A stretch of 47,960 nucleotides of DNA from Smithella sp. SCADC. GTDB taxonomy: Bacteria; Desulfobacterota; Syntrophia; Syntrophales; Smithellaceae. Below the pieces are notes generated by a model. That model saw only the letters and a program-made list of their open reading frames with translations. It was not told the DNA's origin and did not search any database. The stretch spans positions 1-47,960 of the forward strand of contig JQDQ01000180.1 of assembly GCA_000747625.2 (NCBI GenBank). The letters are read 5' to 3'. The translations under genes and the position numbers were made by a program. This document shows, piece by piece, positions 1-47,960 of this stretch (position 1 is its first letter; the number at the start of each line of letters is the position of its first letter).

Positions 1-475
1 CGGGGTGCGCCAGCGGCAGTAACCCCGCAGGCAGTATAAACCAGCGGCTTAGTGTCGCAGCCAGAATAATGCCTAAACCGGCAGAAGGCGTAAGCGAGCT
101 CAACGCCGCTGCTTTGGAGAACAATACGAGCAACAGTCCAATTCCGCCAAAGGCACCCAGATGCGGGTCTTTCATGATTTCCAGTCTTTTTTCCGGTGTT
201 GCCGAAACTAATAAGGCGTCACAGCAGTCGGCCAGGCCATCGAGATGAAGCCCACCGGTTAAAACGGCCCATGCCACCAAAGTCAGAACGCCGGCAATCA
301 GCGGCGGGAAATACAGAATGAACACTCGCCAGGACAACCAGATCAAGCCACCTACAACAATACCCACCAGCGGATACCATATACCGGCCCGGCCACTATC
401 ACCGGGTCGCCAATCTTCCGGCATTCCGAAAGGCAGCGTTGTCAGTAAACCAAAAGCAGTACGCAGGTTACGCAT
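1..475 (-). CDS. cobS: Adenosylcobinamide-GDP ribazoletransferase (cobalamin synthase), partial at window edge
   Basis: This membrane enzyme joins alpha-ribazole to adenosylcobinamide-GDP in the last steps of cobalamin synthesis. About 158 N-terminal residues are visible and the rest lies beyond position 1. The protein opens with MRNLRTAFGLLTTLPFG, then has hydrophobic segments and the family motif GGLHLDGLADCCDAL at about residues 73-87, followed by RLEIMKDPHLGAFG. These acidic motifs probably bind the metal and substrate. The start is the ATG at 473-475, with a strong AGGGGG ribosome site just upstream. It begins 7 nt after the cobT stop, so the two are surely co-transcribed and act in the same nucleotide-loop pathway. 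Identification is firm; only the C-terminus is unseen. Confidence 0.93.
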   Translation of the reverse strand, partial: MRNLRTAFGLLTTLPFGMPEDWRPGDSGRAGIWYPLVGIVVGGLIWLSWRVFILYFPPLIAGVLTLVAWAVLTGGLHLDGLADCCDALLVSATPEKRLEIMKDPHLGAFGGIGLLLVLFSKAAALSSLTPSAGLGIILAATLSRWFILPAGLLPLAHP

Positions 476-482
476 ATTCCCC

Positions 483-1526
483 CTATTCTTTATCGCTCAC
501 ACCCGCTTCAGCGAATGTCGCCATTTCCCTCAGGATGCGGGACGCGGCTTCGATCAGGTGAAAAGCAAGCACAGCACCCGTTCCTTCTCCCAGGCGCAGG
601 TTAAGATCAATCAAGGGAACCAGACCGAGGTGTTTATGCATGACATGGTGACCGATTTCCACAGACTTATGCGAACCAAACAGATATTTACGTACATCCG
701 GCACCAGACCGGCCGCGATCATGGCAGCAGCAGTAGAAATGAATCCATCCACCACGACAGGAATGCGACGCGACGCGGCGGCAATCATCACACCGGCCAG
801 TCCCGCAATTTCCAAACCACCGACTTTGCAGAGCACATCCAATGCGTCTTTCGGATCAGGTTTGTTCAAAGCAATGGCCTGCTCTATCACTTTGATCTTG
901 TGCGCCAGGCCGTCATCATCCACTCCAGTGCCGCGTCCGGTTACTTTGGCCACCGGCAACCCGGTCATCACAGCCGCAATTGCCGATGATGGCGTAGTGT
1001 TGCCTATGCCCATATCGCCAGTAGCAATTAAGTCGATACCTTTTTCGGCTACTTGTGCCAGTACATCCATGCCACAGGCCACCGCTTTTTCGGCCTCATC
1101 ACGGGTCATGGCCGGCCCCTTGGCCATATTGCGCGTTCCATGAGCTACTTTACGATGTAACAAACCGGACAAAGATGGATCAAAATCGGAGGCAACGCCG
1201 ATATCTACAATGGTCACGCCGGCCCCGGCCTGACGCGCCAGTACATTGATAGCGGCGCCGCCATGCAGAAAATTCAGCACCATCTGCTGTGTGACTGCAG
1301 GAGGAAAGGCGCTGACGCCTTCCAGGGCAACGCCATGGTCCGCAGCCATAACAATCACCGCTTTGCGGGAAACGGTGGGACTTGGATCGGCTTTCATTCC
1401 GGCCAATTGGATGGAAATATCCTCCAGCCGGCCTAAGCTCCTGGCCGGTTTGGTTAAGTTGTTTTGTCTTGCTTCCGCCTTTTGGGCAGCATCTGTGTCG
1501 ATCATCGGGATAGTTGGATAATTCAT
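483..1526 (-). CDS. cobT: Nicotinate-nucleotide--dimethylbenzimidazole phosphoribosyltransferase
   Basis: CobT activates the lower-ligand base by transferring phosphoribose from nicotinate mononucleotide to dimethylbenzimidazole, giving alpha-ribazole phosphate for CobS. The 347-residue length is usual for the family. Visible motifs are a KPARSLGRLE segment at 26-35 (normally KPxGSLGxLE, so one Gly is Arg here), GDMGIGNTT at 170-178, and GEGTGA at 313-318. E314 in that last motif matches the catalytic Glu of the Salmonella enzyme. AAGGAAAA lies just upstream of the ATG. The gene sits between btuF (74 nt upstream) and cobS (7 nt downstream), all on the minus strand, which fits a cobalamin uptake and assembly operon. 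Confidence 0.96.
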   Translation of the reverse strand: MNYPTIPMIDTDAAQKAEARQNNLTKPARSLGRLEDISIQLAGMKADPSPTVSRKAVIVMAADHGVALEGVSAFPPAVTQQMVLNFLHGGAAINVLARQAGAGVTIVDIGVASDFDPSLSGLLHRKVAHGTRNMAKGPAMTRDEAEKAVACGMDVLAQVAEKGIDLIATGDMGIGNTTPSSAIAAVMTGLPVAKVTGRGTGVDDDGLAHKIKVIEQAIALNKPDPKDALDVLCKVGGLEIAGLAGVMIAAASRRIPVVVDGFISTAAAMIAAGLVPDVRKYLFGSHKSVEIGHHVMHKHLGLVPLIDLNLRLGEGTGAVLAFHLIEAASRILREMATFAEAGVSDKE

Positions 1527-1600
1527 GGTTTTCCTTTATATTATAACTTTCGTGTCCTTCTAAACACTGCTGTAACAAACGGCACAGCATGCATTCATTA

Positions 1601-2512
1601 TCAGTGATATTTTATATCCGGATGAAAAATGTGCGCCATTATTTCGATGGCATCAAAAATGCGCGGTGAGGCCCTGTTAATTAAGTCCGCATCCATCGGA
1701 TAAATTTTATTGTTTCTTACCGCAGATATTTCTCCTAAATTTTGCCAGAATCTTTTTACTGCCGCAAAATTTTTATCATTGACCATCGGCGCAAAAATAA
1801 TTATTTCCGGCGATGTTCCCATGATGCCTTCCGCGCTGTAGATGGGATAGCGGGCGGTATCATGACCGGCAACATTAACGCCACCGGCCAGTTCAATTAC
1901 TTCATTGATTAACGTGCCTCTACCCACTGTAAATACCGGTTCCAGACCAAGCTGAAAAAAAACGCGCGGTTTCTTTTTGTGGCGTATTTGCGCCGAGACA
2001 TTGTTTAATCTCTTTTTATTTTTTTCAACCAGTTTCCCGGCATCTTTTTCCCGATTTGTTATTTCACCGATATGTAAAATGCTTCTCAGAAAACCATTGA
2101 TGTTCAAAGGGTTGATTACATAGACAGGCAAACCGAGTCTTGCCAGTTGCTGCACGGTATCTTTCCTGTTGCCGTCAGCCGTGGCAATGATTAAATCGGG
2201 TTTTAGGGCAACAATCTTTTCTATGGAAGGATTACTAAATCCGCCTATTCGCGGTTTTTGAAGCGCGGAGGAAGGCCAATTGCAGAAACTGGTTACACCC
2301 GCTATTTTATCGTCAAGTCCAAGAGCGTAAAGGGTTTCAGTTATGCCGGGGGCAAGAGAAACAATTCTCTGCGGCGCGGGAGTTATATTTATACTACGGC
2401 CTGTTTCATCCATCACTGTGCGGGCGCAGGATATGTCCGCGCAAAAAACCGCTAAAAAAACAGTTAAAAAAAATATCAAGGTTATATTAATTTTTGTTAA
2501 TTGTTTGCGCAT
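1601..2512 (-). CDS. btuF: Cobalamin ABC transporter periplasmic binding protein, BtuF-like
   Basis: This is a 303-residue substrate-binding protein of the helical-backbone class (Peripla_BP_2 type), predicted to carry cobalamin across the periplasm to BtuCD. It has a Sec signal peptide with a hydrophobic core at about 8-25 and a likely cleavage site near residue 30. After that comes the family opening RIVSLAPGITETLYALGL and a later VIELAGGVNVAG segment. It lacks a clear lipobox, so it is probably soluble rather than a lipoprotein. The ligand is inferred from neighbours: a riboswitch-controlled receptor upstream and cobT/cobS downstream. A terminator-like hairpin separates it from the receptor gene, so it may rely on readthrough or its own promoter. 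Confidence 0.88.
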   Translation of the reverse strand: MRKQLTKINITLIFFLTVFLAVFCADISCARTVMDETGRSINITPAPQRIVSLAPGITETLYALGLDDKIAGVTSFCNWPSSALQKPRIGGFSNPSIEKIVALKPDLIIATADGNRKDTVQQLARLGLPVYVINPLNINGFLRSILHIGEITNREKDAGKLVEKNKKRLNNVSAQIRHKKKPRVFFQLGLEPVFTVGRGTLINEVIELAGGVNVAGHDTARYPIYSAEGIMGTSPEIIIFAPMVNDKNFAAVKRFWQNLGEISAVRNNKIYPMDADLINRASPRIFDAIEIMAHIFHPDIKYH

Positions 2513-2559
2513 AATTTATTTTGATTTTGTTGATCTTTAACAATACCTGAATAGTGAAA

Positions 2560-2609
2560 ATAAAAAATGTCGGATTGCGTCAGGATGAAATCCTTTCCTG
2601 ACGTAATCC
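2560..2609 (-). terminator. Rho-independent terminator after the BtuB-like gene
   Basis: Arms at 2572-2585 and 2596-2609 form a 14-bp stem with one mismatch. On the minus strand it is followed by a T-rich run (the complement of 2561-2568). It lies 45 nt beyond the receptor stop codon and before btuF. Confidence 0.75.
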
Positions 2610-2654
2610 AGACAATTGTCATTTCAGACATGCAAGTTTAAAACCAGGAAACGG

Positions 2655-4745
2655 TTAAAATTCATAGGCCACACTCGCAAAAATCGACCGCCCTGCTCCC
2701 GGGTATGGGCACATTGAGGTGTCCCATGTAGTTTGATCGGTAAAACTTGACAAATGGGTATCATACTTTTTATCAAAAATGTTTTTACCGGACAATGACA
2801 GAATCCAGTGTTTGTAAAGACGCTGTTCTATTTTCAAATCTGCCGTCCAGTAAGAACCGATAGTATATGTTACTGTTTTAGTATCAGGGTAAGTGGTTGA
2901 CTCTGTATTGTAAACAAGCTGATCGCTTACGTATCGCACCGTTGCCGTTGCAGTCAGCCCGCGTTTGTTCTTATACGTAAGATCGCCCTTGAATAGATTT
3001 TCCGGTGTCATGGTCGCGTGCCGTTTAACCATGGTGTATTGAAAATCAGGTGGAATATCCGGCGGCCATCCATAATCCTGCTTCGTGTATGCACGGTTTT
3101 CTTCTTCCGCATTCGTGTAAGTATAACTCAAAGCCAACGAAAGGTCGTAAAATGGTCCTATCTTTACTCCTGCCTCGATGCCGTCTGCCTTGTAACCTGA
3201 CAGATTAATCGGACTCCAGACACCTTGGGAATCCGGTTCCCATTGAATTTTATCATCTACATTCCAGCGAAAATACGATATCGTCATGAATAATTTGTCA
3301 TTAAGTAACGACTGTTCGAGACTAACATCGGTATGCCACCCGCCCTCCGGTTTCAGATCGGCATTTCCTTTGGTGTATGGATCAGCTGGCCAGTAAAGAT
3401 CGTTGAGACTGGGAGCCAGAAAATGTTTTCCATGACTGATCTTTAATGCAGTTGATTCAAATGGATTTATGACTAAGCCGAAAAGGGGCAGATTTTCCGA
3501 ACCAAACGCGGAATGGTTTTCATGCCTGAAGCCTGCCAACACCTTCCCATACCGTAATGGTCTGTATTCAATTTCTGTAAAGACACCTTTTGTAAACACA
3601 TGCGCTTCTGTTTTAGCCTCAGAACCGGTATTATTACCGGATGAATCCAAACCATAACTCTGATTTCCCCAGTTAAAGTCTTTATATTCGCCACCAAAAA
3701 GTATTTTGGCCCCTTCAAATGGATAAATGTCCACATGACCATCTGCCCCAAGTATTTTGTTTGTTACCCAGTTTTCTGCACCAGTTCCATTAAAAGCGTA
3801 ACGCGCATAGTTGTAATTTTCCATATTCGTATAATAACCTTTGAGGTCATAACCGAACCATCTCGCAGGCACACCCTTGACATTAAGTGCGATGTGGCCA
3901 TCTTTATCTGCACTGTGATCCAAAAGAGTTGCCGAATCGCTATTGTAAAACTTTTCACCACCTACATAATAATCCTGTGTTCCTTCAGGTGGTTGTACAC
4001 CCGGCATGCCATACTCCCTATCTATGTAATCGCCGTAGAGACTGATATTCATTGCGTCTCTTTTATCTAATACCAGTTTCAGAGATATATCATTTTGCCG
4101 AAACCAGCTGTTATCTCTAAATCCGTCAGTCTCAGTTCTGCCGGCAGTCAGGTAATATCCAAAATCTCCGGCAACAAACATCCCGTTTTCCGCCGCTACA
4201 CGATACGTGTTTTGCGAACCGTAACCGGCACCAATTTTCAGGTCCAGCTTATCCCGTTTTGGGCTTTTCGTAATGATATTAACAGTTCCAGCCATCGCTC
4301 CTGATCCATAGAGAAGCGAACTGGAGCCTTTGACTACCTCTATCCGTTCAATGTTATCGATGGAAATCTTTCCTACATCCGCAACGCCTACTGATGGGGA
4401 TCCAACATTGACTCCATTGACAAATACCTGGGTTGCATTGCCGCACATTCCACGGATATGGATCTCCTGTGAGGCGCCGGCGTAATTGCCATAGCTCTGC
4501 CAGTCTACACCCGGCTCATTTGCCAGTAATTCTCCAATACTCTTAGCGCCGGACGTTTGAATGTCCTTTTTATCTATTATAATAACAGCATGGGGAATAT
4601 CTTTTCGCTTTTCCGGGATTTTCGTCGCGGTAACAACAATTTCTTCCATCGTGACAATGGCGTCACCGGGTTTTTTCTCTTCGGCTTGTATAGGTGAAAA
4701 AACAACTAATGAAAATAACAGAACAAAAAATAAGATTTTCTTCAT
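2655..4745 (-). CDS. btuB: TonB-dependent outer-membrane receptor, BtuB-like (cobalamin)
   Basis: This is an outer-membrane beta-barrel transporter of 696 residues, energised by TonB. It has a signal peptide (MKKILFFVLLFSLVVFSPIQA), a TonB-box-like EEIVVTATK, and a plug domain containing IHIRGMCGNATQVFVNGV and ERIEVVKGSSSLLYGSGAMAG. A long barrel follows, ending in VAYEF with the terminal aromatic residue needed for outer-membrane assembly. The start is the ATG at 4743-4745, because AAAGGAG lies about 8 nt upstream and a signal peptide follows at once. A start 81 nt further upstream would lie inside the riboswitch region and lacks these signs. The cobalamin riboswitch directly upstream makes B12 or another corrinoid the likely ligand. 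Confidence 0.92.
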   Translation of the reverse strand: MKKILFFVLLFSLVVFSPIQAEEKKPGDAIVTMEEIVVTATKIPEKRKDIPHAVIIIDKKDIQTSGAKSIGELLANEPGVDWQSYGNYAGASQEIHIRGMCGNATQVFVNGVNVGSPSVGVADVGKISIDNIERIEVVKGSSSLLYGSGAMAGTVNIITKSPKRDKLDLKIGAGYGSQNTYRVAAENGMFVAGDFGYYLTAGRTETDGFRDNSWFRQNDISLKLVLDKRDAMNISLYGDYIDREYGMPGVQPPEGTQDYYVGGEKFYNSDSATLLDHSADKDGHIALNVKGVPARWFGYDLKGYYTNMENYNYARYAFNGTGAENWVTNKILGADGHVDIYPFEGAKILFGGEYKDFNWGNQSYGLDSSGNNTGSEAKTEAHVFTKGVFTEIEYRPLRYGKVLAGFRHENHSAFGSENLPLFGLVINPFESTALKISHGKHFLAPSLNDLYWPADPYTKGNADLKPEGGWHTDVSLEQSLLNDKLFMTISYFRWNVDDKIQWEPDSQGVWSPINLSGYKADGIEAGVKIGPFYDLSLALSYTYTNAEEENRAYTKQDYGWPPDIPPDFQYTMVKRHATMTPENLFKGDLTYKNKRGLTATATVRYVSDQLVYNTESTTYPDTKTVTYTIGSYWTADLKIEQRLYKHWILSLSGKNIFDKKYDTHLSSFTDQTTWDTSMCPYPGAGRSIFASVAYEF

Positions 4746-4799
4746 GGAGCTTCTCCTTTCCCCCTCGGGATTAAGTAAGTTGGACTCACCATAAAGTTT

Positions 4800-4964
4800 T
4801 CTGACTTGCGGCGACCTAATTTCCACGCCTTCCCGATGCAGGGCATCAGTGACAAAATGTGGATTTCGTTCCGCTTACAGCTGCGGGGCAGCGCCGGATT
4901 TTAACCGGCTTCCTTTATTTGGCAGTCTCTTGCCAATTCTCTTTCTTCAGGCAACCGTGTCAGG
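4800..4964 (-). promoter_or_regulatory. Cobalamin (AdoCbl) riboswitch
   Basis: Read on the minus strand, this leader has the conserved core of the cobalamin aptamer: AAATAAAGGAAGCCGGT, then AATCCGG, GCTGCCCCGC and CTGTAAGCGG. Next come a CACTG segment, CATCGGGAAGGC and CGCAAGTCAG. The closing helix can form between CTGAC (plus positions 4959-4963) and GTCAG (4801-4805). About 55 nt separate the aptamer from the receptor start codon, including a purine-rich ribosome site that could be masked. No clear intrinsic terminator was seen in that gap, so control of translation is more likely, but this is inference. The leader follows the btuD stop at 4993, so it lies within the transport cluster rather than at its head. 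Confidence 0.93.
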
Positions 4965-4992
4965 TTTGTTGCCATTGGAAATAGAATTGCTG

Positions 4993-5772
4993 CTATGTTG
5001 TCAATAACGTGACGCGAGGTGATCCGTCATAAGGATTAGAATCTATCCCTGCGTCAACATCATAAACCTCTTTTATGTTCGCCGCGGTAATAACTTCCGC
5101 GGGTTTTCCTATAGCATAAATTTTGCCGGAGTAAAGCAAAATTATTCTATCGGCATTTTGCGCCGCCAGATTGATATCGTGCGTAACAAAAATTACCGTG
5201 AGTTTTTGCTCTGTGTTTAATTGCCTCAGCAAAGCTAAAAACTGAGATTGATGTTTCAGATCCAGAAAAACGGTGCTTTCATCCAGTAGCAACACCTTCG
5301 GTTCTTGAGCCAGGGCGCGTGCAATCAAAACCCTCTGGCGTTCCCCGGCGCTCAGTTCACTAAAACGCCGGTCGGCAAAGGCCAGTGTATCTGTTTTTTC
5401 CATAGCTTCATGGACTATTTTATAATCTTTCTTATCCTCAAAACTATAGCGGCCCAAATGAGGAAATCGTCCCATCAGCACAATTTCTTCCGCGTAAAAC
5501 GGAAAGATCATTGCCGTTTCCTGCGGCACGATGGCTACTTTTTGTGCGATTTCTTTTCGCTGCCATCTGCCGGTTTCTTTGCCGTCAATAAGCATTTGCC
5601 CGGCATCGGGAAAAAGCGTACCATTAATGATTTTCAAAAGAGTGGTTTTGCCGGAACCGTTCGGCCCGATAACCGCAACGACTTGTCCTTCATCAATAGC
5701 AAAGGAAATGTTTCCCATCACAGGTTTCGCGGCGTAACTGAAATTTACATTTCTGGCTTCGATTACGGGCAT
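4993..5772 (-). CDS. btuD: Cobalamin ABC transporter ATP-binding protein, BtuD-like
   Basis: This is the 259-residue ATPase subunit of a FecCD/BtuCD-type importer. Walker A GPNGSGKT is at 36-43, the Q-loop Gln near 84, signature LSAGE at 140-144, Walker B LLLDE at 161-165 and the switch His at 198. The C-terminal tail (YDVDAG... and SPRVTLL) is typical of siderophore and B12 ATPases. The start ATG (5770-5772) lies 2 nt after the permease stop, indicating translational coupling. Family membership alone cannot separate B12 from iron-siderophore import. The adjacent riboswitch and cob genes favour B12. Confidence 0.9.
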   Translation of the reverse strand: MPVIEARNVNFSYAAKPVMGNISFAIDEGQVVAVIGPNGSGKTTLLKIINGTLFPDAGQMLIDGKETGRWQRKEIAQKVAIVPQETAMIFPFYAEEIVLMGRFPHLGRYSFEDKKDYKIVHEAMEKTDTLAFADRRFSELSAGERQRVLIARALAQEPKVLLLDESTVFLDLKHQSQFLALLRQLNTEQKLTVIFVTHDINLAAQNADRIILLYSGKIYAIGKPAEVITAANIKEVYDVDAGIDSNPYDGSPRVTLLTT

Positions 5773-5774
5773 GC

Positions 5775-6797
5775 TTAGTATTTATTCCTTTTCAAAAGAA
5801 AAATAAAATAAGGCGCGCCGCAAAGCGCCGTTATAACTCCAACCGGCAATTCGGACGGAGCGAGGACAATTCTGGCAATAGTATCGGCAACGATTAAAAA
5901 CGACGCACCGAACAAAGCGGAAACAGGCAAAAGCAGACGGTGGTCGGAGCCAAAAATAAGGCGCATAAAATGCGGAACCATAATCCCTACAAAACCTATT
6001 ATACCAGCCAGAGAAACCGCCACGGAAATAATAAGCGAAGTTATAATCAGAAGTCTTTGCTTTGTTTTCTCTACATGGACACCTAATTGCTGCGCTGTGT
6101 CTTCACCTTGTACAATCAAGTTCAGTTTCCGCGCCTGCGCGTAAAGTAAAACAAAACCGGCAAGCAGGCAAACAGCCGCCACGCAAATTTCTTTTGCTGA
6201 CGCCCCCGATAAGTCGCCCATCAGCCAGAAAGTAATGCTGTGCAACTCCATACTGTTGACTATCGACAAGAAAAAGAGAATAGCCGCGGAGAAAAAAGCA
6301 TTCACGACAACGCCGGAAAGTAAAAGCGAATTATCCGACAGAGGCCCCCTGGCGCTTCCGGCCACAGCAAACACCAGGAAAACAGTGGCCAGCGCTCCCA
6401 GAAAAGCCAGCAGTGGAATTCCTAAATAAAAAGAACCCGCCCCTATAACAATGCCGATAATGGCTCCGAGAGCCGAGCCGCCCGATATTCCCAGAATATA
6501 TGGATCAGCAAGAGGATTGCGTAAAATCGCCTGAAAAATAACTCCACCCAGGGAAAGAGAAGCGCCGACAATTCCGGCAAAAATAATTCGCGGCAGACGC
6601 ACGGAGAATACGATTAATTCTTCCTGAGAAGAAAGAGAACTTTCTCCGGTAAAAGAACCAACGAGCGATTTGAGCACTTCGATAAAAGCAATATGAACAC
6701 TGCCTAACGACAGAGAAACAACACAAACAACAAGGAAAATCAGCAGCATCACAGCGCTTATTTGCAGTACTCTGGATAAAGTTACACGGCGGTAAAT
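5775..6797 (-). CDS. btuC: Cobalamin ABC transporter permease, BtuC/FecCD family; probable ATT start
   Basis: This is an inner-membrane permease of the FecCD family, rich in hydrophobic helices, with the typical motifs LPRIIFAGIVGASLSLGG, RNPLADPYILGISGG and GFVGIMVPHFMR. The latest good starts are GTG 6752 or ATG 6749, but neither has a ribosome site at proper spacing and both cut into the usual basic N-terminus. In the same frame 15 codons further upstream, an ATT codon (6795-6797) lies 8 nt after a strong AAGGAGGG. From there the protein reads IYRRVTLSRVLQ before the first helix, as family members do, giving 340 residues. I therefore place the start at ATT with moderate confidence; the gene identity itself is secure. 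Confidence 0.85.
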   Translation of the reverse strand: MYRRVTLSRVLQISAVMLLIFLVVCVVSLSLGSVHIAFIEVLKSLVGSFTGESSLSSQEELIVFSVRLPRIIFAGIVGASLSLGGVIFQAILRNPLADPYILGISGGSALGAIIGIVIGAGSFYLGIPLLAFLGALATVFLVFAVAGSARGPLSDNSLLLSGVVVNAFFSAAILFFLSIVNSMELHSITFWLMGDLSGASAKEICVAAVCLLAGFVLLYAQARKLNLIVQGEDTAQQLGVHVEKTKQRLLIITSLIISVAVSLAGIIGFVGIMVPHFMRLIFGSDHRLLLPVSALFGASFLIVADTIARIVLAPSELPVGVITALCGAPYFIFLLKRNKY

Positions 6798-7135
6798 GTG
6801 CGATACCCTCCTTAGATATTAATATGGGCTTATATATTTTCTTTAATTTGTTTTCCACCACTAAATATTTCATGGATTACACAGCGCCAGTTGGCAAGGA
6901 ACTAGTGCATACTTGCAAAAGTTACCGATATGTCATTTCGACCGAAGGGAGAAATCTTATTCAATGATTATAAAGATTTCTCAGTCACTTCGTTCCTTCG
7001 AAATGACACGGTTAATATTGAAATCAAGCACTAGTTGCGCACCTCATATCCGGCAGCCAAGATTCTCTTGACTTGCAAGAGAGCGTCTCCTATATTTCGT
7101 CCTTCAAAAATAAGTTCTTATAAAGGTAGGAAATC
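6798..7135. other. Intergenic region with divergent promoters and a palindromic element
   Basis: This 338-bp gap lies between the B12 block (minus strand) and the Fe-S gene (plus strand). It holds the 137-bp inverted-repeat element described separately, a ribosome site for btuC and AT-rich sequence suited to promoters. I see no gene or riboswitch in it. Confidence 0.6.
6900..7036. repeat. Palindromic MITE-like element of 137 bp
   Basis: Perfect 9-bp ends, AACTAGTGC at 6900-6908 and its complement at 7028-7036, enclose a large imperfect palindrome. The inner arms are TGTCATTTCGAcCGAAGGGAGAAATCTT and its rough complement ending in TTCGAAATGACA, with a short AT-rich centre. It contains no coding capacity. 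The TCATTTCGA...GAGAAATCT type of hairpin is a common dispersed repeat in bacterial genomes, to my recollection. A non-autonomous element is the best reading. Confidence 0.65.
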
Positions 7136-8065
7136 ATGGACACATTAACAAGCAAATACGCCCGGGCAGCGGATATTATTGTAAGGGCCGGAATTCTTCC
7201 GTTCGTAATATCAGATACCTTGCTGGAGATAGTTAAAATATATTTAACAGAAGAAGAGATCGATTTCATAATAAAGAATTTTGACAAAGAGACAACTCTC
7301 TCCATCGATCAGCTTAAAGAAAAATCGGGACTCTCTGCGACCGATATAGAAAAAATGACAGACGGGTTGGCAAAAAAAGGTTTCATATTTAATCAACCCA
7401 ATACAAAGGGTGTCATGGTCTACAGACTCTTGCCGCTAATTATCGTGGGCGCATTTGAATACACGTTCATGAAGGAGCGCATGCAAGGTGATAAAATAAA
7501 GGAATATGAAAAAATAGCTAAATTGTATCACAAGCTTTTGGAGGAACTTAAGGACACCGTACAAGGGCAATACGACGCATTCATTCCAATCTTTGAGGTT
7601 CAGCCTGCCCCTGACCGTACCGTTCCCGTATTTACAAACGAGAACGGCAAGCCTATTAAAATAATCATCAATGAAACGGTAAAAGTAGAAGAGCAGGTTC
7701 TGCCTTCCAGTACCGTTGAAGAAATCATCAGGAAAAATGATGATATCGCGGTAGGATATTGTTTCTGCCGGAATTATAACAAAGTTCTCGGCCACGACTG
7801 CGAAACAAACGCACCGAACGAAGTGTGTTTCACTTTCGGAAAATCAGCCCGCCACGTCGTCAATCAAGGCTTTGCCAGAAAAATCACAAAAGAAGAGGCT
7901 CTTAAAATATTTTCTCAAAGGCGGTTTATATTTTATGAAAGAAAAAAGTTTTTTTTCAATTCTGTTAAATTTGCCCCGCTTAATTTTTATGAGAGAAACC
8001 CGTGGAGTTGCCCTGGTAGCAATAAAACAATTGGGTTTAGTGACTATCATAAAAATTTTGTTTAA
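7136..8065 (+). pseudogene. Truncated Fe-S (ferredoxin-type) protein with an abnormal C-terminus
   Basis: The reading frame gives 309 residues, starting at ATG 7136 behind GGTAGGA. Residues 1 to about 260 look like a real soluble protein. There is a winged-helix-like N-terminal half (TEEEIDFI... and LKEKSGLSATDIEKM...LAKKGFIF), then a cysteine region GYCFCRNYNKVLGHDC and NEVCFTFG. This resembles anaerobe proteins that continue into a C-terminal ferredoxin domain with clustered cysteines. Here, after KITKEEALKI near position 7915, the frame turns into a basic, aromatic, low-complexity tail with a single further cysteine, and stops. The expected Fe-S domain is missing, so the gene was probably cut by rearrangement. 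The substrate and role are unknown. The family assignment is from memory of the motif pattern. Confidence 0.55.
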
Positions 8066-8267
8066 AACCGTGACCAAAACCGGTTTTATCAAAAGTATAA
8101 AATGCGTCTTTTCTTTTAAACTCAATGATCTTTTAGCTTTTAAGTTTATTTTAGATAAATGTCAAGCTTGCCTGAGATTAGGATATGATTTCTATTGCAC
8201 ATCAATCGGGAATGGAATAGTTGAGAAAAAACATAGTTGCTATATTGGAAGGCGAGAAGAGGCATAA
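7935..8267 (+). CDS. Hypothetical 110-residue protein upstream of the primase-helicase
   Basis: I do not recognise this protein. It starts at ATG 7935, behind AAAGGCGG at 10 nt spacing, and overlaps the abnormal 3' end of the Fe-S gene in another frame. Its stop at 8265-8267 is only 2 nt before the helicase start. It is basic, with one hydrophobic stretch (about residues 24-43) and two cysteines in CQACLRLGY. The tight spacing suggests co-translation with the next gene. It could equally be a chance frame within rearranged DNA. Confidence is low to moderate. Confidence 0.4.
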   Translation: MKEKSFFSILLNLPRLIFMRETRGVALVAIKQLGLVTIIKILFKTVTKTGFIKSIKCVFSFKLNDLLAFKFILDKCQACLRLGYDFYCTSIGNGIVEKKHSCYIGRREEA

Positions 8268-8269
8268 TT

Positions 8270-11119
8270 ATGGATTTTGAAGACTTGTTTGAAAAATATC
8301 AGGAATTGCTCGCCGAAAATAAAAAGCTGAGAGAAGAGAATGAAGAACTGAAAGCAAGGTTCGGGCTGTATGAGAGTCACTGCCAAAATAGAATAGAACA
8401 AGAGGTTGCAACCCCTTGTTCTATTACCACTTCCTCAGATAAGATCACCTTGTTTATGTCTCTGTTTAAAGGACGCAATGATGTGTATGCCAAAAGATGG
8501 CAGAGCAAGGATGGCCGCTCTGGTTATGCGCCTGTTTGTCTGAATGAATGGAAATCAGGTCTCTGCCGAAAACCGGCGGTTAAATGTTTCGACTGCCCGC
8601 ATAAGTCTTATGATGTTTTAGATGAAAAAGTCATTGAGGCACATTTAAGAGGCGATATCGTTGCCGGCATATATCCTATGTGCCATGATGATATGTGCCA
8701 CATTCTGGTAATTGATTTTGATGATGACGGCTGGCAAAAAGATATTTCTACAGTCAGAGAAGTTTGCTCTACCTTTGATGTTCCTATTGCAATCGAGCGT
8801 TCCCGGTCCGGCAACGGAGCTCATGCCTGGTTTTTCTTTGACGACCGGATTACGGCGCATTTAGCCAGAAAGTTCGGATCTTCCTTGCTTACATATTCCA
8901 TGGGAAGAAGACATGAAATAACATTTCAATCCTATGATCGGTTTTTCCCAAGTCAGGACACAATGCCCAAAGGAGGTTTTGGCAACTTGATCGCTCTTCC
9001 GTTACAGAAAAAAGCCAGGGGATGCGGCAACAGTATCTTTATTGATGAAAGATTCAGCCCCTGCGCTGATCAATGGGAGTTTCTATCAAAAATCAGAAAA
9101 TTATCCGAAGATGAAATAGCCGCACTGATACCACGATTATGTAAAGGCAACGAGCTGGGCTCTCTAAAGGAGGCCGATGAAGAACTCGTCAAACCATGGG
9201 AAAAATACCAATTGAAATGGTCAAAAAATGATTTCCCCTCAGAAATAAAGATTGTAAAAGCAAACAAGATCTATATTGAAAAAACAGGTATTTCGCAGAA
9301 GGCATTAAACGTTCTGAAACGGCTGGCAGCATTTAAAAATCCGGAATTTTACAAAGCACAAGCGATGCGCATGCCGGCATATAACAAACCACGGATTATT
9401 TCGTGCGCAGATGAAACGCCAGATTACATCTGCCTGCCAAGAGGCTGTGAAAGTGATGTCAGAAAGGTGCTTGCCGAAGCAGGAGTTGAGGCAACATGGT
9501 CTGATAATACCAATTCAGGCAGGCACATCAAAGTTGAGTTTATCGGGACACTGCGAGAAGAACAGCCGGTGGCTGCGGAAGAGATGTTAAAATATGAGGA
9601 TGGCGTTCTTGCGGCAACCACTGCCTTTGGAAAAACAGTCATTGCCGCAAATCTGATTGCTAAACGAAAAGTAAACACACTGATATTAGTGCACAGACAA
9701 CAACTGCTTTCGCAATGGGCGGCGAGATTGACAGAATTCCTGAAAATTGATGAAGAATTGCCTGTTTTGGCAAAAAAGCGCGGACGAAAAACGCAACAGA
9801 GTTTGATTGGACAGATAGGTGCCGGGAAAAATAACCCCGGCGGTATCATTGATGTTGCGATTATGCAGTCTTTGAGTAGTGGCGGTGAAGTGAAGGAATG
9901 GATAAAAAATTACGGCATGGTGATTGTTGATGAATGCCACCATGTTCCGGCGTTCAGCTTTGAACAAATCCTCAAGAACGTCCATGCAAAATATGTTTAC
10001 GGATTAACAGCCACACCCGCAAGGCGAGACGGTCATCATCCGATTATATTTATGCATTGCGGTCCGGTCAGATACAGCGTGGATGCCAGGAAGCAAGCTG
10101 AAAAAAGGCCTTTTGAACATTATGTTATTCCGAGATTTACCAGTTTTCGTATGCCATTTGAAAAGGATGAAAAGGAAATCTCTATTCAAGAGCTGTATTC
10201 AGAAATCGTTATTAATGAATTCCGCAATCAGTTGATTTCCGATGATGTGATCAGTGCTTTTCAAAATGGCAGAAATTCCCTTGTCCTCACCGAAAGAATC
10301 GCCCATGTCGCGGAGCTGGCCAAAAAATTAAGCGAAAACATACCGGATGTAATCGCTCTTACCGGAGGTATGGGTGCCAAGGAAACGAAAGAGTTATTGA
10401 TAAGAATATCCGAAACGCAAGCGGGCAAGCAATTGACTCTCCTTGCCACTGGTAAATATATCGGCGAGGGATTCGATGAAGCCAGGCTGGATACGCTTTT
10501 TTTAGCGATGCCTATATCATGGAAAGGGACACTGCAACAGTACGCGGGCAGGTTGCACCGGCTGTTTGAGAACAAGAGCGAAGTCCAGATTTATGATTAT
10601 GCTGACATTCATGTCCGAATGCTGGAGAAAATGTACAACAAACGGCTCGCCGGATATGCGTCAATCGGATACAAGGCAAAAACTGGAAGCTTGGCTGATG
10701 AATCTGTGGACATCATATTTGATAGTAATAATTTTCTTCCGGTTTATAAAAATGATTTGATTAATGCCGCGCGGGAAATCCTGATTGTAAGTCCATTTGT
10801 TACGAAAAGACGAGTCCTGCAAATGCTGGAATTGATGAGTGTCGCATTAGATCAGAAGGTCAGGATTACGATTATGACAAGGCCTGCAACAGATTATAAA
10901 GATAAACCGGCGGTGGAGGAAATATTGAACGTGCTGAAAACGGCTGGTGTAAACCTGGTCAGTAAATCCAATATCCATCAAAAATTCGCGATTATTGACC
11001 AAAAAGTTGTATGGTATGGAAGTATTAACCTTTTGAGCTTTGGCCGCGCGGAAGAGAGTATAATGCGGCTTAATAGCTCTAACATTGCCAGTGAGCTGAT
11101 AAGAAACATAGAGTATTAA
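8270..11119 (+). CDS. AEP primase - SF2 helicase - PLD nuclease fusion (TOTE conflict-system type)
   Basis: This 949-residue multidomain protein starts with a short coiled coil (about 3-35). A primase-like domain of the archaeo-eukaryotic primase (AEP) superfamily follows at about 60-290. It has the metal-binding VIDFDDD motif (D149, D151) and the GNGAHAWFFF motif near 180-190. A zinc-like CxxC pair lies before it (WKSGLCRKPAVKCFDCPHKS). Next comes a superfamily 2 helicase: Walker A variant TTAFGKTV near 452, DECHH near 554, then TATPARRDG and the C-terminal QQYAGRLHR motif. Last is a phospholipase-D-type nuclease with HQKFAIID (His about 903), about 15 residues of spacing and a conserved Asn. 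Only one HKD motif is evident. This architecture matches proteins named after the TOTE conflict system, thought to act against foreign DNA. The start ATG 8270 has GAGAAGAGG upstream; a TTG 33 nt earlier lacks one. Confidence 0.85.
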   Translation: MDFEDLFEKYQELLAENKKLREENEELKARFGLYESHCQNRIEQEVATPCSITTSSDKITLFMSLFKGRNDVYAKRWQSKDGRSGYAPVCLNEWKSGLCRKPAVKCFDCPHKSYDVLDEKVIEAHLRGDIVAGIYPMCHDDMCHILVIDFDDDGWQKDISTVREVCSTFDVPIAIERSRSGNGAHAWFFFDDRITAHLARKFGSSLLTYSMGRRHEITFQSYDRFFPSQDTMPKGGFGNLIALPLQKKARGCGNSIFIDERFSPCADQWEFLSKIRKLSEDEIAALIPRLCKGNELGSLKEADEELVKPWEKYQLKWSKNDFPSEIKIVKANKIYIEKTGISQKALNVLKRLAAFKNPEFYKAQAMRMPAYNKPRIISCADETPDYICLPRGCESDVRKVLAEAGVEATWSDNTNSGRHIKVEFIGTLREEQPVAAEEMLKYEDGVLAATTAFGKTVIAANLIAKRKVNTLILVHRQQLLSQWAARLTEFLKIDEELPVLAKKRGRKTQQSLIGQIGAGKNNPGGIIDVAIMQSLSSGGEVKEWIKNYGMVIVDECHHVPAFSFEQILKNVHAKYVYGLTATPARRDGHHPIIFMHCGPVRYSVDARKQAEKRPFEHYVIPRFTSFRMPFEKDEKEISIQELYSEIVINEFRNQLISDDVISAFQNGRNSLVLTERIAHVAELAKKLSENIPDVIALTGGMGAKETKELLIRISETQAGKQLTLLATGKYIGEGFDEARLDTLFLAMPISWKGTLQQYAGRLHRLFENKSEVQIYDYADIHVRMLEKMYNKRLAGYASIGYKAKTGSLADESVDIIFDSNNFLPVYKNDLINAAREILIVSPFVTKRRVLQMLELMSVALDQKVRITIMTRPATDYKDKPAVEEILNVLKTAGVNLVSKSNIHQKFAIIDQKVVWYGSINLLSFGRAEESIMRLNSSNIASELIRNIEY

Positions 11120-11191
11120 TCATCGTTCTAAATATTTGTTTATTGTGCTTTTTTATGAACCGGCGCATTTTGGGAATGTGCCCGATAACGA

Positions 11192-11527
11192 TCACTTTGT
11201 CTTTGTTGAATCTAATTGAGCTTTGGCCTGGGCGAGTTTTTCTTTGTCCAGATAATATTTCCCGTTGTTTGTTTTAATTACCAGACCATCTTCAAGCAGC
11301 AGCTTTAGTGCTTTGGGGCGAATATTTTTGGTGCCTACGCGGAATATATTTTTCCGTTCATCCTGAATTTTCATCGCCCTCGCTTCTTTAAAGGCTCTGG
11401 CTTCTTCCAGTTCGGCGATTATTTTTAAGCAAGTCTTCTGTACAGCTAAACCACCCATGTAAAGAATAAGGACAACAAAGGCAATTAAAGCGGCAACCAG
11501 CAGAATTATTTGTAAATATAAAGGCAT
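11192..11527 (-). CDS. Small membrane-anchored hypothetical protein
   Basis: This 111-residue protein has one N-terminal transmembrane helix (about 5-28). A charged helical segment rich in Glu, Ala and Arg follows (about 36-60). The C-terminal part is compact (NIRPKALKLLLEDGLVIKTNNGKYYLD) and resembles a winged-helix or DprA-like wing by eye only. The start ATG is preceded by AGAGAG. It stands alone, convergent with the primase-helicase gene. I do not recognise a family and assign no function. Confidence 0.6.
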   Translation of the reverse strand: MPLYLQIILLVAALIAFVVLILYMGGLAVQKTCLKIIAELEEARAFKEARAMKIQDERKNIFRVGTKNIRPKALKLLLEDGLVIKTNNGKYYLDKEKLAQAKAQLDSTKTK

Positions 11528-11729
11528 TAAAATCTCTCTAAAATTATTTCCGGTGTCAGTTCATATAATTGATGAGTTGGTTTGTCAATCCCGCTATTCT
11601 GATTCTCACTTTTTTCAAAAGATGAGAATGCGCCATAACGAGCGGGAGGTCGCTTCATTATATTAGCTTTCAGCTTCTACTGGTTGTAGCTCCACTCTAC
11701 AATAATCATGAATTTACGCAATAATTACC

Positions 11730-11758
11730 TTGACTAGCGAATAATACTGCCTTACATT
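11730..11758 (+). promoter_or_regulatory. Candidate sigma-70 promoter for the YjdF-like gene
   Basis: TTGACT at 11730-11735 and TACATT at 11753-11758 are separated by 17 nt, about 65 nt before the GTG start at 11825. The -35 match is good and the -10 is weak. The rest of 11528-11824 shows no gene. Confidence 0.4.
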
Positions 11759-11824
11759 TTTGCACGAAGAAGGTGTGCATTACGATCACACCAGGAAAAG
11801 GATGCATGAAACGGAGATCATGTC

Positions 11825-12565
11825 GTGATTAAAAAAGGTAAAAAGTATCAACAAAGCATTCATGAATATGTACTTTTGACGATTCGATTCCTGCTGATCT
11901 GTTCGGTGATAATTAATGTTGCTTATATAATAATACATTTATTTGATTATAGCCCTGCCACGAGAAGCACTTTGATGAACATCCTGGATAGGAATATAAC
12001 GATAACAACTTGGGCAATTGTAACTTTTGCGGTTACGTTTTTACATGATTATTTTGAAAAAAACAAAAACATACATATCCCGGATATTCTGGAAACCATT
12101 ATAATAATCTTTATCTATGCCTCCATGTTTTTAAGCGTGCTTTTTAATCTGTACGATGACGTATTTTGGTGGGATGTGATATTGCATACCGCTTCAGGAG
12201 TAATTCTTGGCTTTATAGGATTTCTGGCCATATATAAGATTAACGGTAAGTATAGTATGAATATAAGTCCATTATTGGTTGCGGTTTTTGCCTTTACTTT
12301 TTCCATAACGATGGATGTGATTTTTGAAATTTATGAGTTTGCAATGGATGTAATTTTCGGAACGGATATGCAGTCATGGAATTTGCCTGCAACTACGATA
12401 GAACTAGGCAGAACATTTCAGGGAATAGGCTTGCGGGATACGATGTCGGATCTCATATTTGATACTATCGGTGCTTTGTCAATTGCTGTAATATGTTTCT
12501 TTTTATATAAAAATGATAAGAAAAAATCTTTGAAATTGATGCATGAAGTCTTTCCGGATAAATAA
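11825..12565 (+). CDS. YjdF/DUF2238-like integral membrane protein
   Basis: This 246-residue membrane protein has about six hydrophobic helices, near 18-40, 58-74, 86-106, 110-133, 143-170 and 205-228. The pattern HTASGVILGFIGF, then FEIYEFAMDVIFGTDMQ, then GLRDTMSDLIFDTIGA is the hallmark of the DUF2238/YjdF family, whose function is not known to me. The start is GTG 11825 with GGAG 8 nt upstream. The nearby ATG at 11819 is out of frame and hits a stop at once. It is monocistronic and convergent with the acyl-CoA synthetase gene. Confidence 0.75.
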   Translation: MIKKGKKYQQSIHEYVLLTIRFLLICSVIINVAYIIIHLFDYSPATRSTLMNILDRNITITTWAIVTFAVTFLHDYFEKNKNIHIPDILETIIIIFIYASMFLSVLFNLYDDVFWWDVILHTASGVILGFIGFLAIYKINGKYSMNISPLLVAVFAFTFSITMDVIFEIYEFAMDVIFGTDMQSWNLPATTIELGRTFQGIGLRDTMSDLIFDTIGALSIAVICFFLYKNDKKKSLKLMHEVFPDK

Positions 12566-12695
12566 ACAAATATAAAAAGTAATAAGTTCAACGGTCACAA
12601 TCGATATAAATAAGATGCTATGTCGGGCATCCACGCCAGAAAAATACTGAGCACCTGTCATCCCTCTCGGGAAAAAGAAAACAAAGTTTTTAAGC

Positions 12696-14168
12696 TTATC
12701 GGCGGTAACGATAATACCTGGAAATCGAGGCAACGGCATTGAACGCATTTTTCACGCTGTCAAAAACCGGCATTCCCGCTTCGGTAAACAGGCGGCGGGT
12801 TTCCCTGTTGACTTCTTCAATCTCAAGGTCATCTTCGTCCCGCCTGATATTTGGCAAAATAAGCATTACCGGTTTCTTTCCGATGTCCATTGCTTCGCGG
12901 CAAACTTTCGCCAGTTCTTTGTACGGGGTAATCTCCCCTAGTTTGACGTTGCCCAGGTTCAACTGCAGTGCTTTGTAGTGATACAAAAGTTGGATGACGA
13001 TGTGAAAGTCAATATTTTCGTCCTGAGAAGCATAAAGAAGAATCTCCCTGATGTACTTAGGACTGACATAAGGATTGGCTATGTCTACAGGATTGGTCGC
13101 GCTTGAACCGGGCTTGGGCAGAACTTCCAGAATTGCCTCCTGCAAATCCTTTCTGAGGCTCGGCACTTTGATTCCATAGGGCTCTGCCGTATCCGCTGCC
13201 GCTATCCCCAACGCACCGCCACCGCCCATAACGGCACAGCCTTTATATTCCCGTGGTGGAAGCAGTGAAAAAGTCAGTGCAACATCACTCATTTCTTCAA
13301 GATTTTCAACCTGAGTCACATGACATTGCCTAAGCGCGGCTTCCCAGATAGCCTTGTTTCCACCGAGTGAAGCTGTATGACTCGCGGCCGCTCTGCTTCC
13401 AGATTCCGACAAACCTCCCTTAATTATGATGACGGGCTTCTCCGCGGCTACTTCCTTTAGAGCAGTAAAAAAATCACGGCCATCGGCAACGCCTTCGATG
13501 TACACACAGATTACTCTTGTTTCAGGATCATGACGAAGATAGCGAAGCATCTCCGTTTCCCTGAGATCGCAACCGTTTCCAAAGCTGATAATTTTGGAAA
13601 AATGTATTCCTCTCCATTTTCCAATATAGCCGAAATCTACGGAAAGACCGCCGCTCTGAGAAAGCAACGCAACACTTCCCGGTTTTCGCGAAAGGTCAGG
13701 ACCGGGAAGCATGGTAAGTCCTGATTTAGGACAATATATTCCGAAACAATTCGGACCGATGAGCCTGATTCCTTTTTTAGCTATCGTCTTTAGCTCTTCT
13801 TCCAGCGCTATGCCTTCCGGTGTACCTGTTTCACTGAAACCCGAGGAAAGAATTTCAGCACCCACCACTCCCTTCGACCGGCAGGCTTCCAATGCTGAAG
13901 GAACCAGATGCGCCGGCACGGCAATAATGGCAAAATCTATTTTGTCGGGGATGGCCTCTATGGAAGAATAAATTTTCATTCCTTCAATGGAACCGCCTCG
14001 CTTATTAACAGGATACAATTTGCCCTCATAGCCAATGGAACGATGTGAAATAAAAATGCTGCGACCGAAACCGAGTCCCTCGGAAGAAACCCCGATTATC
14101 GCAATGCTCTTCGGATCGAATATTCTGTCAATATCTGCAAATTCTTGTAAGATATTTTCTGTTGCCAA
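12696..14168 (-). CDS. ADP-forming acyl-CoA synthetase alpha-type subunit (CoA-binding protein)
   Basis: This protein is related to the alpha subunit of NDP-forming acyl-CoA synthetases, which make ATP from acyl-CoA in anaerobes. An N-terminal CoA-binding Rossmann domain (FDPKSIAIIGVSS) is followed by GPNCFGIYCP and two succinyl-CoA-ligase-like domains. The loop AAASHTASLGG holds the candidate phosphohistidine (H264). No ATP-grasp beta domain is fused or adjacent, so a partner is needed from elsewhere, or the protein acts differently. The start is the TTG at 14166-14168, about 5 nt after GGAGGAGG. An earlier in-frame start at 14213 would bury that ribosome site inside the coding sequence. From TTG the length is 490 residues. 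Confidence 0.85.
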   Translation of the reverse strand: MATENILQEFADIDRIFDPKSIAIIGVSSEGLGFGRSIFISHRSIGYEGKLYPVNKRGGSIEGMKIYSSIEAIPDKIDFAIIAVPAHLVPSALEACRSKGVVGAEILSSGFSETGTPEGIALEEELKTIAKKGIRLIGPNCFGIYCPKSGLTMLPGPDLSRKPGSVALLSQSGGLSVDFGYIGKWRGIHFSKIISFGNGCDLRETEMLRYLRHDPETRVICVYIEGVADGRDFFTALKEVAAEKPVIIIKGGLSESGSRAAASHTASLGGNKAIWEAALRQCHVTQVENLEEMSDVALTFSLLPPREYKGCAVMGGGGALGIAAADTAEPYGIKVPSLRKDLQEAILEVLPKPGSSATNPVDIANPYVSPKYIREILLYASQDENIDFHIVIQLLYHYKALQLNLGNVKLGEITPYKELAKVCREAMDIGKKPVMLILPNIRRDEDDLEIEEVNRETRRLFTEAGMPVFDSVKNAFNAVASISRYYRYRR

Positions 14169-14347
14169 AAATCCTCCTCCTGCTTTTTGATAGAGGTTAA
14201 TGGTCAATACCACATTCCGGCAAAACGGGCAAAGATTTGATAACTTTCTCCTTTTAAGAAAAAACAGGCTATGCTATTTTAATACCCTAAGTTACATTAG
14301 AGTGAAAATCGTAATTATTTCATTAAAGGTATAAGCGGAACTGATTA

Positions 14348-15151
14348 ATGAATAAAAAATACGTTCATGGTTATGACCAGAGAGAAAATATAAGATTGCA
14401 GGATCAGGCATCTACGCTGGTTGAGTTGCTGCACTCAGACACTTTTTATCCGGCGGGAAGCCATGTTTTAGAAGCCGGTTGCGGCGTTGGAGCGCAAACG
14501 GTTACGCTGGCAAAAAACAGTCCTGATGCCTTGATTACTTCTGTCGATATATCCGAGACCTCTCTTGCCGAAGCCAGAAAAAAAGTGGCGGCGGCGGGCT
14601 TGACTAATGTTTTCTTTGAGCAGGCGGATATTTTTAATTTGCCCTATGTAGAGAACTCCTTTGATCACATTTTTGTTTGTTTTGTGCTGGAACATCTCGC
14701 CCGCCCGGTCAAGGCACTGAAAGAATTGAAAGATTATTTGAGAGAAGGCGGTACGATTACAGTCATCGAAGGGGATCATGGCTCGGTCTATTTTTATCCG
14801 AAAAGCGAGGCGGCGCAAAAAGCAATCCTGTGTCTGGTTGAACTGCAACGGCGGGCTGACGGCAACGCCATGATAGGAAGAGAGTTGTATCCGCTGTTGA
14901 CTCAAGCCGGTTTTAAGCCGGTTCATGTTTCTCCGCGAATGGTGTATGTTGATTCCAGTAAACCTGAACTTGTGGAAGGATTCACAAAAAAAACATTCAC
15001 GGCTATGATTGAAGGAGTGCGTGAGTCGGCAATTAATTCGGGAATAATCGAACAAAGCGTTTTTGACCAGGGCATCCGGGATTTATATCGAACCGCCGAG
15101 GCGGACGGTGTCTTCTGTTACACGTTCTTTAAGGCAACAGGCAGGAAATAA
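14348..15151 (+). CDS. Class I SAM-dependent methyltransferase
   Basis: This 267-residue methyltransferase has a seven-strand Rossmann fold. Motif I VLEAGCGVGAQT lies at about 41-52, the acidic end of strand 2 at SVDIS, and QADIFNLPYVENSFDHIF and VLEHLARP follow. The methyl acceptor cannot be read from sequence; small molecules such as quinones, lipids or arsenite are all possible for this broad group. It starts at ATG 14348, divergent from the acyl-CoA synthetase gene. Directly after its stop comes the remnant of a flavoprotein gene, so the downstream junction is rearranged. Function beyond methyl transfer is unassigned. Confidence 0.85.
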   Translation: MNKKYVHGYDQRENIRLQDQASTLVELLHSDTFYPAGSHVLEAGCGVGAQTVTLAKNSPDALITSVDISETSLAEARKKVAAAGLTNVFFEQADIFNLPYVENSFDHIFVCFVLEHLARPVKALKELKDYLREGGTITVIEGDHGSVYFYPKSEAAQKAILCLVELQRRADGNAMIGRELYPLLTQAGFKPVHVSPRMVYVDSSKPELVEGFTKKTFTAMIEGVRESAINSGIIEQSVFDQGIRDLYRTAEADGVFCYTFFKATGRK

Positions 15152-15152
15152 T

Positions 15153-17557
<2,405 letters not shown>

Positions 17558-17661
17558 TTTTCATATAACCTTCGTCGAGGACTTCGGACAGAGTGGCGAA
17601 AGCAACGGGCATTAAGCTTTCAAAAGTACCAAAGAAATAAATTTTATTCGATGAATTAAAG

Positions 17662-17698
17662 CGAAGGAGGAATTGCTTTTACAAGAATTCCTCCTTCG
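17662..17698. terminator. Bidirectional terminator-like hairpin between katG and rhlE
   Basis: A perfect 13-bp stem, with arms at 17662-17674 and 17686-17698 and an 11-nt loop, lies between two convergent genes. AT-rich flanks on both sides, with only a short T run, suggest it ends transcription from either direction. Confidence 0.55.
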
Positions 17699-17721
17699 TA
17701 ATATTTGGCGATATTTTTTGT

Positions 17722-18996
17722 TTAATGTGCCCACTGACTACGGTTTGAAGAATCAAAAGAACGCCGCTGGGGTCTGTTGTTCATTTTCGATTTGGGAGAA
17801 AAAAGCTTCCTGCCATTATTTGGTTTTCCACCATTGCCTCTGCTGTTACGGCGTGCAGGAGCTCTGTCAACAAGCATGCTGATAGTTAATCCGTCAACAC
17901 TTTGGTACTCAAGCTTTTCTCCCAGCACTTTTTTCAGAGAGTGGGCAAGTCCAAGGTCTTCTCCTGTTACAAACGTAAAGGCATCTCCCGTTTTGTCGGC
18001 GCGTCCAGTCCGGCCGATGCGGTGAGTGTAGGCATCAGTGGTTTCCGGCATATCATAATTGATGACATGTGAAATTCTGGTTACATCAATGCCGCGGGCG
18101 GCTATATCGGTTGCCACCATTATTTCGTAACGGCCGTCCCGGAATCCGTCAAGAGATTGCTGACGTTTCTGCTGCGTTAGATTTCCATGCAGTGAAGTGA
18201 CTTTATATCCCGACTTGTCCAGTTGCAGAGCCACGCTTTTGGCGCGCGATTTTGTCCTTGTAAAAACAAGAACGGAATCCATTTCTGTTTTATCAAGAAT
18301 ATCTTTCAACAGAGCTGTTTTAGTGTCCATTTGTACCGGGTAAAATTTATGGGAAACGGTTTCGACTGGCGCTGAGTGGCCGATTTTAATGTTCACCGGA
18401 TTTATCAATAAATCATTGGCGAGTGAGCGGATGTCCTCGGGCATAGTCGCGGAAAACAGCAATGTCTGACGTTTTGCGGGAAGGTGCTTCACGATTTTTC
18501 TGATGTCCGGCAAAAAGCCCATATCAAACATGTGATCTGCCTCATCGAGGACCAGGACTTCTACCCTGGATAAATCCACGGTGCCGCGGTCGATGTGGTC
18601 CAGTAAGCGGCCCGGACAGGCGGAAATGATCTCCACATTATTTCGCAGCTTATTGATTTGACCATTGATATTTACGCCGCCATAAATGGATGCGCTGCGC
18701 ACATTCGTTCTGCGTCCCAGTTGCCCGATAGCTTTATGGGTCTGCTCGCTTAACTCTCGTGTCGGCGCAATAATCAACGCGCGGACATAACCGCGCGAAC
18801 CCTGCATCAGACGTTGCAGAATCGGCAACACAAAAGCTGCTGTTTTTCCCGTTCCGGTCTGGGCCAGCCCCATAACATCGCGGCCTTCCATAATCGGCGG
18901 GATTGATTGTAATTGGATTGGTGTTGGTACTTTATAGCCAGCCGCTTGCACGCAGGCCATTATTTTCGCGTGTAACTCAAACTTCTCAAAACTCAT
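17722..18996 (-). CDS. rhlE: DEAD-box ATP-dependent RNA helicase, RhlE-like
   Basis: This 424-residue RNA helicase is likely involved in RNA remodelling and ribosome assembly. The Q-motif (FEKFELH...GYKVPTPIQ) precedes motif I AQTGTGKT at 45-52, DEAD at 151-154 and SAT at 182-184. HRIGRTGR is near the end of the second RecA domain. The tail after about 370 is rich in Arg, Asn, Gly and Ser, as in RhlE proteins, and probably binds RNA. The start is ATG with GGAAAA upstream. It is monocistronic and convergent with katG. The gene name rests on architecture; other DEAD-box subfamilies are possible. Confidence 0.92.
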   Translation of the reverse strand: MSFEKFELHAKIMACVQAAGYKVPTPIQLQSIPPIMEGRDVMGLAQTGTGKTAAFVLPILQRLMQGSRGYVRALIIAPTRELSEQTHKAIGQLGRRTNVRSASIYGGVNINGQINKLRNNVEIISACPGRLLDHIDRGTVDLSRVEVLVLDEADHMFDMGFLPDIRKIVKHLPAKRQTLLFSATMPEDIRSLANDLLINPVNIKIGHSAPVETVSHKFYPVQMDTKTALLKDILDKTEMDSVLVFTRTKSRAKSVALQLDKSGYKVTSLHGNLTQQKRQQSLDGFRDGRYEIMVATDIAARGIDVTRISHVINYDMPETTDAYTHRIGRTGRADKTGDAFTFVTGEDLGLAHSLKKVLGEKLEYQSVDGLTISMLVDRAPARRNSRGNGGKPNNGRKLFSPKSKMNNRPQRRSFDSSNRSQWAH

Positions 18997-19253
18997 TTCT
19001 TTCTTTTTTCCTTTTTCTTTCAGTATTTGTGACAGTTGAACCCAGGTCTAGTCGTTGCGGTTGTTGAGAACACACCGCTGTGTGTCATGATTGGGAGCCT
19101 GAAAACAGGCCGCATACATGGCTCTAAAATTGGATTCGGTTACGATTAGCCGGATTTTCCTGCCGAAATTTCTGACGTAGAAAGGATGGGAGGCAAATAA
19201 CTATCGCGATCACTGGTGAGGCTTGTACAGGTATTATTATTAAATAGCAAGGA

Positions 19254-20393
19254 TTATTTATTCAGATATCTTTCCAGGCGATTTAATCCTTCTTTGATGT
19301 TTTCCAGTGAATTGGCGTAGGAGAAGCGCAAAAATCCTTCGCCGCCGCTGCCGAAATCAATGCCGGGCGAGACACCGACTTTTGCCTGTTCGGTAATACG
19401 AAATGCTTCCTTGTAAGAATCTTTGCAAAAACGCCGGGCGTCAGCGAATACATAAAAAGCGCCGGTCGGCTCGACATGGATGACAAAACCCATGTCTTGT
19501 AATCGAGTCAGCATATACCGGCGGCGTTCATCATAAGTATTGACCATTTTAGCCACATCTTTTTTAGCCTTGGTTAAGGCGGCAATCCCGGCCCATTGAA
19601 TAAAGCCGTTAGCGGAGATCATAAAATTCTGATGAATCCGCTGCATCACTTTGGAAAACTCTTTGGGAAAAATGCAGTAACCCAGACGCCATCCGGTCAT
19701 TGCGTATAATTTGGAAAACCCGTTAATAACAAAAGCCTTGTCCGTAAATTCCAAAATGGAGTGAGCGCGATCTTTGTAGACGAGGCCATGATAAATCTCG
19801 TCGGAAATAATATACTGCTTTTCAAATTGCGCGACACTCTGCAATTGGTCCTCCGTCATCACCATGCCGGTGGGATTGGAAGGCGAATTAATCAGAATAG
19901 CTTTTGTTTTTGCAGATAGTTTCTTTTTTATGTCTTTAGGACGGTACTGAAATCCGTCTTCCGGGTAAGTTTTAACTTCTTTAGTTTTGCCGCCGGCCGC
20001 GAGAATAAAGTTCTGATAGCAGGGGTAACGAGGGTTGGAAATAATTACCTCGTCGCCATGATCTAAAATGGCCAGCATCGCGAACAAGAGCGCGGGTGAA
20101 GTTCCCGTGGAGACCAATATCTGATCAGGTGTAATATTAACGCCATATTCTTTAAGATAGAAATCGCAGATGGCTTGTCTTAGTTCCAGAAGACCAAGGG
20201 CGTGAGTATAGCGAATTTTGTTATTGTGTAGAGCCTGGATTGCCGCTCGTGTGATAACTTTCGGTGTGGGGAAATCAGGTTCGCCTACTTCCAGATGGAC
20301 AACATGTTCGCCTTTGCGCTCCAATTCCTCGGTTTTCGCCATGATATCCATGACAATGAAAGATGTAAATGATTCAGCTCTCTTTGAAATCAT
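19254..20393 (-). CDS. PLP-dependent class I/II aminotransferase (aspartate/alanine type)
   Basis: This 379-residue aminotransferase has the fold type I markers: PSNPTG (Asn173), SDEIY (D198, Y201) and the PLP lysine K228 in GFSKLYAMTGWRLGY. A C-terminal Arg in FLRFSYANS should bind the alpha-carboxylate of the substrate. It probably moves amino groups between glutamate and a 2-oxo acid, which fits the glutamate-related genes nearby, but substrate specificity cannot be read with confidence. The start ATG has AAGGA at good spacing. It is divergent from the NifA-like regulator, whose sigma-54 promoter lies in the shared 286-bp gap. Confidence 0.9.
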   Translation of the reverse strand: MISKRAESFTSFIVMDIMAKTEELERKGEHVVHLEVGEPDFPTPKVITRAAIQALHNNKIRYTHALGLLELRQAICDFYLKEYGVNITPDQILVSTGTSPALLFAMLAILDHGDEVIISNPRYPCYQNFILAAGGKTKEVKTYPEDGFQYRPKDIKKKLSAKTKAILINSPSNPTGMVMTEDQLQSVAQFEKQYIISDEIYHGLVYKDRAHSILEFTDKAFVINGFSKLYAMTGWRLGYCIFPKEFSKVMQRIHQNFMISANGFIQWAGIAALTKAKKDVAKMVNTYDERRRYMLTRLQDMGFVIHVEPTGAFYVFADARRFCKDSYKEAFRITEQAKVGVSPGIDFGSGGEGFLRFSYANSLENIKEGLNRLERYLNK

Positions 20394-20581
20394 CTGAATT
20401 CCTTTCCCATTGGTATAGCCTTTCTAAAGAGATTATTAAATTTTTTCAACTAACTTTTGTTATTTTGTCAAAACATAATAAGTAGAGCCTCCGGCTGAAG
20501 AAGTGGTGAAATTGCCGAGTGGAGCTTTACATGGTTTACGAACTTGTACTTTTCGTCATAATTGTCAGAAAAACTCATAAT

Positions 20582-20597
20582 TGGCTTGTTCTTTGCA
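20582..20597 (+). promoter_or_regulatory. Sigma-54 (-24/-12) promoter before the NifA-like gene
   Basis: TGGCTTGTTCTTTGCA has the invariant GG (20583-20584) and GC (20595-20596) exactly 10 nt apart and a TTTGCA -12 half. Transcription would start near 20608, about 70 nt before the ATG. This predicts that the activator is itself under sigma-54 control. Confidence 0.6.
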
Positions 20598-20679
20598 CAT
20601 TTATCTCAGGAAGGTTAAAAAAAGATTGATATTGGCACAATTTTGTTACAAAATACTTTAAAGGTTGGCTAAACCTGCA

Positions 20680-22266
20680 ATGAACAAAAGTACAAAAAAG
20701 TATTTTTTGGAGAATGATCACAAATTGAGTATTCATAGTTATGAAGAACTTGCCGCGCTACACGCGATAGCTAAAATTTTAGCTCAGCCCACAGATTTGC
20801 GTGATGAATTGGAACAAATTCTGCACGAGATGAGTTCGCGTCTGGGAATGCAGCGGGGAATGATATCTCTCTTTGACCGCGATAAGAATGAAATTTGGCT
20901 GGATATTGCTCATGATGTAAATATAGAAGGGCTGGATGTAACATACAAGCCCGGAGAAGGGATTACCGGAGAAGTCGCTCAGACTGGGCGTCCAATGGCC
21001 GTGGCTAATCTGGGACATTCCGCTCATTTTTTAGACCGCACCGGTGCCCGGCGTAACTTAAACAGGTCGGAACTGGCCTTTCTTTGTGTTCCCATTATTT
21101 ATGATGACCATGTTGTTGGCGTTTTATCCGCCGACAAGGTTGCGCGTGAAGTAGAAAGTTTGGATAAAGAACTGGCTATGCTTTCCGCCGTAGCGGAATT
21201 AACGGCCAAATTCGTGCACATCAGAGCTTTGGAAGAGGAAAATAAACGGCTGAAAAAAATTGTCGGCAGCGAGAGACCGCCTTCTGTAGATATTATCGGT
21301 CATTCCAAACCAATGCAGGAAGTTTTCGGTTTGGTTGCCCAGGTAGCCGATTCCAATACAACAGTTTTAATTACCGGTGAAACGGGGACAGGCAAGGAGT
21401 TAATCGCCAGAGCGATCCACATGAACTCTTCCCGGCGCAAAGGGCCAATGGTACAGGTTAATTGCGCGGCAATTCCCGATACTTTGATTGAAAGCGAGCT
21501 TTTCGGTCACGAAAGGGGGGCATTTACCGGCGCGCTGCAGCAACGCCGGGGACGTTTTGAAGAGGCCAACGGAGGAACAATTTTTCTGGATGAAGTAGGT
21601 GAGCTTTCCGCTGCCGCTCAGGTAAAACTTTTGCGCGTTTTGCAGGAAAAGAGATTTCAGCCACTGGGCTCTTCCAGGGTTGTCAACGTTAATGTGCGAA
21701 TTATCGCGGCAACCAACAGAGATTTGGAACAGGATATTATAGCGGAACGGTTTCGCGCCGATTTGTTTTATCGTTTGAATGTGTTTCCCATATATTTACC
21801 GTCTTTACGCGAAAGAGGCAGCGATATTATACTCCTGGCAGATCATTTTATTTTGAAATACAGCAAGGAGATGAACAAAAATGTTAAAAGAATCTCCACC
21901 GCGGCAATAGAAGTATTCTTGTCCCATAAATGGCCGGGCAATGTGCGTGAGCTGGAAAACTGCATCGAAAGAGCTGTATTATTATCCAAGACCGATACTA
22001 TCGATTGTGCCCATCTTCCGCCCTCTTTGCAGGTTAAAGAATCTAAAGCGGAGAAAAAGGAGCACAGTAAATTATCTTCTGTTGTTGAAGCTCAGGAAAG
22101 ATCTTTAATTATTGATACGCTGGAAGCAACCGGCGGCAATCAAACAAAGGCCGCGAAAATGTTGGGGACTACCAAGCGAATTATTCAATACAAAATTAAT
22201 AAATTGGGAATTGATCCGAAATTTTTCCGTAAGAAGAATAAAGAGGTTAGTGACTCTGCGTCTTAG
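20680..22266 (+). CDS. Sigma-54-dependent transcription activator with GAF domain, NifA-like
   Basis: This regulator of about 528 residues works with RNA polymerase carrying sigma-54. A GAF sensor domain (about 40-180) is followed by a coiled linker. The AAA+ domain has Walker A GETGTGKE (about 233-240), the sigma-54 contact loop GAFTGA (280-285) and Walker B FLDE (about 302-305). A Fis-type helix-turn-helix ends the protein ([22 protein letters not shown]). This order is that of NifA. No nif genes are in the window, so the target is more likely nitrogen assimilation. The start is uncertain: ATG 20680 is preferred, while TTG 20665, five codons earlier, is also open. AAAGG at 20660-20664 fits neither spacing well. 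Confidence 0.9.
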
Positions 22267-24848
22267 CTGAAGAAGCAAACCATTTCCTGTGCTACAATAT
22301 CGGAAAGCAAGATTAATTTCTTTTCTTTAACATCATAGACTTGAACAACATTCTCATACTGGCGATCCTCCGGCACAAGCTTTCCTGTGATGTTGGGCAT
22401 AGATTCCATAACTGAAGTGTTGAAGATAACTTTTTCGTTTCCCGGATAAATGGCCATGTAAAAAATATTCATTTCCACCATGTCCTGAAAAAAGTGGGTG
22501 CCGAAAGATAAATCGGGAATCAAACTTCCTTCCTTGTATGCTATTTCCGCAATGGCGGCGATGTTGTTGATTTCGGAAAAAGTCACCGGTACGCCCATGG
22601 CCGGTGTTGTTGTGCCCCACCGGCCTGGCCCGAATAGAATCGTCGGCATCTCGGCCCGATCTTTTATTGTCTTATTGAGCTTTCCCACCAAGCGGGCAAC
22701 ATTGTATTTTTCAGACAAAGGAAGCTTGGCGTAACCCTGCGGGTCGATATAAATGATTCGCGCAATATTCTCGTGAACACTGCCGCCCATAAAGTTGCCT
22801 TCCTGTTTAAGCAATATTTTACTTTTTTTAATTTTTTCAGGAATTTCCACACGGCTGGACAGACCTTTTGTCTGAAACGGCCGGCATTGTAAGAGATTGA
22901 TTTGCATCTTCCCATCGGCGTTGAAGTTTACGGTAAATTCAATATCCACGGGATAATGATAGATTGATTCCAATCTCTTGAGCATTATGGACATCAGTTC
23001 CGTAAATTCTGTTTTTGCAAGCAGGTCATCGAAAGTTAGTATCCACACATCCCTTTGTTTTCCTAACGCCCTCATCCTTTCACTGGCCTCAATATCGCGA
23101 GTGCCAATAATGTCCAGTCGTGCGTCTAAATTATCGTTGAGCGCTTCGTCCACGGATAATGACTCAAAACTATTTTCTTCCAGGTTTAAGACATCAACAC
23201 AATGCTGGGAAAAACGCGCCGCATCTTCCGGTTTAGCATAAGGCTTAACCAGAGGTTCATCCAAGGCTACAATGCGGGGATAATCATTTTCCATACGGTT
23301 TACAGCCCTTGTGCCCAGTCCGAAAACAAGCCTGAGCATTCCCGCTTTGGGGTTCATTCCTTTGCGCCAGACAAAGGTGTTATAAGACAAACCGACACCG
23401 GCCAATTCGGGAAAGAAATAATGTTTACGGGAAGAACCGGAAACGCGCTGTACCAAGAGAGCCATCTGCTCATCCTGCTGATCAAGACCCCTCTGTAAAC
23501 GATAAGTAAGGGCATCTACATTCATTGTACTGGCGAAAATTTTTCTTACTGCTTCTTCAAAATGCTCATAACGTTCTTCCGGAGTTCCCTGATTGGCGCA
23601 AAAATAGCTTTCATATTTTCCGGCAAAAGCATTGCCGAACGCATCTTCCAGAAGAGAGCTGGAGCGTACGATAATCGGTGATTGTCCGTAATATTCCAGC
23701 ATTAATAAAAATCTTTCCCGTACTTCTTCAGGAAAAACGCCTTTTAACATTTTGTCTTTTAATTCACGGGCGCTCTCAAAATAGCTCTCTTTGGTTTTAT
23801 GAGCCATGAGTTCACGCCACCAGCCGTTTTGCACCATATAAGAATAAAAGACATCCGATCCGATATAAAACGAGTCGTGCAATTCGAGATGTTCGGACCA
23901 TTTTACAGAAGAGTCTTTTCGCAAAATATTGCGGGCCAGAAGCATACCGGCGGATTTGCCGCCGATGAAACCTGTTCCAATGAGCCTGTCTTTAACTTCG
24001 AGAAGATCTTCCAGAGTAAAAAATTCTTTGATCAGAGCCAGCATTCTTTTCTCTCTGCCGATCAAGACACGGGAAAGCTGCTCTACCATTTTCTGTTTTT
24101 CTTTGATGTCCTTCGGGTTTTCCAGTATGTCTCTGGCCTGCATGAACAGGCGATCCCAATAATCCAGATTTCTTTCGGCGTTGGAGTCGCTGGCCTGATT
24201 AAGATAGGAAAATAAATTTGTGGCATCGGCGCTGTTCGTAATGGGGACGAATTCGTCTTTTTCCATCATGTGCGGAAGAAACATCGTCGGTGAATAGCGC
24301 TGCCATGCTTTAATAGGGTGGATACAAAGTTTACCCTGATGGTTATAGATATCCAGCAGCACCTGAGTAGTTTCTCTGATGCGGGCAATGGTTTTAAAAG
24401 AATGCCGGTTGCGCAGGATGGAGAAATAAGCAACAGTATTTAATTCAAAAAGGTAAGGGCAGGTAATCACAAAAAAGTTGCCGATCATCAGGTCGGTCGC
24501 CCAGGTTAAAAGCAGATCCGACAGACAATCGAAGACATAAAAAACATCGCGCCCTTCCTGCCGGATGATATAATGAACCTGCGTAGAAAAGGATTCAAAA
24601 CCGATATCAGCATTAAGTTTGTAAATAGTAACTTTTCCGGTGGTATCTATAAGCGGCGGGTGTTTAGCAAAACGCATATAAACAATGCGCCGTCCTTTTT
24701 CCAGTGCCGTATTTACATAGGGAGTTACAAAAGTTTTGTAGTCTTCAATATTTTCGACTTGAAAAACAACATTATCACCCATTTGCAGGTAATTAAGAGT
24801 TTTATCCAATCCTGTAATGCCTGTACTGACGCTGGCTATGTTAACCAT
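22263..24848 (-). CDS. PEP-synthase-like ATP-grasp protein with degenerate KaiC/RecA-like N-terminus
   Basis: This 861-residue protein opens like a KaiC/RecA domain ([22 protein letters not shown]), but the position of the Walker A loop has no GxGKT, so that domain should not bind ATP in the usual way. From about residue 290 it is related to the ATP-binding domain of pyruvate phosphate dikinase and PEP synthase: [33 protein letters not shown] and a closing LLQCRPFQ near 675. The phosphohistidine swivel domain and PEP-binding barrel of true PEP synthases are absent; about 180 unfamiliar residues follow instead. It probably phosphorylates or senses something other than pyruvate. Its 3' end overlaps the NifA-like gene by 4 nt, convergently. 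AAGGTG precedes the ATG. Confidence 0.75.
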
Positions 24849-24864
24849 TAAAGCACCTTCAATT

Positions 24865-25020
24865 GGGCTGTTGAAAAACGCTCATCTGTCCCGATAAAAT
24901 CGGGATTGCGCTGCAAACCGCACCGCTCAACGTATATTTATATACGCCTCGCGGTTCAGTTTTTGCGCGCCTTGCACCTGTGATCCCGTATCAAGTACGG
25001 GACAAGCTTTTGAACAGCCC
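24865..25020. repeat. Palindromic intergenic repeat, copy A
   Basis: This 156-bp element starts GGGCTGTTGAAAAACG and ends with a near complement, CTTTTGAACAGCCC. Inside are CGCTCAACGTATA, then TATACGCCTCGCG and TTTTTGCGCGCCTTGC, all shared with copy C. It also carries extra nested hairpins (GTCCCGAT...ATCGGGA and ATCCCGT...ACGGGAC). It lies between two minus-strand genes and codes for nothing. Confidence 0.8.
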
Positions 25021-25058
25021 CGGAATATAGGGTTTTTAACAACCCTCCAAATTTCTGT

Positions 25059-27680
25059 TTATTCTTCTAACCCATCGTCGTCTTTTTTAGCGGCGGTTGC
25101 TTTTATCGGCCTTATCTTTCTGTAAATTTCCTGAGGAGTCTTTTTATTGCCGTCGATTGTGAGTAGCCTTTCGATGGTAATGCCGAAAAGCTTTTCGTTT
25201 TCTTCCAGATAAGGTTCTATCAGTTTCCAGTCTGCGTCGGTAATATCGACAAACTCTCCACCGTTGAGCTGCTCATCAACAAGTTTTTCATGCGGATCAC
25301 GGACATAAATCGCGCCGCCTGAAGCCAGAGAAAATATATTCGAACCGGGATAGGGTGTGTCGTATTCATAAATCGAACCGTCTTCATCGTCAAAACCGAT
25401 GCCGTTGAGAATTACAAAACCTCCGCCGTTGAGCGGATCGCCGGCCATAAAGGATTCGGCAAGATAATCCAGTGCGGTGCCGTTTATAACCACCCGCGGT
25501 CTGCCCACGGCATTAATTAAAGGACGGCCTGCCGCATTGCCCATGATATAAGCGCTTCCGCCTTTGGCTCCGTACATAAAGGTCTGGCCGACATCGCCGA
25601 ACACAACGAGTTTTCCTTCTTTCATAATCTGGCAGAGCTGATCCTGAGCGTTGCCATGAATATAAATTTCCATGCCGTCAATGCCTGAGGCAACATAGTC
25701 ACCCGACGCCCCGTAAATATCAATCCTGACATCTTTTGTGGCCGGACCGAAACCGCAACCGGTAAAACGCTGACCGCGATATTTGTACACAATGAAATGT
25801 TTCCATCCGAGTTTAAAGGCTTTAACAATCATTACGGCGTCGCAATCGTTGCCTTCCGGTTCAAACTTTTCAGCATCAATAATCAGAAATTTCTCGTTAT
25901 TTTTCGGAGCGCGCAGTTGGTCGCGGCAGGCAAAATTAATCCGGCTGAAACGGGAATTGGACATTTTTGTGATCGAAGGCGTTGTGTCAAATATTTCATC
26001 CAGAGCTATTTTAAGGATATGCTGCAAAGAACTTCTTTTTATCGTTCCGGTATTGAATCTACGATCATTCAAAAGCGTTAACGCGCGGATAGCCGTATGC
26101 TTGGAATCATCATTTTTCAGAGCATGATCTTTTATCGCTTCAATGCAGAATCTGAGTTGATCAGGATTAAAGCTGACAATACTATCCTTCACATAGGCAA
26201 ATATTTTATCGGCAGCGGCTGAATAATCATTTTCGGCAAATAAAGAATCAATTTTATCTGATACGGGCTTGTAGTCTTCTATAGCCGTTATTTTTTTCGC
26301 TACATCACAGGTGGCTTTTCCTTTGGGAGTTTTAATGACCTTTCCGAATTTGTCGGTACAAATTAGTTTCATGCCTTCTGTGGTATCTTTCAGGCTGAAA
26401 ATAAATGAGCCGCCATCTGTATAGCTGCCGCCGCGGGCGTTCCAGTATTTGTCGGCAATAGGCCCGAAGCGGGGATCTTCCCGCGTAAGTGAGATTAAAG
26501 TCGCATCAATGGCCTGTTTTTCCGAACAAATCAGACCAATCTGGACTTCGCCTTCCTGCAGGGCGAAAACCTGAGGGCGCAGCATAGCCGTATCCGTAAT
26601 ACCGATCAACTGGAACTGATCATTTTTAACGTCATTGCGCGCAATGATAAAGAACCACGGTCCATCCGGTGAAGAGCCTACATGATGGGTCTGAATGGCT
26701 TTATACAACGCCTGCTTATCGGCAGGCAGCATATCAAAGTCCATTTCCGAAGTCGGGGCCATGGCTTCAATCAGGTACTCCAGCGGATATTTATAGACTC
26801 TGCTCCACAAATCCCAGAGCAGTGCCGCTTCTTCCGTATCGGTCAAAAACAGCGGGTAATAATTGCGCTGCTTAAGATACTCACTCACGGCCTGATAATT
26901 GGCAAAGTCGCCGTTATGCACCAATGCCTCATTAAGCGCGGAAAACGGATGGCAGCCACCCGGATGCCAGACACGTCCGCGTGTCGGATAGCGCTGGTGG
27001 GCCAGCCACGCATGCGCTTTGAAGTCATCCAATTTATAATATTTAACTACGTTTTCCGCATATCCCACGATTTTCAGGATCATCATGTTCCTGCCGTGCG
27101 ACATGACAAAAGCCTTCTTTTCACCAAGTGATGCGTAATAGTGCGAGTTGATTTTAAAGCTGTTCTGATAGAGAAATTCATCTTCGGCATCACGTCGATC
27201 CATGGATGAAAATTTGTTATCGGAAATGAACTTATCGAGTACATTGTCCTTCACACGCACAAAATAGCGCATAACATCCGGCGGCCGGACATCCAATCCG
27301 ATACTGCGGTGATCATCAATAGTCGCAAGCTTTTCCGATTTATCAATTTTGAAGTATGGCTTGATGTATTGATCTTCGATTTCGGTACAAACACTTTCAT
27401 CAAGAAGAGCGATGTGCAGCATATAATCATCACGCAAAATCTGCCGGGATACACCCATTGCTTCGGGAACAAACCCGACAGCTCCAATACCACCGCCTTT
27501 TCCGTTGCCTCTGTTGTGCATCTGGGCTGACGGCTCGAAGATGTTCTTTCCCGTTACAGGAATAGAACTGATAAACCCCGTTACTCCGCAGCCCCCTTCT
27601 TCTTCGGTATTCAAACTCAAAGGCGGCACCTGACTGCAAATTTCAGTGCGTGATATAGTTATTTTTTCCACATTGTCCAT
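25059..27680 (-). CDS. Glutamate-synthase-like protein: class II glutaminase plus GXGXG domain
   Basis: This 873-residue protein fuses two parts of a split glutamate synthase. Near the N-terminus, GGCGVTGF holds the candidate nucleophile C31 of a class II glutamine amidotransferase, and HQRYPTRGRVWHPGGCHPF and EALVHNGDFANY supply the rest of that site. C31 is not at the N-terminus, so processing would be needed, or activity is altered. The last 250 residues form the GXGXG beta-helix (GIDGMEIYIHGNAQDQ, YIMGNAAGR) found at the C-terminus of GltB. The start is ATG 27678-27680, 17 nt after the previous stop, with GGAG upstream. A longer reading of 53 codons would overlap the previous gene. It should release ammonia for the neighbouring FMN subunit. 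Confidence 0.85.
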   Translation of the reverse strand: MDNVEKITISRTEICSQVPPLSLNTEEEGGCGVTGFISSIPVTGKNIFEPSAQMHNRGNGKGGGIGAVGFVPEAMGVSRQILRDDYMLHIALLDESVCTEIEDQYIKPYFKIDKSEKLATIDDHRSIGLDVRPPDVMRYFVRVKDNVLDKFISDNKFSSMDRRDAEDEFLYQNSFKINSHYYASLGEKKAFVMSHGRNMMILKIVGYAENVVKYYKLDDFKAHAWLAHQRYPTRGRVWHPGGCHPFSALNEALVHNGDFANYQAVSEYLKQRNYYPLFLTDTEEAALLWDLWSRVYKYPLEYLIEAMAPTSEMDFDMLPADKQALYKAIQTHHVGSSPDGPWFFIIARNDVKNDQFQLIGITDTAMLRPQVFALQEGEVQIGLICSEKQAIDATLISLTREDPRFGPIADKYWNARGGSYTDGGSFIFSLKDTTEGMKLICTDKFGKVIKTPKGKATCDVAKKITAIEDYKPVSDKIDSLFAENDYSAAADKIFAYVKDSIVSFNPDQLRFCIEAIKDHALKNDDSKHTAIRALTLLNDRRFNTGTIKRSSLQHILKIALDEIFDTTPSITKMSNSRFSRINFACRDQLRAPKNNEKFLIIDAEKFEPEGNDCDAVMIVKAFKLGWKHFIVYKYRGQRFTGCGFGPATKDVRIDIYGASGDYVASGIDGMEIYIHGNAQDQLCQIMKEGKLVVFGDVGQTFMYGAKGGSAYIMGNAAGRPLINAVGRPRVVINGTALDYLAESFMAGDPLNGGGFVILNGIGFDDEDGSIYEYDTPYPGSNIFSLASGGAIYVRDPHEKLVDEQLNGGEFVDITDADWKLIEPYLEENEKLFGITIERLLTIDGNKKTPQEIYRKIRPIKATAAKKDDDGLEE

Positions 27681-27697
27681 TATGATTAAACTCCGCT

Positions 27698-29179
27698 TTA
27701 TTCGCTGTAATCTATATGTTCCAGCAGATCCGTCCTGCCGACTAATTCTCTGACGCTCCTCATGCCGAACTTTTGTAATATTTCCACAAGCTGGACATTC
27801 CAGGCATGGTACATATTTGTTAAGCGCTGCGTTGCCCATTCCTCGTTAAACAAATCAGCCAGTTCCGAATCGGTGGAAGCAATTCCCCGGGCGCAGCCGC
27901 GTCCGGATTCGCAATTTCCACAACGGACACATTCCAGAGAAACCATTTCCGCCGTACCGATCACCGCGCCATCCGCGCCCAGGCAAATGGCTTTGGCCAA
28001 ATCATGAGCGGTCCTTATGCCCCCTGAAGCAATAAGTGTCATTGCGTCCCTTGCGCCCTCTTCCTTTAAAAAATTATGGACCTTCATGATGGCATATTCT
28101 ATGGGCATGGCGATGTTCTTTTTGGCAATGTCCGGCGCCGCGCCGGTGCCGCCATATCCGCCGTCGATATGAATGATATGAGCGCCGGCATAGTAAGAAC
28201 CTACCGCAACCATATCCACATCGTTAGGTGTCGAAACCTTAACGGAAACCAGCGCGTTGGGATTCATTTGTTTGATCCAGTCAATATGTTTCTTGTGATC
28301 TTCAATGGAATACACCGAATGAAAAGGAAAAGGTGAAAACAAGGACGTGCCTTTGACCGCTTCCCGCATCCGGGCGACGCTTTCCGTATTTTTTTCACCC
28401 AGCAGATGCCCGCCCAAGCCGGGTTTGGCGCCCTGCGCGTATTTGAATTCCACTATTTTTACCCGCTGGATTGTTTCTTCGCGCACCCCGAATAAACCGG
28501 TCGCCACCTGAGTGATCACATGGTCGTTATAAGGTTGAAGCAGTTCCGGGTATCCTCCCTCACCGGTACAGGTGAAGGTGTTCCAGATCGTCGCGTTGTG
28601 TGCCTTCGCTACCATTGTCGGCAGACTGACCGATCCGAAGGACATTCCTCCGCCGTAGACAGGAGTGGAAATGATAATATTGGCGCGGCCGTCATTTCTG
28701 CGGTTTAAGGGAATTTCCGTTGATATTTCCAGCTTGTCAATTTTCGACGGCTTATCCGGAAACTTGAGACGAAGCTTGTCGAAGCCGCCGCCGGAATTAC
28801 CGGTATTATATTCCAGATCTTTTCGCTCGGGCGGATATCCTGTTTCCGCCATTATCCATGTTCCGGTAATCATATCTGCTGTCCAGCGATAATCGCCGAG
28901 CGTTTCATACATGGGATTGAGGGCAATGCTCAAAGCCTGACGCGGACATTTCGCCACACAATAAAAATCGTTGTTCTTGCATTCCAGCCCAATGCATTTA
29001 TAGTCAATCGGCACGCTCATCTTGTTGTGCCCTTCCTGTCTTTCGTGCACTCCGTAGGGGCATGATTTGGCGCAGGTACCGCAATTGATGCAGGCGCCGG
29101 ATCGGGTAACTTTATACTTGGGCACCTGATGCTTAAATCGCGACGGCATTTTTTTAATTTTTACAGTTGATGGTTTCAT
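27698..29179 (-). CDS. Glutamate synthase FMN/Fe-S subunit (ferredoxin plus synthase domain)
   Basis: This 493-residue protein begins with two ferredoxin-type clusters (C30, C33, C36, C40; then CIGLEC and CVAKCP). The FMN-binding barrel of glutamate synthase follows. Motifs are STPVYGGGMSFGSVS, EFKYAQGAKPGLGGHL, SVKVSTPNDV, IHIDGGYGGTGAAP and ASGGIRTAHD. A later cysteine set CVRCGNCESGRGC probably holds the 3Fe-4S cluster. It should convert 2-oxoglutarate and ammonia to glutamate using electrons from ferredoxin or a partner flavoprotein. Its start overlaps the upstream stop in ATGA. All catalytic motifs seem present, in contrast to the paralogue upstream. Confidence 0.93.
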   Translation of the reverse strand: MKPSTVKIKKMPSRFKHQVPKYKVTRSGACINCGTCAKSCPYGVHERQEGHNKMSVPIDYKCIGLECKNNDFYCVAKCPRQALSIALNPMYETLGDYRWTADMITGTWIMAETGYPPERKDLEYNTGNSGGGFDKLRLKFPDKPSKIDKLEISTEIPLNRRNDGRANIIISTPVYGGGMSFGSVSLPTMVAKAHNATIWNTFTCTGEGGYPELLQPYNDHVITQVATGLFGVREETIQRVKIVEFKYAQGAKPGLGGHLLGEKNTESVARMREAVKGTSLFSPFPFHSVYSIEDHKKHIDWIKQMNPNALVSVKVSTPNDVDMVAVGSYYAGAHIIHIDGGYGGTGAAPDIAKKNIAMPIEYAIMKVHNFLKEEGARDAMTLIASGGIRTAHDLAKAICLGADGAVIGTAEMVSLECVRCGNCESGRGCARGIASTDSELADLFNEEWATQRLTNMYHAWNVQLVEILQKFGMRSVRELVGRTDLLEHIDYSE

Positions 29180-30585
29180 ATTTTTGCTGTTTCTCTTTTT
29201 TTAAATAATTTTCCAAAAGTATCATTATCGATTTCATCAAAGAAGATGGCTCTTCCGGTTTCACCGCGCAGACGCCGCGCTTCACGGATACCCATGGCGC
29301 CCATGACCTCCAGAAGTTGCGAATGCCAGGCGCCCATGAGATTAACGATCCGATGCATTATCGTGCGCACGGAAATTTTTTCCAGTGCTTCGGGGAATAC
29401 CAGTATCTTTTCCGGTTCTTCATATAATCTGGCGCCCAGCGCGATCAGGAGGGGTAGATCGATCGCTGTTAAATCAGCGCCGCAGATCATTGCCTTCGGC
29501 ACATGTTCGGCCATGGCGATTCCGCCGGAGAAAATAATGGTAACTTCATCGCGTATTCTGTCTTCAACCAGTTTCAGATGAACGGCCCGGATAATATCCT
29601 TGGCCAGACGCCGGTCTGCGCGGGATGAACCATACTCCATCCCGCGGTAATCGGCCACGACATGAATAATCTCCGCGCCGCTTTGCGCCAGGCTGGAAAC
29701 AATTGTTTCCACAGCATTTGTTGCCGGAACTCGAAAGATAGTAAGCACATTATTTATTTTCTTAATTTTATCCTGCAATGCAGGCAATGTACTTAAAACT
29801 TCATCATTATAATTAATTGCCACCATTCTTACGCTCTTGATCAATGCCTGATGCTTATCAATTTCTTTATGGGGAATTAATGGAATGATGTTTTTAGTAT
29901 ATTTCTTTAAGTCCGCTGCAATACGATCCGCAGATAATATGACACACGTGTTGAGTTCCGCTGCCGCTCTCACAATGGCGGTTTTCACATTGTGACTCAA
30001 ATTATCCTGAGGGAAATCAAAGATGATAGGAATCGGAATATCAATGGTATCATGAATTTTCGACAGTAATTTTCCGCAATCATCAAAGGTCAGGTGATTG
30101 AGCTTCCTGCCCAGTTCAACGGATGTGCTGATATATTCCCGTCCATGGATTCCATCACGCGTCGGGCGGACGATTTCCGACATATCGGTCCACATGCTGT
30201 CGAATCCCGGTCCGGTAAAAGGACCGCGATAACCGGCGCCGGTAACCGGAACCTTGCCGTCCTCCGCCTGCTTCCATAACGTAATGAACATATCGGACTT
30301 CCAGTAGGAACCGCCGATATTTAGAAAGTCTTTATCCAGAGATTTTTCCAGCGCTCCCCGGGGACATTCCTGAATACAGCGGAAGCAGTTTCGGCAAACC
30401 ATCGTGTTCGGGTCGGCCATTTTGCGCGGATCTCCGCCTTTACCCCGTTTATGAGCTTCATAAATGCACACTTTGGTGCATTTACCGCAGTTGATACAAT
30501 TTTCTCCCCGTTCAATTCTGAATTTGAAAACGTAATCCAGATTAAGCGGCGTTACTTTAGTGTGAATGTGATATTTTTTTGGCAT
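29176..30585 (-). CDS. Degenerate glutamate-synthase-like paralogue with two 4Fe-4S motifs
   Basis: This 469-residue protein has the same plan as its downstream neighbour: CINCGKCTKVC and CRNCFRCIQECP clusters, then a synthase-like barrel ending with HRIVNLMGAWHSQLLEVMGAMG. The barrel lacks key features of the family: no GGGMSFGS glycine loop, no GGYGGTG loop, and no terminal cysteine cluster. IIFSGGIAMAEHVPKAMICGAD is still recognisable. It is probably a non-catalytic or electron-transfer partner of the true FMN subunit. It is the first gene of the three-gene cluster (ATGA overlap with the next), 157 nt after the FAD/Fe-S oxidoreductase. Confidence 0.8.
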   Translation of the reverse strand: MPKKYHIHTKVTPLNLDYVFKFRIERGENCINCGKCTKVCIYEAHKRGKGGDPRKMADPNTMVCRNCFRCIQECPRGALEKSLDKDFLNIGGSYWKSDMFITLWKQAEDGKVPVTGAGYRGPFTGPGFDSMWTDMSEIVRPTRDGIHGREYISTSVELGRKLNHLTFDDCGKLLSKIHDTIDIPIPIIFDFPQDNLSHNVKTAIVRAAAELNTCVILSADRIAADLKKYTKNIIPLIPHKEIDKHQALIKSVRMVAINYNDEVLSTLPALQDKIKKINNVLTIFRVPATNAVETIVSSLAQSGAEIIHVVADYRGMEYGSSRADRRLAKDIIRAVHLKLVEDRIRDEVTIIFSGGIAMAEHVPKAMICGADLTAIDLPLLIALGARLYEEPEKILVFPEALEKISVRTIMHRIVNLMGAWHSQLLEVMGAMGIREARRLRGETGRAIFFDEIDNDTFGKLFKKRETAKI

Positions 30586-30680
30586 AATTATTAATTCATC
30601 TTTCTATCTATTAAACTTCGATCATTATTCCTTTATTATTTGTGAATTAACCATGATTCCCTTGTAATAAGTTCACCAAC

Positions 30681-30710
30681 TTGTCATTCCCGCCTTCGCG
30701 GGAATGACAA
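30681..30710. repeat. REP-like 13-bp palindrome (TCATTCCCGC type)
   Basis: Arms TTGTCATTCCCGC (30681-30693) and GCGGGAATGACAA (30698-30710) are perfectly complementary around a 4-nt loop. There is no T run after it on the minus strand, so it is a dispersed hairpin repeat rather than a normal terminator. It could weaken readthrough into the glutamate synthase cluster. Confidence 0.7.
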
Positions 30711-30742
30711 AAACAAGCAAAAATCTACTTTTTTTGAGACCA

Positions 30743-32593
30743 TCAGTTATTCCGATCCACCATTTCCCAATATTCCTTGCTTTCGTCAACCCTTTTCAAA
30801 AATTCGCTGATTTTTTCTTCTGGTCGTCCAAATTTTGCTTCCACTCTTTTTTCCAGTGCATCCCAGAGCATCATCAATTCCAGATTGGTTTGGCATATTT
30901 CTTCACAGCCTTTGCAGTGCATGCACATAAATACGTTTTCTGCTTCTTCTTTAGTTACCGGCTTGCCTTCAATAAGTTTTTTGGCCAGAGCAATTTTCCC
31001 TTTCGCGGTAACTGCTTCATTTCCGGTGACCAGATATGCCGGACATACCGCAATGCAGTTTCCGCATTTGGCGCAGGCATGAGTGGTCAACTCATAATCA
31101 AGACTGTCGACCTTCTTCACTTCACCCAGAAGCCTTGTCGCGATTTTCCCGATAACAGGTGACAGCAGAATCAATAGCTTTATGGAAAAGTTAAAAATGG
31201 ACGGACGGAAAATAACAGCCGGAATATTGAAGAACTTCGATTTAATCCCGAAGAACTTACCCGGATTCATAATATTATTCGGATCAACCTGGGCTTTGTA
31301 GGCCAGAAGTTTTTGTTTCTTTTCGCTATTATACAGATAATTAATAAAGCCCGCATTCCAAATGCCCAATCCATAGGGTTCCGCTCCCATGGAAACAGCC
31401 GTTTTGATCAGCATCATGGCCAGAGGTAAGTCGATAAAATATTTATACCTTCTGGAATCGCAAAGATAATTGGTCATGATCAGAGCCATTTTGGTATCAA
31501 TAATCTGAGAATCAATGAATATTTCCACGCCGAAATTTGCGCCCAGTTTTTTTGCTTTGGCAATAAAATCCGCTGCCGACTCTATGGGTACAATACTTTC
31601 ACTGCTCAGAATCGATGGTCCGAGTCGTTTTGTTTTCATGCCGAAAAGCCGCTCATTCCATAAATAACTGGCAACATAGCGAGGCGCTTCTTCAACATTA
31701 TGGTTTTGCTCTATAACTTTTAAAAACTTCTTATCTTCTTCAGGGTTGTCCAATTCCATCAGCACGGCGGCGCTTTTTTTAAATACCTTCGAATGCATCA
31801 TCTCGTTGATGTCATTTAAATGATTCTCATCAAGGAAACGAATTGTATCAGGTTTCGGTGCATCTGCGTTTTCTGATTTGACAAATTTTTCAATAAATTC
31901 AAAGGCGGCTTTGTCGTTTTCAAAATAGAACAGATGTGGATAAGAGTTCTGAGGAACATCACGTAGTTTCAGGTTTACTTCGACAATAATTCCAAACTCG
32001 CCTTCCGTAGAAACGAAATACGCAAAATCAGGATCATTGGGGGTAATCTTTTGAGACTCACCGGATGGCGTTATAACTGTCATGGATACAATCTGATTGA
32101 CCAGGTGGCCATAACGGAAACTGTTGATTCCGTAACCGCCTGTGGCAATCCAGCCGGCAACCGTCGAGAACTTGCTTGACGGGTAAGTCATCAGACAAAG
32201 GCCTACTTTTTTGGCCAGAATGTCAATATCGCTCCATCTGGCGCCGGCTTCCACTGTAACGGTTTTCTGTCCTTTATTGAGATAGAGAATTTTTCTAAAA
32301 GGAGATAAATCAACAACTATTCCCCCATTTGTCGGGATTACGCCACCGAATCCCCATGATGCGGCGCCTCGCGGTATAACCGGCACTTTTTTTTCATTAG
32401 CAAATTCCAGCACTTTTTTGATCTCTTCGGCGCTTTTAGGCTGGACGACAAAATCAGGTTGTATCTGAAAAAATGTTTTAGTCATGATTGTCGGAACGTC
32501 GCCTATATCATGGCTGTACATTTCTTTTTCTTCTTCTTTAACGATAATTTTTATATCGCCTGCTATTTTCTTGAATTCTTCTGCCAGATTCAT
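30743..32593 (-). CDS. FAD-linked oxidase with C-terminal Fe-S domain (GlcD/GlcF-like fusion)
   Basis: This 616-residue flavoprotein has the FAD-binding type 4 domain (PDFVVQPKSAEEIKKVLEFA; PRGAASWGFGG; STVAGWIATGGYG) and a FAD-oxidase C-domain. A dicluster ferredoxin-like domain follows (CAKCGNCIAVCP near 510, CMHCKGCEEIC near 555). This combines the roles of GlcD and GlcF and suggests oxidation of a 2-hydroxy acid such as lactate or glycolate, with electrons passed to Fe-S carriers. The substrate is not readable. A sigma-54 promoter candidate lies upstream and the glutamate-synthase-like genes follow on the same strand, so it might supply electrons to them; that is inference. A GAGAAAGA site precedes the ATG. 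Confidence 0.85.
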   Translation of the reverse strand: MNLAEEFKKIAGDIKIIVKEEEKEMYSHDIGDVPTIMTKTFFQIQPDFVVQPKSAEEIKKVLEFANEKKVPVIPRGAASWGFGGVIPTNGGIVVDLSPFRKILYLNKGQKTVTVEAGARWSDIDILAKKVGLCLMTYPSSKFSTVAGWIATGGYGINSFRYGHLVNQIVSMTVITPSGESQKITPNDPDFAYFVSTEGEFGIIVEVNLKLRDVPQNSYPHLFYFENDKAAFEFIEKFVKSENADAPKPDTIRFLDENHLNDINEMMHSKVFKKSAAVLMELDNPEEDKKFLKVIEQNHNVEEAPRYVASYLWNERLFGMKTKRLGPSILSSESIVPIESAADFIAKAKKLGANFGVEIFIDSQIIDTKMALIMTNYLCDSRRYKYFIDLPLAMMLIKTAVSMGAEPYGLGIWNAGFINYLYNSEKKQKLLAYKAQVDPNNIMNPGKFFGIKSKFFNIPAVIFRPSIFNFSIKLLILLSPVIGKIATRLLGEVKKVDSLDYELTTHACAKCGNCIAVCPAYLVTGNEAVTAKGKIALAKKLIEGKPVTKEEAENVFMCMHCKGCEEICQTNLELMMLWDALEKRVEAKFGRPEEKISEFLKRVDESKEYWEMVDRNN

Positions 32594-32666
32594 GTCTTGT
32601 CTTTCTCTTCCGTTACTATATTAATGATGAAACTTTGTTTACATACGTTTCCGGGAAATTATTAAC

Positions 32667-32683
32667 AGCAAAATGAATGCCAA
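32667..32683 (-). promoter_or_regulatory. Sigma-54 promoter before the FAD/Fe-S oxidoreductase
   Basis: On the minus strand TTGGCATTCATTTTGCT has GG and GC exactly 10 nt apart and matches the consensus TGGCA and TTGCT halves. Transcription would begin near 32656, about 60 nt before the ATG. Confidence 0.65.
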
Positions 32684-32921
32684 TAACTAAGCCTAAATGA
32701 AGGAACCGCTTATAATGGAAGAACAAAATGAATAATTTTGTAGAAAATTAAATTCTGGAAGATAAAATCTTAAACCATTAACAAATATAATGTTACAAAT
32801 TTGTTTTTTTGCTGCACTTATAATACATTATTGTTCCATCTTTAAATGCTGACATGCTAAATTTACAGCAAATCTTAATCAAGATCAAGTAGATTTTGTC
32901 CCATAATTGCCAACATTAAAG

Positions 32922-32949
32922 TAGACGAACGGCTGCAAATTGTTATAAT
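32922..32949 (+). promoter_or_regulatory. Candidate sigma-70 promoter for glutamine synthetase
   Basis: A perfect TATAAT at 32944-32949 follows TAGACG (32922-32927, 4 of 6 matches) at 16 nt. It lies just upstream of the sigma-54 site, a tandem arrangement known from enteric glnA. Confidence 0.45.
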
Positions 32950-32968
32950 GTACTCACAGTATGCAGCA

Positions 32969-32984
32969 TGGCATATTTTTCGCA
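32969..32984 (+). promoter_or_regulatory. Sigma-54 promoter before glutamine synthetase III
   Basis: TGGCATATTTTTCGCA has GG (32970-32971) and GC (32982-32983) 10 nt apart. The predicted start near 32995 leaves a short leader that contains the GGAGG ribosome site. Confidence 0.6.
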
Positions 32985-33023
32985 CTAAGCAAATCATATT
33001 TTAGAAAGATAAATGGAGGAATT

Positions 33024-35195
33024 ATGAAAAAATCAAAACCGGTCATTGCCTCGGAAAGGAATTACATCATCGAAAAGGAAAAATTCGTTCCGGTATCTGA
33101 ATACTATGGTGAAGACACTTTCAGTCATAAAGTGATGAAAGAGAAATTGCCGAAAGATGCATATAAAAAAATTATGGAAGCAATCAATGAAGACAAGATT
33201 CTTGATATTGCAACGGCAGATATCGTAGCTCACGCTATGAAAGAATGGGCTATTGAAAAGGGTGCCACTCACTTCGCTCACTGGTTTCAACCAATGACGG
33301 GAATCACCGCCGAAAAACACGATGCCTTTGCCGATCCCTCCGGAATTGGTGAAGTTGTGGAGAGATTTTCCGGAAAACAACTGGTGCAGGGTGAGCCGGA
33401 CGCATCCAGTTTTCCGTCAGGCGGCATTCGCGCGACATTTGAAGCGAGAGGTTATACTGCCTGGGATATGTCTTCCCCGGCCTTTATCAGAAGAAACGGT
33501 ATTTCGACAACACTTTGTATTCCTACCGCATTTATTTCTTATACAGGCGAGGCGCTCGACAAGAAGACACCATTACTCAGATCGAACAGGGCGGTAAGTA
33601 ATAGCGCGGTTAATATGCTGAAACTTCTGGGCGCGAAAAATGTCAAAAAGGTCCACGCCACTTTAGGTCCCGAGCAGGAGTATTTTTTAATTGACATGGA
33701 TTATTTCTTCAAGCGGCAGGATCTTGTGCTTGGAGGCCGTACTATTGTAGGTGCGCCACCGGCTAAAGGTCAGGAGTTGGAAGATCAGTATTTTGGCAGC
33801 ATTAAGGAAAGAGTATCGTCCTATATGCACGATGTGGAAGAGGAACTCTTTAAACTTGGTATTCCGGCCAAGACACGCCATAATGAAGTTGCGCCTTCCC
33901 AGTTCGAACTGGCTCCTGTATTTGAAGAAGCCAATCTGGCAGTTGACCATAACCAAATAGTTATGGATACCATGAAGTCAGTAGCTAAAAAGCATAACCT
34001 TGCCTGCCTGCTCCACGAAAAGCCTTTCGCGAAAATAAATGGTTCCGGAAAGCATGTTAATTGGGCGCTTGCCGACAACAATGGAAACAATCTGTTGAAT
34101 CCGGGAAAAACTCCTCATGAAAACATTACGTTTCTTGTATTTCTGATTGCCGCGGTTCGTGCCGTTTATAAAAATGCGGACATCCTTCGGGCGTCTGTCG
34201 CGACTTATGCCAATGATCACAGACTTGGCGCAAACGAAGCTCCACCAGCCATTATATCCGTATTTCTGGGCGATCAGCTGACAAAAATCCTTACCAATAT
34301 AGAGAAGGGAACAGTAAACAAAGCCACAAACGCTGAAATTATCGACCTGGGTATTTCATCGCTGCCAATAGTAAGCAAGGATAACACCGATCGCAACAGA
34401 ACATCGCCGTTTGCTTTTACCGGCAATAAATTTGAGTTCAGAGCGGTTGGTTCATCGCAGTCTATTTCCTTCCCCGCTACGGTGCTCAATACCATAGTTG
34501 CTGAAAGTATCGATTATCTGGCTGAGAAAATTAAAGCTAAAAACACCAAAAATATTAATCAGGCTGTAGTTGAGGTTTTGAAAAGCGAAATTAAAGATAT
34601 AACGCCTGTATTATTCAATGGCGATAACTATACCAAAGAATGGGAGATCGAGGCTGGCAAAAGAGGATTGCCGAATTACAAAACAACCCCTGTGTCCTTA
34701 AAAGCGCTGGTTACAGACAGAGCTCTGAATCTTTTTGATAAATATAAGGTCCTTTCCAAGGTTGAACTGCAATCCCGGTATGTTATTTATCTGGAGAAAT
34801 ATATTAAGGACTTGGAAATAGAAGTCAAATGCCTCAATAATATTTGCCTGAATCAGGTGATTCCGGCAGCGGCTGCTTATCAAAAAATGCTCGCGAAGGC
34901 GATCCTCTCCACCAGAGAGGCACTGGGCAATGCGGCGGTTGTTTCCGCTGAAACAGAAATTTTAAAGAAAGTCGTTGATCTGGTTAATAATATTTATTCG
35001 GTCAACAAAGAAATTATGGCCAAGGTGGACGCAGCCAATGCCATTCATGATGAAGCAAAGAAAGCAGACGCGCTGTGCGGTAAAATTAAACCTAAAATGG
35101 ATGAACTTCGTGAGAGCGTTGATGAGTTGGAGAATTTGGTTGATGACGAATTGTGGCCTTTGCCGAAGTTCTGGGAGATGCTATTCATCAGTTAA
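33024..35195 (+). CDS. glnN: Glutamine synthetase type III
   Basis: This 723-residue enzyme joins ammonia to glutamate using ATP. The length and the N-terminal block ([32 protein letters not shown]) are typical of GSIII. Catalytic motifs follow: [53 protein letters not shown] and, later, [24 protein letters not shown]-terminal helical region ends the protein. The start is ATG 33024, with GGAGG at good spacing; an in-frame start 63 nt earlier would overlap the sigma-54 promoter. It is monocistronic, followed by a strong terminator, and likely induced under nitrogen limitation by a sigma-54 activator. Confidence 0.95.
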
Positions 35196-35208
35196 AGGAC
35201 AGTGAAAA

Positions 35209-35246
35209 AAGATAAGGGCCGGCCGGGGCATGCCGGCCCTTATCTT
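35209..35246 (+). terminator. Rho-independent terminator after glutamine synthetase
   Basis: A perfect GC-rich 15-bp stem (arms 35209-35223 and 35232-35246) with an 8-nt loop lies 14 nt after the stop, with A residues before it and a short T run at its end. Confidence 0.8.
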
Positions 35247-35368
35247 TAAGATTGACGAGGCAGGGGAAAAAAGCTAGACACTCCGTACTTGAGAGATTAG
35301 CATAAGGAAATATCCCATGTCCATTTCAACGTATGTAAGCAGTCAACACCCTTCTCTTTCGCGCCATT

Positions 35369-35386
35369 TTTTGCCGGGAGGCAAAA
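35369..35386 (+). promoter_or_regulatory. carA: Hairpin over the carA ribosome-binding site
   Basis: TTTTGCC (35369-35375) and GGCAAAA (35380-35386) can pair around GGGA, which would hide the GGGAGG ribosome site just before the carA ATG at 35391. It may be a weak translational control or chance. Confidence 0.35.
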
Positions 35387-35390
35387 TTTA

Positions 35391-36530
35391 ATGCCGCTGT
35401 TGAATCAAAAAAGAAAAGCTTTACTGGTTTTGGAAGATGGCAGTGTTTTTGAAGGCTCTGCCTTTGCCGGAAACGGCGAAACTATGGGCGAAGTCGTTTT
35501 CAACACGGGCATGACCGGTTATCAGGAAGTTATTACCGACCCCTCCTATAAAGGCCAGATCGTTACCATGACCTATCCTCTCGTGGGCAATTACGGAATC
35601 AATGACGAGGATATGGAATCGGCGGGCATCCATCTCGAAGGTTTTATTGTCAAAGAATATCAGTCTAATCCCAGCAACTGGCGGATGAAACGAAGTTTAA
35701 AATTGTTTCTGGAAAATTACGGAAAAATCGGCATTGAAGGAATCGATACCCGTGCGTTAACCCGCCGCTTAAGACTTTCCGGCTCCATGAAGGGAATACT
35801 TTCCACTCAGAGCAATGATGTTCCATCGCTTCTCGCGCAGGCGCAAGCTTACCCCGGTCTTGTTGGACGGGATTTAGTCCGTGAAGTTACCTGTCTCAAG
35901 CCCTATTTATGGGAAAAAGGCGCTCCTCATGCGGGCCTTCCTTCCAGAAAACCGGTTAAAAAATTGCGCGTTGTTGTTCTCGATTGCGGCGTTAAATATA
36001 ACATTTTGCGGCTCTTGGAAAATAACGGCTGTGAAGTGCTGGTTTTGCCGGCCTCTTCTTCCGGTAAAGATATTCTGGCATTAAAACCCGATGGCGTATT
36101 GCTTTCCAATGGTCCCGGTGATCCGGCAGCTCTGCCTTATATAGTAGATACTGCCCGCACGGTAATAGGCCAGGTTCCTGTATTCGGTATCTGTCTCGGG
36201 CATCAGATTATCGGTCAGGCAATTGGCGGCAAAACTTGCAAGTTAAAGTTCGGCCATCACGGTATTAATCAGCCGGTAAAAAATGTCGATACGGGCAGAG
36301 TTGAAATTACCTCTCAAAATCACGGATTTGTCGTTGTACCGGAATCAGTGGATAAGAAAGCGAAAAAAACCTGTCATAATTTGAATGACAATACATCCGA
36401 AGGAATGCGGATGCCGCAGGCGTTTAGCGTGCAGTATCACCCGGAAGCTGCTCCGGGGCCGCACGATACAGAATATTTGTTTTTACAGTTTGTTAAAATA
36501 ATGAAAAAGGAAAAGGGGAAAACAAAGTGA
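35391..36530 (+). CDS. carA: Carbamoyl-phosphate synthase small subunit
   Basis: The glutaminase subunit supplies ammonia to CarB for carbamoyl phosphate, used in pyrimidine and arginine synthesis. The protein has 379 residues. The N-terminal domain has [17 protein letters not shown]. The class I amidotransferase domain carries the nucleophile C268 in FGICLGHQ and the His-Glu pair in [13 protein letters not shown]. The start ATG 35391 has GGGAGG upstream. Its stop overlaps the guaA start (GTGA), an unusual arrangement in which guaA sits between carA and carB. Confidence 0.97.
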
Positions 36531-38056
36531 TTCTGATTATTGATTTCGGTTCGCAATATAATCAGTTAATAGCCCGGCGGGTAAGAGAAAATCATGTTTA
36601 CTGCCAGATTGAACCACCTGGCCTTTCCATTGACACAATCAAAGAACTTAAACCCGAGGGAATAATTTTATCCGGTGGCCCGGCGAGCATTTACAGCCAA
36701 GGAGCGCCTCGAGTTGATAAAAAGATCTTTGATTTGGGTATTCCTGTTCTGGGTATCTGCTACGGTCTGCAATATATGGTGGATTCGCTGGGCGGAAAAG
36801 TAATCGGTTCCAAAAAGCGCGAATACGGTTTTGCCGAGTTGCTGGTCACAAAGCAAAAAGGTGTTTTAAAAGGCGTGACTAAAAAAACCCAGTGCTGGAT
36901 GAGCCACGGTGATTCCATAGGCGCACTGCCCGCCGGTTTTGTAATTACCGCATATACTGCCAATACACCGGTTGCGGCGGCCGAAGATGTCCAGCGAAAT
37001 TTTTACGGGCTGCAATTTCACCCGGAAGTTGTTCATACCAAAGAAGGCAAAAAGATATTGGCAAACTTCCTGTTTGATATTTGCCGGTGTAAAAAATCCT
37101 GGTCGATGAAATCTTTTGTCACCAATGCTGTCGAAGAAATCCGCCGGCAGGTGGGCACAGAAAAAGTAATTCTGGGTCTTTCCGGCGGAGTCGATTCTTC
37201 TGTAGCCGCCGTTTTGCTGCACAGAGCTATCGGCAAACAACTAACCTGTGTTTTTGTCGATAACGGCGTGCTGAGAGCGGGTGAAGCCGAACATGTTATC
37301 AAAATGTTCAAAAAAAATCTGCAAATCAATCTGCGGTTCGCGCGGGCGGGGAAAATATTTCTTAAGAAATTAAAAGGCGTGACCGATCCGGAGAGGAAAC
37401 GAAAAATCATCGGCCGCACCTTCATTGAAGTTTTTGACACAGAAGCTCGCAAAATTAAAGGCGTTAAATTTTTAGCGCAGGGCACTCTTTATCCCGACCT
37501 GATTGAATCGCGCTCAGCATTTGGCGGTCCCAGCGCAGTGATCAAATCGCATCATAATGTCGGCGGCCTGCCGAAGAAAATGAACCTGAAGTTGGTCGAG
37601 CCGCTCAAACACCTGTTCAAGGATGAAGTGCGGCTTTTGGGAAAAGAACTGGGATTGGCCGATGACGTTGTCTGGCGACAGCCTTTTCCGGGGCCGGGCC
37701 TGGCTATTCGCATTATCGGCGAAGTAACCGCACAGCGTTTGTCGGTATTGCGTAAAGCCGACACCCTTCTGCTTGAGGAAATCCGCACTGCGAATTTGTA
37801 TTATAAATTGTGGCAGTCGTTTACCATTTTGCTGCCGCTCAAGAGCGTAGGCATTATGGGCGATCAGCGCACTTATGAAAACATTGTGGCCATTCGCGCT
37901 GTTACCAGCGACGATGCCATGACGGCAGACTGGGCTCGCCTGCCTCAGGATTTGCTGGCCCGCATTTCGACGCGGATCATTAACGAAGTGTCCGGCATCA
38001 ACCGCGTTGTTTACGACATCAGCTCCAAACCACCCGGCACGATCGAATGGGAATAA
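36527..38056 (+). CDS. guaA: GMP synthase (glutamine-hydrolysing)
   Basis: GuaA converts XMP to GMP with glutamine and ATP. The 509-residue protein has a class I amidotransferase domain (C78 in GICYGLQ; H165 and E167 in QFHPEV), an ATP-pyrophosphatase domain with the P-loop SGGVDSS at 219-225, and the dimerisation domain ending in PPGTIEWE. The start is GTG 36527, overlapping carA by 4 nt, so translation is coupled. carB follows after 13 nt. Complete, with all motifs intact. Confidence 0.97.
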
Positions 38057-38069
38057 AAGAGTAAATTAA

Positions 38070-41000
38070 GTGCCTAAACGCAAAGACATAAAGAAAATTC
38101 TGCTTATCGGGTCCGGTCCGATCATTATCAGTCAGGCCTGTGAATTTGATTATTCCGGAACCCAGGCCTGCAAAGCTCTACGCGAAGAAGGTTACGAGGT
38201 TGTATTAATCAATAGTAATCCGGCTACAATTATGACCGATCCGGAAACGGCAAATAGAACCTACATCGAACCCATTACACCGGAAGCGGTGGAAAAAATT
38301 ATCGCCCGTGAGCGGCCGGACGCTCTGCTTCCCACGTTAGGCGGACAAACAGGATTGAACACGGCCGTGGCGCTGGCTGAAAGCGGCGTTCTGAAAAAAT
38401 ACAAGGTGGAAATGATCGGCGCGTCACTCGATGTTATTCATAAAGCGGAAGACAGAGAAAAATTCCGTCATGCGATAGAAAAAATAGGTCTGCGTGTGCC
38501 CCAGAGCGGCTTTGCCCATTCCATGAGCGATGTTTTAAAGATTGCCGATGAAATCGGCTTTCCCCTTATTATTCGTCCTTCCTTTACCCTGGGAGGAACG
38601 GGCAGTGGCGTCGCTTATAACCGTGAAGAATTAATGGACGTAGCCAAAGGCGGTTTGGATGCCAGCATGATTTCGGAGGTCATGATCGAGGAATCGGTTC
38701 TGGGCTGGAAAGAATACGAACTGGAAGTAATGCGCGACAAGGCTGATAATGTTGTCATCATTTGTTCCATCGAAAACTTCGACGCGATGGGTGTGCATAC
38801 CGGCGAATCCATTACCGTCGCGCCCGCGCAAACGCTGACGGACAAGGAATATCAAATCATGCGGGATGCCGCCATTGCTATCATGCGCGAAATTGGCGTG
38901 GAGACAGGCGGTTCCAACGTTCAGTTTGCCGTGCATCCTCAAACTGGCGAAATGATTGTCGTCGAAATGAATCCCCGTGTCTCGCGATCATCGGCGCTGG
39001 CCTCGAAAGCCACAGGCTTTCCCATTGCCAAAATTGCCGCGAAACTTGCCGTCGGCTACACACTGGACGAAATCCCCAACGACATTACCCGCGAGACGAT
39101 GGCCGCTTTTGAGCCGGCAATAGATTATTGCGTCGTGAAAATTCCCCGCTGGACGTTTGAAAAATTTCCGCAGGCGGAAGATTTTTTAACTACTTCCATG
39201 AAATCCGTCGGCGAGACCATGGCTATCGGCCGCACTTTCAAAGAGTCCCTGCAAAAGGCGATTCGTTCTCTGGAAATCGGGCGTTTCAGTCTTGGCCAGT
39301 CTCTGCCGGAGGATTTGAAAGATAAAAAAGAATTTCTTAAAAGCAAATTGATCAAACCCAATTCGTTGCGGCTTTTCTACATTGCCACGGCGATGCAAGG
39401 TGGAATGTCGATAGACGAACTCTATCAATTAACAAAAATAGATCCCTGGTTTTTGCATCAGGTCAAAGAAATTGTGGATGCCGAAGATGAGTTGAAAAAT
39501 TCCGTTCCGTCCGTGGAGTTGCTCCAAGCTGCCAAAAAAATGGGCTTTGCCGACAGGGCGCTGGCAACTTTTTGGAAAATGACGGAGACGGAGATTCGCC
39601 AGTGGCGCGAAAAAGAAAAAATTATTCCGGTATATAAACTTGTTGATACCTGCGCTGCGGAATTTGAAGCCTACACTCCTTATTATTATTCCACCTATGA
39701 AACGGAAAACGAAACCAGGCCTTCGACGAAAAGAAAAGTCGCGATTATCGGCGGCGGTCCCAACCGCATCGGACAGGGAATAGAATTTGATTACTGTTGT
39801 GTTCATGCTTCGTTTGCTTTGCGCGAAGAGGGCGTGGAAAGCATCATGATTAATTCCAATCCTGAAACAGTCAGCACCGATTACGATACATCCGACAAGT
39901 TGTTTTTCGAACCGGTAACGCTGGAAGACGTTTTACATATTTTGCAAACAGAAAAACCCGAGGGAGTAATCGCGCAGTTCGGCGGCCAGACGCCTCTTAA
40001 TCTAGCCAAAGGATTGGAAGCGGCCGGAATAAAAATAATGGGAACATCTCCCGATTCCATTGACCGCGCGGAGAATCGAGACCGCTTTCAGGAAATCGTC
40101 ACCAAATTAAAACTTAACCAGCCGGATAATGACACGGCAATGGATGCGGAAAAAGCGCTTGTGGCAGCCGAACGCATTGGCTATCCGGTGCTGGTGCGCC
40201 CCTCCTATGTATTGGGTGGCCGTTCTATGGAAATTGTCTATGACGCGGAAACTTTACGCGGCTTTATGGGCAAAGCCCTTCTTGTTTCTCCCGGGCATCC
40301 CATTCTTATTGATAAATTTTTAGAGGACGCCATAGAAATAGATGTGGACGCGATCAGCGACGGCCAGACGACAATTGTGGCCGGCATCATGGAGCATATT
40401 GAAGAAGCAGGAATCCATTCGGGCGACAGCGCCTGCATTCTGCCGCCCATGACCATTTCCGCTCCTCTTCTGGATCTGATTAAAAAGCAGACAAAAATGC
40501 TGGCACAGGAATTAAATGTTGTCGGGCTGATGAATATTCAGTACGCCATCAAGAACGGCAAATTATACGTGCTGGAAGTCAATCCCCGCGCATCCAGAAC
40601 CATTCCTTTTGTCAGCAAAGCCATCGGCGTGCCGCTGGCAAAACTTGCCACCAAGGTCATGTTGGGTAAAACTTTAAAGGACCTTGGTTTTACTAAAGCG
40701 CCTCGGCCTAAGCATATTTCCGTTAAAGAAGCTGTTTTTCCGTTCAACCGTTTTCCTGATGTGGATATCCTGCTGGGGCCGGAGATGAAATCCACCGGTG
40801 AAGTCATGGGCATAGACCGGTCTTTCGGTCTGGCTTTTGCCAAATCGCAAATGGCAGCGGGATTCAAAATGCCGACGGGGGGCACTATCTTTATCAGCGT
40901 CAATGATTCTCACAAAGATAAGATTGTAACGATAGCCAAAACTTTTCAGAAAATGGGTTTCAAGATACTGGCGACCAAAGGCACAGCCCTGTACCTGGTG

Positions 41001-41273
41001 GAGCACGGCATTGGCGCCGGGGTTGTTTTCAAATTAAGCGAGGGGCGGCCGCATATTGTGGACTTCATTAAAAACGGAGACATCCAGATGGTGATTAATA
41101 CCAGCATCGGACGTACATCATCGCGGGACGCTTATCACATAAGAAGAGGAGCGCTTACTTATAATATTCTCTACACCACGACCATTGCCGGTGCGCGCGC
41201 ATTGTGTGAAGCGGTAGCGGCGATAAAAGAAGATGATTGGCAGGTATGTTCACTGCAGGAATATCAAAAGTGA
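38070..41273 (+). CDS. carB: Carbamoyl-phosphate synthase large subunit
   Basis: This 1067-residue enzyme has the usual duplicated ATP-grasp halves. The first half opens [20 protein letters not shown] and contains [13 protein letters not shown]; the second has [19 protein letters not shown] and [16 protein letters not shown]. An MGS-like regulatory domain ends the protein and may bind nucleotides or ornithine. The start is GTG 38070. Residues 121-160, which include the ATP-contacting Arg of KAEDREKF, are nearly duplicated in the hydrolase at 45.2-46.0 kb (see findings). CarB itself looks normal here, so it is the source or shares the source. A palindromic repeat starts at its stop codon. Confidence 0.97.
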
Positions 41274-41397
41274 CGACCTCGTAAAAAGTCCATATGCTGC
41301 GTTGCGCTGCATCAGTTGTCGTTGCGACGTACACAAAAAGTACGTCTCACTCCAAATGCTTTGCGCGCCTTGCCTCTGGAGCTTTTTACAAGGCCGT
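41273..41397. repeat. Palindromic intergenic repeat, copy B
   Basis: About 125 bp, from the final base of the carB stop codon. The ends CCTCGTAAAAAGTCC and GGAGCTTTTTACAAGG are near complements. The interior has CATATGCTGCGTTGCGCTGCA, an inner GACGTAC...GTACGTC hairpin, and TTTGCGCGCCTTGCCTCTG. The CATATGCTGCGTTGCGC and GCGCGCCTTGCCTCTG parts are shared with copy C. No coding capacity. Confidence 0.8.
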
Positions 41398-41489
41398 ATA
41401 TATAATTGAAATATTTCGTCACTTGAAGTGATATTTTTAGAGATAATTAATTTTAATACATCCGCATAGGCGGGCTAAAGAGAGGCTAG

Positions 41490-42917
41490 ATGTCATCCTT
41501 ATTTGAAGAACAGCAGGAAGAGTTTAAACGTCCGCGCGAAGAATGCGGCATTTTCGCCATTTACGATCATGAAGAAGCTTCGCGCGTGGCTTTCTACGGG
41601 CTTTTTGCTCTTCAGCATCGCGGTCAGGAATCAGCAGGCATTGTCAGTTCCGACGGCTGCAACGTCTGGGAACACAAAGGCATGGGCCTGGCCGCCGAGG
41701 TATTCAAGGAAAAGCACCTGCAAAAACTTCCCGGCAGGTTGGCCATCGGCCATGTTCGCTATTCTACCACCGGTTCTTCCACCATCTCCAATGCCCAGCC
41801 TTTTTTAGTTCACTTTGCCGGAGATTATTACGCGCTGGCGCATAACGGCAATATTCTTAACGCGCAGAAATTACGCAAAGAACTGGAAGACAGCGGATCG
41901 ATTTTTCAATCAACGATGGACAGCGAGATAGTTGTTCATCGGATGGCGCACCACATGAAAAAAGGATTGGAAAAAGCATTGGCTGCGGCTCTTTCGCGTC
42001 TGGAGGGCGCTTACTGCTTCATCATAATGACGCGGGATAAGATAATTGCCGCGCGCGACCCGCGTGGTTTCCGGCCTCTGGCTCTGGGAAAACTAAACGG
42101 CAGTTGGGTTGTCGCTTCGGAAACATGCGCTTTTGATCTGGTCGGCGCCGAATATGTGCGCGATGTAGAACCCGGCGAAGTTTTGATTATAGACTCAAAG
42201 GGAGTCAGAAGCATCCATCCTTTCCCGGAAATTAAGCATTGTCACTGCATTTTTGAGTTGATTTATTTTGCCCGTCCTGACAGCCAGATTTTCCGTCAGA
42301 ATGTTTATATGTGCCGCAAGCGTCTGGGACATGAACTGGCTCGTGAATACAAACCGGAGGCGGATCTTGTCATGCCCTTTCCTGATTCGGGTGTTTATGC
42401 CGCCCTTGGTTACGCGGAAGAAAGCGGCTATCCTTTTGAAATGGGCATGATTCGCAACCACTATATCGGACGTACTTTTATTCAGCCATCGCAGCCCATG
42501 CGCGATTTCGGTGTCAGGGTAAAGTTGAATCCGGTCAGAGCCATTCTTGAGGGTAAAAAAGTAATGATTGTGGAGGATTCCATTATTCGCGGCACAACCA
42601 GCCGCAACCGCGTAAAGAATCTGCGCAGCATCGGAATAAAAGAACTGCATATGGCGGTCAGCTGCCCACCGACGGTTTATCCCTGTCCGTACGGTATTGA
42701 TTTTTCCTCCAAAGGAGAGCTCCTCGCGGCGAAAAAAGAAAACGAAAAAGCCATTGCCGATTTCATCGGCCTGGATTCCATTCATTACCTTTCCGTGGAA
42801 GGCATGATCAGGGCAACAGGCCTGAACAAAGATTGTTTCTGCCTTGCCTGCTACACCGGTGATTATCCGATTGCGCCGCCGGAGACGATAGACAAGTTCT
42901 GCATGGAAATGAAGTAG
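41490..42917 (+). CDS. purF: Amidophosphoribosyltransferase
   Basis: PurF makes phosphoribosylamine from PRPP and glutamine, the first step of purine synthesis. The 475-residue protein has an 18-residue propeptide before nucleophile C19 (EECGIF). The glutaminase domain shows LQHRGQESAG and GHVRYSTTG. The phosphoribosyltransferase domain has the PRPP loop VMIVEDSIIRGTTSRN. Cysteines in KHCHCIF and NKDCFCLACYTGDYP fit the Bacillus-type enzyme, which carries a 4Fe-4S cluster and needs propeptide removal. It follows carB after a repeat-filled 216-bp gap. Confidence 0.96.
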   Translation: MSSLFEEQQEEFKRPREECGIFAIYDHEEASRVAFYGLFALQHRGQESAGIVSSDGCNVWEHKGMGLAAEVFKEKHLQKLPGRLAIGHVRYSTTGSSTISNAQPFLVHFAGDYYALAHNGNILNAQKLRKELEDSGSIFQSTMDSEIVVHRMAHHMKKGLEKALAAALSRLEGAYCFIIMTRDKIIAARDPRGFRPLALGKLNGSWVVASETCAFDLVGAEYVRDVEPGEVLIIDSKGVRSIHPFPEIKHCHCIFELIYFARPDSQIFRQNVYMCRKRLGHELAREYKPEADLVMPFPDSGVYAALGYAEESGYPFEMGMIRNHYIGRTFIQPSQPMRDFGVRVKLNPVRAILEGKKVMIVEDSIIRGTTSRNRVKNLRSIGIKELHMAVSCPPTVYPCPYGIDFSSKGELLAAKKENEKAIADFIGLDSIHYLSVEGMIRATGLNKDCFCLACYTGDYPIAPPETIDKFCMEMK

Positions 42918-42921
42918 ATTG

Positions 42922-43046
42922 ATGGGCTGCTCACAAACGCTCATATGCTGCGTTGCGCCGCAAATCGTAACGCTCAACGTATAAGATATACGCCTCGCGC
43001 TCCGGTTTTTGCGCGCCTTGCCTCTGAACGTTTTTGAACAGCCCAT
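42922..43046. repeat. Palindromic intergenic repeat, copy C
   Basis: This 125-bp element lies 5 nt after the purF stop. The ends ATGGGCTG and CAGCCCAT are perfect complements. The interior contains AACGCTCATATGCTGCGTTGC, CGCTCAACGTATA...TATACGCCTCGCG and TTTTTGCGCGCCTTGCCTCTG. It shares blocks with both copy A and copy B, showing that the three are one family. Confidence 0.8.
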
Positions 43047-43063
43047 GAAATGTAGCATGTGTC

Positions 43064-43093
43064 ATTCCGTGCAAGCGAAGCGCGACACGGAAT
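43064..43093. repeat. Short REP-like hairpin
   Basis: ATTCCGTG (43064-43071) and CACGGAAT (43086-43093) pair across an AGCGAAGCGC-type loop, in the style of GTCATTCC...GGAATCC dispersed hairpins. It follows repeat copy C. Confidence 0.5.
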
Positions 43094-43197
43094 CCAGGAT
43101 TTTAACTTCCACAAAAAATCAAAATATGTTATCATTTTAAACAATTAATCGAATAATTGAGAGTAATTTATTTATATCGCTATCCTTTGGATGACAA

Positions 43198-43401
43198 ATG
43201 ATCGAAGAAAAAATTGACAGAAATGTTTTTGAAGTAATTAATTTGCACGAAGCAGACGATAAATTTGATTGGCTTAACCGTAGCACTGTCGAAAGACTGG
43301 AAGCCATCGAGTTTATGAGAAAGGTTATGTTCGGGCATGATCGAGTTTCCGCGAGACTTCAAAGAGTTCTTGAAATTGTTGACCTCAAATCCTTGAGATA
43401 A
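43198..43401 (+). CDS. Small hypothetical protein (67 residues)
   Basis: It is charged and helical: it opens MIEEKIDRNVFEVINL, then has FDWLNRSTVERLEAIEFMRK and ends ARLQRVLEIVDLKSL. The W..R...ERLEAIE.lR...ARLQRVlEIV pattern resembles short proteins that often stand upstream of nucleotidyltransferase-type toxins. That is from memory, and no such partner is here; the next gene is a DNA methyltransferase. The ribosome site is weak. It is probably a real gene that has lost its partner, or an unrelated small protein. Confidence 0.5.
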   Translation: MIEEKIDRNVFEVINLHEADDKFDWLNRSTVERLEAIEFMRKVMFGHDRVSARLQRVLEIVDLKSLR

Positions 43402-43518
43402 TTTTCTACAAAACAAACGGGCTAGCGATAGACCTCGGAATATGATAGCCATTAATAAATTGCAGGATAAAGCGAACACAGAATCTACGGTTATTTTTAA
43501 TAAACGATTATTTCATTT

Positions 43519-44382
43519 ATGAGAACTATTGAATCAATAATTAAAATTGGCGATTGTTTGGATGTTTTGAAAGATTATCCTGATAATTCCTTTGATCTTA
43601 TTATTACATCACCGCCATATGCTGATTGTAGAGCAAAATCATACGGTGGAGTATCTCCGGACGCTTACGTTCAATGGTTTCTTCCTCGAAGTAAACAATT
43701 TCTTAGAGTGCTCAAACCGACAGGTACATTTATTCTAAACATCAAAGAAAAAGTAATTGATGGTGAACGTCATACGTATGTTATTGACTTAATACTTGGC
43801 CTTAAACAGCAAGGATGGTTATGGACGGAAGAGTTTGTCTGGCATAAAAAAAATTGTCATCCGGGAAAATGGCCTAATCGTTTTCGCGATGCATGGGAGC
43901 GGTGTCTCCAATTCAATAAAAATCGACAATTCCATATGTATCAAAACGCTGTTATGGTGCCAATGGGTGATTGGGCAAAGACTCGCCTGAAACATCTTGG
44001 TACTAATGATGTGATAAGATTCGATTCACAAGTTGGAAGTGGATTCGGAAAGAACATTGCAAATTGGATAGGACGCGATAAAGCATATCCTTCAAATGTA
44101 TTACACTTAGCTACCGAAACAGGTAACAAAAACCATAGCGCTACATTCCCGCGAGCCCTTCCCGAATGGTTTATTAAACTTTTCACAAAAGAGAATGACT
44201 GGGTTTTGGATCCTTTTGTTGGTTCTGGTACTACTTGTGAAGTTGCGCAGCAACTTGGAAGAAATTCAGTTGGTATTGATATTATGAAGGAATACGTTTC
44301 AATTGCACAAAAAAAAGTTTCAGAACAAGTACTTTTGCTTTGCGAAAAAGGAGCCAAATACAATGCCACTAGGAAGAGATGA
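43519..44382 (+). CDS. DNA methyltransferase of a type II restriction-modification system (beta class)
   Basis: This 287-residue methyltransferase has the catalytic motif TSPPYAD at 30-36 before the SAM-binding motif DPFVGSGTT at 231-239, which is the beta-class order. The SPPY form is usual for N4-cytosine enzymes but also occurs in adenine ones. NCHPGKWPNRFRDAWERCLQF is a typical target-proximal segment (beginning near residue 112). The recognition sequence cannot be read. Codon use is clearly more AT-rich than in the purine genes, which suggests acquisition. Its 3' end overlaps the nuclease gene by 20 nt. Confidence 0.9.
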   Translation: MRTIESIIKIGDCLDVLKDYPDNSFDLIITSPPYADCRAKSYGGVSPDAYVQWFLPRSKQFLRVLKPTGTFILNIKEKVIDGERHTYVIDLILGLKQQGWLWTEEFVWHKKNCHPGKWPNRFRDAWERCLQFNKNRQFHMYQNAVMVPMGDWAKTRLKHLGTNDVIRFDSQVGSGFGKNIANWIGRDKAYPSNVLHLATETGNKNHSATFPRALPEWFIKLFTKENDWVLDPFVGSGTTCEVAQQLGRNSVGIDIMKEYVSIAQKKVSEQVLLLCEKGAKYNATRKR

Positions 44383-45133
44383 TATAATAGGGTTCATCGA
44401 ATCTAATATTCAAAAGTTTCACACACGACGATTAGATAATCTTTCCGATCTTAAGTTAAAAAAAATACTTGCCAGAAAAAATCCTTATCTTTTTAAAGCA
44501 AAAAATCAAAATACAGCTCAAGATTTGGTCAAGACTGTCCTTGATGCACATCTTTCATCGCAAGAGGAAGGTATTTTTGGAGGATTTCTTGAGGAGTTAG
44601 CCATCTTTATATGCAGTAAAGTATATAGAGGTAAAAAATCATCTTCCGAAGGAATTGATCTTGAGTTTTCAAAAGAAAAACTCACTTATATTGTATCAAT
44701 TAAATCCGGACCCAATTGGGGCAATAGCCGTCAAATTGCGCGTATGAAAGATGATTTTAAACGTGCCAAGCGCGTTCTTGGAACTAATACAACTGCCGTA
44801 AAAGTAATTGCTGTAAATGGTTGTTGCTATGGCAAAGATGAAAAGCCAGACAAAGGCGACTATTTAAAGCTTTGTGGGCAAAGGTTTTGGGAGTTTATAT
44901 CAGGAGATGAAAATCTATATACCGATATTATTGAACCTTTGGGATATAAAGCAAAAGAAAAAAATGAAGAGTTTGCAGAAGAGTATGCAAAAGTTATCAA
45001 CCGATTTACTCTTGAGTTTGCTATCGAGTATTGTAATCAAGATGGAGCAATCCTTTGGGAAAAACTCGTCAAATTTAATTCAGGAAGATCACCAGAAAAA
45101 GCAAAACGTTACAAAGCTAACAGTCATTGCTGA
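44363..45133 (+). CDS. Type II restriction endonuclease, PmeII-like family
   Basis: This 256-residue nuclease partners the upstream methyltransferase. Motifs KFHTRRLDNL, RKNPYLFKAKN, ETAQ-like TAQDLVKTVLDAHLSSQEE and IFGGFLEELA match, to my recollection, the PmeII family. A PD-(D/E)xK-type core is suggested by SSSEGIDLEF (D99) followed by YIVSIKSGPNWG (K114). The start is ATG 44363 with AAGGAG at 10 nt. An earlier TTG in frame would extend deep into the methyltransferase gene. It should cut DNA at the site that the methyltransferase protects. The pair looks intact and functional. Confidence 0.8.
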   Translation: MPLGRDDIIGFIESNIQKFHTRRLDNLSDLKLKKILARKNPYLFKAKNQNTAQDLVKTVLDAHLSSQEEGIFGGFLEELAIFICSKVYRGKKSSSEGIDLEFSKEKLTYIVSIKSGPNWGNSRQIARMKDDFKRAKRVLGTNTTAVKVIAVNGCCYGKDEKPDKGDYLKLCGQRFWEFISGDENLYTDIIEPLGYKAKEKNEEFAEEYAKVINRFTLEFAIEYCNQDGAILWEKLVKFNSGRSPEKAKRYKANSHC

Positions 45134-45155
45134 TTTTTTACGTTAACAAAGATTA

Positions 45156-46049
45156 ATGATAATGAAGATATGCAAAACAAGAATAGCCTTTCTTCTTGTA
45201 GCGGCAATGTTTTTGGGAGGGTGTAATATGCAAAACAGATTTCTTTATTTCCCCGAGCCGATGTGGCCTACCGAGTCAGGGCTTGAATATGAAAATATGA
45301 AGCTCTGGCACGCAACTGCTGATGATTATCAGGGCTTGGTTGCCGCTCATGATACGCCTGCGCCCAATGGCACATTAATTCTTTTCCATGGCAATGGCGG
45401 CACAGCGCTTGACAGGGGATTTTATTTTAAGCCTTTTATGGAGTTGGGTTTCCGCGTAATTTTAGCTGAATATCCAAAGTACGGAGGCCGTCCGGGAAAA
45501 GTAGGAGAAAAGCCGTTTGTTGCAGCCGGATTAGAAACTGTTCGCCTGGCCTATGAGCAATATAAAGAGCCTATTTATTTGGTAGGTGAGTCGCTGGGCT
45601 GCGGTGTTGCTGCCGCTATCGCCAAGAAGACATCTGTTCCCATTGCCGGTATAATTTTAATTACGCCGTGGGATACGCTGGCGTCTGTGGCCAAGTCTTT
45701 GTTTCCTTACCTTCCGGTGCAACTGGTTTTGACTGATAAATACGATAGCATCGGAAATCTTCAAGCGTTTAAAAACAAAATTTCCGTAGTCGGAGCGGAA
45801 CGAGATGAAATCCTGCCCGCATCACGCGATGTAATTTATAAAGCGGAAGACAGAGAAAAATTCCGTCATACGAGAGAAAAAATAGGTCTGCGTGTGCCCC
45901 AGAGCGGCTTTGCCCATTCCATGAGCGATGTTTTAAAGATAGCAGCCGATGTGGTCATCAAAGGCGCAGGTCATAACGACTGGCCGATGTATGCCGAAGT
46001 TTCCCTGTTTAAAGAAATAACCGATTTTGTAAAGGTTGATAAAAATTAA
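45156..46049 (+). CDS. Lipoprotein alpha/beta hydrolase with an internal carB-derived segment
   Basis: This 297-residue protein has a lipoprotein signal (hydrophobic 9-20, lipobox LGGC with C23). An alpha/beta hydrolase domain follows: ILFHGNGG for the oxyanion hole, the nucleophile elbow VGESLGCG (S146), acid D217 in GAERDEIL and H273 in KGAGHNDW. Between D217 and H273, where relatives usually have roughly half the distance by my recollection, residues 225-265 are almost the same as CarB residues 121-160. The frame is kept, so the full chain is made, but folding may be harmed. It lies 22 nt after the nuclease gene. The substrate is unknown; an ester is likely. Confidence 0.8.
   Translation: MIMKICKTRIAFLLVAAMFLGGCNMQNRFLYFPEPMWPTESGLEYENMKLWHATADDYQGLVAAHDTPAPNGTLILFHGNGGTALDRGFYFKPFMELGFRVILAEYPKYGGRPGKVGEKPFVAAGLETVRLAYEQYKEPIYLVGESLGCGVAAAIAKKTSVPIAGIILITPWDTLASVAKSLFPYLPVQLVLTDKYDSIGNLQAFKNKISVVGAERDEILPASRDVIYKAEDREKFRHTREKIGLRVPQSGFAHSMSDVLKIAADVVIKGAGHNDWPMYAEVSLFKEITDFVKVDKN
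45823..45951 (+). repeat. carB-like segment inside the hydrolase gene
   Basis: The core at 45838-45940 matches carB 38440-38542 over 103 nt with 2 mismatches, including a run of 66 identical bases. Weaker matching extends about 15 nt to the left and, after a 3-nt gap, about 7 nt to the right. Both copies are in the same strand and codon phase. Confidence 0.95.
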
Positions 46050-46073
46050 CAGGATATGGTTAAATAAACATTA

Positions 46074-46127
46074 TCCTTGTTTTTCTTGTAAAGATAGACT
46101 ATAATTATGACCAATAAAAAACAAGGA
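46074..46127 (+). promoter_or_regulatory. Promoter and operator of the toxin-antitoxin pair
   Basis: Inverted arms TCCTTGTTTTT (46074-46084) and AAAAACAAGGA (46117-46127) flank a TATAAT box at 46100-46105 with a weak TTGTTT -35 at 17 nt. This is a likely site for autorepression by the antitoxin complex. Confidence 0.55.
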
Positions 46128-46134
46128 CAAAAAT

Positions 46135-46407
46135 ATGAATAAGACAATTCCGTTGGCGGAAGCCAAGAAAAATCTATCGGCTCTTATTAGAGATGTTGAA
46201 GCAAAATATGACCGGTTTACCATCACTAAAAATGGCGTCAATGAAGCGGTTCTACTGAGTTGTGATGAGTTTGACGGGTTACTTGAAACTCTGGATATTC
46301 TTTCCAATAAGGAAGAAAAAGATGCCATTGCCAGAGCAAAAAAACAAGTTAGAAACGGCAAAACCATTTCTCTTTCCGCCATTAAAAAGAAATACAAACT
46401 CCTATGA
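46135..46407 (+). CDS. Type II antitoxin, Phd/YefM family
   Basis: This 90-residue antitoxin has the N-terminal DNA-binding fold of Phd/YefM (IPLAEAKKNLSALIRDVE, then FTITKNGVNEAVLLSCDEFD). The C-terminal basic tail should cover the toxin. It overlaps the toxin start by 4 nt (ATGA), the usual coupled order of antitoxin first. It probably represses its own promoter at the inverted repeat directly upstream. Confidence 0.9.
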   Translation: MNKTIPLAEAKKNLSALIRDVEAKYDRFTITKNGVNEAVLLSCDEFDGLLETLDILSNKEEKDAIARAKKQVRNGKTISLSAIKKKYKLL

Positions 46408-46664
46408 AATACAATATTGAATTAGCACAGGAAGCCGCAGCTGATGTTGATGAGCTCTTTTATGCGGACAAGAAACTCCTTGCCCGCATTTTGAAAAAAA
46501 TTGAATCTCTTGCCGATAATCCCCGTGAAGGAAAAGCTTTGACAGGTAATCACAAAGGTGAGTTTTCTTTGCGGGTTGGCGCCTACCGGATAGTTTACGA
46601 ACTTAACACATCCGGCCATATCATTTTTATTCTTACGATTAAGCATCGAAAGCATGTCTACTAG
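46404..46664 (+). CDS. Type II toxin, RelE/ParE family
   Basis: This 86-residue toxin has the RelE/ParE plan: an N-terminal strand YNIELAQEAAADVDEL, a helix pair ending in IESLADNPREGKALTGN, then GEFSLRVGAYRIVYEL and the C-terminal IKHRKHVY. The REGKxL...xxRVGxYRIVYE and HR..VY signatures are typical. RelE-type mRNA cleavage is more likely than gyrase poisoning, but sequence alone does not decide. It is complete; its stop codon TAG directly abuts the IS630-type element. Confidence 0.9.
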   Translation: MKYNIELAQEAAADVDELFYADKKLLARILKKIESLADNPREGKALTGNHKGEFSLRVGAYRIVYELNTSGHIIFILTIKHRKHVY

Positions 46665-47780
46665 TACCTACTTGCATAAGTTCGAAAACTTGTTTTCAGG
46701 TTTTTTGTTTTTCACGCTTACTTTGTGCCACTCAAATGGTTGAGCAGTAATATTATAGGATTCAGCAAAGGCATCGATATGTTGTCTTAGCTGCTTGATA
46801 GAAGTAAAACTTGCACCACGTAGCGATTGTACCTGAAGGATACTAAACCATACCTCTATCTGATTAAGCCATGATGCATGTGTGGGCGTGTAGTGAAATC
46901 TAACGTTCTTGTGTCGGGCAAGCCACTGATCGTTTTTCGGCTTATGCGTCTTGAGATTATCAAGAACTACATGTACTTCCCTGTCGGGCTCTACATCCCT
47001 GATTACTTCATTCATGAAATCTAAAAATTCTCTCCGCCTGCGTCTTTGCGTATGCTTCACCATGACATTGCCTTTCATGATGTCGAGAGCAGCAAATAAT
47101 GTTGTTGTTCCGTGCCTCTTATATTCGTGAGAGAATCCGGTAAGGGATTTTCCATTGGCTAGTCTCAAATACCCCTGCGCCCGTTCCAGCGCCTGTATAC
47201 ATGGTTTTTCGTCGACGGAAATAACCAGGGCTCCTTCTGGCGGCGCAAGATAGAGCCCGACAATATCGGCGGCCTTGGCGGTAAACTCAGGGTCCGTCGA
47301 AATGCACCGGGAGTGCCTGCGTTCAAGACTTATCCCTTTTTCTCTTAGTATCCTCCATACCTGATGAACACTGACATCATTCAATGCCTTTGCAACCAAT
47401 GGCCCGTTCCAACGACAATAACCGGCAGGTGGTGTTTTGTCGAGTACATCCAGTATCCGTTGCTCCGTCGACTTATCATATTGCTGGGGCTTTCCTGGGC
47501 GAAGCAGATCATATAATCCATTGGCGCCCATTTCGAAAAATCGCTTCCGCCATTTACTAACGATGCCCAGCGTAATTTCCATGCTCGTTGCTATATGGTT
47601 TCGACTTTCACCCTTGGCTGAACGGAGGATGATATTTGCCCTGTCTGCATATCGTTTTTCCGTTTTACTCTTCCGCGTCCAACTCTCCAAAAGTGCCCTT
47701 TGCTCATCATCTAGCCTGATCTCTATCGGTTTCGCCATTAGCACTACAACGCCGGTTACTATGGTTCATGCAGGATAATT
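46665..47780 (-). mobile_element. IS630-family insertion sequence
   Basis: A complete IS630-type transposase gene fills the element. The left edge abuts the toxin stop codon, where a CTAG/TA site stands. The ends near 46665 and 47780 share only short blocks (for example ATGCA) when one is read as the complement, so I could not fix the terminal inverted repeats. Boundaries are approximate. Confidence 0.65.
46668..47738 (-). CDS. IS630-family transposase
   Basis: This DDE transposase of 356 residues has an N-terminal helix-turn-helix pair (SRNHIATSMEITLGIVSKWRKRF) and a DDE core: ISVDEKPC, HVVLDNLKTHK and HASWLNQIEVWFS hold the two Asp and the Glu. It appears intact. The start is ATG 47736-47738; a GTG two codons earlier is also open, and neither has a strong ribosome site. 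IS630 elements insert at TA and this copy stands at the end of the toxin gene without breaking it. Confidence 0.93.
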   Translation of the reverse strand: MAKPIEIRLDDEQRALLESWTRKSKTEKRYADRANIILRSAKGESRNHIATSMEITLGIVSKWRKRFFEMGANGLYDLLRPGKPQQYDKSTEQRILDVLDKTPPAGYCRWNGPLVAKALNDVSVHQVWRILREKGISLERRHSRCISTDPEFTAKAADIVGLYLAPPEGALVISVDEKPCIQALERAQGYLRLANGKSLTGFSHEYKRHGTTTLFAALDIMKGNVMVKHTQRRRRREFLDFMNEVIRDVEPDREVHVVLDNLKTHKPKNDQWLARHKNVRFHYTPTHASWLNQIEVWFSILQVQSLRGASFTSIKQLRQHIDAFAESYNITAQPFEWHKVSVKNKKPENKFSNLCK

Positions 47781-47930
47781 CTTCAGCCATTTTTTCTTAT
47801 AAGAGTTTCTGGATTTTTCTTTGTTATGCCGCTGTTTCATAAACCAGGCAATCAGGTCTTGAGGGCTCCTGGAGGTGATTCTTGGAAGAACCACCTCCAG
47901 GAGCCCTCGGATTTCAGGAACAGTAGCCAT
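47766..47930 (-). CDS. Small hypothetical ORF with internal palindrome, probably cut by the IS
   Basis: A 54-codon frame starts MATVPEIRGLLEVVLPRI behind a G-rich sequence and ends in a very basic tail (KEKSRNSYKKKWLKNYPA). Its stop falls near the IS right end, so the original gene may have been longer. I recognise no family. A perfect 17-bp inverted repeat lies inside it. It may be non-coding. Confidence 0.3.
   Translation of the reverse strand: MATVPEIRGLLEVVLPRITSRSPQDLIAWFMKQRHNKEKSRNSYKKKWLKNYPA
47861..47908. repeat. Perfect 17-bp inverted repeat
   Basis: GAGGGCTCCTGGAGGTG (47861-47877) and its exact complement (47892-47908) enclose 14 nt. The stem is very stable. There is no T run next to it, so it is not a clear terminator. 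Confidence 0.85.
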
Positions 47931-47960
47931 TACACATTTTTCCCCCCCATTGCCGCTGCA

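Follow-up and report, generated by a model that had tools for sequence, protein, structure and literature searches.

A stretch apparently copied from carB replaces part of a neighbouring lipoprotein hydrolase gene in a Smithella genome

Introduction

How does a piece of one enzyme come to lie, in frame, inside another that is unrelated to it? Segment sharing between unrelated folds is usually inferred from protein similarity that is faint and old. The locus described here, from the Smithella genome G000, raises the question at the level of DNA, with a lipoprotein hydrolase gene that includes a stretch nearly identical to part of carB. The window that we analysed (47,960 nt) spans all of contig C177, part of a 3.19 Mb assembly in 244 contigs (completeness 94.7%, contamination 8.2%). 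Its relevant features are as follows.

38070..41273, + strand: carB, carbamoyl-phosphate synthase large subunit, 1067 aa, intact, the donor gene (open reading frame; Pfam CPSase_L_D1/D2/D3 and MGS)
38420..38545, + strand: donor segment, CarB residues 118 to ~159 (repeat search, BLAST)
43519..45133, + strand: genes for an N6/N4 DNA methylase and an EcoO109I-type restriction endonuclease, lying between purF and the hydrolase gene (Pfam)
45156..46049, + strand: lipoprotein alpha/beta-hydrolase gene, 297 aa, chimeric, with Ser146, Asp217 and His273 (open reading frame; Abhydrolase_6 and Abhydrolase_1 above Pfam cut-offs)
45818..45943, + strand: carB-derived segment in the hydrolase gene, residues 222 to ~263 (repeat search, BLAST)
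45819..45845, + strand: 5' junction zone, in carB register, with 4 mismatches tending toward old hydrolase bases
45935..45966, + strand: 3' junction zone, carB-like GCCGATG running into ATGTGG, then a one-base loss

Results

A stretch of carB inside a hydrolase gene

The longest direct repeat that a window-wide search reported pairs 38409–38545 in carB with 45807–45943 in the hydrolase gene (137 nt, 91% identity, same strand, spacing 7398 nt). Compared by BLAST with its own genome, the stretch 45780–45960 matched two places, itself and carB 38420–38545 (94% over 126 nt, E = 5.7e-51), and by this comparison chance can be excluded as an explanation of the identity. The core of the match, 45838–45940 against carB 38440–38542, has exactly the two mismatches over 103 nt that the original prediction had counted, at 45870 and 45874, both nonsynonymous, and the longest stretch free of mismatches is 66 nt. 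The prediction was also right in placing the copies about 7.4 kb apart on the same strand and in the same codon phase, hydrolase residue n+104 corresponding to CarB residue n, and in setting the piece between the catalytic Asp217 and His273. The nucleophile is Ser146. The protein-level differences from CarB that it had listed (H-to-Y, A-to-T, I-to-R and an extra Ala) are all real; an L-to-R change at hydrolase residue 224 had escaped it. Its carB match stands, but its bounds (CarB 121–160, hydrolase 225–265) were slightly tight, CarB-like residues spanning 222 to about 263. The donor segment aligns with E. coli CarB from about residue 119, residues 118–166 of the window CarB matching 119–165 of PDB 1a9x chain A.

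The genome also has a diverged second carB paralogue, a 1066-residue open frame on contig C55 (about 0.6–3.3 kb), with 65–74% DNA identity to carB in pieces; similar weaker matches occur in other members of the genus. As a candidate donor this paralogue was rejected, at 37% protein identity over the stretch. The hydrolase protein, compared with its own genome, had carB and this paralogue as its two other matches, and no second hydrolase copy was found in the G000 assembly among the matches listed.

Comparison with relatives points to a replacement

The hydrolase genes of 19 relatives were aligned with the window protein, to which those of the same genus (13) are 76–88% and those of the same family (6) 74–80% identical before the segment. 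All 19 read DEILP-IKHAINLYNALPEGRKRMWI-IKGAGHNDW or nearly so, with 20 residues between the flanks, whereas the window protein passes from DEILP through 46 residues (222–267, ending LKIAADVV) to IKGAGHNDW. Similarly, the catalytic Asp and His are 56 residues apart in the window protein, against 30 in 37 and 29 in 2 of 39 homologues from a second set of genomes, which overlaps the first. From the 20 residues of the relatives and this spacing, the event is a replacement, in which 20 codons were exchanged for 46 with a net gain of 78 nt; this settles, in favour of replacement, the choice between insert and replacement that the original prediction had left to homologue alignment. Homologues that all carry the segment, which it had named as grounds for abandoning the idea, were not seen: the CarB piece was found in 0 of the 39 homologues and 0 of the 19 relatives (overlapping sets). 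Five matches in shorter frames were all carB, no other carrier appeared among the matches listed, and G000 is the only carrier of the chimera among the sampled genomes.

These distributions also bear on two other readings of the segment, a mobile protein-coding element and a domain conserved in both families. Rickettsia palindromic elements are in-frame mobile elements with multiple dispersed copies in unrelated genes, and the segment resembles them in lying in frame inside a gene. It occupies, however, only two places in the genome, one of them carB itself, rather than multiple dispersed sites; the other hydrolases examined lack it, its DNA is nearly identical to that of the neighbouring carB, and the window repeat search reported no inverted repeat of at least 20 nt with both arms in the segment. 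We regard such an element or domain as hardly credible here.

Could carB and hydrolase reads instead have been joined by a chimeric library molecule or by misassembly in a metagenome bin? The fragmentation and contamination of the assembly, the only available genome of its species, and the 66-nt mismatch-free stretch common to both copies would favour such a join. A repeat misjoin should, however, give exact carB, not substituted junctions, a 3-nt addition and a one-base loss with the frame still open. Furthermore, the copy has the private codons of the assembled carB (see below) while departing from it at several sites, and the gene order carA-guaA-carB-purF-hydrolase is shared between G000 and its relatives. 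An artefact is thus improbable. The best matches of the hydrolase are in Smithella and Syntrophaceae metagenome genomes.

Direction and age of the copying

The segment is present in all 20 carB genes aligned at the DNA level and the hydrolases of relatives lack it, so that carB is the source. CarB of G000 keeps its full length, with 97.4% identity over 1067 residues to that of G007, the nearest sampled relative; since carB was left intact, the event was a copy-and-paste.

The codons AGA, ATA and CAG are shared by the copy and G000 carB, and none of them is found in the 19 other carB genes. These shared private codons therefore place the copying in the G000 lineage after its split from G007, and on this evidence the event is younger than the separation from the nearest sampled relative. 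Between these two genomes carB differs with dS 0.34 and dN 0.012 (DNA identity 92.8%), while carB and the copy have no synonymous differences in the central 103 nt. The original prediction had taken the substitutions in the copy as signs that the event was not brand new; the lack of synonymous differences and the shared private codons favour a recent event instead. At the start of the copy, four mismatches lie within 21 nt and tend to equal the old hydrolase sequence.

A carB allele from another strain or species was considered as an alternative donor. The substituted codons of the copy are GCA, CGC, GTA, TAT, ACG, AGA and ATA, and for five of these seven the changed base occurs in 0 of 19 other carB genes (the GCA base is found in 5 of 19 and the GTA base in 2 of 19). 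This donor was rejected because the changed bases are mostly absent elsewhere while codons private to G000 are shared.

Junctions

The 3' junction retains a trace of the ancestral gene. The old word ATGTGG, starting at 45949, survives there one base out of its ancestral frame, and relative to ATGTGGATCATC, found exactly so in 5 of 19 relatives (ATG TGG ATC ATC), one base is lost after it, the frame being restored before the catalytic His. Where G001 reads AAG CGC ATG TGG ATC ATC AAA GGC, the window reads AAG ATA GCA GCC GAT GTG GTC ATC AAA GGC, with GCC GAT G in carB register; measured against G007 (ATG TGG ATA ATC), the junction needs one substitution in addition to the one-base loss. The original description of the flanking hydrolase sequence as intact passes over this frame-restoring loss directly past the 3' junction.

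At the 5' junction, over an interval picked after looking at the data, carB with four random changes equalled the copy in resemblance to the G007 hydrolase in 7 of 3000 trials, and 5 of 81 base choices did so when the positions were kept fixed. Across the 19 relatives the count ranged from 0 of 3000 (G005, G023) to 795 of 3000 (G022), with 391 of 3000 for G015, such that the mosaic signal is weak with several relatives, one of the same genus among them. Mismatches were not significantly clustered, a mismatch-free run of at least 66 arising in 14% of random placements over 113 nt.

Similarity at the donor start is likewise mostly unexceptional. It ranks 30th of 103 carB blocks and 429th of 1501 window blocks in similarity to the G007 hydrolase, and between 3rd (G010, G023) and 72nd (G013) of 103 carB blocks over 14 relatives. 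A homology-guided choice of donor is not supported, the donor start being no top match to the ancestral hydrolase with most relatives. The candidate short matching words are ATG or GATG at the 3' end, alongside the mosaic 5' end.

A probable templated illegitimate replacement

Among the explanations weighed, illegitimate recombination or templated repair building an in-frame chimera, as originally predicted, is the best supported, with the copy, its donor, the replacement and its direction all in its favour. We consider it very probable that a templated illegitimate replacement took place in the G000 lineage, in which about 60 nt of hydrolase sequence were lost and about 125 nt of carB copied in. 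After the split from G007, the hydrolase gene would have lost some 60 nt, encoding the stretch (a helix in the model of a relative) between the end of the Asp217 strand and the His273 strand, and about 125 nt, copied from same-strand carB sequence 7.4 kb upstream, would have taken their place. The copy may have been made from a single strand of carB, by either of two routes. A hydrolase end under replication or repair could have moved to carB as its template and then returned; alternatively, a short single-stranded piece of carB could have annealed at the hydrolase locus and been incorporated, that is, short-patch double illegitimate recombination. The ends would have been joined on a few matching bases, giving the mosaic junctions. 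The one-base loss past the 3' junction may have been part of the event or may have been selected later, since the catalytic His would otherwise be out of frame.

Genomic context of the hydrolase gene

The methylase and EcoO109I-type endonuclease genes lie directly upstream of the hydrolase gene and had no blastp match at E <= 1e-8 in the loci of 12 relatives compared, which invites the idea that a double-strand break made by the adjacent enzyme started the repair. However, RGGNCCY, which we take to be the EcoO109I recognition site, occurs in 0 of 20 hydrolase genes (the window's and those of 19 relatives), and this trigger was rejected as very improbable. The two genes are context, outside the copying event. 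Over the window (1–47960), RGGNCCY is found 10 times against about 31 expected from base composition alone.

The content of the gap between purF and the hydrolase gene differs by genome (loci compared: L100, L101, L099, L104, L102, L103 and L105). In G002 it holds a methylase and a BglII-like endonuclease, in G014 a SEFIR/TIR-domain protein, in G034 a GNAT gene and in G008 and G001, among the part of the gap ORFs that was searched, ORFs that match no Pfam family; in G017 and G033 the hydrolase gene directly adjoins purF. In the window, purF is flanked by dispersed repeats of about 40–135 nt (42924–43058, 41274–41401, 24906–24975 and 43060–43103) that recur on many other G000 contigs, mostly at 75–97% identity. 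Further downstream, a transposase-like ORF (46668–47744), presumably of IS630 type, adjoins a 23-nt near-perfect inverted repeat (47861–47908), and 47739–47960 is 95% identical to the end of contig C114.

Self-comparison of 43 loci totalling 696 kb (the window, 39 loci and three of nine further regions, some overlapping) gave nine repeat pairs of at least 60 nt and at least 80% identity, the window pair included. Of the other eight, five have both copies within ORFs of 80 codons, and in three one copy or both fall outside any such ORF. The 3' end of the hydrolase gene is repeated in L064 (5251–5335/6991–7075, 80%) and that of purF in L066 (4383–4476/7637–7730, 83%), while in L084 parts of recO are repeated just upstream of the hydrolase gene as two pairs (6961–7382/9592–9859, 89–93%). 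The repeats in these three relatives lie 1.7–3.3 kb from their originals, in non-coding sequence or short opposite-strand frames. In L089, about 105 nt at 84% identity (2164–2266/5575–5685) link two ORFs on the minus strand, 211 and 292 codons long, neither of which has a Pfam match; with 25 residues common at the protein level, this is possibly another shared segment.

The chimeric hydrolase as a protein

The predicted product is a lipoprotein of 297 residues whose Ser-Asp-His triad is complete and in which a foreign stretch replaces the usual helix. It retains the family profile, the nucleophile elbow, the Asp and the His of lipoprotein serine alpha/beta-hydrolases, and lacks the helix with H-A-L-L between the Asp and His strands. 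By inspection its N terminus is lipoprotein-like, with what we take to be a lipobox. Ser146, Asp217 and His273 are invariant in the 28 aligned sequences, and of 82 positions that do not vary among 27 relatives the chimera keeps 78; the other four all fall within the replaced stretch, where each residue of the invariant H-A-L-L differs in the chimera.

Outside this stretch there is no sign of decay: in the N-terminal part, G000 has 6 derived nonsynonymous and 23 derived synonymous changes and G007 a comparable 8 and 22, with eight more, four of them nonsynonymous, not assignable to either genome. As the event is young, these similar counts are hardly informative on selection acting on the chimera.

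AlphaFold2 modelled the hydrolase of a relative (L058) with a mean pLDDT of 86.4 and a helix at 221–230, the place in question, and the chimera with a mean of 65.4 and values below 50 for residues 218–264. Part of this fall is expected because no row of the chimera's alignment covers the new stretch (CarB rows were misplaced when included and hence omitted), and low pLDDT is accordingly weak evidence of a misfit. In Foldseek searches the model of the relative best matched an archaeal esterase (E = 2.6e-10), and that of the chimera matched alpha/beta-hydrolases and esterases more weakly (best E = 2.9e-6).

The gene may thus be a real product of the replacement and nonetheless a crippled relic, still open, its active site spoiled and its frame clean through recency alone. 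This reading is compatible with templated replacement and competes only with that of a working chimera. The pLDDT contrast with the relative and the loss of the family-invariant H, A, L and L speak for it, as does the lack of a hydrolase match in 3 of the 16 other genus genomes (G003, G004 and the 71%-complete G006), from which the gene may be dispensable. Set against these are the retention of the triad and the remaining family-invariant residues, the frame-restoring base loss, which lowers the odds of chance openness, and the expected share of the pLDDT fall. We give the relic an even chance. It seems doubtful that the stretch of an ATP-grasp synthetase, pasted between Asp and His with the frame broken and then rescued by the one-base loss, now forms part of a working chimeric enzyme under selection.

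Discussion

The preferred reading, templated replacement of hydrolase sequence by a carB copy, is a known kind of mutation in bacteria with an unusually readable outcome. In events of the short-patch double illegitimate recombination (SPDIR) or template-switch class, a donor in the same genome stays intact, the recipient is replaced and short words mark the junctions; they are RecA-independent and arise from single-stranded DNA. SPDIR was reportedly described by Harms et al. in PNAS in 2016 (doi 10.1073/pnas.1615819114). At the present locus, a donor is identifiable in the same genome (carB 38420–38545, the sole other match in the assembly), and 20 ancestral residues are gone from the recipient while carB is full length. 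As in SPDIR, a short chromosomal stretch appears to have been replaced by intragenomic DNA without long homology, leaving a cluster of differences. Unlike SPDIR, the case is a natural product in an uncultured bacterium, with about 125 nt copied and the frame kept.

The term SPDIR is used in PMC7192050, and PMC8116780 references Harms et al. 2016. Template switching and templated insertions similarly fill a break with a copy of nearby sequence whose ends are joined through a few bases; the present case differs in being bacterial and in the simultaneous loss of the old stretch. Microdiversity loci, according to PMC2884548, are short in-frame replaced segments in genes that are common between bacterial strains and largely ascribed to illegitimate recombination. 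The hydrolase likewise has a short in-frame segment replaced within a gene, but here the donor gene can be named, at a distance of 7.4 kb, and relatives show the ancestral state. Bridging themes (PMC8136508) are segments of 20–80 residues common to domains thought independent. The carB stretch resembles them as a sub-domain segment of similar length in two unrelated proteins; themes are inferred from protein similarity, whereas here the DNA copy is still readable. No identical case was recognised in a literature search that reached few subscription papers.

What seems less usual is that two unrelated enzymes are joined and that the donor, the ancestral recipient and both junctions can all still be read. 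With donor, recipient, ancestral state and both junctions legible at the level of single bases, the question of whether pasting sub-domain segments between proteins can yield working products becomes directly testable on one gene and its relatives. The locus thus illustrates, through a recent event in nature, how a hybrid protein can originate, and it would become important if the chimera folds and works.
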